Source of the DNA: a virus
Length of the DNA: 36,637 bases
IMG/VR virus record: IMGVR_UViG_3300037485_000923
Location: 1 to 36,637 of that record
Direction: 5' to 3' (one strand)
Position numbers and translations under genes: made by a program
Notes under the pieces: model-generated
Seen by the model: only the letters and a program-made list of their open reading frames with translations
What the model was told of the DNA's origin: nothing
The model's database searches: none
Shown here: one piece after another, positions 1 to 36,637 of the stretch
Position numbering within the stretch: position 1 is the first letter of the stretch
How the letters are laid out: every line of letters begins with the position of its first letter

Positions 1-8
1 GTGCAGAC
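1..8. repeat. Terminal 8-bp direct repeat, left copy
   Basis: The first eight bases, GTGCAGAC, are identical to the last eight bases of the window. Together with a GpA-type (cos-cleaving) large terminase and a small terminase gene starting only 68 bp from this end, this could be a filled-in 8-nt cohesive end. It could equally be a circular-assembly overlap or chance. Confidence 0.4.
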
Positions 9-67
9 TCCGGGGATTCCCTATCGTTTCCCGAAAAAATAATCAGTTCCTACCAATCGAATAAACC

Positions 68-538
68 ATGCCAGCACCAAGCCAATCCGCCGTTGCCGAA
101 GCCCTCGGTATTTCGCCCCGCAGAGTCCGCCAACTAATTGCTGAGGAGGGCATGCCGGTCCACAGCATCGAGGCCGCTAAAGAGTGGAAAGACGCCAAGC
201 TCGCAGCATCTCCGCAATCCGACGATGAGCTTCGCTTTGAGAAAATCCGCCTCACCAAAGCGCAGGCATCCAAGGCTGAATTTGCCTTAGAGGTGGAGAG
301 GAATTTCTACCTCAAACGAGCGGAGGTTCTCGAGAACATGACGAAAATCTCAACCTCCCTTGCAGCATTCATTGCTCGTGCCATTGCGGACCTTCCCGGC
401 ATCGTTGAAGGATTGCCCCGCAGCAAATCCGCGCCAATCATCAAAACCCGCCTCCGTGAACTACAAACAAAATTTGCCGATTCCAATTCTGAATTCTGGA
501 AAGATCACCCAGAGAAGAAAGTCGCTGCGAAAAAGTGA
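68..538 (+). CDS. Terminase small subunit (Nu1-like)
   Basis: This 156-residue protein is the probable DNA-recognition subunit of the packaging motor. Residues 6-30 read as a winged-helix/HTH segment (VAEALGISPRRVRQLIAEEGMPV), followed by an 'AAKEW' stretch. This resembles lambda gpNu1, where the HTH is followed by GMPV and a KW-containing helix. The rest is helical and basic and ends in a Lys-rich tail (KKVAAKK), as expected for oligomerisation and terminase contacts. It lies at the extreme left end, upstream of the large subunit as in lambda. No Shine-Dalgarno is visible before the ATG. The stop overlaps the next gene as GTGA. The role is inferred from the HTH and position. Confidence 0.75.
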   Translation: MPAPSQSAVAEALGISPRRVRQLIAEEGMPVHSIEAAKEWKDAKLAASPQSDDELRFEKIRLTKAQASKAEFALEVERNFYLKRAEVLENMTKISTSLAAFIARAIADLPGIVEGLPRSKSAPIIKTRLRELQTKFADSNSEFWKDHPEKKVAAKK

Positions 539-759
539 AATGGGTTTTGAGAATTTGGATGCGTATTTTTGTTTCCGAGCTTTCGGAGCTTAAGCGCATT
601 TCCAAATCAAGAGATCCAAAACAAATCGCCCGCTTTCGGTTAGCGTTTGGCCGCGCTCCTTGCCACGGATGCCACGGCACAGGGCATGCACCTGGCGAAA
701 CTAACCCAATTTTCTGCCGCTACTGCGAAGGCGTTGGCAGTTACCCTATCAAAAAATGA
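535..759 (+). CDS. Small DnaJ-type zinc-motif protein
   Basis: This is a 74-residue protein with a GTG start inside the small-terminase stop (GTGA) and a stop inside the large-terminase start (ATGA), so it is translationally coupled on both sides. The first half is basic. The C-terminal half carries CHGCHGTGH and, about 16 residues later, CRYCEGVG, a pair of CxxCxGxG-like knuckles like those in the DnaJ zinc domain and probably binding one zinc. A second small protein with the same motif pair is encoded on the minus strand at 19116-19367. Function is unknown; position suggests a link to packaging, but it may be a passenger gene. Confidence 0.65.
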   Translation: MKWVLRIWMRIFVSELSELKRISKSRDPKQIARFRLAFGRAPCHGCHGTGHAPGETNPIFCRYCEGVGSYPIKK

Positions 760-2528
760 TCGAAACATTTTGCCGAAACATCGCCCCGCCTTCCGAATTG
801 CATCCTGCCGATTGGTGCGGGATGCATGTCGGCGTTGAAAATTCCGAACGATCCGAGAAATACGACCCAGCGCAAACTCGGTGGTGGCGAAAACCAATGG
901 GTTGTTACGCGGATTACGAAACGACCAACGTCGTTTGCGTGATGCCCACAGGTTCCGGCAAATCGACATTTTTTGAGGCAATCAATTGCTGGATCGTGGC
1001 AGTATCCCCTGGCTCAACTCTTTACGCATCGCAGACCAATAATGATGCTGAGTTTTGGCTAGAGACTCGATTGCTGAAATCTCTGAAACGATGCGAACCG
1101 CTAGATCAACTCTGGCCGGCCAACCTCCGTAACGCCGTTAGGAAAGACGCGATTGTTTGGCCTCACATGTTTATGCAGGTGGGCGGGGCGAACATTTCGA
1201 ATTTCCAAGAACGCTCCATTACCTACGGCCAGGGGGATGAGGCGTGGGCATGGAAACGTGGCATGGTGCGTGAATGGCTTGCCCGATCCCACAACCGATC
1301 AAACCGGAAATTTGTTCTGGTTTCCCAAGGAGGTGAAACGGCAAACGCGGACGAGGACGCCGGAAATTCATCAGAACTCCACATCGAATTTGATAAATGC
1401 CGCAAATGGGATTTTGGCTGGAAATGTCCGCACTGCGAATCCAAGCAAGCATTCTCTTTCGCCCACCTAAAATGGGACGAGGTAAAAAATCCAGACGGGA
1501 CGCCTAACGACCAGCTAACCGCGGACTCCGTAAAAATGGAATGCCCATCGTGCAAATCAGAGTTTGCCGACACGGTGCAAAACCGCAGGATGCTGCATGA
1601 CAGTCTCGACGATGACGACGGGTATCTCCTAACGAATCCTAACGGCCAGCGCGGTTATGAGGGGTTCCACACGGATGCGACAGCGATTTGGTGGATTCCA
1701 TGGGCCGAAGATGTGCTTCACAAGATCGTCGCTGACAGGCAGATGGCGATTGGCGACCATACATTTCTCAAGGCATGGACGCAAAAGCGCCGCGCTCAAG
1801 GATGGTGCAACTCCTCCGAGATTGTCAAAATCACCCTCAAACCTAGCGGATACACGTTAGGAGATTATGAGGAGCAACGCAGGATTGACGACGAAAGGTT
1901 CCGCAGCTTCACCATGGATGCGGGCGGAGATCATTTCTGGGGCGCAATCCGCGCATGGGCTAACGGAGGATCGTCAAAACTCCTTTGGTTTGGCTACATC
2001 GCAACCGAGCAACAGGCTGAAGAACTGCGGAAAAAATACGGGGTGGAGCCGCGATGCACGTTCCTCGATATTGGATTTGAGCAGGAGCGCATGGCGGAAA
2101 TCATTGCTCGGTATGGATGGCGAGGAGTAAAAGGCGATGGAAATCGAAAGAGCGGATGGGACTGGGAAATCAAACTTGGTCCAAAAAAAGGAATGAAGGA
2201 GATTCGGCTTTACTCAAAACGCTGGTTTGCCAAGGCGAAATCAGGAGCAAGGGCCGAATGTTACCACGTTGCAACCGAGCCTTTGCAGCACATCCTCCAA
2301 CGTCTAATTAACGGCGAGGGCGCTGAATGGCTAGCGTATGACGACGCGCCGCCGACCTACCAGAAGCATCTCAACGGCGAACGGTTAGTCACGACCGCAG
2401 ACGCACGAGGCCGAGAAGTGAAAAAATGGGACCGATTCGGAGCGAACCATGGCCGAGATTGCGAACTTTACGCATTGGCCGCCGCGCTCATGTTCAAAGT
2501 TTTTACGTTTGAGTCTGCGGATTCCTAA
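756..2528 (+). CDS. Terminase large subunit, GpA family
   Basis: This 590-residue protein is the packaging ATPase and nuclease that cuts concatemeric DNA and drives it into the procapsid. Walker A is VMPTGSGKST (residues 62-71); a Walker B-like 'YGQGDEAW' follows the adenine/Q region. A zinc-ribbon pair, CPHC near residue 228 and CPSC about 40 residues later, is typical of GpA-type large terminases. A probable nuclease aspartate lies in 'FTMDAGGDHFWG' near residue 387. Length is slightly below lambda gpA (641). GpA-type enzymes act at cos sites, which bears on the shared 8-bp ends. The ATG overlaps the upstream stop. Confidence 0.9.
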   Translation: MIETFCRNIAPPSELHPADWCGMHVGVENSERSEKYDPAQTRWWRKPMGCYADYETTNVVCVMPTGSGKSTFFEAINCWIVAVSPGSTLYASQTNNDAEFWLETRLLKSLKRCEPLDQLWPANLRNAVRKDAIVWPHMFMQVGGANISNFQERSITYGQGDEAWAWKRGMVREWLARSHNRSNRKFVLVSQGGETANADEDAGNSSELHIEFDKCRKWDFGWKCPHCESKQAFSFAHLKWDEVKNPDGTPNDQLTADSVKMECPSCKSEFADTVQNRRMLHDSLDDDDGYLLTNPNGQRGYEGFHTDATAIWWIPWAEDVLHKIVADRQMAIGDHTFLKAWTQKRRAQGWCNSSEIVKITLKPSGYTLGDYEEQRRIDDERFRSFTMDAGGDHFWGAIRAWANGGSSKLLWFGYIATEQQAEELRKKYGVEPRCTFLDIGFEQERMAEIIARYGWRGVKGDGNRKSGWDWEIKLGPKKGMKEIRLYSKRWFAKAKSGARAECYHVATEPLQHILQRLINGEGAEWLAYDDAPPTYQKHLNGERLVTTADARGREVKKWDRFGANHGRDCELYALAAALMFKVFTFESADS

Positions 2529-2582
2529 CGGGCTAACGAAACAAAGGCTTGCACTTTTCTAGCAGGATGTTAGGGATTTGGC

Positions 2583-2858
2583 ATGTCGCCATTCGCCCAA
2601 GCCCGAGCAATCTTTAAAGCGGTCAGGGGAAATCCCGCCGCGATTAAGGTGCAAAAGGATGCTTTTCTCGCCCTAACTGCTTCAATTACAAGCGGAAACG
2701 GTGGGATGCAGATCACGAATAGCCAGGTTAACGGGCAGGGATTCACAGCTTCTCACTCATCGACTCCGCAGGAACGTCTCAACGTGCTGTCGATTCTCAT
2801 GACAATGATCGAGAACGACACCGCAGGATCTAAAACAGTGGTGGGGAGGTTCCTTTGA
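2583..2858 (+). CDS. gpW-like head-tail connector protein
   Basis: This is a 91-residue protein between the large terminase and the portal, the position of gpW in lambda, where gpW (68 residues) plugs the portal after packaging. The N-terminus is basic and helical (ARAIFKAVRGNPAAIKVQK). The middle is Ser/Thr/Gln-rich ('TNSQVNGQGFTASHSS'), and a second helix follows. It lacks an obvious family signature, so the role rests on synteny and size. Its last bases contain GGGGAGG, which acts as ribosome-binding site for the portal. A 54-bp gap separates it from the large terminase. Confidence 0.55.
   Translation: MSPFAQARAIFKAVRGNPAAIKVQKDAFLALTASITSGNGGMQITNSQVNGQGFTASHSSTPQERLNVLSILMTMIENDTAGSKTVVGRFL
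2843..2849 (+). promoter_or_regulatory. Ribosome-binding site for the TTG-started portal gene
   Basis: GGGGAGG sits 5 nt before the TTG at 2855-2857, which overlaps the upstream TGA as TTGA. It is one of the few good Shine-Dalgarno matches in the structural region, and it supports the TTG as the portal start. Confidence 0.6.
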
Positions 2859-4381
2859 GTCAGATCGTAGATGAATTTGGCCGCCCAGCATTCCTGGCGC
2901 GAGGAGCTAACCGCAAAGCCGCAAGGTCTGCAAACCTTGGAGGCGGCGAGCGCCCATCAGAAACGCGCAATTTCCGCGACCTTGGAAAGGTTGTGCCGAA
3001 AGCTGATAGACAGATGCTTGTTTCGGCATCCAAGACTCTTTATCTCAACTCGCCTCCGTTGATTTCAGCAATTGACCAAAAGGGGATGTATTCCGTGGGC
3101 AATTCATACCTCCCGGTTTACCGCGGAATGGATACCGAGTGGGGCCGCATCGCCAAAAACTGGCTTGAAAACGAGTGGTATGAAATTTGCAACATCGCTG
3201 GCGGAAACAATGATTTCGTTACCGACCTTTACATTGATTCCGTTGCAATGGATAGAGACGGCGAGGTTTTCGAGTATTTCACGCAAACCCGCGATGGATA
3301 CCCGCAGATCCAAATCATCCCTTCGCACCGGATAGATGCAGGCGGAATGCCAGACGGCAGAATCTCCGTTGGCAGATATTCCGGCAGTCAATTTTACCAC
3401 GAGGATGGAATCGTCTATTGGGCAGACACCGGAAAACCCGTGGCTTATTCGTTTGTCGATGCCGATGGTGTCCATGAAAAATTCATCGACGCTGCGTTTA
3501 TTAAGCACACGTTTGACAAGGCTTGGCCGGAACAAAAGCGCGGTTTGCCGTTATTCTACGCGACCATCAACAATCTGAGAGACGTTTTACAATCCGAGGA
3601 ATGGGAGCGGATGAACCTGCTTTCCATGTCCAGCTTGAACTACACGATCCACAACGAGAGTGGTGGGCCGGATGTTGACGAGCCGGATTACGTTCCGCCT
3701 AGCGAATGCGGAGAGTTGGCAATCAAGACGTTAGATGGTGGGCGCATCATGTATGCCAAGGCAGGTGCAGGAGAAAAGTTAGAGCAGCATCAGAACTTTC
3801 GACCCGGCAATCCATGGCACGAGTTCACCGAAATGCAAATGCGCCTTGCGTTCCAGCAGATCAATTGGCCGATGGCGATGAGTTGGAAAGGCAATGGCGC
3901 AGGCGGTGGCACGGCAGAGCGCAATGCAATTGGCATGGCCGTTCGCGCCGTTAAAGATCGGCAATCAATCCTCGACAAGATCGCCAAATGGAGGATCACC
4001 CGCGCTCTTGCGTGGGCAATGTCTAGCGGACGCATACCTCAGAGCGCCGATTGGTATGCGTGGGGCTTTACCAAACCACCATCGCTAACGATTGACGACG
4101 GCAGAAGCTCGAAAGAGAAAATCGAAAAGCTCAAGATGGGTATCCTCAACCAAACTGATTTGATCGGAGAAGAAGGGAAATCCCTAGCGGAACATCTCAA
4201 CGAGCGCGGCGAGGAAATTGCAATGCGTGAACTGAAACGCCGTGAAATGGAATCCAAGTATCAAATCGAGATCGACCCTCGCTATTTTATGATGCTCACA
4301 CCTAACGAGCAGCCTCCAAAAGAGGAAGTTGAAACAATTGAAACCGTAGAACCTGACGAAGATGAACCACCTGAAGATTGA
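2855..4381 (+). CDS. Portal protein, lambda gpB-like
   Basis: This 508-residue protein is the probable dodecameric portal at the head vertex through which DNA enters and to which the tail joins. The length (lambda gpB is 533), the position between gpW-like and protease genes, and lambda-type portal features support it: 'FVTDLYIDSVAMDRDGEVF', an 'IQIIPSHRI' segment, and 'TAERNAIGMAVRAV' with a long helix after it. The C-terminal 30 residues are strongly acidic (EEVETIETVEPDEDEPPED), a common portal tail. It starts at TTG with a good ribosome-binding site and overlaps the protease gene by 20 nt. Confidence 0.85.
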   Translation: MSQIVDEFGRPAFLARGANRKAARSANLGGGERPSETRNFRDLGKVVPKADRQMLVSASKTLYLNSPPLISAIDQKGMYSVGNSYLPVYRGMDTEWGRIAKNWLENEWYEICNIAGGNNDFVTDLYIDSVAMDRDGEVFEYFTQTRDGYPQIQIIPSHRIDAGGMPDGRISVGRYSGSQFYHEDGIVYWADTGKPVAYSFVDADGVHEKFIDAAFIKHTFDKAWPEQKRGLPLFYATINNLRDVLQSEEWERMNLLSMSSLNYTIHNESGGPDVDEPDYVPPSECGELAIKTLDGGRIMYAKAGAGEKLEQHQNFRPGNPWHEFTEMQMRLAFQQINWPMAMSWKGNGAGGGTAERNAIGMAVRAVKDRQSILDKIAKWRITRALAWAMSSGRIPQSADWYAWGFTKPPSLTIDDGRSSKEKIEKLKMGILNQTDLIGEEGKSLAEHLNERGEEIAMRELKRREMESKYQIEIDPRYFMMLTPNEQPPKEEVETIETVEPDEDEPPED

Positions 4382-5420
4382 AAACCGATCCGGCAAAGTA
4401 AAGCTGGACTCCACCGTAACCGAGAGTTCCATGGATTCTCTAATCGACAAACTCGCAACGCTTTACGGCGACGATGCGGTTAGAAATGAACTCAAGATCG
4501 GAGACTTTACGGCAACCGCTGATGAATCGCTAGAATCCGTTGAAATCACAATCAACTCCCCAGGCGGAAGCGTAAAACAAGGTTACCGTGCTTATAAAAC
4601 CATCATCGCAATGCGTGAGCGTGGCGTAAAGGTCACGGCTCTAATTGTGGGCCAAGCAGCATCCATGGGCAGCGTAATTGCCATGGCAGCGGATGAAATC
4701 AAGATGGACACCAAGGCTAAAATGATGATCCATGACGTTTCCCTCATGGCCTACGGTAATTCCGATGAAATGCGGAAAAACGCCGACATGCTTGACGAAG
4801 TTTCTAACGAGCTTGCCAAACTTTACAGCGCAAAGGTGGGTAAATCTCCAGAATTTGTGCGTGAGCTAATGAAGGCTGAGACTTGGATGGACGCCACAGA
4901 AGCGGTTGAAAACGGCTTTGCTGATTCTATTTTTGATGCGAACGATGGAAAAGAGCAAACTTCGTTAGACAAATTGCTTGCAATGTCGGAAAAAACCGTT
5001 AGGGATTCGGACATGTCCATTCTTGATAGACTAACATCCCCGTCAGATGCTGAGGCAAAGTCTCGCATCGAAGCTCTCGAAAACCAGATTTCCGCGCACG
5101 ATTTGGAGATTTCCGAATTCAAATCTAAACTTGAAACCGCTGAAGCCGCTTTGCAAGAAGCGTCTAACTTAGCAGTTGAGAATCGTGAATTGAAAGCCAA
5201 GGCCGACAAGATCCCGACTCTTGACGCCAAGATCACCGAACTTGAAGCATCCAACGAAATCACCGAATCCAAGATTTCCGAAGCTGCTGCCAAACTACTT
5301 GCCGCTAACGGTCACAACGAACCACTCAACCTGAGTGAAAAAGTTGTCGCGCCAAAAGCAAAACCTGAACTTTTCGGCCTCGCTCGACTTATCGAAGCTG
5401 CCAAAACCAAATCTAACTAA
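4362..5420 (+). CDS. Head maturation protease (ClpP/S49-like) with scaffold-like C-terminus
   Basis: This 352-residue protein combines a ClpP-fold protease and a scaffold-like tail. SPGGS (66-70) matches the oxyanion region, the nucleophile is Ser101 in GQAASMGS, and His124 sits in MMIHDV; 'DATEAVENGFAD' is the usual segment around the third catalytic residue. Residues about 215-300 form a Glu/Lys-rich coiled coil, typical of phage scaffolds. In lambda, gpC and the scaffold Nu3 share a reading frame through an internal start. Here in-frame ATGs at 4983 and 5013 precede the coiled coil, the latter after AGGGA. The protein would clear the scaffold during head maturation. Confidence 0.88.
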   Translation: MNHLKIENRSGKVKLDSTVTESSMDSLIDKLATLYGDDAVRNELKIGDFTATADESLESVEITINSPGGSVKQGYRAYKTIIAMRERGVKVTALIVGQAASMGSVIAMAADEIKMDTKAKMMIHDVSLMAYGNSDEMRKNADMLDEVSNELAKLYSAKVGKSPEFVRELMKAETWMDATEAVENGFADSIFDANDGKEQTSLDKLLAMSEKTVRDSDMSILDRLTSPSDAEAKSRIEALENQISAHDLEISEFKSKLETAEAALQEASNLAVENRELKAKADKIPTLDAKITELEASNEITESKISEAAAKLLAANGHNEPLNLSEKVVAPKAKPELFGLARLIEAAKTKSN

Positions 5421-5428
5421 CCTAATTT

Positions 5429-6379
5429 ATGCCACAAGCAAATCTACTAGACATCGCCAAGATCAACGGCACTGACACAGTTGTCGGTTTGATCGAGGAA
5501 AACCAAACCGTTGCACCTGATGTGATGGCATTTCCAGCCCGCACGATTCGCGGAACGTCCTATAAAATCGGCGTCCGCAAATCTTATCCCGGCGTTGGAT
5601 TCCGTAACGCTAACGGAGGCACAACTTACACCAAGTCTGTCTTTGAAAACCGCCTGATCGAAACCTTCATCCTCTCGGGCAATGTCCGCGCAGACGTTGC
5701 AGTTGCGGGCGCTTACGAAGACGGTCCCGAGGCTTGGAAACTTATCGAAGCATCCGGCGTCATGGCGCAATCCATGATCGAACTTGGATCGCAAATCTAC
5801 TACGGCACTGGCACGGATTCCAAGGGATTCCCAGGCTTGCAAGAGATTCACGCTGCGTATTCCGCAACGCTCACCGAGCCTCTAACCGTTGACGCTCTCG
5901 GCACATCCGCTGGAACTGGATCGTCTGTTTACGGCGTGAAATTCGGACCGCAGGATTGCCAGTTAATCTTCGGCACAGGCAACGCTTTCGAGCTTGGCGA
6001 TTGGTTTAACCAAATGGTCAATGACGGCACTGCCGGTCAAGACTACCTCGCGCATGTCGCATCCCTCAACGCATGGGTGGGCTTGCAAGTTGGATCAGTG
6101 TATTCCGTGGGCCGCATCCGCGACCTAACCGCAGATGCAGGAAAGGGACTTACCGACGCGCTTATTGCTGATCTACTCAGCAAATATCCTATCGGAAAAC
6201 GCCCAGATGCGCTGTTCATGAACCGTCGTTCTGCTTATCAATTGCAGGTTTCGCGCAGCCCATCGAGCAACACATCCGGCAACGCTGCAACCATTCCGTT
6301 TGCAGAACTTCCAACATCTGCTTTCGGAATCCCGATCATCGTCACCGATTCGATCATCAACACCGAAGCCCTCAGCTAA
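5429..6379 (+). CDS. Major capsid protein
   Basis: This 316-residue protein is the probable main shell subunit, judged by position directly after the protease/scaffold gene and by its composition. The N-terminus has an acidic-helical lead ('LLDIAKINGTDTVVGLIEEN'), then beta-rich segments such as 'RTIRGTSYKIGVRKSYPGVGFR' and 'GSQIYYGTGTDSKGFPGL', and a C-terminal 'PDALFMNRRSAYQLQVSRS' with 'FGIPIIVTDSI'. Together these are the usual pattern of HK97-fold coats that recognise and orient their partner subunits. No Shine-Dalgarno is visible; the ATG follows 'taacctaattt'. The specific capsid subfamily cannot be named from sequence alone. Confidence 0.8.
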   Translation: MPQANLLDIAKINGTDTVVGLIEENQTVAPDVMAFPARTIRGTSYKIGVRKSYPGVGFRNANGGTTYTKSVFENRLIETFILSGNVRADVAVAGAYEDGPEAWKLIEASGVMAQSMIELGSQIYYGTGTDSKGFPGLQEIHAAYSATLTEPLTVDALGTSAGTGSSVYGVKFGPQDCQLIFGTGNAFELGDWFNQMVNDGTAGQDYLAHVASLNAWVGLQVGSVYSVGRIRDLTADAGKGLTDALIADLLSKYPIGKRPDALFMNRRSAYQLQVSRSPSSNTSGNAATIPFAELPTSAFGIPIIVTDSIINTEALS

Positions 6380-6393
6380 ATCCTAACGGCTCA

Positions 6394-6714
6394 ATGAATA
6401 AAAATTACATCTATCATTCACCGGACGGCGACCGCATCGTCTTTTTGATGAGCAAAAACGAAAATGGAACTGTCGATCTAGCGAAAGCTGACGGCAGTCT
6501 CTCAATCGGAAATTGCACAATCGGAAAGGCAATCGGCCAATGTTCCGAAGTATTAGGCGACATCATCGACATCGAGGTTGAAACCTCGGAAGAAGCTGAA
6601 ATCCCCGAACTTACCAAGGATCAACTGAAGGAATTGCTAGACGAGGCGGGTGTTGTTTACGATGCCCGCCTTGGTAAAGAGAAACTCAAAGAGCTACTTG
6701 AATCCATCAACTAA
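6394..6714 (+). CDS. Small HeH-domain protein in the gpFI position
   Basis: This is a 106-residue acidic protein. Residues 1-65 are a beta-rich unknown domain. The last 35 residues (TKDQLKELLDEAGVVYDAR...KEKLKELLESIN) match the HeH/LEM-like short helix-extended loop-helix motif common at the C-terminus of phage head-associated proteins. In lambda the slot after the capsid gene holds FI, which helps procapsids bind terminase-DNA. By position and acidity this could play a similar role, but there is no clear sequence link to FI. It could also be a capsid-associated factor. Confidence 0.6.
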   Translation: MNKNYIYHSPDGDRIVFLMSKNENGTVDLAKADGSLSIGNCTIGKAIGQCSEVLGDIIDIEVETSEEAEIPELTKDQLKELLDEAGVVYDARLGKEKLKELLESIN

Positions 6715-6723
6715 CCTAAAATT

Positions 6724-7128
6724 ATGGCTAACGAATTTGCACGAAACATCCAGGACACTGACCTGACCATCACCCGCGCCCTCCCAACCGCAGACGGCAC
6801 TGTCACAAGCGCCGACTTCGACCTCGGGGCCGATATCTACAAGGGCGAAAACTTTGAGTTGGAGGTTACTATTCCTTCGCTTACATCAACGCTTTTGCCA
6901 TCCGCGGACACGCTGACAATGACCGTTCAAGGCGGCGCGGCTGTCACGCCAACCACCAGTCTCAATCTTGTCCAGATCACCACTGGCACAGGTTCGACTG
7001 TTGCAGAGCAAAAGATCCGCTTCCGGCTTCCTTCCAACTGCCCGCGCTACGTCAACGTAAAATTCGTTGCCGCTGGCGGAACTGGGAACATGTCGGGAGT
7101 GTCTGCCACTGCCAAGCTGTTGTTCTAA
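6724..7128 (+). CDS. Probable capsid decoration or cement protein
   Basis: This is a 134-residue protein, Thr/Ser/Ala-rich with predicted all-beta character ('GENFELEVTIPSLTSTLLPSADTLTMTVQGG'). It sits between capsid-associated genes and the head-tail joining genes and is followed by a strong intrinsic terminator, so it closes the head transcription unit. That placement and the lack of charge clusters suggest a shell-bound cement or decoration protein. It was considered for gpD-like or Bbp16-like families, but no diagnostic motif was found. The ATG lacks a Shine-Dalgarno and follows 'taacctaaaatt'. Confidence 0.5.
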   Translation: MANEFARNIQDTDLTITRALPTADGTVTSADFDLGADIYKGENFELEVTIPSLTSTLLPSADTLTMTVQGGAAVTPTTSLNLVQITTGTGSTVAEQKIRFRLPSNCPRYVNVKFVAAGGTGNMSGVSATAKLLF

Positions 7129-7152
7129 CCGTTCGTTGTGTGTGTTGTGTCG

Positions 7153-7188
7153 CGGACGGTGGGGAAACCTGCCGTCCGTTTCTCTTTT
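7153..7188 (+). terminator. Intrinsic terminator after the head gene cluster
   Basis: CGGACGG (7153-7159) pairs with CCGTCCG (7172-7178), with an inner GG/CC pairing around GGGGAAACCT, followed by TTTCTCTTTT. The hairpin plus U-rich tail lies in the 65-bp gap after the decoration-like gene. It would lower expression of the downstream joining genes relative to capsid genes. Confidence 0.75.
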
Positions 7189-7193
7189 AACTT

Positions 7194-7529
7194 ATGAGCC
7201 TACTTACTGAATTTGCAAAATCCGCGTTCGCCATCGCTGGCGACATCATCGGCAGAGAATCGCTGACCATTGGCAATGGGCCGTCTATCGGCGGCGTAAT
7301 GAATGAGGCCACGTTTTCGCGCGAATATGAATCCGGCGGATTCGAGCAATCTTCCGCGGTGGATTTCGTGACCGGCATCGCGGAGTTTGTTGCAGCCTAT
7401 CCGCTTGTTGCAAAATCATACGAAGGAAAAGTGGCTACGGCTCGCGGCGATACATGGCGCATCGTGTCTATTCGGCCAGGTGCATCGTTTGTTTCGATCT
7501 CGCTTTCTAGCACGAATAAATCTGCATGA
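7194..7529 (+). CDS. Head-tail joining protein (gpFII-like)
   Basis: This 111-residue protein, small and mostly beta, has the pattern of the gpFII/ATP-binding sugar-like head-tail attachment family: an N-terminal helix ('MSLLTEFAKSAFAIAGDIIG'), then 'ESLTIGNGPSIGGVMNEATFSREY', and a C-terminal strand set 'GDTWRIVSIRPGASFVSISLSS'. Lambda gpFII is 117 residues and is encoded at the same point in the order, binding the connector so that the tail can attach. The stop overlaps the following ATG as ATGA. It is the first gene after the terminator. Confidence 0.65.
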   Translation: MSLLTEFAKSAFAIAGDIIGRESLTIGNGPSIGGVMNEATFSREYESGGFEQSSAVDFVTGIAEFVAAYPLVAKSYEGKVATARGDTWRIVSIRPGASFVSISLSSTNKSA

Positions 7530-8299
7530 TCCAAGGCCAGATAGATTTAAGAGAGCTAGAGCGTTCGCTGGTCTCAACCGCAGCCGCATTTGGAGAGGCT
7601 AACGAAACTGGAATTTCCCGTTGGGGAGTTGCGGTTTGCCGTGGGCTTGTTAAAGAGACTCAAGCATGGGGAGATTCCAAAAAAGGCGGAGATCCAAAGA
7701 AAAAGCAGCAACAAGCGATTATCAAAGATGGGCGACGGGCATTTGTTGTGGTCAAAAATCCAAACCTTGTCAAAAAGTTGGAAGAAAAAAAGCTGTCTGG
7801 ATTGGCGACCGCTAACGGGGTTTTCACTTTCCGCCCGCACCAGCAAATGACCGATTCCAAAAACGTGAACGATTTCATCGACATGAATCGCACGACACGA
7901 AGCAATCGAGTTCCAAATCTGCCGCCTGGGGTAGTGTGCGTAACATCCGAAAAGGTTTTTATGAAAGCGATGCGTGAGCGTTTCAAGATGATTGGGCAGG
8001 CAAAAGGCGGATGGATTGGCGCTGGCAAGGAGATCCAAAAGCATCAAAAAGTTGGGTCACGCATCGCCATTGGCAAAAACTTTGCCGCATACACGCACAA
8101 ATTTTCCAACAAAGGATCAGCAACTCTAATCAAAAACCAGTGGAACCCAACTGGAATTCTGACAAACTCTGTCGATTACGTCGGCACAGAATACGTTTTG
8201 AAAAAATCCGCAATGATGAAGGCGCTGAAAGATGGCGCAGAAAATACGATTAAATGGTATGAAAAGGCCATGAGAAAACGACTAAACCGAAGAAAATGA
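7526..8299 (+). CDS. Tail completion / minor tail protein (gpZ-like position)
   Basis: This is a 257-residue, strongly basic protein (many KKK and KR clusters), located between FII-like and U-like genes, where lambda encodes gpZ. The first 50 residues ('LRELERSLVSTAAAFGEANETGISRWG') look like the N-terminal helix of the HK97 gp10/gpZ group. The middle contains Lys-rich loops, and the C-terminus ends in NRRK. It is longer than lambda gpZ (192). It probably completes the head-proximal end of the tail. There are four-base overlaps (ATGA) with both neighbours. Confidence 0.6.
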   Translation: MIQGQIDLRELERSLVSTAAAFGEANETGISRWGVAVCRGLVKETQAWGDSKKGGDPKKKQQQAIIKDGRRAFVVVKNPNLVKKLEEKKLSGLATANGVFTFRPHQQMTDSKNVNDFIDMNRTTRSNRVPNLPPGVVCVTSEKVFMKAMRERFKMIGQAKGGWIGAGKEIQKHQKVGSRIAIGKNFAAYTHKFSNKGSATLIKNQWNPTGILTNSVDYVGTEYVLKKSAMMKALKDGAENTIKWYEKAMRKRLNRRK

Positions 8300-8745
8300 T
8301 AACCGACACATTACTCGACAACTGGAAAAAGTGGCTGGAATACTCGCTTTCCCGCAATGCATCGCCAGCGTCTAACCTGACAATCCAGCTTCGCGATTCC
8401 GAGGAGCTGAAAACTTACCCCGGCATTTACTTGGAAGAATCCATGATTGACCGCATGGAATCCTCTGGAGTGGCAGACAGCAATGCATTCAAGGCGCAGA
8501 TCAAAACCATGCTCGTGACCACGCCCTCAGACGAGGATCAAGCAGGATCAACCAAGGCCGAGCATGACGCAATGCGTGTGGGATTATCCAAACAAGTGGC
8601 GTCAGAACTGGCTTTTGACTGGATGAATGCTCAAATCGGCATTGTTGTTTTTGAATGCCTAACGGGATCACCCGTCACAACCAATGAAGATGGCTACCGG
8701 GTGACGACATGGACGACCGAAATGGTGGCGTGTGTTGACAGTTGA
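8296..8745 (+). CDS. Tail terminator protein (gpU-like)
   Basis: This is a 149-residue protein in the gpU slot. The N-terminal region 'TDTLLDNWKKWLEYSLSRN' is an amphipathic helix, followed by 'ASNLTIQLRDSEELKTYPGIYLEES' and a C-terminal strand with 'YRVTTWTTEMVACVDS', a layout typical of tail terminators that cap the tube at the correct length. Lambda gpU is 131 residues. Its end is followed by a structured 54-bp spacer with overlapping hairpins before the tail tube gene. The role is inferred from position and size. Confidence 0.55.
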   Translation: MITDTLLDNWKKWLEYSLSRNASPASNLTIQLRDSEELKTYPGIYLEESMIDRMESSGVADSNAFKAQIKTMLVTTPSDEDQAGSTKAEHDAMRVGLSKQVASELAFDWMNAQIGIVVFECLTGSPVTTNEDGYRVTTWTTEMVACVDS

Positions 8746-8748
8746 CAT

Positions 8749-8798
8749 CTAGCGGGAAAACGCTAACGGTTAGGGAACCGCTAGAAACCATTCCCTAA
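8749..8798 (+). promoter_or_regulatory. Interlocking hairpins (possible pseudoknot) before the tail tube gene
   Basis: CTAGCGG (8749-8755) is perfectly complementary to CCGCTAG (8778-8784), and TTAGGGAA (8770-8777) to TTCCCTAA (8791-8798). The order a-b-a'-b' is that of an H-type pseudoknot or of two exclusive hairpins. The second stem ends one base before the ATG at 8800, so it could control translation. A TTGACA (8742-8747) lies just upstream, but no good -10 element follows. Confidence 0.5.
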
Positions 8799-8799
8799 T

Positions 8800-9225
8800 A
8801 TGTCCGCGAAAAACTTCTCTCTTGCCCAATACGGCGCTGTCAGCGACTCGTCTTCAACTGGTGTTTACATCGGATCAATCGCTTACGCTTACGGCGCAAA
8901 CAAGGTTGATTTGAAAGACCACACCGACTCCACCGTTGGATTTACCCTATCAGACGACAAAACCGACGTTACCCTTTCGGGCGCAATTGTCGCCAAAACC
9001 ACTGGCCTAGTGCCGGCAATCGGTGGCGTTTTAACACTCGCTAACTCAACGGCAAACAGCCTCACGCTTAACAGCAAAGGCCTATTTACCACACCCGTGG
9101 CAAACGCTGGCGTTGTCGTTACCGGCGCAACACTCACCCGCACGAACAGCGACTTTGAGTCTGGGGATGTGACTGCCGTATTCCATCCCGGCGTCACCAC
9201 CAACGCTCCAGTGTCCGTTTCCTAA
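8800..9225 (+). CDS. Probable major tail (tube) protein
   Basis: This is a 141-residue protein, Thr/Ser/Ala/Gly-rich, all-beta in character, with no Cys or Trp. It sits in the gpV (tail tube) position, after the terminator-like gene and before the chaperone/tape-measure genes. Segments such as 'KVDLKDHTDSTVGFTLSDD' and 'ALTLANSTANSLTLNS'-like runs fit a beta-barrel subunit that polymerises into the tube. It is shorter than lambda gpV (246). Its dedicated leader with interlocking hairpins suggests separately controlled, high expression, as expected for the most abundant tail protein. Confidence 0.55.
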   Translation: MSAKNFSLAQYGAVSDSSSTGVYIGSIAYAYGANKVDLKDHTDSTVGFTLSDDKTDVTLSGAIVAKTTGLVPAIGGVLTLANSTANSLTLNSKGLFTTPVANAGVVVTGATLTRTNSDFESGDVTAVFHPGVTTNAPVSVS

Positions 9226-9246
9226 CGGGCTAAACAGTATAAAAAT

Positions 9247-9789
9247 ATGCAATTCAGAACCGGAGACATTAACCTTTTCGCCGCTTGCATGGCTCTTGGG
9301 ATTCCGCCAGATCCCATTGAGCCTGCTGCTGTCTATCAGAATGACGATGGGAAGGATTACGTCTCATTTACGCTGGATCACCAATCGCTTTGCGGAATGC
9401 ACAGCACGAGGGAAATGATGGGCGCATGGGGAATGCGGGCAGCTTTCGAGAGAGAGTTTCCGCACCATCCGTTTCTTGCTTTAATGCAATTCTCGACAAT
9501 GGCGTTAGGCGCTCGCCGCAAGGCTGACTGGATTGACGCTGGCGCTCGCTTCCTTGGGCTTTCCTACTCCACATTCGCCCGCGCTTACAACGATATTGGC
9601 AGGCTTGAAGCGGAAGCTCCTGAGTCTCCCGTCAGTTATATCGCTTGTTTTATCGCTAATCGCCATGCCGCTATCGGATGGGTAAAAAACAGCGTTCCAA
9701 AAATTGCAATTTCCAAGGGCAAATCCATGCTGTTGATGGACGCTACCCTATCCGCCAAAAATCAAAGATTCCTTCTATCAAAATTATGA
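9247..9789 (+). CDS. Unrecognised tail-region protein
   Basis: This is a 180-residue protein with no family recognised. It begins 'MQFRTGDINLFAACMALGIPPDPIEP' and has a helical middle with several aromatic residues ('MMGAWGMRAAFEREFPHHPFLALMQF') and a C-terminal half containing 'YIACFIANRHAAIGWVKNSV'. It lies between the tail tube and the tail chaperone genes, overlaps the chaperone ATG by four bases, and is preceded by 'agtataaaaat' without Shine-Dalgarno. It has no lambda counterpart in this slot. It is a plausible tail assembly factor by location only. Confidence 0.6.
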   Translation: MQFRTGDINLFAACMALGIPPDPIEPAAVYQNDDGKDYVSFTLDHQSLCGMHSTREMMGAWGMRAAFEREFPHHPFLALMQFSTMALGARRKADWIDAGARFLGLSYSTFARAYNDIGRLEAEAPESPVSYIACFIANRHAAIGWVKNSVPKIAISKGKSMLLMDATLSAKNQRFLLSKL

Positions 9790-10166
9790 AATCAGAAACC
9801 ATCAGCCCATCAAACGGGACGACCAGAAATCACAAGTTGGAAACCGGAACCTACGGCCACATTAAATGGCTAACCGAACGCAAAAACAAAACGCTTTTGA
9901 CTGGAACCGTTGATATGGATTCCGTCGCTGAAATCTGTTTTGCTTACACGACTGATCCTGAGGAGCTTCAGAAATTCAAGGGGCCAAAAGCCAAGGCGGC
10001 GATTGATCGCTTTATGCTCAAAATGCAGCCAGCAGATTTCCTAAAAATCCAAGGACACGCCGAACGCGAGCTTCTCAAATACGTCGAAACATCCACGGTC
10101 CCAAAAAAGCCTCAGGCGGTGAAGAGCCGCCCGCAAGCGAAGTCTGCCCATGCACGGAAGCGTTGA
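9786..10166 (+). CDS. Tail assembly chaperone, gpG-like product
   Basis: This 126-residue protein starts at the ATG that overlaps the previous stop (ATGA). It lies directly before the tape measure gene with a second ORF in the -1 frame at its end, the hallmark of the lambda G/GT pair that coats the tape measure during tail assembly. Residues 45-100 are helical ('AEICFAYTTDPEELQKFKGPKAKAAIDRFMLKMQPADFL'). The C-terminal 25 residues are Lys/Arg/Ala/Pro-rich. A canonical -1 slippery heptamer, A AAA AAG, lies in frame at 10103-10109. Most ribosomes would terminate at 10166. Confidence 0.75.
   Translation: MKSETISPSNGTTRNHKLETGTYGHIKWLTERKNKTLLTGTVDMDSVAEICFAYTTDPEELQKFKGPKAKAAIDRFMLKMQPADFLKIQGHAERELLKYVETSTVPKKPQAVKSRPQAKSAHARKR
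10103..10109 (+). promoter_or_regulatory. -1 programmed ribosomal frameshift site (A AAA AAG)
   Basis: The zero frame reads CCA AAA AAG, giving the canonical bacterial slippery heptamer A AAA AAG. After slipping back one base the next codon begins at 10109, and the -1 frame is open through the downstream ORF to 10369, giving a fusion of about 194 residues. The position before the tape measure gene matches G/GT shifts in lambda-like phages. Confidence 0.8.
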
Positions 10167-10369
10167 TAGTTTTTGCGCTTGGGAAGAGCGGTCACAACTG
10201 GCAGGATGTTCTCTATCGAATGCCGGTTGGATTAGTCAATCAACTGATGGCGTGTTACTGGATGGAAAAAGGCGTTGAAATCGAACCGATAAACAAAGCC
10301 GAAATCAATCTTGACGTTGAAAACATCCTGAAAAAAATCAAAGCTCGCAAAATCAAATTTGACTTCTAA
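10163..10369 (+). CDS. GT-type extension of the tail assembly chaperone
   Basis: This is the -1 frame extension, open from the slippery site at 10109 to 10369. A TTG at 10163 overlapping the upstream stop could be an independent start, but expression as a fusion by frameshifting is more likely. The sequence 'GKSGHNWQDVLYRMPVGLVNQLMACYWMEKGVEIEPI' resembles T-like domains of tail chaperones that recruit tail tube subunits. The fusion adds 'ASGGEEPPASEVCPCTEA' as a flexible linker. It is followed directly by the tape measure gene. Confidence 0.7.
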   Translation: MIVFALGKSGHNWQDVLYRMPVGLVNQLMACYWMEKGVEIEPINKAEINLDVENILKKIKARKIKFDF

Positions 10370-10371
10370 CC

Positions 10372-11700
10372 ATGGCAATTTCCACCTCACTCGTCCTTAA
10401 ATTCGACGGCGCTGCCGTGCAACGCGGTTTAGCGTCTATCAAAAAATCGTTTGCAAAAGTTGGTGACGCTATCAAGAAAATCGGAATTGGAATCGGCGCA
10501 TTTGCCGTTGGCGCTGCCGCTGGACTCGCTGCCGCCGCAATCAAGATCAATGCGATTGGCGAATCCGCTGCCGCAGGTGATAGGCGATTGCAAAACATTA
10601 CGAAGCAGATGGGTTTGTTTGGCGATAAATCCGACGATGTATCCAAGCGACTGCTAGAATTTGCCGACGCTCAAGAGCGATTGACGGGAGTTGATACGGT
10701 GGTGGCAACGCAAGCAAAACTCATGACATTTGCCGAACTTGCCAAAACAGCGGATCAAGTTGGCGGTGCATTTGATCGAGCGACGATGGCAGCGATTGAC
10801 ATGGCCGCCGCCGGATTTGGATCGGCTGAAGGAAACGCTGTGCAGCTTGGCAAGGCGCTTAACGATCCAATTAAAGGAATCAAGGCGCTGACCAAATCAG
10901 GGATTACGTTTACTGAAAAGCAGCAGCAAATGATTACCGCTATGGTTGAAACTGGCAAAATGGGACAGGCTCAAAACATGGTGCTGAAAGCTATTGAAAC
11001 ACAAGTAAAAGGCACTGCCGACGCCACATCCACCTCAAGCGGACGTATCACCCAGTCTTTCAATCAAATTGTTGAAGCGTTTGCCATTCCGTTTTCTGAA
11101 GGATTTAACGGATTACCTGGAATGCTCGAAGGCGTTTTTCCTTCTCTAATCGCCAAGGCTGAAGAAGCTGGAGGATTTGTGTCTGATGCTATTTCCGAGG
11201 CTATCGCCAGCGATACCACCAAGCTGGAAGCAATCGGCGTTTTGATTGCGGACGTTATTGGCGCTGCCATGGTTTCCACATTTGAAATTTCCGCAGCAAA
11301 AATGATGGGAGTAGTTTCAAAATTCTTTTTTGGTGAAATTGGAGGAATCCAAGCTGGGGCATCAAGACAAACCCAAGACGAGTTCCAAGAGTATATTGAT
11401 GAAATGACCAGAAATAAAGTTTCGGGAATTATCAAATACAACACATCCGAAGCCATGGCTAGATATCGTCAAACCATTGCTACACAATCACCTCTTGGTA
11501 GAGAGCGCGAGCAGCAAGCGCAAGTATCCGCCATGCAGCAAGCTGGAAGGACATTTGCCGCCGCTGGCATGCCTCAATCGCAAAGAACGCCAGGAACATC
11601 GCCAGACATCCTTTCCGCAATTTCCTCAATTCCTGACATGGTAAGACAGACCATCGTTGAGTTGAAAAACGTTAACAGAAGCCTAGCACCAACGCCATGA
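10372..11700 (+). CDS. Tape measure protein
   Basis: This is a 442-residue protein rich in Ala and Gly, helical, with a hydrophobic segment at about residues 38-65 (IGIGIGAFAVGAAAGLAAAAIKI), typical of tape measure proteins. 'GKALNDPIKGIKALTKSGITFTEKQQQMI' is a widely conserved tape-measure motif. It sets tail length and is positioned after the chaperone pair. The length is short (lambda gpH is 853); at roughly 0.15 nm per residue this predicts a tail of about 65 nm, an estimate from family behaviour. The stop overlaps the next ATG. Confidence 0.88.
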   Translation: MAISTSLVLKFDGAAVQRGLASIKKSFAKVGDAIKKIGIGIGAFAVGAAAGLAAAAIKINAIGESAAAGDRRLQNITKQMGLFGDKSDDVSKRLLEFADAQERLTGVDTVVATQAKLMTFAELAKTADQVGGAFDRATMAAIDMAAAGFGSAEGNAVQLGKALNDPIKGIKALTKSGITFTEKQQQMITAMVETGKMGQAQNMVLKAIETQVKGTADATSTSSGRITQSFNQIVEAFAIPFSEGFNGLPGMLEGVFPSLIAKAEEAGGFVSDAISEAIASDTTKLEAIGVLIADVIGAAMVSTFEISAAKMMGVVSKFFFGEIGGIQAGASRQTQDEFQEYIDEMTRNKVSGIIKYNTSEAMARYRQTIATQSPLGREREQQAQVSAMQQAGRTFAAAGMPQSQRTPGTSPDILSAISSIPDMVRQTIVELKNVNRSLAPTP

Positions 11701-12545
11701 GTGGAAAAATCTACCTAAATTCATCGACCAAGTTCATTCCGCAAAAGGATTTTGCCGTCCAACAAACGGAAAACGGAGGCATCGAGGCAACACAGACGTT
11801 CCTCTGCCGCTACACCAGCCTTGGCACTGCCGACCTTACGCCATTCCGGCGCGGAACTCGTGCAGATGCTCTGTGGCCGGATGTTCCGTCAATCTACCGC
11901 GGATTGCGTGTAAAGACCGCGATTCCTAATCACCACGAGGGAAGCGGGATGTGGGAAATCAAAGTTGTCTTTACCGGCACACTTTTTGCGTTTTCCACAA
12001 GCCCAGGATCTAGCGGAGCTGAGCAAACCGTTCCGACGTATTCTTTGAGCGGTAATCTTGAGGAATCTCCCATCAACGAGCATCCGAAATGGCAGGATTT
12101 AGGGGATGATGAAAAGTTGGCGCTTGGAATGATTCTGAATGGATCGCTAAAACCTAGCGAAAACTTTACCCAAGCAGGCGAGTATTACGGTGAGGATTTG
12201 ACGCCGGATGGATTTAGCCCTCTAGAAAACGGAAGCGGGCCGATTACCTTTTCGGGTAATGCCATCATTTTCTGCAAGATGATCGCGCAAGGCAAGACGA
12301 CTTACAAAAAGCCGTCATACACTTGGACAGTTAGGGAAGAATCCGCCTATGGTTTCAATTCCGGCGAGCTTGCACAACTTGGCAAATTTACAAACCCTCC
12401 CGGTAATCCTCCAGATCCCGGCAGCGGATGGAAGTGGATGCTAACCGGACCAAGCCAAGAGCAATCCGGCGAGGGCAGATTCTTCAAAGACTCGACCTAT
12501 ATGCTTGTCGAAAATAACGAAATCAACAATTTCCTCCACGGATAA
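11697..12545 (+). CDS. Unrecognised tail protein, distal-tail position
   Basis: This is a 282-residue protein after the tape measure gene. It appears mostly beta, with many Gly/Pro/Ser loops and several Trp ('PLWPDVPSIYRGLRVKTAIPNHHEGSGMWEIKVVFTGTLFAF'), and a segment 'TFSGNAIIFCKMIAQGKTTYKKPSYTW'. By position it could be a distal tail or baseplate hub component, but no lambda M/L/K/I/J-like motif is visible. It overlaps the tape measure stop by four bases and is immediately followed by the next tail gene. Confidence 0.7.
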   Translation: MSGKIYLNSSTKFIPQKDFAVQQTENGGIEATQTFLCRYTSLGTADLTPFRRGTRADALWPDVPSIYRGLRVKTAIPNHHEGSGMWEIKVVFTGTLFAFSTSPGSSGAEQTVPTYSLSGNLEESPINEHPKWQDLGDDEKLALGMILNGSLKPSENFTQAGEYYGEDLTPDGFSPLENGSGPITFSGNAIIFCKMIAQGKTTYKKPSYTWTVREESAYGFNSGELAQLGKFTNPPGNPPDPGSGWKWMLTGPSQEQSGEGRFFKDSTYMLVENNEINNFLHG

Positions 12546-13649
12546 ATGAACATAAAAGCAAAAGGATCGGTCAACATTCCAAGAGTTCCGCGCAATCTCG
12601 GGGCGCTCATGCAATGGTCAAAAAGCGTTAACACAGCGTTGCAGCAACTGCGAGACAGAACTTGGACGGCTCCATCGGTATCAACAAGACCAGGTGTAAA
12701 AAAGCCAGTTGCGTTTGAGGTAAAACTCAAAAAGGACGGTGATGCCAATCTCGCAACCATAACACCGGGATACGTTAGATTCGTGAACCCAAAGGCTGAA
12801 GCCGATCCGGTTATCAAAGATTGGCTACCGGAGGACATGGATTTGGACCCACCTACCGAGCACGAGGTCAGCGCAGGTGAGGCTTTGTTTGTGAAGGTTG
12901 TAACGGACAAGCGGGGAGAGCCAACCGCCGTCACCATTGCTGTGGATAGCGTGGATGTCACTTCAATCCATTACGTTCCACTTCCAGACGATCCAAATGA
13001 CGTATCGCTGAACGGTGAGTATTATTACAAAATTGCTGAATTTTACGCTGAAGGAGAAATTCTAAAGGTAAAACAATTTCAGTCTGGCGGGCCAATTGTC
13101 CATCTAGCGGATTTATGGGAAGGCAAAAACGTGGGTGATGGGGAATACAAGATTTACAAACAAATCGACCCAAGCGAAGCCACATTTGATTTTAGAACGA
13201 TCAAACAGGAAGGGCTTTCCATTACGGGCGCAATTGGCGTTTTGAAAGCCGCAGAAGATCCGCCGGGAGACATTATTCCATTTCGGGCCATAGCCGCGAG
13301 GCCGAGCCAAATGCAGATCAATGTCGAACTGTCTGGAACTGACGCGATCATCATTAAGGGCAACGATTACGATCAGACAATTACGCTTCCCGGTGGTGGC
13401 AGCATCAAAACGACTGACGGGCTTGTTGAAGATATGGTCGCGCCGACCGCGGGATCGTCATTTACGGTTAGAATTTGGGAGGGATCGTTGGATTATGATT
13501 CAGAAAATAATTTTATCGGATTTGATAAAGCGAACAATAACACCATTTATTTTTTGGACGGAATCGCAAATCTCACTCTTCCATCAGGAGTCTCTCAGCC
13601 CACTCCGATCCTTGACGTTGCTTGGATTACAAACGAACCTGGACCATAA
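12546..13649 (+). CDS. Unrecognised tail or baseplate protein
   Basis: This is a 367-residue protein starting directly after the previous stop. Residues 1-40 are basic and helical ('RNLGALMQWSKSVNTALQQLRDRTW'), which may anchor it to the tail. The rest is beta-rich with repeated Gly/Asp turns ('SLNGEYYYKIAEFYAEG', 'GNDYDQTITLPGGGSIKTTDGL'), consistent with a fibre or baseplate arm. No Asp-box, esterase or lyase motif was seen. It is followed by a 69-bp gap carrying a hairpin. Confidence 0.7.
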   Translation: MNIKAKGSVNIPRVPRNLGALMQWSKSVNTALQQLRDRTWTAPSVSTRPGVKKPVAFEVKLKKDGDANLATITPGYVRFVNPKAEADPVIKDWLPEDMDLDPPTEHEVSAGEALFVKVVTDKRGEPTAVTIAVDSVDVTSIHYVPLPDDPNDVSLNGEYYYKIAEFYAEGEILKVKQFQSGGPIVHLADLWEGKNVGDGEYKIYKQIDPSEATFDFRTIKQEGLSITGAIGVLKAAEDPPGDIIPFRAIAARPSQMQINVELSGTDAIIIKGNDYDQTITLPGGGSIKTTDGLVEDMVAPTAGSSFTVRIWEGSLDYDSENNFIGFDKANNNTIYFLDGIANLTLPSGVSQPTPILDVAWITNEPGP

Positions 13650-13689
13650 TGCTTACAAATTACTTAAACCGCTTCTCAAAGCCTTGACA

Positions 13690-13711
13690 GCCTAACGGTT
13701 TCCGGTTAGGC
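13690..13711 (+). promoter_or_regulatory. Hairpin in the spacer before the 13719 gene
   Basis: GCCTAAC (13690-13696) pairs with GTTAGGC (13705-13711), and GG with CC inside the loop. TTGACA (13684-13689) precedes it. There is no U-tract, so it is not a simple terminator. It may be part of a promoter or leader for the fibre genes; the promoter reading is weak because no clear -10 follows. Confidence 0.35.
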
Positions 13712-13718
13712 GTAACCC

Positions 13719-14579
13719 ATGAATCTCACAGGAACAGAGGTTAGGGTTGGCATGACTGCCGCCGCCAACGTCTCAAGCGTAAATACCACGGGCAGCGTGA
13801 CTATTGGCACACCCGTTGCCGCGCTGGTTTATACGGACGCGCCAACCGTGGCTTATTCGCTGCGGATGGATATTGCAAGTGGCAAAACTTTAACTTTAGC
13901 CATGGGAACAGGCGCAGTAACAGGCTCAGACCCAGGAGTTTTGCAGGTGGAAACCGCAACAGTAATTGCCGCCGCTGGAGCTACCACTGCGGGAGACGCT
14001 ACGGTTATCGTAACCGCTGCCAATCTGGCAGGCTCGCCGTTGACGGTTTCCGTGCCATTGCTTTTGACGGATAACACAGCTTCACTTGTGGCGACAAAAA
14101 TCCGTGCTGCTCTAACCGCAAATACCGCAATTGCTTCGATTTTTACTGTTGGAGGCGCAACCGCCAACATCACGCTCACGGCTAAAATTGCCATTGCGAA
14201 CGATCCAACGCTAAACATTTCAATTGCTAACGGAACTTGCGCTGGGATTACAGCCGCGCCCACTAGCACGAGCACAACTGCTGGAGTTTTGAAAACTCAA
14301 GCCTATCGGATATCGGGCGCGGTTTGGGATGAAACTGATTTTGAAGGTGATCCATTGCCAGCGATGACCAAAGCTCATTGCGTAAATGCAAAACGAATTG
14401 GTAGCGGCGTTGGAATTTTAACTATTGCAACATCCGACGGTGAGGCTTTTTCGATAAATAAGGAATCATCAATTTTGATTTTTGATTCAAACGGGAATTT
14501 GCTTATTTCTGGAGACCTTTTAGATTTCAACTCTTCCACTGGCGATTCATCTTTCACAATCGACATTCACGCCGGATGA
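13719..14579 (+). CDS. Unrecognised beta-rich tail fibre-like protein
   Basis: This is a 286-residue protein, strikingly rich in Ala, Thr, Val and Ile ('AAGATTAGDATVIVTAANLAGSPLTVSVPLLLTD'), with few charged residues in the first 190 positions. The composition is that of beta-sandwich or beta-solenoid virion proteins. The C-terminal 95 residues are more polar ('DETDFEGDPLPAMTKAHCVNAKRIG', then 'GILTIATSDGEAFSINKE'). It opens the distal fibre cluster after a spacer with a hairpin, and its stop overlaps the next ATG. No enzymatic motif was found. Confidence 0.65.
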   Translation: MNLTGTEVRVGMTAAANVSSVNTTGSVTIGTPVAALVYTDAPTVAYSLRMDIASGKTLTLAMGTGAVTGSDPGVLQVETATVIAAAGATTAGDATVIVTAANLAGSPLTVSVPLLLTDNTASLVATKIRAALTANTAIASIFTVGGATANITLTAKIAIANDPTLNISIANGTCAGITAAPTSTSTTAGVLKTQAYRISGAVWDETDFEGDPLPAMTKAHCVNAKRIGSGVGILTIATSDGEAFSINKESSILIFDSNGNLLISGDLLDFNSSTGDSSFTIDIHAG

Positions 14580-14935
14580 CCTGCCCTGAAACATACCTCC
14601 CGATCACGCTCAACGTTTTCCCTGCGATTACGTCGGGCGATATGTATCCCACGGGTTTGGAGTTTCGTGAGGATGCCGAGGATGCCGACCTTGCAAGCGT
14701 GACATGTATCTTTTACGCAGACCCCGCGCAAACATCGCCTAGCCTCACTCTGAGCAGTGCATTAGGCACAATTACCATCGACTCCACAACCGCTGGCGAC
14801 TGGATTTTTACCATCCCGGCTTTTGTTATGTCGCTCGCCGCTGGCAGTTATTTCTATCACATCCGCACGACTGACGTTGAAGGCGCAAAACGCACGATCC
14901 TGAATGGAATCCTAACCGTTGCACCCGCACTATGA
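14576..14935 (+). CDS. Small beta-rich tail-associated protein (BppU-like layout)
   Basis: This is a 119-residue protein. The order 'LEFREDAEDADLASVTCIFYADP', then 'TIDSTTAGDWIFTIPAFVMSLAAGSYFYHIRTTDVEGAKRTILNGILTV' follows the pattern of N-terminal Ig-like domains of baseplate upper proteins and small tail adaptors, in which a D-x-E-G-x-x-R-T-x-x-x-G-x-x-x-V stretch closes the sheet. It probably links fibres to the tail tip. It is translationally coupled by ATGA on both sides. Confidence 0.6.
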   Translation: MTCPETYLPITLNVFPAITSGDMYPTGLEFREDAEDADLASVTCIFYADPAQTSPSLTLSSALGTITIDSTTAGDWIFTIPAFVMSLAAGSYFYHIRTTDVEGAKRTILNGILTVAPAL

Positions 14936-15471
14936 GTCTCACCATCCTACGTAACGATCGGCCAATCAGTGTGACAGTCACGCAAGTAGGTAGGGCGGGA
15001 CCAACCGGACCGCAAGGCCCGCCAGTTGGCAACCTACCACGAGGTCAAATCTCGATCACATCCAACACGACACCAACCGTCATCACGACCATCAACACCT
15101 ACGTCCAAGCGGGCGTTGTCGGCACTCTCGACGATACCACGGACATTGATTTTACCGCGCTCAATACCGGCAAATTTGGCGTAAAATACACCGGAACCGA
15201 AACCAAAACATTCTGGATTTTCGCTCTCGGCGAGTTAGCAGACGGCAACAACAAAATGTTTGCCATGCGACTAGCTAAAAACGGCACTAGCATCGCCGCT
15301 AGCGAATCGCAGGGCCATACCGGAACCGCTGGAGCCGAAGCTGCAATCGTGACAACATGGATGGTATCGCTTGCTACTAACGACGAAATGTCGATCATGC
15401 TCGCCAACGTATCCAACACCGACGATCTAACCATCAAACGCGCAAGACTCGTCATTAACTGCATCCCTTAA
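14932..15471 (+). CDS. Tail fibre protein with short collagen-like segment
   Basis: This is a 179-residue protein. Residues 19-33 contain a collagen-like Gly-X-Y run (GRAGPTGPQGPP). The C-terminal 140 residues are beta-rich ('IDFTALNTGKFGVKYTGTETKTFWIFALGE') with a repeat of 'MFAMRLAKNGTSIAASESQGHTGTAGAEA', resembling a C1q/TNF-like trimeric head. Collagen stalk plus such a head is common in phage receptor-binding fibres. It would form a homotrimer at the tail tip. No catalytic motif is seen. Confidence 0.6.
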   Translation: MSLTILRNDRPISVTVTQVGRAGPTGPQGPPVGNLPRGQISITSNTTPTVITTINTYVQAGVVGTLDDTTDIDFTALNTGKFGVKYTGTETKTFWIFALGELADGNNKMFAMRLAKNGTSIAASESQGHTGTAGAEAAIVTTWMVSLATNDEMSIMLANVSNTDDLTIKRARLVINCIP

Positions 15472-15475
15472 ATAT

Positions 15476-15736
15476 ATGGACCCTATCGAAGCAATCCCTC
15501 AAGAAACCGCAGCTTTCGGGCAGCGTGGCACAATCGTCGAAACCGGAACAACCGCAATCACTGGCATCAGTGCCTACGCGATCCAGATTCTGACCACGGC
15601 AAATTTCGCAACGCTAACCGAAAATCAGAAAACGGGTGACGCAATGACCGGGTTTGATATTGATCCGACCGTGCTTTACGGAGATTTCACTGCAATCACC
15701 CTCACATCTGGCAGAATCCGAATCTACCTCAAATGA
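15476..15736 (+). CDS. Small tail-associated protein of unknown function
   Basis: This is an 86-residue acidic protein with a Thr/Ile-rich middle ('GTTAITGISAYAIQILTTANFATLTENQ') and a C-terminal strand 'GDFTAITLTSGRIRIYLK'. The pattern, a short soluble beta protein ending in RIRIYLK, resembles small proteins placed between fibre genes in other phages. It may be a fibre chaperone or capping domain. It starts after 'aaatat' without a Shine-Dalgarno, and its stop overlaps the next ATG. Confidence 0.55.
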   Translation: MDPIEAIPQETAAFGQRGTIVETGTTAITGISAYAIQILTTANFATLTENQKTGDAMTGFDIDPTVLYGDFTAITLTSGRIRIYLK

Positions 15737-16578
15737 GACTCGGATTGCGTATGGGGCTGAATAGCAGGCAAGGCGGGGGTGGTGCTCTCGACCCTGACGC
15801 AAGGGCATACATCGCCGCCGTTGAGGCTGTTTTGCCGGGAAATAGTATTGAAACAGCATTGCCTAACGCCGTAAATCCCAAGCGAATCATTTCCGATTTC
15901 ATCAAAATGGAAAAATCCGCCAGTCGATGGACTTTACACAAGAGGATCTACATCCCGATCTATGCCAACGCTGCCGCCAGTGCGATTGATATGGTATCGC
16001 GTTTGAGCGGAGAATTCACGCTTTCAGGCGTGACTCACGCCGCCGGATACGTTCAAGGCGACGGCACTAGCGGTTTTTTCGACGTTAAAGCAACTCCATC
16101 CGCCTTGGGTCAAACCACAGCATCGCTTGCTCTTTCTCTTATTTCTATAAACGCAGAATTAGTAGGGACTCGCGCAGTTTTTTCAGCCTACCAAACACCA
16201 ACTCAGATGTCGGATTTATCATCCACCTCAATAGCTATTCAATTCACACCGGGAGCTACTCAGTCCAACGCAACAATTACAGGAGCCAATCAGACTGGAG
16301 TTTTAATAGCATCACGCGAAGGCGGGCAAAGACGAGTTCATCGCCGTAATAGCTCGGCATTTTCAACGCTATTAAATACTACGCTTGCCGATTCTGGGAC
16401 AATGCCAACTATTGATTACAATATCATGCGTTCTAGGTTTGGTGTAGGCGGGTTTTATTCAGGACGGCAATTGGGCAGTTTTGGGATACACATGGGGCTT
16501 GCCGAATTGCAAGCCGATGAGTTTTCCGCTAACCTAAAAACTCTCTGGGAATCGCTAACCGGACTCACACTACCATGA
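15733..16578 (+). CDS. Probable receptor-binding/tail tip protein
   Basis: This is a 281-residue protein. The N-terminal Gly-rich stretch (NSRQGGGG) is followed by a helical segment with 'IISDFIKMEKSASRWTLHKRIYIPIYANAAASAID', and then 'GVTHAAGYVQGDGTSGFFDVKATPS', a GDGT/S-Y/F-F motif of the kind found in concanavalin-like (LamG-type) phage tail proteins. The order ends with 'GGFYSGRQLGSFGIHMGLAELQADEFSANLKTLWESL', again typical of that group. It is likely involved in host surface binding. It overlaps both neighbours by four bases. Confidence 0.6.
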   Translation: MRLGLRMGLNSRQGGGGALDPDARAYIAAVEAVLPGNSIETALPNAVNPKRIISDFIKMEKSASRWTLHKRIYIPIYANAAASAIDMVSRLSGEFTLSGVTHAAGYVQGDGTSGFFDVKATPSALGQTTASLALSLISINAELVGTRAVFSAYQTPTQMSDLSSTSIAIQFTPGATQSNATITGANQTGVLIASREGGQRRVHRRNSSAFSTLLNTTLADSGTMPTIDYNIMRSRFGVGGFYSGRQLGSFGIHMGLAELQADEFSANLKTLWESLTGLTLP

Positions 16579-16874
16579 TCGGATTCATCGCATCCCCCGA
16601 AACATCCGCCGCCATCACCGCCGCCGTTGAACTAGCGCAAACCTCGCGTGGGCTTGCGCCCTACATCGGCATTCGTGGCATGGAAATTCTATCCGGTCCA
16701 AACGCTGGGCATCATTTCCTCCCGTTCGACGATTTAGCTTTGGCTACTCCGCTGCACGGTGGCACACGCATATCAGACTATCCAGAGTTCACCACGCTCA
16801 TTGCGATGCTTGGCGGATTAGATGCTCGCGTTAGTATCGATCCCTCACTTGTTACCATTCCCCCCGAACCATGA
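16575..16874 (+). CDS. Small protein of unknown function at the fibre/lysis boundary
   Basis: This is a 99-residue protein. It contains 'IGFIASPETSAAITAAVELAQTSRGLAPYIGIRGMEILSGPNAGHHFLPFDDLALATPLHGG', with a His pair and an aromatic cluster, and a C-terminal 'DYPEFTTLIAMLGGLDARVSIDPSLV'. No known domain is recognised. It is coupled to the upstream receptor-binding gene (ATGA) and to the small membrane ORF downstream, so it might be the last tail gene or the first of the lysis set. Confidence 0.55.
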   Translation: MIGFIASPETSAAITAAVELAQTSRGLAPYIGIRGMEILSGPNAGHHFLPFDDLALATPLHGGTRISDYPEFTTLIAMLGGLDARVSIDPSLVTIPPEP

Positions 16875-17002
16875 TTTCTGCACTTATCCTTAATGTCGCA
16901 TCGCTGCCGTATCACGCGCCTCGTTGCATCCCAGAAATCACCGCATCGTCGCTAGCCCTACTTGGCGCATCCATCCTCATCCTGCGTAGAAAATGCCGAT
17001 GA
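16871..17002 (+). CDS. 43-residue membrane protein with PEP-CTERM-like tail
   Basis: This short ORF starts at the ATGA overlap with the upstream gene. The 43-residue product has a hydrophobic N-terminus (MISALILNVASLP) and a second half with Pro-Glu, a hydrophobic helix and a basic end: 'IPEITASSLALLGASILILRRKCR' is the layout of a PEP-CTERM sorting signal. Its stop overlaps the holin-like gene. It lies in the lysis region, so it may instead be a small holin or antiholin with one or two membrane segments. The PEP-CTERM reading is by eye only. Confidence 0.55.
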   Translation: MISALILNVASLPYHAPRCIPEITASSLALLGASILILRRKCR

Positions 17003-17196
17003 CCATCCCAGTTGAGTGGCTCCTATCCGTTTTGATTGGCTTGGGTGGCATCATCGCCACGCTGGCAGGCATCATTTACAAAACCCTATCTAGCCGCATT
17101 GCCGCGCAAGATACGATCATCAATCGACTGCAGGAGGACATTGACCGCCTATCAAAAGGATGCGGATTAACATCATGCATTTGGAAAAACCGATGA
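16999..17196 (+). CDS. Holin-like membrane protein
   Basis: This is a 65-residue protein with one membrane helix at about residues 8-28 (LLSVLIGLGGIIATLAGIIY) followed by a soluble helical, charged segment (SSRIAAQDTIINRLQEDIDRLSK) and a C-terminal Cys-rich end (GCGLTSCIWKNR). The single membrane span, size and location directly before the endolysin fit a class III-like holin. The ATG at 16999 overlaps the previous stop; another in-frame ATG at 16993 is less likely. It overlaps the next gene as ATGA. Confidence 0.6.
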   Translation: MTIPVEWLLSVLIGLGGIIATLAGIIYKTLSSRIAAQDTIINRLQEDIDRLSKGCGLTSCIWKNR

Positions 17197-17561
17197 ACCG
17201 ATTCCCTCACAAACTCACAATCGACGATGCCGGAATGCGTGATGGATCGCGTATTTTCCGGTTAGCTCATCCGTTTACCTACGTTTCAAGCCTTGGAGAA
17301 ATCACAGTTCCAAACCGTTTCGAGACTGACGGAGCTTCCGTGCCTCGTGCATTTTGGCCGATCTTTTCTCCGTTTGGTCAGTCGTTCAAGGCCGCCGTAA
17401 TTCACGATTACCTCTACTCACGCCACAACATCCGCTTCAACCGCGCCGAGTCTGACGGCATATTCCTCGAGGCTATGGATGCCACTGGCGTATCGTGGAT
17501 GTCTCGCCAGACCATCTACCGTGTCGTCCGCATGTTTGGCGCTAACCGTTTCAGATTATGA
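17193..17561 (+). CDS. DUF1353 family phage protein
   Basis: This is a 122-residue protein with the conserved DUF1353 layout: 'ITVPNRFETDGASVPRAFWPIFSPFG' followed by 'AAVIHDYLYSRHNI' and a C-terminal 'AESDGIFLEAMDATGV'. These motifs (TDGASVP, HDYLY, ADxxF) are diagnostic. The family is common beside phage lysis genes; its function is unknown. I start it at 17193, the ATG overlapping the upstream stop, rather than at the in-frame ATGs at 17160 or 17175 inside the holin gene. The stop overlaps the endolysin ATG. Confidence 0.85.
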   Translation: MNRFPHKLTIDDAGMRDGSRIFRLAHPFTYVSSLGEITVPNRFETDGASVPRAFWPIFSPFGQSFKAAVIHDYLYSRHNIRFNRAESDGIFLEAMDATGVSWMSRQTIYRVVRMFGANRFRL

Positions 17562-18049
17562 GTATTTTACCTGAGCGCATCGCATCCATCGCAGAGTCTA
17601 AAATAGGCATCCGTGAAACCGGAGGAGCTAATAAAGGTGCTGCGCTCGCTGAGTTTTTCGCTGCCGATGATTATAGACCATCGCCGGATCATGGCTACGC
17701 CTGGTGCGCTAGTTTTTGCTGTCGCGTCGTCCAGCTTGCAATGGAGGGCCGTGAGTGGACGTTTGATCGCCCAAGATCTGCCGGCGCATGGCGCTTTGAG
17801 GACTGGAGTCTCGCACAGGACGCCTCAACATGGACAAAAAAGAACCCCGGCTTAGACATTAAGCGCGGGGATCTAGTGGTTTTTAAAATCTCTCACATTG
17901 GCATTGCCGTTTCAAATGCAGATGCCAATGGGAGATTTGAATGTGTTGAGGGCAATACCAACAAGGCAGGCTCACGCGAAGGGGACGGCGTTTACCGCAA
18001 GGCGCGGAAAACCGCCGATATTCGCTCACGGATTCGTTTCAGAGTTTGA
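17558..18049 (+). CDS. Endolysin, Cys/His peptidase (CHAP-like)
   Basis: This is a 163-residue protein. 'GYAWCASFCCRVVQL' supplies the catalytic Cys50, 'LVVFKISHIGIAV' the His113, and 'VEGNTN' the Asn133, the Cys-His-Asn order of CHAP/NlpC-type peptidoglycan hydrolases; 'RGDLVVF' before the His is conserved in them. No cell-wall-binding domain or signal peptide is visible, so it is a single-domain enzyme needing a holin to reach the wall, matching the upstream gene order. Its last 11 bases overlap the end of the convergent minus-strand gene. Confidence 0.85.
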   Translation: MSILPERIASIAESKIGIRETGGANKGAALAEFFAADDYRPSPDHGYAWCASFCCRVVQLAMEGREWTFDRPRSAGAWRFEDWSLAQDASTWTKKNPGLDIKRGDLVVFKISHIGIAVSNADANGRFECVEGNTNKAGSREGDGVYRKARKTADIRSRIRFRV

Positions 18050-18329
18050 TCCGCCCAATCGCCGCAAGCAGCGTGGGCAGTTCGCCCTCGCTAATGTCCA
18101 CACTCGTGGCTTCATCCTCATGCAGGTTTATTTGCCCGATCTGGATCCCGCCGTGTTCGCTGCGGTAAATGACCGTGATGTCCTCAAGATCATTCATTGG
18201 CAGCAACGTAATAGTCCCGCCGCGACAGTCTGACAGGTTTTCAATGGCGTAGGATAACACGGTTTCGATTGCTTTTGCTGCGTGATATCGGCCATCTTCT
18301 GGGCCGTAGTGTGTGGATAATGCGTTCAT
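18039..18329 (-). CDS. Unrecognised protein, minus-strand block
   Basis: This is a 96-residue acidic protein. It contains 'GPEDGRYHAAKAIETVLSYAIENLSDCRGGTITLLPMNDLEDITVIYRSEHGGIQIGQINLHEDE', a helix-then-sheet mix, with no known domain recognised. It is the last gene of the minus-strand block and ends tail-to-tail with the endolysin (11-bp overlap), with no terminator between them. Its start overlaps the upstream gene's stop (ATGA). It may be an accessory gene expressed early. Confidence 0.6.
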   Translation of the reverse strand: MNALSTHYGPEDGRYHAAKAIETVLSYAIENLSDCRGGTITLLPMNDLEDITVIYRSEHGGIQIGQINLHEDEATSVDISEGELPTLLAAIGRIKL

Positions 18330-18553
18330 TGTTTTTGTGTTTGGAGAGGGATTGCGGAAAGAGCTTTGATCGCATCTTCCAGCGCGTTAATTTCGATGAT
18401 GGTCTGACCATAGGCAATCGAGCGAAACTGGACGGGGCCGCGCTTGTCGAATAATTCCGCGGTGTATGGCGGTGGGTAGTGACCGGCATGCATGGCGTAA
18501 CGTTTTTGAGCTTTTAGTATTCTGCGGAGCGTTTGGATCGTGTTTGCTTTCAT
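18326..18553 (-). CDS. Unrecognised small protein, minus-strand block
   Basis: This is a 75-residue basic protein. It begins 'MKANTIQTLRRILKAQKRYAMHAGHYPPPYTAELFDK' and ends 'IEINALEDAIKALSAIPLQTQKQ', with amphipathic helices at both ends and no known motif. It is coupled to both neighbours by ATGA overlaps within the minus-strand operon. Size and composition suggest a small DNA-binding or inhibitor protein, but this is a guess from charge alone. Confidence 0.6.
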   Translation of the reverse strand: MKANTIQTLRRILKAQKRYAMHAGHYPPPYTAELFDKRGPVQFRSIAYGQTIIEINALEDAIKALSAIPLQTQKQ

Positions 18554-18786
18554 GCGTTTGTAGGAATAAATTTTCGAGTCTTATATGACCTCGGATCGGA
18601 TGGTGCAAATCGCGTGTCGTAATATCTCTCTTCCCATTTCACCCGGTTGGCAGGGATAGCCAGTTGTTCGAGTTTCGCGTGGATCTCGGATTCATCGAAC
18701 GATGAATCGAAAAACATGCATCCTTGGTAGTCGATGCCGAAATATCCGGTGGGATATCGCGTTACGGTGGCGAGGGCGGTTTTCAT
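18550..18786 (-). CDS. Unrecognised small protein, minus-strand block
   Basis: This is a 78-residue protein. I start it at the ATG at 18786, which overlaps the upstream stop (ATGA); an upstream in-frame start at 18903 would run through most of the previous gene. The sequence has 'VTRYPTGYFGIDYQGCMFFDSSFDESEIHAKLEQLAIPANRVKWEERYYDTRF', a compact mixed alpha/beta protein with many aromatic residues. No family is recognised. Confidence 0.6.
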   Translation of the reverse strand: MKTALATVTRYPTGYFGIDYQGCMFFDSSFDESEIHAKLEQLAIPANRVKWEERYYDTRFAPSDPRSYKTRKFIPTNA

Positions 18787-19073
18787 GCCGGCGGCGTATC
18801 TAGGAATTTGAGGACATCGGCAACAGTTCCGCCCTTGGTGATGATTTTGCGAATCGTTTCGAGGTCTTGATCCATCATGCTTGCCTTGAGTTCCATCAGG
18901 CATTCGGCATTTTGAGCTTTGATCTTCGCGTCAATGAGATTTTCGTTTTTTATCCGCAGTTGGTTCCGCTCACGCTCCATTTGTTGAGCAAATGCCAAAG
19001 ATTCGCGTGGAGACGGGACTCCGCGCCATTCCTCTCCAACGTTGTAAAATTTGTCACTTATCGGCGTTTTCAT
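18783..19073 (-). CDS. Small phage protein with TPxSD...E-R-E helix
   Basis: This is a 96-residue protein. The N-terminus 'MKTPISDKFYN', then 'VPSPRESLAFAQQMERERNQLRIKNENL' followed by a long charged helix, matches a widespread small phage family that begins TPRTD-like and carries an L-E-R-E-L coiled helix. A distant relative appears here at 28113-28304 ('TPETNELRDL ... LCECLENRLAAAR'). Function is unknown. The C-terminus 'IITKGGTVADVLKFLDTPPA' is atypical. It is coupled to the next gene by ATGA and separated from the upstream gene by 42 bp. Confidence 0.65.
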   Translation of the reverse strand: MKTPISDKFYNVGEEWRGVPSPRESLAFAQQMERERNQLRIKNENLIDAKIKAQNAECLMELKASMMDQDLETIRKIITKGGTVADVLKFLDTPPA

Positions 19074-19115
19074 CTTATTTGGTGATTTTAGGTGTATTGT
19101 GTTTTACCTGTTCGC

Positions 19116-19367
19116 TTACGATTGGGCGAAAAGCAGGTCGATCCAGTTGTCTGGAGCGTCAGTGTCGGATGATGAGCCAATTACAACAGGCGGGCGCGCT
19201 TTGATTGCGGCGATGGTCGCAGATGCCTCGGCGCTCGATTTTGAGATGAATCCGAATCCGTTGCAGCGGAAGCACACTCCGTTTGCGCGACGGTATCCGA
19301 GGTTTCCAGTGCCGTTGCATTTTGGGCAGGAGTTGGAAGTGGAAACCATTGTGATCGTGTTGGACAT
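19116..19367 (-). CDS. Small DnaJ-type zinc-motif protein
   Basis: This is an 83-residue protein starting MSN at 19367, 20 nt after the end of a GTTGC array, the same distance as in two of the plus-strand copies. Residues about 14-42 hold CPKCNGTGNLG and CFRCNGFGF, two CxxCxGxG knuckles that probably bind one zinc, as in DnaJ. The Ala-rich helix 'AEASATIAAIKARPP' follows. It is a distant parallel of the 535-759 gene. Its role is unknown; DNA or nucleoprotein binding is a possibility. A start at 19406 would place the repeat array inside the coding region. Confidence 0.6.
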   Translation of the reverse strand: MSNTITMVSTSNSCPKCNGTGNLGYRRANGVCFRCNGFGFISKSSAEASATIAAIKARPPVVIGSSSDTDAPDNWIDLLFAQS

Positions 19368-19387
19368 GTGCAAACAATGCGTCCTAA

Positions 19388-19415
19388 GTTGCGTTCCTGC
19401 AACCAAAAACGCAAC
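19388..19415 (-). promoter_or_regulatory. GTTGC triple half-site array, minus-strand copy
   Basis: Read on the minus strand, it is GTTGC, 7 nt, GTTGC, 6 nt, GCAAC, with outer arms GTTGCGTT and AACGCAAC. It begins 2 nt after the stop of the upstream minus-strand gene and ends 20 nt before the ATGTCCAAC start of the zinc-motif gene. Three other copies are at 23265, 30928 and 32239. It is probably an operator or structured leader. Confidence 0.6.
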
Positions 19416-19417
19416 AA

Positions 19418-19822
19418 TTAGATTTTCGGGGTTTGGGTGATGCTGGAATTATTCTTTCGGATCATAAAAATAAGCGGATCTTGGAGTTCTCTCCTCACAC
19501 TTTCCGGCTGGGCAATTAACCATCGCCAGAATGAATCCACAACACGCCTCTCAGTCTCACCAGTAGCCACAGAAAACGGCAGGTCCGATTTAATGGCAGT
19601 TTGTCCACGAATCTTGCGAGGACGCTTTGTTGCGCCTTTGAGGGACAAGAACGCCGCAACCTTAGATCTTTCGACGGTCGTTCCAATTATTCGGAATTTC
19701 CAGCCTTGGGTTAATGGCCATTTCATGCCGATCGCTTCAACCTGGCGGCGATTCCATCCTCCAATTTCAGATTTTCCGGCTTCGATCATTTCATTGGTTA
19801 TCATCACTTGCTCTGTCATCAT
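19418..19822 (-). CDS. Unrecognised basic protein, first gene of the minus-strand block
   Basis: This is a 134-residue protein. I start it at 19822, where AGGA lies 8 nt before the ATG; 19831 and 19819 are alternatives. It reads 'EMIEAGKSEIGGWNRRQVEAIGMKWPLTQGWKFRIIGTTVERSKVAAFLSLKG', then a basic segment 'ATKRPRKIRGQ', and a helical end 'VVDSFWRWLIAQPESVRRELQDPLIFMI'. The first half looks like a mixed alpha/beta fold, possibly nucleic-acid-binding. No known family. It faces the plus-strand early genes across the 19823-20235 control region. Confidence 0.6.
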   Translation of the reverse strand: MMTEQVMITNEMIEAGKSEIGGWNRRQVEAIGMKWPLTQGWKFRIIGTTVERSKVAAFLSLKGATKRPRKIRGQTAIKSDLPFSVATGETERRVVDSFWRWLIAQPESVRRELQDPLIFMIRKNNSSITQTPKI

Positions 19823-20235
19823 TGCGTTCATCCTTGGTTAATATCACAAAATCCCCTTACCCCAGATCTTCAAAGAAAATCCACGGTGAGAAGGGGAGTA
19901 TCCCAGACCAGTATTAGCCCCGGTCATTTGTTAATTGGCCCTTGCGTAAAAAATCGCCATTTTCTGCCGCTCGCTTTTGGTCTGTGCGCGGATTTGAACA
20001 GGCGGGAAACCAGTTCCATGGAAAGGAAAAGGGCCAGCGACTAGCGGTCTGATACCCCGCTAAACACTGGCCCTTGCATGAAGAAACTCGTGACGTGGTG
20101 AGGTATCAGCTCTGTCGTCGGGCAGAATCTCTTTCACAATCGACCGGAACGCAAGCGAAAACGTCAAATGAGATTATTTTTGCATGATTTGTAAAATCTG
20201 CTTGCGCTCCTGCTAAACTCAGTTAAACAGAGCGC
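19823..20235. promoter_or_regulatory. Divergent control region between minus-strand block and early genes
   Basis: These 413 bp have no convincing gene and separate divergently oriented operons, so they should hold promoters for both. Visible structure: TCCCCTT (19852-19858) with AAGGGGA (19891-19897); direct repeat TGGCCCTTGC (19936-19945 and 20068-20077); the nested hairpin and pseudoknot at 20029-20109; and an imperfect palindrome 'TAAACTCAGTTAA' just before the ribbon-helix-helix gene, a plausible operator for it. No promoter with good spacing could be fixed by eye; TGCTAAACT is a possible extended -10 for the early genes. Confidence 0.5.
20029..20109 (+). ncRNA. Candidate pseudoknotted structured RNA
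   Basis: AAGGGCCAG (20029-20037) pairs with CTGGCCCTT (20067-20075), 9 bp. Inside, TAGCGG (20042-20047) pairs with CCGCTA (20057-20062), leaving a 9-nt loop that contains CTGATACC (20049-20056). That loop is perfectly complementary to GGTATCAG at 20102-20109, downstream of the hairpin. Hairpin plus loop-to-3' pairing is a pseudoknot. AAGGGCCA can also pair with the upstream TGGCCCTT at 19936, giving an alternative fold. It may be a small RNA, leader switch or replication/packaging element. The strand is assumed to be plus because the early genes follow. Confidence 0.45.
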
Positions 20236-20412
20236 ATGTCTGACGATGACGAACCAAACGACAACGACGCCGCCCAGATCGGGGTTCGCGTTTCCACCGC
20301 GCTAAAAGAGCGCATCAAGGCGGCTGCTAAGGCCGAGGAACGCACCGAGAGTGGCTTTGCCCGCTATCACCTCGCCAGAGCCGCGGATGCGGTGCTAGGA
20401 GGTGATCAGTGA
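20236..20412 (+). CDS. Ribbon-helix-helix regulator (Arc/CopG-like)
   Basis: This is a 58-residue protein. After an acidic lead (MSDDDEPNDNDAAQ), residues 15-55 read 'IGVRVSTALKERIKAAAKAEERTESGFARYHLARAADAVL', the pattern of an Arc/MetJ/CopG-type ribbon-helix-helix DNA-binding domain: a short strand with alternating residues, a first helix after 'STALKERI', and a second after 'RTESGFAR'. It is the first gene of the early operon and sits beside the control region, so it is a likely autoregulator of the divergent promoters. The end overlaps a GTG start as GTGA. Confidence 0.7.
   Translation: MSDDDEPNDNDAAQIGVRVSTALKERIKAAAKAEERTESGFARYHLARAADAVLGGDQ
20398..20407 (+). promoter_or_regulatory. 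Near-perfect Shine-Dalgarno deciding a GTG start
   Basis: AGGAGGTGAT lies directly before the GTG at 20409, a match to the anti-Shine-Dalgarno core. It fixes the GTG as the start of the next gene and shows that the host uses Shine-Dalgarno, although most structural genes here lack one. Confidence 0.65.
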
Positions 20413-20609
20413 TACCGGACAAAATGATCTACGATGCGATTGCCGAGGCCGATCGGTTTATTGCAAAAGCTCAAGATGTTATTCTTGCTAGAGAGGCATA
20501 CAAAAACGGCGATTGGACGGCCAAACCGATCAACAAAAACGCAGCCATGAAACGCGCCTCCATGGATCTCACGCGCTCGCTAGCACAACTACGGAGGGGC
20601 CGACCATGA
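20409..20609 (+). CDS. Small helical protein of the early operon
   Basis: This is a 66-residue protein with GTG start, very strong ribosome-binding site and GTGA overlap with the upstream regulator. It reads 'MIPDKMIYDAIAEADRFIAKAQDVILAREAYKNGDWTAKPINKNAAMKRASMDLTRSLAQLRRGRP', two or three helices, basic at the end. It has a general resemblance to small helical phage accessory proteins but no diagnostic motif. Operon position suggests early expression. Confidence 0.65.
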   Translation: MIPDKMIYDAIAEADRFIAKAQDVILAREAYKNGDWTAKPINKNAAMKRASMDLTRSLAQLRRGRP

Positions 20610-20845
20610 GCAAGCCAGACGACGGCGGATTCGCATTCCCATTTGCCGAGGCGACAACGGATTTTTCCGTATCTCCAGGCATGACTCTCCGCGATTGGTT
20701 TGCCGGTCAGGCGCTGCCAGCATGCCTGGCCGCTCCATGCCCACCCGCATGGGCCAACGGATCAGTCGAGCATCGCATCCAATCCGTTGCCGCTGCATAC
20801 CTAATAGCAGACGCGATGATCGCATCCCGAAACAATCTCCCCTGA
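20606..20845 (+). CDS. Conserved small phage protein (GMTLRDWFAGQAL family)
   Basis: This is a 79-residue protein starting at the ATG that overlaps the previous stop (ATGA) with GGAGGGG upstream. 'DGGFAFPFAEAT' then 'SVSPGMTLRDWFAGQALPACLAA' and 'AAAYLIADAMIASR' is a widespread small phage/prophage family; function is unknown. The middle contains 'APCPPAWANGSVEHRIQSV', a short insertion-like stretch. It is followed by an 82-bp spacer that holds a 13-bp inverted repeat. Confidence 0.75.
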   Translation: MSKPDDGGFAFPFAEATTDFSVSPGMTLRDWFAGQALPACLAAPCPPAWANGSVEHRIQSVAAAYLIADAMIASRNNLP

Positions 20846-20849
20846 GAAA

Positions 20850-20916
20850 CCGTCTCGCTCGCAGTGGTGGCGACCAATGCCATGCCTACGCGCATTTAAA
20901 ATAGCGAGCGAGACGG
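20850..20916. repeat. 13-bp perfect inverted repeat in an 82-bp spacer
   Basis: CCGTCTCGCTCGC (20850-20862) and GCGAGCGAGACGG (20904-20916) are perfect complements separated by 41 bp, starting 5 nt after the preceding stop. The right arm is followed by AAATTTT and then the ATG at 20928. It could be a long-loop RNA hairpin, a terminator-like element or a protein-binding site. Confidence 0.7.
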
Positions 20917-20927
20917 AAATTTTAACC

Positions 20928-21119
20928 ATGAACCACGAACAAATCGTTGCCACCTATTCGGATATCACCCTTGAGGGCATGATCCGGGATTTGGAAAGAA
21001 CCGTATATTATGGAGCGGCAAATTACGGACCTGTGCGCGACTGGGCAGATAAACGCCTATCCGCCGCACGGGCCGAGTTAAGAAAAAGAGAATCTGGATA
21101 TAACAAAATACTGAAATGA
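20928..21119 (+). CDS. Small protein of the early operon, unknown function
   Basis: This is a 63-residue protein. It reads 'HEQIVATYSDITLEGMIRDLERTVYYGAANYGPVRDWADKRLSAARAELRKRE', two helices with acidic and aromatic patches, ending in a basic tail. It begins after the inverted repeat. The stop overlaps the RecT-like ATG (ATGA), so it is coupled to the recombination genes and may modulate them, though nothing in the sequence proves this. Confidence 0.65.
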   Translation: MNHEQIVATYSDITLEGMIRDLERTVYYGAANYGPVRDWADKRLSAARAELRKRESGYNKILK

Positions 21120-21769
21120 ACAACAACACAGAACTAACCGTCGAACAGGAAACAATGGTATTTGAGCTAGTGCAGCGCAAAGCCAAACTCTTGGCATCAT
21201 CAAGCCTCGTGCCGAAAGAGTTTCAGGGAAACATGGCAAACTGCGCCATTGGACTCAACATCGCCCATCGCCTTGGAGCAGATCCATTTTGCGTCTTGCA
21301 GAACATCGACATTATCCACGGGCGTCCATCATTCCGCGCCACGTTTTTAATTGCCATGGTAAACGCATCAGGCCGTTTTACCCCGCTGCAATTCCGTATG
21401 GAAGGCGAAGGCAAGACTCGCTCATGCATTGCTCACTGCAAAACTCGAGACTCTGGCGAAACTATTGAGGGACCGCAGATCACTATGGCAATGGCAGAGG
21501 CTGAGGGCTGGTCTACCAAACCGGGATCGAAGTGGAAAACGATGCCGGAGCTTATGCTGCGCTATCGTGCCGCTGCGTTTTTCGCTCGCATCTACGCGCC
21601 GGATATTACGCTGGGCATGCAAACCAGTGAGGAGTCGATGGACATCGAGCCGCGCCAGGTATCAGGCCGGGTTATCCAACCGGAGCCAGTGGCGATGATC
21701 GAAAACCCGTATGCGGAACCGGAGCTGGAGCCGGTAGCTACGCTGGATGTCGAGTTGCCGCTAGAATAA
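21116..21769 (+). CDS. RecT-like single-strand annealing protein
   Basis: This is a 217-residue protein. The RecT-family stretch 'WKTMPELMLRYRAAAFFARIYAPDITLGMQTSEE' (residues about 140-173) is diagnostic, with 'GLNIAHRLGADPFCVLQNIDIIHGRPSFRATFLIAMVN' (46-83) as the conserved N-terminal part. It would anneal single strands during recombination and works with an exonuclease: the YqaJ-type nuclease follows one small gene later. It is shorter than many RecT proteins (about 270), and the C-terminal acidic tail (EPELEPVATLDVELPLE) is a typical regulatory end. Confidence 0.85.
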   Translation: MNNNTELTVEQETMVFELVQRKAKLLASSSLVPKEFQGNMANCAIGLNIAHRLGADPFCVLQNIDIIHGRPSFRATFLIAMVNASGRFTPLQFRMEGEGKTRSCIAHCKTRDSGETIEGPQITMAMAEAEGWSTKPGSKWKTMPELMLRYRAAAFFARIYAPDITLGMQTSEESMDIEPRQVSGRVIQPEPVAMIENPYAEPELEPVATLDVELPLE

Positions 21770-21781
21770 CAAACCAAGGGG

Positions 21782-21808
21782 CCGCGCATCTCACACGCGG
21801 AATTTTAC
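21782..21808 (+). terminator. Weak terminator-like hairpin after the RecT-like gene
   Basis: CCGCG (21782-21786) pairs with CGCGG (21796-21800) and is followed by AATTTTA. The stem is only 5 bp and the U-run short, so at most this would reduce read-through into the nuclease genes. Confidence 0.35.
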
Positions 21809-21976
21809 ATGGAATACGAAACAAAAGACGCCGAATGGAAAACCTTCGCCTCGCTAACCAAATTGCAACTCGCGGATCTACGCGAGGCCATGGCTAACAT
21901 GGGCAGCAGTCTGAACAAAGCTAAGGCACAGGGCATCATTTCGGCATATAAACAATTGATTGAAAATTGGCTATGA
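21809..21976 (+). CDS. Small helical protein upstream of the exonuclease
   Basis: This 55-residue protein starts at 21809 and overlaps the next gene as ATGA. Sequence: 'EYETKDAEWKTFASLTKLQLADLREAMANMGSSLNKAKAQGIISAYKQLIENWL', almost entirely helical. No domain is recognised. Position between RecT and exonuclease suggests a recombination accessory role, but it could be a small scaffold or inhibitor. Confidence 0.6.
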   Translation: MEYETKDAEWKTFASLTKLQLADLREAMANMGSSLNKAKAQGIISAYKQLIENWL

Positions 21977-22803
21977 AAATACACAACATTGAGCAACGCA
22001 CACCGGAATGGTATGCAATCCGTAGAGGAGTTTTTACCGCATCAGGAGTGGGCGAATACGCGCTGGAACCTGTCAGGGTCACGCTAACCGTCGATGATAT
22101 TAAAACGGAGCTAGACGCGCTAGGCATCCCTCGCAAAGGCATTACTAAAAAGGACGACTTGATCTCGCTATTGCCAGATCCAGCAAAATACGAGGAGCTA
22201 ACAAAGGGCGCATTGACCGCGATTCTTAAATCCATTTCAGACGAAAAACCAAAAGACGCTTGGCAAATCGAGATGGAGGATAAGGCGGAAAAGGCGATGC
22301 TATACAATATCCCAGTGCAGCGTGGCAACGCGCTAGAGGACGATGCGCGTAAGTATTACGAGCAGCGAACAGGATATGAGGTTACGCAGGTGGGATTTAT
22401 CACGCACGACACAGGTGGGTTTGGATGCTCGCCGGATGGGTTGATCTACAAGAGCAGGCTCTACGAACATGCTGGCAATATCACAATCATTGATGATGTT
22501 CCGGCTCACGGCCTAGAGATTAAATGCCCGATGCCAGAGACGCACATGCGCTATTTGCTGGATGGCAAACTGCCGGATGACTACGAACTCCAGGTGCATA
22601 TGTCGATGGCTGTCACCGGGTTAAACCGCTGGGACTTCCTGAGCTACTGCCCCGGCGAGGCGCAGCTATTGATGACCATCGAGCGCACCGAATACACCGA
22701 CCAGCTAGAGGCCGGATTGAAACGCCTAGTGGCTGAAAAACGCAAAATCAAAGCCAAATTGGGCGCACTATGGACTGCTGAAAAGGAACGGGGGATCGCG
22801 TGA
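21973..22803 (+). CDS. YqaJ-family exonuclease with internal SAP-like domain
   Basis: This is a 276-residue protein. 'QRTPEWYAIRRGVFTASGVGEY' (8-29) is the YqaJ/lambda-exonuclease opening. Catalytic residues appear as Glu122 in GNALEDDARKYYE, Asp155 in SPDGL, and Glu182/Lys184 in LEIKC, with 'LQVHMSMAVTG' closing the core. Residues about 40-68 (TVDDIKTELDALGIPRKG...KDDLISLL) read as a SAP-like DNA-binding helix-loop-helix placed between the opening motif and the catalytic core, which is unusual. It would resect DNA for the RecT-like partner. I start at the ATG overlapping the previous stop. Confidence 0.85.
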   Translation: MKIHNIEQRTPEWYAIRRGVFTASGVGEYALEPVRVTLTVDDIKTELDALGIPRKGITKKDDLISLLPDPAKYEELTKGALTAILKSISDEKPKDAWQIEMEDKAEKAMLYNIPVQRGNALEDDARKYYEQRTGYEVTQVGFITHDTGGFGCSPDGLIYKSRLYEHAGNITIIDDVPAHGLEIKCPMPETHMRYLLDGKLPDDYELQVHMSMAVTGLNRWDFLSYCPGEAQLLMTIERTEYTDQLEAGLKRLVAEKRKIKAKLGALWTAEKERGIA

Positions 22804-23258
22804 CTATCATTGGAATTGATCCAGGTGGGAGTGGTGGCATCGCATGGATCGCCAACGGCAAAGCCTGCGTCGAGAAAATGCCGGAAACATTGCAAGATCT
22901 CTGGGAGCTAATCGACAACATCCGCCTCGCGTCTCAAATCGAGGTTGGCCGGCATTGCGATAACACCCACATCCGCGCATATCTAGAGCAGGTCCACAGC
23001 TCACCGCAAATGGGTGTGAAATCCTCCTTTACGTTTGGCAACGGTTTCGGGCATCTGGAAATGGCACTGACAGCCGCAGGTATCCCGTTTGAGCGTGTCA
23101 GACCACAGGTGTGGCAAAAGGCCATGGGCTGCATGACCGGAGGCGACAAAAACGTGTCTAAACGCAAAGCGCAGGAGCTTTTCCCGCACATTAAATGCAC
23201 TCACGCAACGTCTGACGCCCTACTGATTGCTGAGTTTGGACGCCGGAAAAACAATTAG
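22800..23258 (+). CDS. RuvC-like Holliday junction resolvase
   Basis: This is a 152-residue protein with GTG start overlapping the exonuclease stop (GTGA). 'IIGIDPGGSGG' supplies Asp7, 'AYLEQVHSSPQMGVKSSFTFGNGFG' Glu63, and 'ATSDALLIAEFG' Asp139: the acidic set of RNase H-fold resolvases, as in phage RuvC-like proteins. It would resolve branched intermediates of replication/recombination before packaging. It ends 6 nt before a GTTGC array. Confidence 0.8.
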   Translation: MTIIGIDPGGSGGIAWIANGKACVEKMPETLQDLWELIDNIRLASQIEVGRHCDNTHIRAYLEQVHSSPQMGVKSSFTFGNGFGHLEMALTAAGIPFERVRPQVWQKAMGCMTGGDKNVSKRKAQELFPHIKCTHATSDALLIAEFGRRKNN

Positions 23259-23264
23259 AAAATT

Positions 23265-23293
23265 ACGCAACTTTTGAGTTGCACAAACGCAAC
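23265..23293 (+). promoter_or_regulatory. GTTGC array, copy with inverted first half-site
   Basis: GCAAC, 6 nt, GTTGC, 6 nt, GCAAC, inside ACGCAACTTTTGAGTTGC and ACAAACGCAAC. It starts 6 nt after the resolvase stop and lies 20 nt before the next ATG. The first half-site is GCAAC here but GTTGC in the other copies, so the pairing partner switches; the centre and right half-sites are conserved. The flank GAAAAA is shared with the other plus-strand copies. Confidence 0.65.
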
Positions 23294-23313
23294 ACGCAAG
23301 CCAAGGTCTGCAC

Positions 23314-23619
23314 ATGTCCAACACCGCTACCGACAATTCCATTATTATCGCGCAATCAAAAGACTGCCCATCTTCCACAATCTTTGAGATCGTGAAAGAG
23401 ACTGAAAAGGCGATTCAAATCAAGAATTGCGATATTGAACCCAAGCACGCTTTTCCAGTGTGGATTCCAAGATCACAAATTGGAACTGATACAATTAGCG
23501 TTCCGAAATGCGGCGACATGCCAGCCGTTACCGTTAAACGGATGTATTTCAAGCCATCTGTTTTTCGGATGATGGATAAGCCTTGGAAGCGCGTCGCCGT
23601 TGGATTTTCCTGCTACTAA
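23314..23619 (+). CDS. Unrecognised cargo gene of repeat cassette 1
   Basis: This is a 101-residue protein beginning MSN, 20 nt after the GTTGC array. It has 'EIVKETEKAIQIKNCDIEPKHAFPVWIPRSQI', then 'ISVPKCGDMPAVTVKRMYFKPSVFRMMDKPWKRVAVGF', a mixed alpha/beta protein with several Cys and a basic C-terminal half. No known domain. It is followed by a T-loop hairpin before the next gene. The start region ATGTCCAACACC is nearly the same as that of the 19367 gene, although the proteins are unrelated. Confidence 0.65.
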   Translation: MSNTATDNSIIIAQSKDCPSSTIFEIVKETEKAIQIKNCDIEPKHAFPVWIPRSQIGTDTISVPKCGDMPAVTVKRMYFKPSVFRMMDKPWKRVAVGFSCY

Positions 23620-23627
23620 CCACTCAC

Positions 23628-23646
23628 CGGAGGTTCGATCCCTCCG
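23628..23646 (+). other. tRNA T-loop-like hairpin 1
   Basis: CGGAGG and CCTCCG form a 6-bp stem closing the loop TTCGATC. With G53-C61 closing, U54, U55, C56 and A58 present, this is the exact layout of a tRNA T-arm, but no acceptor, D or anticodon arm is present around it. It lies 13 nt before the ATG at 23660. Two related hairpins are at 31174 and 32459. Confidence 0.65.
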
Positions 23647-23659
23647 CAATAAAAACAAC

Positions 23660-23926
23660 ATGACCAAAAAACAAAGAATACTCCGCGACATTGCGGATAT
23701 CGAACGATCATTTGACCGTCTAGGCGAGGCCGCAGAACTCGTCCACAAAGCCAGCATCATGGACTTCGACGGCGAGTTTATGGACTCCAACAAATGCTTG
23801 ATTTGGGATCTGGTGAACGTAATCGACCCAAGCGAATGCCTTGCTGACTACCTCAGATACCGCAAGGTATCGCCTGACCAGGTGGCAGATGCAATCCTTG
23901 CATGGAGGACTGAAAATGACCGCTGA
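23660..23926 (+). CDS. Unrecognised small acidic protein
   Basis: This is an 88-residue protein starting after T-loop hairpin 1. 'TKKQRILRDIADIERSFDRLGEAAELVHKASIMDFDGEFMDSNKCLIWDLVNVIDPSECLADYLRYRKVSPDQVADAILAWRTEN' is helical and acidic; no family is recognised. Its end overlaps the next small gene by 11 nt. Its position between repeat cassette 1 and the helicase-methyltransferase suggests an accessory role. Confidence 0.6.
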   Translation: MTKKQRILRDIADIERSFDRLGEAAELVHKASIMDFDGEFMDSNKCLIWDLVNVIDPSECLADYLRYRKVSPDQVADAILAWRTENDR

Positions 23927-24029
23927 ACAACTAACCGCCGACCTCGCCGCATCACGCGCCATGGTAATCGCGCTCCAAATCAAACTAACTATCGCGCTCG
24001 AAAAGATCGCTGAATTATCGAAAAGATGA
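23916..24029 (+). CDS. Very small hydrophobic helical protein
   Basis: This 37-residue ORF starts inside the end of the previous gene. 'TAEQLTADLAASRAMVIALQIKLTIALEKIAELSKR' is one amphipathic helix. Its stop overlaps the ATG of the helicase-methyltransferase gene, so it may serve chiefly as a translational coupler. Real expression is uncertain. Confidence 0.45.
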   Translation: MTAEQLTADLAASRAMVIALQIKLTIALEKIAELSKR

Positions 24030-26224
24030 ACTACGACGAATTTATTGAACAGAAAAGCCGAAAGGCTATGGCATACGGATTCGAGCCGTATGAAATCACC
24101 GCGCCATTATTCGACTGGCAAAAACATGTTGCGTCATGGGCGGTGCGTAAAGGCCGTGCAGCATTGTTCGAGGAGTGCGGACTAGGTAAAACTCTGCAAC
24201 AACTCGAGTGGGCATCACAGATCACAAGGTATACTGGGAAACCAGTCATTGTTCTGACTCCACTTTCGGTGGCAAATCAAACCCAACGCGAGGCCGTTAA
24301 ATTTGGATACACAGCAAAAGTTGTCGCTGAGGAATCAGAAATTGACGGGCCTGGAATCTATATCACCAACTACGACAAGCTCGATCATTTCGAGAATGTT
24401 GATTTTGGAGGCGTGGTTTTAGACGAGTCGTCAATCCTCAAAAACTTCAAAGGATCGACAAGAATCGCGCTCACTAAACGATTTGAGGCAACGCAATTTC
24501 GCCTTTGCTGCACTGCTACTCCATCTCCGAATGACTATACCGAGTTTGGGCAGCATGCCGATTTCCTTGGGATTTGCTCGCCCAGTCAAATGCTGGCGAC
24601 GTATTTCATCAACGACACATTCACCACTGGCGATTGGAGGCTTAAAAAACATGCCGAAAATGTATTCTGGGAATGGGTCAGTTCATGGGCTGCATGTATC
24701 TCAAAGCCGTCTGACATTGGATTTGATGACGAGGGATACAATCTGCCTGCGTTAAATCTGAACACTATCATCGTCGATGTGGACGAAGTGAGCGGAAGAA
24801 AAGAGGGCGAGCTTATCCGGTTTGCCGATCTATCTGCAACGACTATGCACCAGGAGCTACGCATGACGGCGCAAGACCGGGTAAACGCAGTGGCAGACCT
24901 AGCCAACAACTCTGACGAGTCATGGCTGGTATGGTGTAACACGAATACCGAAAGCGAAATGCTCACAAAAGCAATTCCTGATGCTGTGGAAGTGCGCGGA
25001 AGCCACACGCCTAAATACAAGGAAAAGGCTATCAGCGATTTCCTCGATGGCACAAAGAGAGTTATTATTTCCAAGGCTGGCATGATGGGCTACGGGCTGA
25101 ATTTTCAGCATTGCCGCAACGTGGCATTTGTTGGGTTATCATACTCGTTTGAGGATTTCTACCAAGCTCTCCGCAGATCATACAGATTTGGACAGAAACG
25201 CGAGGTGAATGCATTTGTGATCCACGCCACTACCGAGGGACCGATCATGAAAACGATCAAAAGAAAAATGAAACAGCATGAGGAAATGCAGCAACAAATG
25301 AAGATTGCCGCCGAGTGCTTTAAGGATTCCGAAACAAAAAGAATGACCATGAAAACAGAAATTGACAAAAAACAAAACGACAATTGGACACTATACCACG
25401 GCGATTGCGTTCGCGTTGCTAGGGAAATTGAAGATCACTCAATCGACTTCTCAGTATTTTCGCCACCATTCGCTGACCTGTTCACATACAGTAATGATTT
25501 GCAGGACATGGGCAATTGCGAGGGGTTGGACGACTTCACGAAACATTTCGAGATACTCATCGCGGAGATGAAACGGATCATGGTTCCTGGCCGCGAGGTG
25601 GCTGTGCATTGCGTCGATTTGCTATCTACGAAATGGAAAACCGGAGCAATCCAGTTCCAAGATTTCAGCGGTGAGATCATCCGCGCATTTTGGCGTCATG
25701 GATTTCTTTTCCACTCGCGCATTTGCATTTGGAAAAACCCAGTCACCGAGATGCAGCGGACGAAAGCACACGGATTGCTCCACGCCACGCTTAAAAAAGA
25801 CAGCTCAGATTCACGAGTTGGGTGTGCTGACTATTTGCTCGTTTTTAAAGCACCGGGCAAAAATCCAAAACCCATCACGAAGGACGCTACGCAGTTTCCG
25901 GTGTCATGGTGGCAAGAGGTGGCTAGTCCAGTCTGGATGACAATTGACCAAGGCAACGTCCTTAATAAATCCGGCGCGAGAGATCACCAAGACGAGAAAC
26001 ACATATGCCCATTGCAACTCGATGTCATTGAGCGAGCAATCACGCTATGGAGCAATCCCGGCGATTTGGTCTACTCGCCATTCACCGGCATCGGCAGCGA
26101 GGGAGTTGGAGCATTGCGACTTGGCCGTCAGTTTGTCGGGAGTGAACTCAAAGAGTCGTATTTCCAACAAGCCTGCGGAAATCTGAATAACGCGACCGCG
26201 CAGCAGGAAATGAGATTGTTTTAA
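24026..26224 (+). CDS. SF2/SNF2-type helicase fused to a DNA methyltransferase
   Basis: This is a 732-residue protein. The N-terminal half is an SF2 ATPase: Walker A 'EECGLGKTLQQL' (about 50-60), DESS Walker B (133-136), 'CTATPSPND' motif III (162-170), and an SNF2-like motif VI 'SYRFGQKREV' near 386. After a Lys/Met-rich linker comes a methyltransferase with SPPF at 479-482 (motif IV, N4-cytosine or N6-adenine type) and 'YSPFTGIGSEGVGALRLGRQFVGSEL' at 683 (AdoMet-binding). The order IV then I is the beta class. Such fusions occur in phages and probably protect or remodel the phage genome. Confidence 0.85.
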   Translation: MNYDEFIEQKSRKAMAYGFEPYEITAPLFDWQKHVASWAVRKGRAALFEECGLGKTLQQLEWASQITRYTGKPVIVLTPLSVANQTQREAVKFGYTAKVVAEESEIDGPGIYITNYDKLDHFENVDFGGVVLDESSILKNFKGSTRIALTKRFEATQFRLCCTATPSPNDYTEFGQHADFLGICSPSQMLATYFINDTFTTGDWRLKKHAENVFWEWVSSWAACISKPSDIGFDDEGYNLPALNLNTIIVDVDEVSGRKEGELIRFADLSATTMHQELRMTAQDRVNAVADLANNSDESWLVWCNTNTESEMLTKAIPDAVEVRGSHTPKYKEKAISDFLDGTKRVIISKAGMMGYGLNFQHCRNVAFVGLSYSFEDFYQALRRSYRFGQKREVNAFVIHATTEGPIMKTIKRKMKQHEEMQQQMKIAAECFKDSETKRMTMKTEIDKKQNDNWTLYHGDCVRVAREIEDHSIDFSVFSPPFADLFTYSNDLQDMGNCEGLDDFTKHFEILIAEMKRIMVPGREVAVHCVDLLSTKWKTGAIQFQDFSGEIIRAFWRHGFLFHSRICIWKNPVTEMQRTKAHGLLHATLKKDSSDSRVGCADYLLVFKAPGKNPKPITKDATQFPVSWWQEVASPVWMTIDQGNVLNKSGARDHQDEKHICPLQLDVIERAITLWSNPGDLVYSPFTGIGSEGVGALRLGRQFVGSELKESYFQQACGNLNNATAQQEMRLF

Positions 26225-26227
26225 TCC

Positions 26228-26467
26228 ATGAAAACCATCTGCCAGCACAACCGACCCAGCGACATCTGCGGAGTCTGCAATCCGATCCCGAGTAAACCGC
26301 TCTCAACCGGCATGCGCGAATGCTACGCCGCATTTATGACGCTTTACCCGTGGCGAAAAACCGAGCTGCCGACCTACGAGTCTTGGATTCTCTCCGACGA
26401 TGATGACGCGAGGAAATTCCGGCAGGGATGGGCCGCGAGGGCGAGCGGGCCTTGGGGAGATCGTTGA
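26228..26467 (+). CDS. Small Cys-motif protein
   Basis: This is a 79-residue protein. The N-terminus 'KTICQHNRPSDICGVCNP' holds a short Cys/His cluster (C-x-H ... C-x-x-C) that could bind zinc; the rest, 'MRECYAAFMTLYPWRKTELPTYESWILSDDDDARKFRQGWAARA', is a generic small phage domain with an acidic run. Its start follows the helicase stop after 3 nt. No family named with confidence. It is followed by a 174-bp stretch that contains a strong terminator. Confidence 0.6.
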   Translation: MKTICQHNRPSDICGVCNPIPSKPLSTGMRECYAAFMTLYPWRKTELPTYESWILSDDDDARKFRQGWAARASGPWGDR

Positions 26468-26567
26468 AATGATTGTTTGCATGATCCAAGAATTGAGATA
26501 ACCTGACGCCGCCTGAGCACGGAGTGAGACCCGCAGGCAACCATAGCAATGAAGTTTAACCAAACAT

Positions 26568-26641
26568 CCTCAAACTCTCCTCATCCGCCCGTCATTGCCG
26601 GGGTCTCAACGGGTGGCGAGAGTTTGGGGATTTTTGTTTTT
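26568..26641 (+). terminator. Long-stem intrinsic terminator with U-tract running to an ATG
   Basis: CCTCAAACTCTC (26568-26579) pairs with GAGAGTTTGGGG (26618-26629), 12 bp with one G-U. Inside, CCGCCCGT (26585-26592) pairs with ACGGGTGG (26609-26616), 8 bp. It is followed by ATTTTTGTTTTT. The last T is directly before the ATG of the HNH gene at 26642, so termination and translation start overlap. Confidence 0.8.
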
Positions 26642-27181
26642 ATGGAACGTAAACCAATTGGAAAAAGACTAAGATTTGAAATCTTTGCAAGAGACGGATT
26701 TACCTGCCGCTATTGTGGCCGGCAATCAGACACAGTGATTTTGCATATCGACCACATCCATCCTGTTTGCCAGGGCGGAACAAATGATCCAAGCAATCTC
26801 ATCACCTCGTGCGTTGATTGTAACCTTGGGAAAGCTGGCAAGAAAATAGACCAGCATGCCCCATCTGAATCATCGCGCTTGAGTATGGCTCAGGATTTAA
26901 GGGAGCAGGCACAGCTTGCGTCTTTAGCTGTTGATGCGGCGAAAGCCACAACACAAAAAAGAGCGATGATGATCGCCTTTTGGAATGAGCAAACCGGGCG
27001 CGAACTTTACGATAAAACTACAATTCAAACGATTTTCTCATACGTCCAAGAATACGGAGAATCTGTTGTTTACGGATGGATTGAAAAGGCGGCGTTTAAT
27101 TGCCCGACCGATACGCGGATGGGGAAATACATCAGCGGAATCCGTAGATCCACTAAAGCAGAAACCCAAGACGACGCATGA
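26642..27181 (+). CDS. HNH nuclease-domain protein
   Basis: This is a 179-residue protein. 'FARDGFTCRYCGRQSD' (15-30), 'LHIDHIHPVCQGGTNDPSNLITSCVDCNLGKAGK' (34-67) give an HNH domain: Cys22/25 and Cys57/60 for zinc, His38, Asn52 and 'CNLGKAG' closing it. The C-terminal 100 residues are helical, unlike a plain homing endonuclease. It may be a nicking nuclease or a replication factor; the replication genes follow. I start at 26642 rather than 26549, because the latter would place the terminator hairpin in the coding region. Confidence 0.7.
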   Translation: MERKPIGKRLRFEIFARDGFTCRYCGRQSDTVILHIDHIHPVCQGGTNDPSNLITSCVDCNLGKAGKKIDQHAPSESSRLSMAQDLREQAQLASLAVDAAKATTQKRAMMIAFWNEQTGRELYDKTTIQTIFSYVQEYGESVVYGWIEKAAFNCPTDTRMGKYISGIRRSTKAETQDDA

Positions 27182-28095
27182 AACGGCCATCATTTCAGTT
27201 TTACCCATCCGACTGGCTGCGTGATACAGGGTTGAGAACATGCTCTGTTGGCGCAAGAGGATTGTGGATGGACATGATTTGCTTTATGCACGAGGGAACG
27301 CCTTACGGAGTCTTAAAGGTTGGAAGCAAGGTTATCCTTCCATCCAACCTTGCATCAATGGTGGGAGCAACCTTGCAAGATGTTGAAGGATGGCTTGAGG
27401 AGCTTGAATCCGTGCATGTCTTTGATCGTGACGAAAACGGCGCAATTATGAGCAGAAGAATGATTCGTGATGAAAACACCCGTGAATTAAGGGCTGCAGG
27501 CGGAAAGCTAGGGGGAAATCCAGTCTTAAAACAAGGCAAGGTTAACCTTCAGTCCAACCTTAAGGATAACCTAAAAAGCGAAACCAAGGTTAAGCAAAAT
27601 CCAACCCCTTCATCTTCATCTGCATCTTCGTTTTCATCTTCATCTACATCTACTATTTCATCTACCCAAGAAAAGAACTCATCCGCTGACGCAGACGAGA
27701 TCGATTTTTTCTCTAAGCCTCAAATCACTTCGAAGAAAGAAACCGTATCCCCAGAGGGAACAACATTCGCCCATTGGTTCCGTGACACATTGCCCGAGAA
27801 AACCAACATGCCAGACAGGTGGGAAAAATCATTTGCCCAAACCTACGATGACCTCGTGCGCTTAGACGGACGAGATGGCGCCGAGATCCGCCGAGTCTGC
27901 CAATGGGCGCGGAACGACAGTTTCTGGTCCAGCAATTTCCAATCGCCTGCCAAGCTGAGAAAGCGGAACAAAGACGGAATTCAGTATTACGACGTATTTT
28001 TGGAAAAAGCCCACCAGGTGAAACGAGCCGTGCAAAAAGGCACGATTGAAAACATCCAGCTTAAAATCCTAAACGGACCGGATAAAAACGTTTGA
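27178..28095 (+). CDS. Replication initiation-like protein (DUF1376-type N-terminus)
   Basis: This is a 305-residue protein. 'FQFYPSDWLRDTGLRTCSVGARGLWMDMICFMHEGTPYGVL' is the N-terminal pattern of phage replisome organisers (YPxDW, G-x-x-G-L-W), with a winged-helix-like section to about residue 105. Residues 145-180 are a Ser-rich linker (SSSSASSFSSSSTSTISS), followed by a C-terminal domain with 'FAHWFRDTLPE' and 'AQTYDDLVRLDGRDGAEIRRVCQWARND' as in helicase-loading/primosome proteins. It works with the DnaC-like and DnaB-like genes that follow. Confidence 0.75.
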   Translation: MKRPSFQFYPSDWLRDTGLRTCSVGARGLWMDMICFMHEGTPYGVLKVGSKVILPSNLASMVGATLQDVEGWLEELESVHVFDRDENGAIMSRRMIRDENTRELRAAGGKLGGNPVLKQGKVNLQSNLKDNLKSETKVKQNPTPSSSSASSFSSSSTSTISSTQEKNSSADADEIDFFSKPQITSKKETVSPEGTTFAHWFRDTLPEKTNMPDRWEKSFAQTYDDLVRLDGRDGAEIRRVCQWARNDSFWSSNFQSPAKLRKRNKDGIQYYDVFLEKAHQVKRAVQKGTIENIQLKILNGPDKNV

Positions 28096-28112
28096 AATAA
28101 ACCAACGAAATT

Positions 28113-28304
28113 ATGAAAAACGAAATGAACGAAATACCAACGCCGGAAACGAATGAATTACGCGACCTATACGAAAACCACGAACACCGCGCCAATGTTG
28201 GCGACATTTGGGATTTGTGCGAGTGTTTGGAAAATCGCCTTGCCGCGGCTAGAGTCGCGCTGGACAAATTGGCGAGGCTAGAACTAACCGCGCCAAAACC
28301 ATGA
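28113..28304 (+). CDS. Small protein with TPETNELRDL...CLENRLAAAR motif
   Basis: This is a 63-residue acidic helical protein. 'EIPTPETNELRDLYENHEHRANVGDIWDLCECLENRLAAARVALDKLARL' belongs to the same broad small phage family as the minus-strand gene at 18783-19073 (a TPxTD start and a C-L-E-N-R/E-R-E helix). Function is unknown. It sits between replication genes with ATGA overlap downstream, so it is co-expressed with the loader. Confidence 0.6.
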   Translation: MKNEMNEIPTPETNELRDLYENHEHRANVGDIWDLCECLENRLAAARVALDKLARLELTAPKP

Positions 28305-28843
28305 GCGAAACCACATCAGACGGATGGGGCGCGAGATACATCGTCCCAATCCAAAACACGAGCCAGCGATGGGCGCAGGCGTATAACCAGGCATCCAGCA
28401 TCGTCGCTAAAAACGGCGTTGTCATCATCGTGGGCGACCGAGGCCGTGGCAAAACGCGCATTGCCGCAGAGATTTCCCGCGATGGCAATTTTCCAAACGA
28501 TCTAGCGAGCCGCGAAAAAACATCGTGCTATCGCCGCGCAACCGAGATCATTTGCGAGCTACGAACCGCGATGATTTCCCGAGTTGGCGAAACCGCGACG
28601 ATCCGGCGTCTATCCGCCGTTGGTTTGCTCGTGATAGACGAGTTCCAGGATCGGAGCGAAACCGAGTGGGAAAACCGCATGATTTCCACGATCCTTGACC
28701 GCCGCTATGCCGATAACCTGCCGACCATCCTGATTGCTAACCTCAAAATAAACGACCTCCCCAACAAAATTTCAGATTCCGTAATCTCCCGAGCCAACGA
28801 ATGCGGTGGGGTTGTGGTGTGTGATTGTGAATATTTCCGATAA
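28301..28843 (+). CDS. DnaC-like ATPase, helicase loader
   Basis: This is a 180-residue protein with Walker A 'VIIVGDRGRGKTRIAAEI' (about residues 44-56) and a Walker B/sensor 'RRLSAVGLLVIDEFQDRSETEWENRMISTILDRRY' (about 106-140), then a sensor II-like 'LPTILIANLKINDLPNKISDSVISRANECGG'. This is the compact AAA+ layout of DnaC/IstB-type loaders. A short N-terminal segment before the Walker box is probably the partner-contact part. It is between the initiator-like and DnaB-like genes. The stop lies 5 nt before the methyltransferase ATG. Confidence 0.8.
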   Translation: MSETTSDGWGARYIVPIQNTSQRWAQAYNQASSIVAKNGVVIIVGDRGRGKTRIAAEISRDGNFPNDLASREKTSCYRRATEIICELRTAMISRVGETATIRRLSAVGLLVIDEFQDRSETEWENRMISTILDRRYADNLPTILIANLKINDLPNKISDSVISRANECGGVVVCDCEYFR

Positions 28844-28848
28844 CAAAA

Positions 28849-29568
28849 ATGAAACAACAAAAACTAAATGAGCTACATCTTTTTGCAGGAGCTGGGGGAG
28901 GAATCCTCGGCGGAATCCTTTGCGGACATACCTGCGTCTGTGCTGTCGAGATTGAACCTTACCCACGAAAGGTATTGCTGCAACGGCAACGCGACGGAAT
29001 CCTGCCGAGATTCCCAATCTGGGACGACGTGCAAACATTTGACGGCAGACCATGGAGAGGCAAGGTTGACATCGTTTGCGGTGGATTCCCCTGCCAGGAC
29101 ATCAGCGCAGCCGGTAAAGGAGCGGGACTCAGCGGGGAGCGGTCTGGATTGTGGACCGAGATGGCCAGGATCGTTTGCGAGATTAGACCCCAATACGTCA
29201 TCGTGGAAAACTCACCAATTCTCACTTCTAGGGGGCTTGGAGTCGTTCTCGGAGACTTGGCCGAGATGGGGTATGATGCGCGATGGGGAGTGCTGGGATC
29301 TGATATCGTTGGAGCCGATCATCACCGCGCCAGAATCTGGATGGTTGCCGACTCCAACATGCGCGGACTCGAAAAATGCAGGGGGGAGGCAAAACCAATA
29401 CGACCTCAGCAAACACGCGAGGGTAATTACCGGCAAGCGTCTGAGCGTCCACTACTCGGAATGGACGATGGATTGGCCTCATGGGTGGACAGACATCACG
29501 CCATTGGGAACGGACAAGTTCCAAGCGTGGCTAGACTCGCATGGGAAACTTTAACACAACAAAAATGA
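28849..29568 (+). CDS. C5 cytosine DNA methyltransferase
   Basis: This 239-residue enzyme methylates cytosine C5, probably shielding phage DNA. Motif I is FAGAGGG (12-18), motif IV GGFPCQ with catalytic Cys82, motif VI 'VIVENS' (117-122), motif VIII 'HHRARIWMVA' (158-167), and motif X 'AIGNGQVP' (218-225). The target-recognition section between VIII and X is short (about 50 residues), so the enzyme is small for the family. Most of the gene is also open in the +1 frame (28868-29554). The end overlaps the DnaB ATG (ATGA). Confidence 0.85.
   Translation: MKQQKLNELHLFAGAGGGILGGILCGHTCVCAVEIEPYPRKVLLQRQRDGILPRFPIWDDVQTFDGRPWRGKVDIVCGGFPCQDISAAGKGAGLSGERSGLWTEMARIVCEIRPQYVIVENSPILTSRGLGVVLGDLAEMGYDARWGVLGSDIVGADHHRARIWMVADSNMRGLEKCRGEAKPIRPQQTREGNYRQASERPLLGMDDGLASWVDRHHAIGNGQVPSVARLAWETLTQQK
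28868..29554 (+). CDS. Overprinted second frame inside the C5 methyltransferase gene
   Basis: This is a 228-codon open frame, +1 relative to the methyltransferase, covering nearly all of it. The product contains 'SFAVDSPARTS', 'SFSETWPRWGMMRDGECW', 'SGWLPTPTCADSKN', and 'SVHYSEWTMDWPHGWTDITPLGTDKFQAWLDSHGK'. The order of a WPRxGMMRxGE box, an LPTPTxxD box and an EWxMxxPxGWTDxxPL box is known to me from phage proteins encoded next to such methyltransferases. That supports true dual coding. An alternative is that the motifs are side effects of the methyltransferase frame. Translation is unproven. Confidence 0.45.
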   Translation: MSYIFLQELGEESSAESFADIPASVLSRLNLTHERYCCNGNATESCRDSQSGTTCKHLTADHGEARLTSFAVDSPARTSAQPVKERDSAGSGLDCGPRWPGSFARLDPNTSSWKTHQFSLLGGLESFSETWPRWGMMRDGECWDLISLEPIITAPESGWLPTPTCADSKNAGGRQNQYDLSKHARVITGKRLSVHYSEWTMDWPHGWTDITPLGTDKFQAWLDSHGKL

Positions 29569-30923
29569 ACGATCCAACCAGACCATTTCCCCACGCGCTA
29601 GGGGCTGAAAAATCCGTTTTATCATCCATGCTGCAAGATCCGGCGCAGTTCGTGCCGCTGGCATCTGAGTATGGCCTAACCGAGGCGCATTTCTATCTCC
29701 AATCTCATCAGATCATTTTCCGGCAGGCTAGCGACTCATTTGAGGCGGGCGAGGCCATCGACCTTGTGACGCTCGTGCAAAAATTTCTAGACATCGGGCT
29801 ACTGGACCGAGTGGGAGGCGCTGCCGCCGTTTACGACATCTACGGATACGCGCTCATGTCCGACGCATTCGAGCATCACGCCGGAATCATCCGCGATAAA
29901 TTTATCATGCGCTCGATGCTCAACCTATGCGCGGAAACCACGCAGCAGGTCTATGACGCGCCAGACGAGGCCGCTGACACGCTGCAAACCCTAGAGAGAG
30001 GCATCACCTCCATTGCCGCAGTTGCGAGCGGTGCAGCGCCGCTCCTCACGCTAAAAACGATCATACTCGAATCCGTGGATCAGTTCGAGCGCCGCGCCAA
30101 GGGATCACAAGATACTATCGGGATTCCTACCCTCGGCCCGCTCGACATGTATCTAAAAGGCATCCATCCCGGCCGCGTTTGGATCATTGGAGCTTATCCC
30201 GGCGGAGGCAAATCCGTGATGGCGTCCCAGATTATCGTCGATGCTGTCATGTCCGATCATCCGTGCCTATTTCTCTCGCTGGAAATGTCCGAGCGCGACC
30301 TAATGGATAGAATGATTATTCAGGCATCACGGGTGGATGCGCGAGCGTTTACAGAGCCTCGGGAATATGCGCGGGAAAATGGGACCGAGGAAATCTCAAC
30401 CGGGCTTGTGAGGGCTATCAAAGGCGTGGTTCCGCGCCTCGTCGCATCGCCGCTGAGGTTACAGCGTCCAGCTAACCGCAACATCTCCACGATCATTTCA
30501 TGCATCAGACGCGCCCACCGCGAAATGGGAATCAAAATTGCCGCCGTGGACTATTTGCAACTGATCCGCGCCAAATCCGACAACAAAGAGGCCGAGGTTT
30601 CGGAGATCTCACACGCTTTACAGGAGGTGGCGCAGGATTTGCAGATCACCGTGCTGGCGCTCTCACAACTCAACGCCGACGGCGACACGAAACACGGGCG
30701 CGTAATCGAGGAGGATGCCGATGCTGTCATTTCGATCATCCAGGACCGAGATAAGACGAGCAAGACCTACAAGCAGCACCGGCATGTTGTCATTGCAAAA
30801 GATCGGCATTATGGATCGGAGGGAACTAGAGTCCCGCTGATTTTAAACCGGGAAACCATCCGATTCGTGCAGGGCGAGGACTCTACAAAGGCGGAGGGGG
30901 AAACGTTTCCGAAAAATAAATGA
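29565..30923 (+). CDS. DnaB-like replicative helicase
   Basis: This is a 452-residue protein starting at the ATG overlapping the methyltransferase stop. 'FPHALGAEKSVLSSMLQDP' is the DnaB N-terminal opening. The RecA-like core has Walker A 'AYPGGGKSVMAS' near residues 210-221, 'PCLFLSLEMSERDLMDRMIIQ', Walker B 'IAAVDYLQLI', and 'VLALSQLN' motif. It unwinds the phage replication fork and is loaded by the DnaC-like gene upstream. It ends 4 nt before a GTTGC array. The length is close to bacterial DnaB (about 470). Confidence 0.9.
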   Translation: MNDPTRPFPHALGAEKSVLSSMLQDPAQFVPLASEYGLTEAHFYLQSHQIIFRQASDSFEAGEAIDLVTLVQKFLDIGLLDRVGGAAAVYDIYGYALMSDAFEHHAGIIRDKFIMRSMLNLCAETTQQVYDAPDEAADTLQTLERGITSIAAVASGAAPLLTLKTIILESVDQFERRAKGSQDTIGIPTLGPLDMYLKGIHPGRVWIIGAYPGGGKSVMASQIIVDAVMSDHPCLFLSLEMSERDLMDRMIIQASRVDARAFTEPREYARENGTEEISTGLVRAIKGVVPRLVASPLRLQRPANRNISTIISCIRRAHREMGIKIAAVDYLQLIRAKSDNKEAEVSEISHALQEVAQDLQITVLALSQLNADGDTKHGRVIEEDADAVISIIQDRDKTSKTYKQHRHVVIAKDRHYGSEGTRVPLILNRETIRFVQGEDSTKAEGETFPKNK

Positions 30924-30927
30924 GAAA

Positions 30928-30955
30928 GTTGCGTTTTGTGTTGCACAAACGCAAC
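30928..30955 (+). promoter_or_regulatory. GTTGC triple half-site array, best-conserved copy
   Basis: Half-sites GTTGC, GTTGC and GCAAC are spaced 7 and 6 nt apart; the outer arms GTTGCGTTT and AAACGCAAC are a 9-bp inverted repeat. It begins 4 nt after the DnaB stop. The preceding bases GAAAAATAAATGAGAAA resemble those before the 32239 copy. A further GTTGC/GCAAC pair (30977-30991) lies downstream before the ATG. Confidence 0.7.
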
Positions 30956-31007
30956 CAGTGAGTCAGAGTCTTCTCAGTTGCAGCAAGCAACGCTACTCCA
31001 CAAAAAA

Positions 31008-31163
31008 ATGACAACGCACACCAACGCAGCAGGAACCGATTATTTTTCCACCAATGACGAAAACGGCCAAACGGTTTATTCGTTCTCCACAGATTTTAAC
31101 GACGTTTGGACGCAGGATGACGAGGACGCAATCAACGCAGACTCCACTCCATCCAAACTCTGA
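31008..31163 (+). CDS. Unrecognised cargo gene of repeat cassette 2
   Basis: This is a 51-residue acidic protein: 'TTHTNAAGTDYFSTNDENGQTVYSFSTDFNDVWTQDDEDAINADST'. Rich in Asp/Asn/Thr, probably small and partly disordered; it resembles no family known to me. It lies 52 nt after the GTTGC array (longer than in the other cassettes) and 10 nt before T-loop hairpin 2. The 'caaaaaaatg' leader has no Shine-Dalgarno. Confidence 0.55.
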   Translation: MTTHTNAAGTDYFSTNDENGQTVYSFSTDFNDVWTQDDEDAINADSTPSKL

Positions 31164-31173
31164 TTTCCACCAA

Positions 31174-31192
31174 GCCGGGTTCCATCCCCGGC
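31174..31192 (+). other. tRNA T-loop-like hairpin 2
   Basis: GCCGGG and CCCGGC enclose the loop TTCCATC (U54, U55, C56, A58 present; position 57 is C instead of purine). The stem sequence differs from hairpins 1 and 3 by compensatory changes that keep it paired. It is 15 nt before the ATG at 31208. Confidence 0.6.
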
Positions 31193-31207
31193 GCATCCCC
31201 AAAAACA

Positions 31208-31519
31208 ATGAACGAACTCACAAAACTAATCGCGGAATTTCACGCGACACTGGCAAAATTCGAGGCAATCGCAAAACGCATGGAGGAGCGGGAATCAGGC
31301 ATCGACCCCACCATGCGGGATTTGCCGTTTCCAGATGGAGTTATCCCGCCGCCGCTACCCGAGGGCAAAACCCGGTGGATTTACCGCGGGACGTTTATGG
31401 CGGACGATGCGTTTTACGTCGATCCACCAAGGCATATCGAGTATTTCAGTCGTCACGAAAAACGCTGGTGCATCACCTGCCATTTTTCCACAGACCTCCA
31501 TCACATCGAGGCCGTATGA
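31208..31519 (+). CDS. Unrecognised small protein
   Basis: This is a 103-residue protein. 'LTKLIAEFHATLAKFEAIAKRMEERESGIDPTMRDLPFPDGVIPPPLPEGKTRWIYRGTFMADDAFYVDPPRHIEYFSRHEKRWCITCHF': N-terminal coiled helix, then a Pro-rich linker and a compact C-terminal part with CxxCHF and several aromatic residues. No family is recognised. The ATG follows T-loop hairpin 2, and the stop overlaps the next ATG. Confidence 0.6.
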   Translation: MNELTKLIAEFHATLAKFEAIAKRMEERESGIDPTMRDLPFPDGVIPPPLPEGKTRWIYRGTFMADDAFYVDPPRHIEYFSRHEKRWCITCHFSTDLHHIEAV

Positions 31520-31770
31520 AAACCGATTTATTCACCATGACAACCGACCAATACTACCACCTGGAGTTCAGACGTGCCTCACGAGCCGCGCTCTCGTGTC
31601 TCACCGCGAGCAACATTTGCACGATTGCCGGGATTGCAATGGGCTTCTATAGCCACGTTTTTCCGGCAGTTATCGCCGCTCTCTTCGCATGTCTATTCGC
31701 GCTATTCACCGCGCAAAACTACACCCAATCCAGCCGCTTATTTAAGATGGCACAGAAAAGAATCAGATGA
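31516..31770 (+). CDS. Small membrane protein
   Basis: This is an 84-residue protein with a hydrophobic hairpin: 'ALSCLTASNICTIAGIAMGFYSHVFPAVIAALFACLFALFTAQNY', two membrane segments of about 18-20 residues separated by 'GFYSHV'. The N-terminus is soluble ('MKTDLFTMTTDQYYHLEFRRASRA') and the C-terminus basic (RLFKMAQKRIR). It could be a superinfection-exclusion or accessory membrane factor; its distance from the lysis genes argues against a holin. I start at the ATG overlapping the previous stop. Confidence 0.6.
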   Translation: MKTDLFTMTTDQYYHLEFRRASRAALSCLTASNICTIAGIAMGFYSHVFPAVIAALFACLFALFTAQNYTQSSRLFKMAQKRIR

Positions 31771-31925
31771 ACCTAGGAACAATTAAACGCGATTCGATCA
31801 TTGGCCGTGATCCGATTTTAACCTACGCCATCTCATCTCGTATAGTTCGCCGCGAAATTAAACGCCGCAAACGTGAGGCGAAATGGATACAAATCATCTC
31901 AAACCTCAAATTCTGGAACAAATGA
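31767..31925 (+). CDS. Small basic protein
   Basis: This is a 52-residue protein coded between ATGA overlaps with both neighbours. It reads 'NLGTIKRDSIIGRDPILTYAISSRIVRREIKRRKREAKWIQIISNLKFWNK', strongly basic and helical, with a KRRKRE cluster. It could bind nucleic acid or a membrane surface. No homologue is recognised. Confidence 0.5.
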   Translation: MNLGTIKRDSIIGRDPILTYAISSRIVRREIKRRKREAKWIQIISNLKFWNK

Positions 31926-32236
31926 CACACACACCAGGACCGTGGAACGCTGAAGGCTACCATGTAAAGCAAAGCGGGCAATGCGGAACCAGAATGATCG
32001 CGGATGTTTGTTACACGGGGCCGCATCACACGCCGCCCGACGAATATCCAAAAAGCTGCCGTTTTGCGGACGAGGCGAATGCTAGGCTAATAGCAGCAGC
32101 ACCGGAATTGCTGGAGGCGCTGGAAATGCTGATTAACCTCGAGCCAAACTGTTTCTCATCTGATGCCTACGAGCGCAGCTTGTGGCAAAACGCCCGCGAA
32201 ACCATCGCAAAAGCCACCGGGAAAAATAATTCGTGA
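31922..32236 (+). CDS. Conserved small phage protein (THTPGPW ... AAPELLEAL family)
   Basis: This is a 104-residue protein. The THTPGPW opening followed by 'ADEANARLIAAAPELLEALEMLINLEPN' and a C-terminal 'NARETIAKATG' is a very common small protein family of phages and prophages with no known function. I start at the ATG overlapping the previous stop; an earlier in-frame ATG at 31883 lies inside the upstream gene. It ends 2 nt before the third GTTGC array. Confidence 0.8.
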   Translation: MTHTPGPWNAEGYHVKQSGQCGTRMIADVCYTGPHHTPPDEYPKSCRFADEANARLIAAAPELLEALEMLINLEPNCFSSDAYERSLWQNARETIAKATGKNNS

Positions 32237-32238
32237 AA

Positions 32239-32266
32239 GTTGCGTTTTGTGTTGCGTAAGCGCAAT
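32239..32266 (+). promoter_or_regulatory. GTTGC triple half-site array, divergent copy
   Basis: GTTGC, 7 nt, GTTGC, 6 nt, GCAAT; the outer arms are TTGCG and CGCAA. It begins 2 nt after the upstream stop and ends 20 nt before the MSN start at 32287, the same spacing as at 19388 and 23265. Confidence 0.6.
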
Positions 32267-32286
32267 CCGTCCGCTATTCCTTTTGC

Positions 32287-32448
32287 ATGTCCAACAACAA
32301 CACCGAAGCCAAAGCCCAAATCAAAGCAATCCTCCAATCCAAGTTTCTAAAGCTGGTTAGCGAAGGAATGAATCCAGAAACTGCATTTGCAGATGTCATG
32401 GGAGCTTTTGAAGATCAATTTCCGGGCTTGATCGAAAAACTCGGATAA
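32287..32448 (+). CDS. Unrecognised cargo gene of repeat cassette 3
   Basis: This is a 53-residue protein. It reads 'NNNTEAKAQIKAILQSKFLKLVSEGMNPETAFADVMGAFEDQFPGLIEKLG', two helices with an acidic C-terminal half. No family is recognised. Located between the third GTTGC array and T-loop hairpin 3, it begins MSN with the ATGTCCAAC start shared by the 19367 and 23314 genes. Confidence 0.6.
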   Translation: MSNNNTEAKAQIKAILQSKFLKLVSEGMNPETAFADVMGAFEDQFPGLIEKLG

Positions 32449-32458
32449 TACCAAACCC

Positions 32459-32481
32459 AGCCGAGGTTCAATCCCTCGGCT
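32459..32481 (+). other. tRNA T-loop-like hairpin 3
   Basis: AGCCGAGG and CCTCGGCT form an 8-bp stem closing the loop TTCAATC (U54, U55, C56, A57, A58, U59, C60), an exact T-arm layout with a longer stem than the other two. It is 7 nt before the ATG at 32489. No upstream sequence complements the region as a tRNA acceptor stem. Confidence 0.65.
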
Positions 32482-32488
32482 CACCGCC

Positions 32489-32635
32489 ATGATAATCATA
32501 TTCTCTACCAGCCTGCTCTTTCTCATCCCGTTCCGCATAATGGGATGCACATGGCCGCAAGCCGTGTTCCAATTGCTCTCAGTATGGGCAATGCTATTCC
32601 TCGTTTATCTAACCTACATCGTCCTTAAAGCATGA
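32489..32635 (+). CDS. 48-residue membrane protein
   Basis: This short ORF starts 7 nt after T-loop hairpin 3. 'IIIFSTSLLFLIPFRIMGC' and 'FQLLSVWAMLFLVYLTYIVL' are two membrane helices with a short loop between them. It overlaps the HTH gene by four bases. It may be a small inner-membrane accessory or exclusion protein. No family is recognised. Confidence 0.5.
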   Translation: MIIIFSTSLLFLIPFRIMGCTWPQAVFQLLSVWAMLFLVYLTYIVLKA

Positions 32636-32802
32636 CATTTACCCAAATCACCACCGCAGCCGCCAAAAAAGGCATCGCAATTAGCCGCCTCGCCGACATG
32701 GCAGGCGTAGCTAGATCAACCGTTTCCCGAGCTAAAAAAGGCGAGTTTGAAATTAAGCCTGTGACGCTGGCTAAGCTGGCAGCGGCGTTGAAGAAAGCCT
32801 AG
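32632..32802 (+). CDS. Cro/C1-type HTH regulator
   Basis: This is a 56-residue protein. 'TFTQITTAAAKKGIAISRLADMAGVARSTVSRAKKGEFEIKPVTLAKLAAALKKA' has the five-helix Cro/XRE pattern: 'ISRLADMAGVARSTVSRAKKG' is the HTH with a recognition helix 'RSTVSRAK', and 'VTLAKLAAAL' is helix 5. Its size is that of Cro. It may bind the GTTGC arrays, though the ribbon-helix-helix protein is an equal candidate. It lies in a cluster of small genes after cassette 3. Confidence 0.75.
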   Translation: MTFTQITTAAAKKGIAISRLADMAGVARSTVSRAKKGEFEIKPVTLAKLAAALKKA

Positions 32803-32804
32803 CC

Positions 32805-33308
32805 ATGGCCAAGCCTGCAAAATGGGACAGCATGACGCCAAGCGAGCAGGAGGCTTGGCGTGAAAGGAGGCAAGAATACGCTCGCAAACGCTACGAAGCG
32901 AATCGCGAAAAATTACGGGAAAAAAATCGCGAACGGCGCGAGGCAAATCCCGAGAAAGCTCGGGAAGCGCATTGCAAATACCGCGAAGCAAATCGTGATA
33001 AATGTCAAGAACGCGTTCGCAAATGGCGCGAGGCAAATCCTGAGAAAGCGCGTCAAGTATATCGCAAATATCGCGAGGCAAATCCTGAGAAAGCGCGTCA
33101 AGTATATCGCAAATATCGCGAGGCGAATATTGAAAAGCGCCGGAAATACGCTCGCAAATGGCGCGAGGCAAATCGTGAAAAAGAACAGGAATCAGCTCGC
33201 AAACGCCACCATAAAGCTCTTCAACAAGCTGCCGCAGACCAATTTTTCATCCTAGCAGGCGCTGCCGAATCAATCTCCAAACTAAAACTGAAATCAAAAT
33301 CAAAATGA
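32805..33308 (+). CDS. Lys/Arg-rich REAN-repeat protein, paralog 1
   Basis: This is a 167-residue protein. The N-terminus 'KPAKWDSMTPSEQEAWRERR' is followed by about seven 15-residue units with the core KYREANxEKxRE, mainly charged and helical, and a C-terminal 'ADQFFILAGAAESISKL'. Two units are a perfect 45-bp tandem duplication (33031-33120). The paralogs at 33887 and 34599 share the N-terminal box. The repeats suggest a long basic helix that may bind nucleic acid; similar proteins are widespread in phages but their job is unknown. Confidence 0.7.
   Translation: MAKPAKWDSMTPSEQEAWRERRQEYARKRYEANREKLREKNRERREANPEKAREAHCKYREANRDKCQERVRKWREANPEKARQVYRKYREANPEKARQVYRKYREANIEKRRKYARKWREANREKEQESARKRHHKALQQAAADQFFILAGAAESISKLKLKSKSK
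33031..33120 (+). repeat. Two perfect tandem 45-bp units
   Basis: The 45 bases at 33031-33075 are repeated exactly at 33076-33120, encoding the 15-residue unit REANPEKARQVYRKY twice. The exactness shows a recent duplication within the otherwise divergent repeat array. Confidence 0.85.
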
Positions 33309-33883
33309 AAACGACACTAACGACAAAAGAAACAAATCAGAAAATCCAGACCTTTATCACGCTTTTCAAAGAGGGCGTTGAGGCTTGGATCAAGGCCGGT
33401 GAAATCCTCGTGGAACTCGTTGAGTCAGATCCGCACACCTACGATTACATCATCCAGGAATGCCCGCAGTTAAACGCTGGCATCCTCGGGCGGTTTGAAC
33501 AAATGGGCCGTAAGATTTTGCATCCACAGCTATTGCTCACAGCATCGCCGGGATTCGCCAAGCTCACCAAAATGCCATTCAGCCTCCAAGAACGCTATCT
33601 AGAAGAGCCGATCCCGATGATCATCGTTAACGAGGGCGAGACGGATATCCACATGGTGCAGGCGAAAAACATGACCAAGGAGCAGGCGGATCAGATTTTT
33701 ACGGCTAACCGCATCCGCACCGAGGGCGAACAAAAGGCATGGATTTTGCAGCGCCAACAGAACGCAGTGAAGCCCACGCCAGCGTTCTCGAAGCCTTGGA
33801 CGATCAAGGGTAGCAAGGTGCTTATCAATGGCCTTGAGTTTACCCGCAAGGAGCTAGCCGGGATTTTGGCGCAAATGGATTGA
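33305..33883 (+). CDS. Unrecognised accessory protein
   Basis: This is a 192-residue protein. It has 'KIQTFITLFKEGVEAWIKAGEILVELVESDPHTYDYIIQECPQLNAGILGRFEQMGRKILHPQLLL' (helical), 'ASPGFAKLTKMPFSLQERYLEEPIPMIIVNEGETDIHMVQAKNMTKEQADQIF', and a C-terminal 'WTIKGSKVLINGLEFTRKELAGILAQMD'. The last 30 residues look like a compact beta-hairpin-plus-helix domain. It resembles small regulatory phage proteins, but no family can be named. It sits between two K/R-repeat paralogs with a 4-nt overlap with the first. Confidence 0.65.
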   Translation: MKTTLTTKETNQKIQTFITLFKEGVEAWIKAGEILVELVESDPHTYDYIIQECPQLNAGILGRFEQMGRKILHPQLLLTASPGFAKLTKMPFSLQERYLEEPIPMIIVNEGETDIHMVQAKNMTKEQADQIFTANRIRTEGEQKAWILQRQQNAVKPTPAFSKPWTIKGSKVLINGLEFTRKELAGILAQMD

Positions 33884-33886
33884 GGT

Positions 33887-34258
33887 ATGGCCAAGCCTGC
33901 AAAATGGGACAGCATGACGCCAAGCGAGCAAGATGATTGGCGTGAAAGGAGGCGGGAATTAGATCGCAAATACCGCGCGGAAAATCCTGAAAAGGCTCGG
34001 GAAAAAGATTGTAAACGCGGTCGCAAATACCGTGAAGCCAATCGTGAAAAAGTGAGGGAATCAAAACGCAAATGGTTCGAAACGAATTCTGAAAAACAGC
34101 GGGAAGCAGTTCGTAAATGGAATGAAGCGAATCCTGAAAAAAAGCGGGAATCGAGACGCAAAACAAAGCAAAAAGCCAAACAGCAAACCGCCGCCGATCA
34201 ATTCTTTATCCTAGCCGGAGCCGCAGAACAACTAACCAAACTGAAACTGAAAAAATGA
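33887..34258 (+). CDS. Lys/Arg-rich REAN-repeat protein, paralog 2
   Basis: This is a 123-residue protein. Its first 44 bases are identical to those of paralog 1, then 'DDWRERRRELDRKYRAENPEKARE' follows with fewer repeat units (about four), and the C-terminus 'AADQFFILAGAAEQLTKLKLKK' matches paralog 1 in protein but differs at many third positions. This asymmetry suggests recent gene conversion at the 5' end. Same possible nucleic-acid-binding role. Stop overlaps the MazG-like ATG. Confidence 0.7.
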   Translation: MAKPAKWDSMTPSEQDDWRERRRELDRKYRAENPEKAREKDCKRGRKYREANREKVRESKRKWFETNSEKQREAVRKWNEANPEKKRESRRKTKQKAKQQTAADQFFILAGAAEQLTKLKLKK

Positions 34259-34599
34259 ACGAACTAATCAAAAACGTCCTCCAATGGGGCTTAGACAAGG
34301 GAATCACGGGGCCTAACGGCAAAGCCACGCTACTCACCCAGCTATCCAAAACGCAGGAGGAGCTAACCGAGACGAGGGATGCAGCGGTAATACACAGTCA
34401 GCATCCGCTCGAATCCACAGAATCGGATCAGGCGTTTATTGAGATCGCTGACGGGATCGGCGACCAGGTGGTGACGCTCATCCTCGCCGCAGAGCTAGCA
34501 GGGACCACGCTGGAGGAATGCCTTGCGCTGGCATATGCTGAGATAAAAGGCCGCACGGGAAAAATGGTGAATGGAACATTCGTGAAAGACGCTAAATAA
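34255..34599 (+). CDS. MazG-like nucleotide pyrophosphohydrolase
   Basis: This is a 114-residue protein. 'KATLLTQLSKTQEELTETRDAAV' and 'IEIADGIGDQVVTLILAAELAGTTLEECLALAYAEIKGRTGKMVNGTFVKD' follow the MazG helix order with acidic residues EE..E ... D..GD for magnesium. The family removes pyrophosphate from (d)NTPs, which in phages may adjust nucleotide pools or ppGpp. It is short but complete. It is coupled to both neighbours. Confidence 0.75.
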   Translation: MNELIKNVLQWGLDKGITGPNGKATLLTQLSKTQEELTETRDAAVIHSQHPLESTESDQAFIEIADGIGDQVVTLILAAELAGTTLEECLALAYAEIKGRTGKMVNGTFVKDAK

Positions 34600-35195
34600 T
34601 GGGCAGGCCGAAAAACTGGGACACGATGACGATTGAGGCGCAGGACGCATGGCGGGAGCGCAAACGCATATACGAACGCACAGCGCCTAACCGAGTCAAA
34701 GCCAAGACGATTGAGCGCAAAAAAGCATGGCAGCAGGAAAATAGGGATAAAGCGAGGGCCAGCTATTTGAAATACAGCGAGGCCAACAAAGAAAAGATAT
34801 CAGCAAATCAACGCAAGAAATACAACGCAAACCCAAAAGTGATAGAAAAACGACTTATGAAAAAAGAAATCCAAGAAGACTTAGAAAAAATCGAGAAACG
34901 GCGCAAGCTCAACGCTCAAAACCAGCGAAATCGTTACGCTAGAAATCGAGAAAAGGTTTTGGCGCAGAAAAATGAATGGCGCATAAAAAACAAGGAAAAG
35001 GTCACGACTTCAGCAAACGAATCTGTTTACCGCGAGCATCTAGCGGAAATGAAAGCATCAGGAAAGAAGGTTGAGCCCGCCAAGCTCGACATGTCCAAGG
35101 TGCTCGCATTTATCGGCAAAAAGGACGGTCCGAAATCACAAAAACCAATCACACCTAACATGGCGAAAGTCAGGGAATTTATCAAATACGCATGA
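34599..35195 (+). CDS. Lys/Arg-rich REAN-repeat protein, paralog 3
   Basis: This is a 198-residue protein. 'GRPKNWDTMTIEAQDAWRERKRIYER' is a diverged form of the N-terminal box of the other two (WD-MT-Q-WRER conserved). The middle has weaker charged repeats ('NRDKARASYLKYSEANKEKISANQRKKYNANP'). The C-terminal 60 residues are different and carry two LDMSKVLAFIGKK/NMAKVREFIKYA-like boxes, a possible short peptide repeat. It probably diverged earlier than paralogs 1 and 2. Its role is unknown. Confidence 0.65.
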   Translation: MGRPKNWDTMTIEAQDAWRERKRIYERTAPNRVKAKTIERKKAWQQENRDKARASYLKYSEANKEKISANQRKKYNANPKVIEKRLMKKEIQEDLEKIEKRRKLNAQNQRNRYARNREKVLAQKNEWRIKNKEKVTTSANESVYREHLAEMKASGKKVEPAKLDMSKVLAFIGKKDGPKSQKPITPNMAKVREFIKYA

Positions 35196-35380
35196 ACACG
35201 GAAATTGACACAGAATACGCGCCGAAGGGATATCGGGCGGAATTGGCTACTTTAAACTGCACTGGCGGCGCTTGTTGCACTGGATGTGCGTTTGATAACG
35301 ACCCATCACACTGCGATGAGCGCCCATGCTGGCCGGCCGATCGACCAGATGGCACACACGTTATTTTCGTCAAATTATGA
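35192..35380 (+). CDS. Small Cys-rich phage protein (CxGCxF ... DGxxVIFV family)
   Basis: This is a 62-residue protein. 'TGGACCTGCAFDNDPSHCDERPCWPADRPDGTHVIFVKL' contains five Cys in the pattern of a widespread small zinc-type phage protein (CxGCxF ... C ... C ... R-x-DG-x-x-VIFV). It probably binds zinc; its function is unknown. The ATG overlaps the previous stop (ATGA). Confidence 0.7.
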   Translation: MNTEIDTEYAPKGYRAELATLNCTGGACCTGCAFDNDPSHCDERPCWPADRPDGTHVIFVKL

Positions 35381-35703
35381 ACGATCAAGCGCATGAAATA
35401 GACATTATCAGCGAAGAATCACTGATGCCGGAACGGGATGTCTTGTGGGCAAAGCACGATGGATTAACACCCGCGCTTGCCGCTGAAATGCTGGCATTTG
35501 CTGGCAAGATGGAAATGGAGCGCGACAATGCGCTCGCCGACTTCCGGCAGGCAGATACGGATTCCATTCGCGCATTGCACGAGCGCAACGAGGCAAGAGG
35601 ACAACGCGATTTATTGGCCGAGGCATTGCAGGAAATGCGATACGGCCACACGGACAAGGCAGAGAAAATGGCAGTCGCAGCGCTCAGCTACCTAACCAAA
35701 TGA
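35377..35703 (+). CDS. Small helical coiled-coil protein
   Basis: This is a 108-residue protein. 'AEMLAFAGKMEMERDNALADFRQADTDSIRALHERNEARGQRDLLAEALQEMRYG' is a coiled coil typical of small phage accessory proteins that carry an E-R-D-x-A repeat. I start it at the ATG overlapping the previous stop, as an earlier in-frame start at 35326 lies in the upstream gene. It is followed directly by the next gene with an ATGA overlap. Confidence 0.6.
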   Translation: MNDQAHEIDIISEESLMPERDVLWAKHDGLTPALAAEMLAFAGKMEMERDNALADFRQADTDSIRALHERNEARGQRDLLAEALQEMRYGHTDKAEKMAVAALSYLTK

Positions 35704-36020
35704 TGATCCAATTTATCAACGCAGAGGGCGAGATACGGAGTTTTGACGGATCAACAACCATCGAGCAGATCATGCAAATGGGCGCAACGATCAGCCTGGT
35801 CAAACCGTCCGAGACGATCCCGCCGAATATATGGGTGGCGATTCCCGAGCCAAAAAAGCCGATGACAACGCACGAGCGATACAAGGCACGACAGAAACTC
35901 ATTAAAAACAATCTGCCGATACCCGAGGATTTGGCGATTCGTGACAAAATCAAAAAGCCGGTCAGCGCCACACTGGACATGGAAAAGATCAAACACGCAC
36001 TGAGGAGGCTGGAATCATGA
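35700..36020 (+). CDS. Unrecognised small protein
   Basis: This is a 106-residue protein. 'IQFINAEGEIRSFDGSTTIEQIMQMGATISLVKPSETIPPNIWVAIPEPKKP' is a small beta-rich domain, followed by a basic helical end 'TTHERYKARQKLIKNNLPIPEDLAIRDKIKKP'. No known family. It is coupled to both neighbours. Confidence 0.6.
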   Translation: MMIQFINAEGEIRSFDGSTTIEQIMQMGATISLVKPSETIPPNIWVAIPEPKKPMTTHERYKARQKLIKNNLPIPEDLAIRDKIKKPVSATLDMEKIKHALRRLES

Positions 36021-36274
36021 GCGAGGAACACGACGAAAACGCAGACATTGCCACATGTCCAAACGGCCATGGTTGGATCAACATCGACGGATCATGCGAT
36101 GCCTGCGAACCGTTTAACCGTAAGCACATTGCGAAGCTCAAGATGGGCTTAGATTACCACATCCGGTGGAGGCGAGGCGCTGAGACTCAAATGCCAGATC
36201 CCACCAAACTGGGATTTTTGCTTGACGAAATATCGCTTGTGCTTTCTAAAATTTCAGCAGAGACTCCCGAATGA
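36017..36274 (+). CDS. Small zinc-motif protein
   Basis: This is an 85-residue protein. 'ATCPNGHGWINIDGSCDACEPFNRKHIAKLKMG' has a C-x3-H ... C-x2-C set that probably binds zinc; the rest ('YHIRWRRGAETQMPDPTKLGFLLDEISLVLSKI') is helical. No family is recognised. It is coupled to its neighbours by ATGA. Confidence 0.6.
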   Translation: MSEEHDENADIATCPNGHGWINIDGSCDACEPFNRKHIAKLKMGLDYHIRWRRGAETQMPDPTKLGFLLDEISLVLSKISAETPE

Positions 36275-36453
36275 TTGGCGCACGGAAATTCTTTTATTAC
36301 GTTGGAACCACGACGAAGCGCAATAAGCGCAAGGCGATGTTCGATGGCGAGTTGGCACTGGTTACTCTTAGGGCAGACTCAAGAGCCGAAGCCGATGCAA
36401 TGGCGATGCGATGGGCGGATGTCGGTCCAGTATCGTTTGGATGGGAAATCTGA
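36271..36453 (+). CDS. Unrecognised small protein, end of accessory region
   Basis: This is a 60-residue protein: 'ARKFFYYVGTTTKRNKRKAMFDGELALVTLRADSRAEADAMAMRWADVGPVSFGWEI'. It has a beta hairpin at the N-terminus and a helix 'SRAEADAMAMRWA'. No family is recognised. It is the last complete gene on the plus strand. A longer frame at 36275-36562 overlaps it but looks like a shadow. Confidence 0.55.
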   Translation: MIGARKFFYYVGTTTKRNKRKAMFDGELALVTLRADSRAEADAMAMRWADVGPVSFGWEI

Positions 36454-36475
36454 TAAAACGTTGGTCAAGTGGTGT

Positions 36476-36520
36476 AATTCTAAAAGATTCTTACTTGTCC
36501 AGCGAAATTCTAAAAAGATT
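36476..36520. repeat. Two AT-rich direct repeats 30 bp apart near the right end
   Basis: AATTCTAAAAGATTC (36476-36490) and AATTCTAAAAAGATT (36506-36520) are nearly identical and start 30 bp apart. They lie in the 110-bp gap after the last full gene, about 120-160 bp from the right end. Such phased repeats near a terminus could be binding sites for the small terminase or a replication protein. Confidence 0.4.
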
Positions 36521-36563
36521 TCAACGCGCCTAATCATCGGAAAACCAACGCAAAACGTCTAAC

Positions 36564-36637
36564 ATGTTGAAAATCAGTGATATACCCGCCCCTAAGGAAT
36601 CTTTTGACGAAAAATCTGTTAGCAGGGCAGTGCAGAC
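36564..36637 (+). CDS. Partial small ORF running off the right end
   Basis: ATG TTG AAA ATC at 36564 opens a frame that runs off the end. If the two window ends are merged over the shared 8 bases, it continues as 'SVSRAVQTPGIPYRFPKK' and stops at TAA at 40-42, giving a 35-residue protein before the small terminase. If the ends are not merged it also stays open but becomes a different, less convincing sequence. The join is unproven. Confidence 0.3.
   Translation, partial: MLKISDIPAPKESFDEKSVSRAVQ
36630..36637. repeat. Terminal 8-bp direct repeat, right copy
   Basis: GTGCAGAC at the right end is identical to bases 1-8. See the left copy for possible meanings. Confidence 0.4.

Follow-up and report, generated by a model that had tools for sequence, protein, structure and literature searches.

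Candidate promoter-proximal cargo slots in an uncultured tailed phage: small genes with a common predicted leaderless start and, in most slots, a 3' hairpin

The systems closest to the locus analysed here are integron cassettes, the first gene of lambdoid early operons, phage morons, leaderless phage genes and mosaicism produced by relaxed recombination. An integron cassette is a promoterless open reading frame (ORF) with an attC site, placed behind the resident promoter Pc. In lambdoid phages, nutR after cro in lambda and put in HK022 are antitermination or regulatory RNA elements, and some integrases cross over in tRNA genes.

The phage slot described below resembles each of these systems in part. 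As with integron cassettes, the exchanged items are promoterless small ORFs with a 3' hairpin, at times more than one in tandem, and the promoter in front of them is resident, but the phage hairpin is T-arm-like or absent, the unit begins at the start codon and there is usually one unit per slot. The lambdoid PR-cro-nutR region likewise combines an operator/promoter, a short first gene and an RNA hairpin before the second gene, and an HTH-like gene upstream is found in one slot lineage; the first gene of the slot, however, is hypervariable, no boxA-like sequence was seen by eye and the T-loop-like hairpin travels with the gene. Leaderless phage genes such as lambda cI share a predicted transcript start at the AUG, whereas the predicted leaderless start of the slot is a common module before many unrelated genes. 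Short pieces recently exchanged between partly similar flanks are also typical of mosaicism by relaxed recombination (PMC3945230), from which the slot differs in that its junctions recur at the start module and the hairpin end. Phage mosaicism is known; the new element is that exchange recurs at two fixed functional points, in combination with a shared predicted leaderless start and a T-arm-like 3' hairpin, and the arrangement was not found described in the open-access literature.

The window, i.e., the whole stretch of 36,637 nucleotides that was analysed, is an uncultured tailed-phage contig from IMG/VR. It encodes a GpA-type terminase, a lambda-type portal, a RuvC-like resolvase, a DnaC-like loader, DnaB and a YqaJ nuclease, as well as a RecT-like protein whose match is slightly below the Pfam cut-off. 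Relatives were retrieved best with a single 732-aa gene at 24026-26224 in which an SNF2-type helicase is fused to an N6/N4 DNA methyltransferase (56 loci at 34-99% identity); with DnaB as bait no close relatives were found.

A sequence-only reading of this DNA had described GTTGC arrays, small ORFs and T-loop hairpins as cassettes with common ends that swap cargo. The elements are at the places indicated and are not expected by chance: the pattern GTTGC..GTTGC..GCAA has three matches in the window against 0.06 expected, and GGTTCNATYCC also three against 0.15 expected, all on the plus strand and within the reported hairpins. The rearranged array copy 1 is listed with the remaining features:

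19116-19367, minus strand: cargo ORF 4, 83 aa, MSNTITMV.., with CxxC pairs and no hairpin behind it
19374-19416, minus strand: array 4 (pattern match at 19389-19415) and promoter 4, -35 TTGCAG (19397-19402), 17 bp, -10 CATTGT (19374-19379)
23266-23293, plus strand: array 1, GCAAC-GTTGC-GCAAC palindromes, proposed from the sequence as an operator overlapping the promoter
23279-23307, plus strand: promoter 1, -35 TTGCAC (23279-23284), 17 bp, -10 CAAGGT (23302-23307); predicted transcript start at the A of ATG 23314
23314-23619, plus strand: cargo ORF 1, 101 aa, MSNTATDN.., swapped for a 66-aa ORF in L151/L053
23628-23646, plus strand: T-arm-like hairpin 1, CGGAGG TTCGATC CCTCCG
30928-30955, plus strand: array 2 (pattern match at 30928-30954), proposed operator
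30941-30969, plus strand: promoter 2, -35 TTGCAC (30941-30946), 17 bp, -10 CAGAGT (30964-30969), from sequence and analogy with the other copies
31008-31163, plus strand: cargo ORF 2, 51 aa, MTTHTNAAG.., with a CA-rich start but no MSNT
31174-31192, plus strand: T-arm-like hairpin 2, GCCGGG TTCCATC CCCGGC
32239-32266, plus strand: array 3 (pattern match at 32239-32265), proposed operator
32252-32280, plus strand: promoter 3, -35 TTGCGT (32252-32257), 17 bp, -10 TATTCC (32275-32280); predicted start at ATG 32287
32287-32448, plus strand: cargo ORF 3, 53 aa, MSNNNTEAKAQ..
32459-32481, plus strand: T-arm-like hairpin 3, AGCCGAGG TTCAATC CCTCGGCT

The minus-strand copy, earlier described as preceding a small zinc-motif gene and lacking the hairpin, indeed has none, and the right frame gives an ATG at 19367, an MSNT start and the 83-aa CxxC protein.

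The GTTGC array is a palindrome that overlaps the -35 box and the spacer of a predicted sigma70-like promoter and is a putative operator; its sequence depends on the lineage (GTTGC, GCAATGC or none obvious). Copies 1, 3 and 4 have the same geometry, in which the -35 box, 17 bp, the -10 box and 6 nt are followed by ATGTCCAACA, while the start predicted for promoter 2 (30976) leaves a 32-nt leader unlike in the other copies. Across 19 slots carrying differing upstream sequences, the best fit to the -35/-10 consensus was obtained with a spacer of 17 and 6 nt before the ATG (131 of 228 matches, the maximum among 1000 shuffled sets being 94), and T-12, A-11 and T-7 of the -10 box were the most conserved letters. 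Because the promoter boxes stand at a fixed distance from the ATG, transcripts are predicted to start at its A, as leaderless mRNAs. A scan of IMG/VR for the array pattern gave chance matches only, so the GTTGC array is regarded as lineage-specific, and when the promoter alone was scanned for, with no start motif, 14 contigs matched: three already known ones with an MSNT start and others that looked unrelated.

The predicted leaderless mRNAs begin with ATGTCCAACA, encoding MSNT or MSNN. ORFs that are otherwise unrelated have 18-31 nt in common at this start module, a conservation which is partly by construction since relatives were retrieved via the start motif. In the codons behind the ATG the content of A+C at nt 13-30 is 0.77 compared with 0.59 in the remainder and is higher in 20 of 21 ORFs; none of 20,000 random window sets reached the observed value. 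CA repeats behind the AUG boost leaderless translation (PMC9031893), and the CA-rich start module would be expected to favour it here. The small genes had been taken as unrelated to each other, which does not hold at the 5' end, where cassettes 1 and 3 have ATGTCCAACA in common. A likeness noticed by eye between the start module and the T-loop core (GTCCAACACC and GTTCAATCCC, 7/10) was discarded as weak for strings so short.

The boundaries of the exchanged unit were delimited by comparing matching slots of related phages. At cassette 1 the window and L297 carry the 101-aa ORF, while L151, a close relative, and L053 have a 66-aa ORF unrelated to it; identity is 88-93% over the 200 nt upstream and 77-85% over the downstream stretch, the two kinds of ORF having only ATGTCCAACACCGC in common. 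The ORFs of L170 and L202 are 98.7% identical and the match ends 27 nt past the stop, which is the hairpin end, and then falls to background, with an upstream identity of 73%. In L164 and L184, whose ORFs are 99% identical, the match extends through a non-T-loop hairpin up to its final base and then falls to background, with 84% identity upstream (75% in the last 60 nt). Conversely, L143, L170, L224 and L254 have a common upstream control region and differing ORFs. From these four comparisons the exchanged unit is promoterless and extends from the ATG to the hairpin end, the promoter/operator staying with the phage; whole-unit replacement by unrelated small genes was seen in three phage pairs. 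The swapping of cargo between common ends thus stands: L151 has a different ORF between matching flanks, and L170/L202 and L164/L184 have ORF plus hairpin in common at about 99% identity in otherwise diverged surroundings. The exchange is replacement and not presence/absence. That the array is one of the ends is not supported: it belongs to the resident promoter/operator, varies with the lineage and did not travel with the ORF in the examined pairs. What moves is bounded by the MSNT/MSNN start and the 3' hairpin.

Hairpins 1, 2 and 3 fold as predicted (z -3.3, -2.1 and -4.2) and have the fold of a tRNA T-loop, namely a 7-nt loop UUCNANY closed by G-C on a paired stem. Among 20 cargo families chosen by their start alone, a T-arm-like hairpin stands 6-11 nt past the stop in 12; one further family has a degenerate form of it, two have a stable hairpin of another kind and five lack any hairpin, so the T-loop hairpin is not required. 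In 15 distinct T-type hairpins the first five pairs are always formed while G-C, C-G, A-T and G-T interchange, and 87 of 90 cells of the six stem pairs are paired compared with a shuffled mean of 62. The loop letters were partly a search criterion and the pair exchange was not, which makes the constancy of the loop the weaker evidence; the pair exchange in the stems suggests that the hairpin acts as an RNA structure. In 18 whole records GGTTCNATYCC has 14 matches (one in the control), 11 of which follow an MSNT gene on its own strand at a distance of up to about 800 bases; of the remaining three, one is a tRNA-Arg gene. A complete tRNA or tmRNA gene at the hairpins was considered and rejected, as ARAGORN made no call and Rfam gave no credible match. 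No T-run follows the hairpins in the slots examined, so they are not ordinary intrinsic terminators. The candidate roles are 3' protection, pausing or processing, antitermination and modification by TruB; a GU-pseudoU-CG context for TruB is reported from bacterial mRNA (PMC13236023).

The same slot design, with other promoter/operator sequences and differing ORFs, occurs in about 25 metagenomic, mostly incomplete phage contigs, which form a loose group. A scan of GTDB genomes for the start motif gave 35 matches, none with a slot; most of them fall at the C-terminal end of a single conserved bacterial protein (MSNTEP..) and the others are isolated. In 388 genomes from the phylum of an Akkermansiaceae bin the motif matched once, and this match lies in the bin itself. 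A search for the terminase that covered this phylum alone gave distant relatives (25-36% identity) in 17 of the 388 genomes, which is only a hint.

The locus is probably a set of promoter-proximal cargo slots with a leaderless start, in which the ATG-to-hairpin unit is replaced by relaxed phage recombination. A resident early promoter, overlapped in many lineages by a lineage-specific palindromic operator, would start transcription at the A of the ATG; the first gene opens with the CA-rich module and usually ends in the T-arm-like hairpin, and this promoterless stretch is replaced whole by unrelated small genes. Replacement would most likely proceed by relaxed homologous recombination involving phage RecT/YqaJ-type proteins, with crossover between the short conserved ends plus neighbouring homology. 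The hairpin may mark the 3' end of the first cistron, where it would protect, pause or process the RNA, and selection would keep the functional ends that are used in exchange. Phage recombination is favoured because no integron motif, reverse transcriptase or consistent integrase was detected, whereas YqaJ is encoded in 12 of 19 records (it was not found in seven, some of them fragments), a RecT-like protein in the window, and relaxed recombination by such phage systems, with Rad52-like recombinases, is documented (PMC3945230). The shared end of L164 and L184, a non-T-loop hairpin, weakens the case for a common T-loop as the crossover homology.

Other explanations were weighed against the same observations. 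The hairpin may be an antitermination or regulatory RNA after the first gene, with ordinary mosaicism around it, and its position behind the first short gene of an early operon, its paired stems and near-constant loop would agree with this, as would the operator-like palindromes and the small divergent gene upstream of the slot in the L143/L170/L224 lineage; the gene of L143 matches HTH weakly and under the curated cut-off. Yet the hairpin is missing in five of 20 slots and travels with the cargo gene, one L049 hairpin precedes a convergent gene and no boxA-like sequence was seen by eye, which makes this reading unlikely. It is slightly less likely still that a dedicated mechanism exchanges exact mRNA-length units between resident promoters and recognises the hairpin at the RNA or single-strand level, integron-like without an integron. 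A site-specific origin, with a tyrosine recombinase crossing over in the 7-bp T-loop between inverted arms and inserting or removing ORF+hairpin units as in integrons, appears improbable. The hairpin geometry (arms of 5-8 bp and a 7-bp loop), the several tandem ORF+hairpin units of L049 and L184, the integrase genes near the slot in the phage of L143 and an integrase seen by eye beside the last L049 hairpin speak in its favour. Against this, PF00589 was detected in 2 of 19 partial records and not in the window (a scan that missed the L049 gene), no integrase was assigned to IntI, and no slot had both attC core motifs (GTTRRRY / RYYYAAC) around the hairpin, most having neither, so the slot is not classed as an integron. 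Moreover, the arm sequences vary freely with pairing kept, unlike a sequence-specific double-stranded site, the L164/L184 unit moved with a non-T-loop hairpin, and no hairpin counterpart was found at the 5' end.

Two further possibilities are much more remote. In RNA-templated movement the unit would be the predicted mRNA, copied by a reverse transcriptase with the T-arm-like end as a tag, and in two pairs the unit does run from the predicted transcript start to the end of the hairpin; but no reverse transcriptase was found (PF00078 in 0 of 19 records) and recombination in conserved functional ends would give the same boundaries, leaving this very improbable. Equally far-fetched is a moron, an autonomous transcription unit that sits among phage genes and brings along its own promoter and terminator. 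Small cargo genes whose function is unknown, located between conserved phage genes with a promoter before and a hairpin behind, are moron-like, as had been proposed from the sequence; however, the promoter is resident and follows the phage lineage (L170/L202 and L164/L184 contradict a travelling one), no T-run lies behind the hairpin, co-oriented genes follow closely downstream and the exchange is replacement at one site. With a promoter that stays behind and no terminator, the slot is not a moron.

With the promoter-proximal slot as the preferred reading, this would be the position where the uncultured phage group exchanges small genes directly at an early promoter, and it points to a leaderless start common to many unrelated phage genes and to free-standing tRNA T-arm mimics in mRNA behind stop codons. 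Across relatives the cargo comprises 20 mostly unrelated small ORFs of 37-133 aa, for which domain and family searches gave no confident assignment, and would amount to a natural collection of candidate proteins for host takeover or counter-defence.

Several minor observations were made. In L224 and L259 a short UUCG hairpin replaces the T-loop hairpin behind the stop codon of the cassette, a hint that this position may accept any stable hairpin. On the strand opposite the L049 cassettes (1-1550), a gene resembling a tyrosine recombinase by eye is convergent with the last T-loop hairpin, and an attachment site of the recombinase might be close to this hairpin. Less than 300 bp upstream of the L261 cassette ATG, on the minus strand, a T-arm stretch resembles a degenerate tRNA, with no ARAGORN call. 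The difference between L153 and L207, examined as a further swap, consists of two genes inserted behind the hairpin and not of an ORF+hairpin unit. In the window, 45-bp tandem repeats lie within two coding regions (32894-33203 and 34040-34162), whose repetitive, charged proteins resemble paralogues, and the DnaJ central zinc domain and Anti-TRAP match the 83-aa CxxC protein below threshold.

Follow-up and report, generated by a model that had tools for sequence, protein, structure and literature searches.

A phage C5-cytosine methyltransferase gene with a second conserved protein in its +1 frame, probably a motif IX subunit of the same enzyme

Some C5-cytosine (m5C) DNA methyltransferases are made of two polypeptides, among them M.EaeI and the methyltransferase of the EcoHK31I system, which has YGGCCR specificity and a partner endonuclease. 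According to Lee, Kam and Shaw in 1995, the smaller EcoHK31I polypeptide (176 aa) is reportedly read in another frame within the coding sequence of the larger one (309 aa), and both polypeptides are said to be needed in vitro. The genes of a further two-polypeptide enzyme, M.AquI, are adjacent and not nested. In M.EcoHK31I motifs I-VIII and X belong to the larger subunit and motif IX to the smaller one, and M.AquI is likewise a single enzyme formed from two polypeptides, of which the smaller contains motif IX (PMC3404938).

Here we examined an m5C methyltransferase gene (alpha) that contains a long ORF (beta) in its +1 frame, located in a viral window (the whole 36.6-kb stretch of DNA analysed, IMG/VR record IMGVR_UViG_3300037485_000923). 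An earlier note made from the letters alone had reported a 228-codon +1 frame across nearly all of the methyltransferase, with conserved boxes of two proteins on top of each other. The window ORFs bear out this layout (Table 1): beta WPRWGMMRDGEC lies over alpha DLAEMGYDARWG, LPTPT lies over VADSN, and EWTMDWPHGWTDITPL adjoins AIGNGQVP. Along the DNA, the IX-like segment of beta is followed immediately by motif X of alpha, as in single-chain enzymes, and the beta WLPTPT box opens the variable region that separates alpha motif VIII from beta motif IX. Upstream of the methyltransferase gene lies a gene for an IstB/DnaC-like ATPase, and a gene for a DnaB-like helicase follows it. The helicase ORF has an ATG at 29541, within the 3' ends of alpha and beta, and its next ATG is at 29565; if the start at 29541 is used, all three forward frames would be coding over 29541-29554. 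An HNH endonuclease gene (26549-27181, PF01844 4e-12) is found ~2 kb upstream of the methyltransferase.

Table 1. Coordinates of alpha, beta and their conserved segments in the window.
Feature	Position	Strand	Basis
Alpha, putative m5C DNA methyltransferase catalytic subunit, 239 aa	28849..29568	+	PF00145, phrog_363 5e-62
Beta, nested +1-frame protein, 228 aa, ATG start	28868..29554	+	phrog_1008 3e-22, stop depletion
TAA stop (beta frame) directly abutting the beta ATG	28865..28870	+	window sequence
Alpha motif I (FAGAGGG)	28882..28902	+	conserved in alpha alignment A4
Alpha motif IV with catalytic Cys (GGFPCQDIS)	29080..29106	+	P81, C82 invariant in A4
Alpha motif VI (VIVENS)	29197..29214	+	E120, N121 invariant in A4
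Beta conserved box SETWPRWGMMRDGECW, over alpha DLAEMGYDARWG	29249..29296	+	P132, G135, G140 invariant in beta alignment A2
Alpha motif VIII (HHRARIWMVADS)	29320..29355	+	R162 invariant in A4
Beta WLPTPT box	29339..29377	+	T162, P163 at least 90% conserved in A2
Beta motif IX-like segment (SVHYSEWTMDWPHGWTDI)	29444..29497	+	profile-profile match to canonical motif IX
Alpha motif X (AIGNGQVPSVA)	29500..29532	+	G220 invariant, N221 at least 90% conserved in A4

Likened to M.EcoHK31I by description and not by sequence, the window has motifs I-VIII and X in alpha and a motif IX-like segment in beta, and its small protein is encoded within the gene of the large one in a different frame, an arrangement reported for EcoHK31I as well. 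The locus differs from M.EcoHK31I in that beta covers ~95% of alpha, belongs to phrog_1008 and in relatives usually begins at a tandem ATGAATG; moreover, for M.EcoHK31I the target-recognition domain (TRD) is placed by prediction in the large subunit, but the window alpha leaves no space for such a domain. In M.AquI motifs IX and X belong to the small subunit together with half of the variable region, whereas motif X remains in alpha here. Compared with the single-chain enzymes M.HhaI, M.HaeIII and Dcm, alpha shares the fold of the catalytic lobe and the motifs (Z 21.9 to M.HhaI), but it is without TRD and motif IX, and the IX-like segment is in the other frame.

The alpha protein matches PF00145 at 5.5e-31, with residues 9-175 aligned to positions 4-168 of the 324-position profile. 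It contains motifs I-VIII and X, and the elements that mark PF00145 members were found (motif I, PCQ of IV, ENV/ENS of VI, RxR of VIII and GN of X), with the catalytic residues PC, EN, RxR and GN kept in alignment A4; R160 is at least 90% conserved there in addition to the residues given in Table 1. Motif IX and the target-recognition domain are absent from the alpha frame, and the motif IX columns of such alphas are empty or occupied by unrelated sequence. The AlphaFold2 model of alpha (pLDDT 81.6) aligned with M.HhaI (2zcj) over 195 residues at an rmsd of 2.4, and this alignment takes in the catalytic lobe and motif X. Residues ~173-219, the expected place of the target-recognition domain and motif IX, were modelled at a pLDDT of only ~40-50.

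A protein search with the 228-residue frame, as the earlier note had suggested, found homologues: phrog_1008 was matched by the window beta (3e-22) and by 95 of 95 aligned betas, and homologues of the second frame are present in 86 phage records. In the catalogue phrog_1008 (329 positions) is named 'DNA methyltransferase', a name that is silent on its being the second frame of a methyltransferase gene. Beta itself had no match in Pfam, NCBIfam, PADLOC or PDB sequence searches, and betas of the phrog_1008 type go unrecognised by Pfam in general. The family consensus over 95 rows ends in LNPxWVEWLMGWPxGWTDL, which resembles motif IX of canonical enzymes (RRLTPRECARLMGFPDTF). When the beta profile was compared with the canonical m5C methyltransferase profile, the single best match was motif IX, with a score of 20.8 over 18 columns (E 0.053 on its own); 100 column-shuffled beta profiles scored at most 15.6. 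A strict motif IX matrix scan performed weakly on single sequences, whose divergence is too great for it: 11% of betas exceeded the 99% shuffle threshold. The window's own copy is diverged too (SVHYSEWTMDWP). The case for motif IX in beta, as expected of an EcoHK31I-like enzyme, can thus be called good, although not strong at the level of single sequences; it rests on the 18 columns, on a match to phrog_116 and on locus L247 (both described below). About half of beta overlies alpha motifs I-VI, and this half has no counterpart in single-chain enzymes. The AlphaFold2 model of beta was poor (pLDDT 56, pTM 0.25), good near the C-terminus only, and owing to its low confidence was kept out of the fold search.

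Next, the openness of the +1 frame was compared with chance. Eighty viral relatives were retrieved with the methyltransferase protein alone, so that beta could not bias their choice, and in the null model each alpha protein was preserved while synonymous codons were redrawn. In practically all of the 80 loci the +1 frame was open over nearly the entire gene, and in all 80 it encoded a homologue of beta. For the window by itself, 5.1 +1 stops were expected and none of 300 synonymous recodings gave an open frame; the sole +1 stop counted is the TAA directly before the beta ATG. In 114 loci, 84 stops were observed in the +1 frame against 860 expected under synonymous recoding, and the +2 frame showed no depletion (1743 against 1633). 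In the window and the methyltransferase-fetched loci taken together, alpha codons 11-215, which overlap beta, contained 2 +1 stops against ~352 expected; beyond the overlap, codons 1-10 contained 71 (68 expected) and codons 216-239 contained 68 (74 expected). The borders of the depletion coincide with the start and the end of the beta ORF, with chance rates on both sides. Flanking ordinary ORFs had 0.044 +1 stops per codon, and 3.5% of them were open.

The earlier note had named two findings that would speak against a second gene, namely a second-frame protein with no homologues of its own and a second frame freely broken in relatives. Neither was observed. In-frame stops occurred in 7 of 200 betas (3 of which probably have a later start) and in 6 of 200 alphas (one at the terminal codon only). 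Many of these 200 loci were fetched with beta, and the fair comparison is the set of 80 fetched with the methyltransferase, in which 2 betas had stops (L030, near the beta end, and L053). In one relative (L101:3200-3290), six additional bases by the catalytic Cys codon lead to a stop in alpha and beta stays open; in L163, L166 and L168 beta is likewise open despite an in-frame alpha stop.

Codon-level constraint, a further check raised by the earlier note, was assessed by pairwise counting of substitution classes in an OLGenie-like manner. For the +1 frame, NN/NS was 0.55 (0.48-0.62) and SN/SS 0.37 (0.33-0.43); for the +2 frame the values were 1.15 and 0.91, respectively. As a control, homologous flanking genes read in +1 gave an NN/NS of 0.74 (0.64-0.85) and an SN/SS of 0.64 (0.58-0.74). 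The baseline ratio of ordinary genes is below 1, and only the difference from the control was therefore taken as evidence. The raw ratio signal is partly a bias of the method, and the remainder is specific to the methyltransferase gene. Because its ratios fall below those of the flanking-gene controls, the +1 frame is under constraint beyond that of ordinary genes. Similarity in alternative frames was also compared with a simple recoding null; the +1 frame was highest (z 5.9), yet other frames were also above the null, and this measure was not used as stand-alone evidence for that reason. We concluded that dual coding of two conserved proteins, as first proposed from the window alone, is strongly supported, and the same nested arrangement recurs in related phages and prophages by the hundred.

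The start region varies among relatives. In the window, 19 nt separate the alpha start from the beta start, and neither of them has a clear Shine-Dalgarno sequence ahead of it. Tandem starts 4 nt apart (ATGAATG, or GTG/TTG-AATG) were found in 76 of 117 viral relatives, and the beta ATG was directly preceded by TGA or TAA in 89 of the 117. A Shine-Dalgarno core was present upstream of the first ATG in 35 of the 76 tandem cases, compared with 23 by shuffling, which lends modest support to a single ribosome site that may serve both starts in tandem loci. Among the more distant loci, beta has a later start (165-205 aa in L199 and L231), so its first ~50 residues are an extension.

To compare with canonical enzymes, 40 bacterial genomes plus E. 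coli K-12 Dcm were searched with PF00145, which yielded 62 methyltransferase ORFs. Thirty of the ORFs matched over the full length, nearly all of them with motif IX visible in frame, and in these the longest +1 opening reached at most ~48% of the gene; in the 32 without a full-length match it was at least ~68% and nearly always ended in an IX-like sequence, with the limit that most of the 32 come from genomes picked for beta, five loci (L217, L230, L231, L247 and L265) being independent of that choice. The L247 alpha (300 aa) covers PF00145 positions 1-167, and its nested +1 ORF (212 aa), which ends in VRRMLPSEYERLQGFPKNW, scores above the Pfam cut-off as PF00145 positions 174-297; by these profile positions, the nested ORF corresponds precisely to the methyltransferase segment that its alpha lacks. 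The L265 beta, of the phrog_1008 type, matches the methyltransferase profile phrog_116 at 441-471, downstream of the match of the window alpha (203-374), and phrog_16528 is common to the betas of L265 and L247. The beta profile led to 80 bacterial and archaeal loci, and at all 80 an alpha was present in the overlapping frame, so that beta was never seen alone; hosts of beta loci include Pseudomonas, Acinetobacter, Akkermansia and an archaeal MAG. A different arrangement was seen on the reverse strand of L249, where a methyltransferase with in-frame motif IX nevertheless has a 154-aa +1 ORF ending in PEKYFLSPNAATGMLRRADRMKRNLLPSFRRSL; this end recalls the recognition-domain sequence of other enzymes and perhaps reflects a different mode of gene splitting.

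Both frames are open, constrained and co-inherited, alpha is without motif IX, and beta has an IX-like segment in the correct place. We consider it likely that the locus encodes a two-subunit m5C DNA methyltransferase in two fully overlapping frames, an alpha-beta heterodimer that would protect phage DNA. The heterodimer function is the most likely reading of the motif complementarity, the L247 bridge and the profile comparison. Alpha would be the catalytic and AdoMet-binding lobe with motifs I-VIII and X, and beta, probably translated from its own ATG inside alpha, is proposed to be the motif IX and target-recognition subunit that supplies the missing parts of the small lobe. Target recognition is tentatively assigned to beta because alpha has no domain for it and because a variable stretch lies between PTPT and motif IX of beta. 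In the DNA the parts are collinear with a normal enzyme (motifs I-VIII in frame 0, the variable or target region and motif IX in +1, motif X in frame 0). This order suggests that the gene was once single-chain, that its small lobe slipped into another frame and that the lobe was retained as a separate protein. Alpha and beta would then form a single methyltransferase acting on phage DNA, probably as a defence against host restriction, since phage methyltransferases usually serve to protect phage DNA. The earlier note had offered an anti-restriction or methylation-related partner; the latter role is sharpened here to a likely motif IX subunit, and a separate anti-restriction protein is not indicated, as PADLOC gave no match for beta.

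The openness and apparent conservation of +1 could in principle be a passive shadow of a conserved methyltransferase protein and its codon use. Constraint does leak into overlapping frames, as seen in the +1 NN/NS of ordinary genes and in the other frames of the methyltransferase gene that exceed the recoding null, but the many stops predicted by protein-preserving recoding are missing, with abrupt borders where beta starts and ends, stop counts in the +2 frame match chance, the substitution ratios lie under those of control genes, and canonical m5C methyltransferases do not show such openness. A chance or shadow ORF was ruled out by the stop depletion, the canonical-enzyme comparison and the substitution controls, and the probability left to it is negligible.

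Two further explanations accept that the second frame is read. If ribosomes were programmed to shift frame from alpha, a single chain with motifs I-VIII plus the beta motif IX would result and there would be no separate protein. The collinearity of the motifs in DNA fits with this, as does a natural ORF at L121:2550-3510, in which the alpha frame (I-VI) runs into beta sequence as a frameshift fusion without motifs VIII and X. However, +1 is free of stops far upstream, in alpha codons 11-115 (1 against 134 expected), where a late shift needs no open frame; the beta start is marked by a conserved ATG with a stop just ahead; and motif X could be reached only by a second shift. We regard frameshifting as very improbable. 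Somewhat less remote, though still unlikely, is a beta that is translated and conserved for another role, as a regulator, an inhibitor or a counter-restriction protein that merely overlaps the methyltransferase. The poor model, the lack of a Pfam match and the half opposite alpha motifs I-VI would suit such a protein, and so would the four loci in which beta stays open with alpha stopped. It would leave unexplained, however, why the nested ORF occurs exactly in methyltransferases without motif IX, why the beta C-terminus is IX-like at the collinear place, and the L247 bridge, and the absence of a PADLOC match speaks against it as well.

More broadly, it is somewhat more likely than not that these loci form a large group of phage and prophage m5C methyltransferases that has been overlooked and may be called 'frame-split', one frame encoding the catalytic lobe with motif X and the +1 frame the recognition lobe with motif IX; beta would be near full-length, with a start a few bases inside alpha, and its N-terminal half would be a novel domain that is overprinted on the catalytic motifs. 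In the literature, which was covered in part, we found no description of nested betas in phage methyltransferases, and an earlier description is possible. Records give either frame, as 'methyltransferase' or as 'hypothetical': in Vibrio phage 1.091.O (L122) alpha is annotated as a C-5 methylase, and in the related 1.236.O (L239) beta is annotated as a hypothetical protein. To our knowledge, long same-strand overlaps of two conserved proteins have rarely been demonstrated in prokaryotic genes; here the overlap is nearly full-length, extends to hundreds of phage and prophage genes and shows near-total stop depletion with sharp borders. A large group of methyltransferases would need corrected annotation, the finding would account for the apparent absence of a recognition domain in these enzymes, and cloning or recoding of a single frame may yield a dead enzyme. 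The group would also provide a methyltransferase that is split by nature, along with extensive data on the evolution of two proteins within one DNA.

Follow-up and report, generated by a model that had tools for sequence, protein, structure and literature searches.

Comparison of sequences shows that viral contigs carry a family of intercistronic RNA elements: hairpins in which pairing is kept, which lie on the mRNA-sense strand, and which recur independently of the genes that flank them. The recurring unit consists of a stop codon, a short C/A-rich and G-poor spacer, a stem of 5-11 bp closed by GG/CC, a loop resembling that of a tRNA T-arm (UYCNAYC), a C/A-rich spacer and an AUG. We found no described counterpart between stop and start codons in the open-licence literature.

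The window, a virus record from IMG/VR that spans 36,637 bases, encodes a terminase, a portal, a major head protein, RecT, a RecE-type exonuclease, a helicase-methyltransferase and DnaB. Three of the hairpins are present on its + strand, with positions, loops and stems exactly as reported in a preliminary description of this DNA: H1 (23628-23646; stem CGGAGG/CCTCCG, 6 bp; loop TTCGATC), H2 (31174-31192; stem GCCGGG/CCCGGC, 6 bp; loop TTCCATC) and H3 (32459-32481; stem AGCCGAGG/CCTCGGCT, 8 bp; loop TTCAATC). Their scores with R1, a model of the family introduced below, are 42.3 bits (at 23616-23662), 45.4 bits and 37.0 bits, respectively. All neighboring genes are on the + strand as well. H1 lies between a 101 aa gene that starts MSN (23314-23619) and an 88 aa gene (23660-23926), H2 between a 51 aa ORF (31008-31163) and a 103 aa gene (31208-31519), and H3 between a 53 aa ORF starting MSNN (32287-32448) and a hydrophobic ORF of 48 aa (32489-32635); the coding regions downstream of H2 and H3 have no PHROG match. 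The hairpins had been described as lying just before start codons, which is correct as to distance (gaps of 13, 15 and 7 nt to the ATGs at 23660, 31208 and 32489), but all three start 8-10 nt past the preceding stop codon (stops end at 23619, 31163 and 32448) and are therefore intercistronic rather than simple 5' leaders. The spacers between stop and stem are G-free (23620-23627, 31164-31173 and 32449-32458), while those between stem and ATG are A/C-rich after H1 (23647-23659), C/A-rich after H2 (31193-31207) and C-rich after H3 (32482-32488).

RNA folding recovers each of H1-H3 as an isolated hairpin with the rest of the RNA open, with modest energy z-scores (-0.9 to -2.9 for 76-81 nt pieces around them). 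The window has three occurrences of GGTTCNATCC; each lies on the + strand, inside one of these hairpins. In 1000 dinucleotide-preserving shuffles of the window, TYCNAYC hairpins with at least 6 pairs averaged 0.024 (maximum 1), compared with the 3 observed. The loops match tRNA T-loops, and chance matches or remnants of tRNA genes might be considered as their source; this is almost certainly wrong, being refuted by the shuffles and by a reversed-loop control (see below), by pairing that is longer than a 5-bp T-stem, by a context that stays constant beside unrelated genes, and by the lack of a tRNA body around the hairpins, already stated in the preliminary description and borne out by ARAGORN (0 tRNA or tmRNA genes in the window). 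No Rfam model matched the family in the whole window or in the surroundings of H3 (Rfam 15; 0 matches at gathering score across the window, and weak unrelated matches alone around H3). There is no U-run directly 3' of H1-H3, and no SAS/ESAS-type GGGATAGGAGCCC with a Shine-Dalgarno (SD) core beside them. By eye, their flanks are both C/A-rich and not complementary, unlike those of integron attC sites, in which complementary R'/R'' arms surround the hairpin. For 36 proteins of the window, 25 of 28 Pfam families were listed, and none of these 25 is that of a tRNA-modifying enzyme.

The family was searched for with the stem-plus-loop patterns GCCGGGTYCNAYCCCCGGC and CCGAGGTYCNAYCCCTCGG, in viral contigs only. 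These patterns matched at least 106 loci, at least 80 of them from GCCGGGTYCNAYCCCCGGC, and about half of the pattern sites share the layout TAA, C/A-rich spacer, hairpin, C/A-rich spacer, ATG. A stop codon, an ATG and low-G flanks accompany 37 of the 66 classifiable unique GCCGGG sites (among the matches listed) and 9 of 20 CCGAGG sites, compared with 0 of 32 sites in a control in which the stem was kept and the loop letters were reversed (Fisher p ~4e-9 vs the GCCGGG set). Counting near-identical segments once and allowing a spacer G content of ≤20%, 70 of 77 unique copies were retained; these 70 distinct credible copies, a set that includes a few doubtful rows (e.g., L230, L099 3260-3306 and L308), come from 56 loci and adjoin 55 upstream and 48 downstream protein clusters (among the matches listed). 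The preliminary description would have been refuted by a covariance search that gave no more copies in relatives; R1, a model built from 52 of 62 non-redundant copies, did recover copies in relatives, and at E≤0.001 whole-record searches gave 1-6 matches per record in 50 of 50 records, all of them selected as already containing a copy. When 50,697 phage records were searched with short queries, no convincing copy emerged. A T-type hairpin also occurs in another context (AAGCCTGAGACGG...CCCGTGCCGGG...GTCGCC), shared by L230, L234, L246 and L258, that is not clearly intercistronic.

Stem sequences differ among copies while pairing is maintained. In an alignment of 52 gap-free copies, which were chosen for pairing, 99% of the cells for the six stem pairs are paired, and two-sided stem changes number 65 vs 21.6 from shuffling. 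When sites were picked by loop and stop context only, with the searched-for stems excluded, pairs 3, 4 and 5 were formed at 18, 15 and 17 of 19 post-stop sites vs 15, 16 and 15 of 40 sites elsewhere, with a few rows that by eye would require G-U pairs. The compensatory stem changes first noted among H1-H3 extend to related and unrelated phages, and they point to a hairpin conserved at the RNA level.

The loop departs in places from that of a tRNA. Position 57 is free (G33 A21 C21 T3; n = 78), position 55 is T62/C16 and position 59 is T64/C14 (n = 78), while the search pattern itself prescribed positions 54, 56, 58 and 60, so that conservation at these four is partly built in. Near-variant loops also exist (TTTGATC, TTCGATA, TCCCATT and TCCAACA). 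The likeness to the T-arm that had been claimed rests on U54, C56, A58 and the G53-C61 pair, which are kept in all three window copies; equating the family with the tRNA T-loop goes too far, since C55 in 16 of 78 and a pyrimidine at position 57 in 24 of 78 mean that it is no faithful T-loop and not generally a TruB substrate. TruB as a general reader was rejected for the former reason. Relative to the T-arm as set out in PMC7912444, the shared features are the 7-nt loop, U54, C56, A58, Y60 and the G53-C61 pair; the present hairpins differ in having no tRNA body, stems of 5-11 bp, a tolerance for Y55 and N57, and a location between protein genes.

Recognition of the hairpin by a T-arm enzyme, predicted from its shape, is possible. 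In one alternative, a host T-arm-modifying enzyme (TrmA or TrmFO) would methylate U54 of the phage mRNA, thereby marking or stabilizing the hairpin. A stem of 5 bp with a T-loop of 7 nt suffices for TrmA, TrmFO and TruB (PMC7912444), the residues U54, C56, A58 and G53-C61 are retained, and R1 in bacterial genomes mostly recovers true T-arms (9 of 15 inspected matches are at tRNA or tmRNA genes). The C55 and pyrimidine 57 variants speak against such a target, the former excluding TruB in general, and the conserved positions 54, 56 and 58 belonged to the search pattern; we regard this alternative as distinctly unlikely.

The hairpin is positioned more tightly relative to the stop codon than to the AUG. 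The stop-to-stem distance is 9.7 ± 2.7 nt and the stem-to-ATG distance 20.9 ± 9.4 nt (77 unique copies), ranges that are bounded by search windows of 20 and 50 nt, respectively. The ATG falls in any frame relative to the stop (ATG minus stop modulo 3, 27/25/25; n = 77), so there is no readthrough, and a role as readthrough or frameshift stimulator was rejected. The stop codon is TAA in 55 of 70 copies, and the upstream spacer is without G in 55 of 70; overall, spacers are 40% C, 36% A and 7.5% G, and being nearly G-free they offer no partner for the loop within the element itself. Just 5 of 70 copies have TTTT within 10 nt 3' of the stem, on which grounds an intrinsic terminator was rejected. 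An SD-like 4-mer precedes 3 of 70 genes that follow a hairpin, compared with 107 of 472 other genes from the same loci with a gap of at least 20 nt, a comparison set based on crude gene prediction and including mispredicted starts.

Each window hairpin comes after the first gene behind a repeated palindromic leader. Leaders of this GTTGCGTTTTGTGTTGCACAAACGCAAC type are located at 23272-23323, 30928-30985, 32239-32296 and, on the minus strand, 19357-19415; the leader stands at the start of the operons with H1-H3 and may be an operator or promoter repeat, and 3 of the 4 units then begin ATGTCCAACA. Farther downstream (32805-34258), two related ORFs (32805-33308 and 33887-34258) contain imperfect 45-nt tandem repeats. 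A location behind the first gene, together with single-stranded, G-poor flanks, would suit a transcription element similar to lambda nut/rut, with Rho loading at the C-rich, G-poor flanks and a hairpin that, like boxB, serves as the binding site of an antiterminator. Lambda nutR likewise follows the first gene of its operon and has a hairpin flanked by G-poor stretches, but its boxB has a 5-nt loop bound by N, its rut sites are longer, and there are two sites per genome. The present hairpins have short flanks and can occupy as many as 3 successive junctions of one operon (L219, L220 and L223), no boxA-like sequence was noticed in an unsystematic look, and anchoring to the stop codon would be left unexplained; such a transcription element seems improbable to us.

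Relatives of the window were gathered by terminase and helicase; the DnaB helicase as search bait gave none. The pattern GGTTCNANCC matched 13 of 49 whole records, with a reversed-pattern control equally frequent. Among these relatives, hairpins of this kind were recovered only in the near-identical L019/G010 and the related phages G005 and G008, while those with only the terminase or helicase gene in common mostly lack them. G008 has four hairpins, of which two come after the opening two genes of a small operon, one after the last gene, where it faces the integrase gene, and one after RecT; their loops are TCCAATC, TTCCACC, TTCAATC and TCCGACC, and the loop consensus was therefore widened to TYCNAYC. 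The copy facing the integrase gene closes an operon and heads no start, which counts against the tie to start codons proposed in the preliminary description. The same MSN starts in G008 share another upstream leader, TTATTTAATTGTNGAC (L099 5699-5758 and 4764-4823, minus strand), and near the G008 integrase a tRNA 3'-end-like stretch, GTAGGTTCGAATCCCACCCCCTCCGCC (L099, about 5893-5925, minus strand), is possibly the integrase attachment site.

Comparisons between close relatives place the hairpin at the borders of replaced genes. In the window and L217, the 33-mer GCCTAACCACTCACCGGAGGTTCGATCCCTCCG or a near copy comes after a small gene; the gene before it is an unrelated small one in L019, RecT in G008, and yet another in L216/L218. 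G005 and G008 show 99.8% and 99.5% identity on the two sides of a single replaced gene, the left border of which is at the hairpin. The window and L019 are 92% identical until 14 nt into a gene, and similarity (84%) resumes at the stop codon of that gene and the hairpin, the two stretches being separated by an unrelated gene; the gene upstream of H1 has an unrelated gene in its place in L019. These alignments indicate that close relatives exchange genes at the hairpin. A DNA-level boundary sequence that guides exchange through RecT-type annealing could account for junctions at the hairpin, for the RecT genes of these phages, and for the same 33-mer or near copy adjoining unrelated genes. However, the stems vary in sequence yet pair, contrary to the needs of a homology anchor, and the mRNA-sense orientation after stop codons is kept; we therefore consider a DNA boundary quite improbable.

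Among genomes, the closest proteins to the window helicase-methyltransferase are found in Opitutia and Verrucomicrobiaceae (70-71% identity) and, at 56%, in Spartobacteria, from which the host is taken to be a member of the Verrucomicrobiota; many of the phages that carry the hairpin are probably phages of this phylum. Some Verrucomicrobiota, e.g., Akkermansia, are SD-scarce (PMC10783764). Strict hairpin patterns had 0/288 and 0/240 hits in Verrucomicrobiota genomes, and R1 (E≤0.01) matched 63 of 286 genomes in the class of G051 (a Verrucomicrobiaceae bacterium), which is no higher a frequency than in two control groups, the class of G582 (Pseudomonas; 53 of 263) and the phylum of G583 (a planctomycete; 77 of 280). 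An element of the host chromosome was rejected on the basis of these results. Twenty matches in G372 were likewise rejected as host copies, the fetched regions L370-L381 being an unrelated chromosomal palindrome except for the differing L370; in L371-L381 (G372, class of G051) this palindrome is multi-copy and REP-like, with tRNA-T-arm-like letters GGGGGTCGAACCCGCGGAGCCGGGTTCGACCCCCGGCT. The exact loop was found in 0 of 96 host post-stop hairpins (800 kb from four genomes of the G051 class), and a general host preference for a T-like loop was rejected accordingly. In two genomes of the G051 class, G295 (L382; phrog_10, E 1e-37) and G280 (L385/L425; phrog_1005, E 1.8e-10), a gene for a major head protein is immediately followed by an element-like hairpin, with the loop TCCCATT in G280; we take both loci to be prophages. 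As far as tested, the hairpin element is a phage trait.

A generic stable intercistronic hairpin, serving as a 3'-end shield or cistron insulator, with the T-loop as a favored fast-folding loop and no specific binder, would be in keeping with the copies behind major head genes in the two prophages, with a mean hairpin energy of -12.4 kcal/mol, and with the other hairpins held by similar spacers elsewhere. The loop letters are constrained, however: among 20 low-G post-stop hairpins that were not fetched by stem plus loop, 11 have the exact loop (several of these from related contigs), 2 have a near loop (TTTGATC and TTCGATA) and 7 have another, and 0 of 96 host post-stop hairpins have this exact loop. 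We rate a purely generic hairpin as possible but somewhat unlikely. Similar spacers elsewhere have a GAAA hairpin, another hairpin or none; the T-loop may not be essential for such a role, and a T-like loop may be the habit of a lineage. In other phages, C/A-rich (CCAA) stretches and a CCCCCC-GAAA-GGGGGG hairpin precede an ATG (L330 and L335), and a CCAA stretch precedes an ATG without a hairpin in L328. Another hairpin that recurs between cistrons, GGGG(G)CCGCGCATCYYACACGCGG, lies 11-17 nt past a stop codon (window 21778-21800) and is also present in L217, L099 (-1116), L250, L270, L273, L279, L282 and L033, several of them from phages that have the T-type hairpin as well; in L033, a relative, the T-type hairpin was not found. 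Phage T4 has stable intercistronic CUUCGG hairpins, which are similarly stable, have a favored loop and lie between phage genes, but their loop is a different one, and fixed C/A-rich flanks and anchoring to the stop are features of the present element.

The nearest published parallel is the SAS/ESAS of Cluster K mycobacteriophages, which are repeated at many gene junctions and for which the authors of PMC3203893 give the function as unknown. Like the hairpin, they are short repeats of one phage group that adjoin diverse gene families and are nearly absent from the host genome (PMC3203893). They differ in having an SD core at the start codon, whereas the hairpin is post-stop and without SD, and the statements on ESAS in PMC3203893 find little support for RNA pairing, whereas covariation of the RNA type is seen here. 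The plastid intercistronic expression element is also a small element between cistrons; it defines monocistronic units (PMC2230500). It belongs to a different organism, has a different sequence, and has been proven to be cleaved (PMC2230500).

We tentatively favor, at a little less than an even chance, a reading in which the hairpin acts as an intercistronic punctuation mark in SD-poor polycistronic phage mRNA. The hairpin would fold just beyond the terminating ribosome, separating the structure of one cistron from that of the next and keeping neighboring genes from pairing, and the G-free sequence ahead of the next AUG would stay unpaired, available for initiation without SD. Protection of the upstream 3' end against exonucleases may be a further effect. 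A weaker part of this proposal is that the loop is retained since a putative trans partner binds there; candidates are a T-arm-binding host protein, e.g., a TrmA-type methyltransferase, and an RNA whose GG would pair with loop C56 in a D-loop-like manner. An element held in common would permit clean gene exchange between phages. In a more far-reaching version, which we think unlikely, T-arm mimics at cistron borders would attract either a host factor that binds tRNA arms or a GG-bearing RNA, so as to signal where genes end and let the following gene start independently of SD pairing, with the common borders turning genes into plug-in cassettes that are exchanged singly.

The hairpins represent a compact RNA family, spread through uncultured phages, that places a tRNA-like loop between stop and start codons. 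This family could reveal how the cistrons of a polycistronic phage mRNA are told apart when SD signals are scarce, and could explain clean single-gene swaps between temperate phages.
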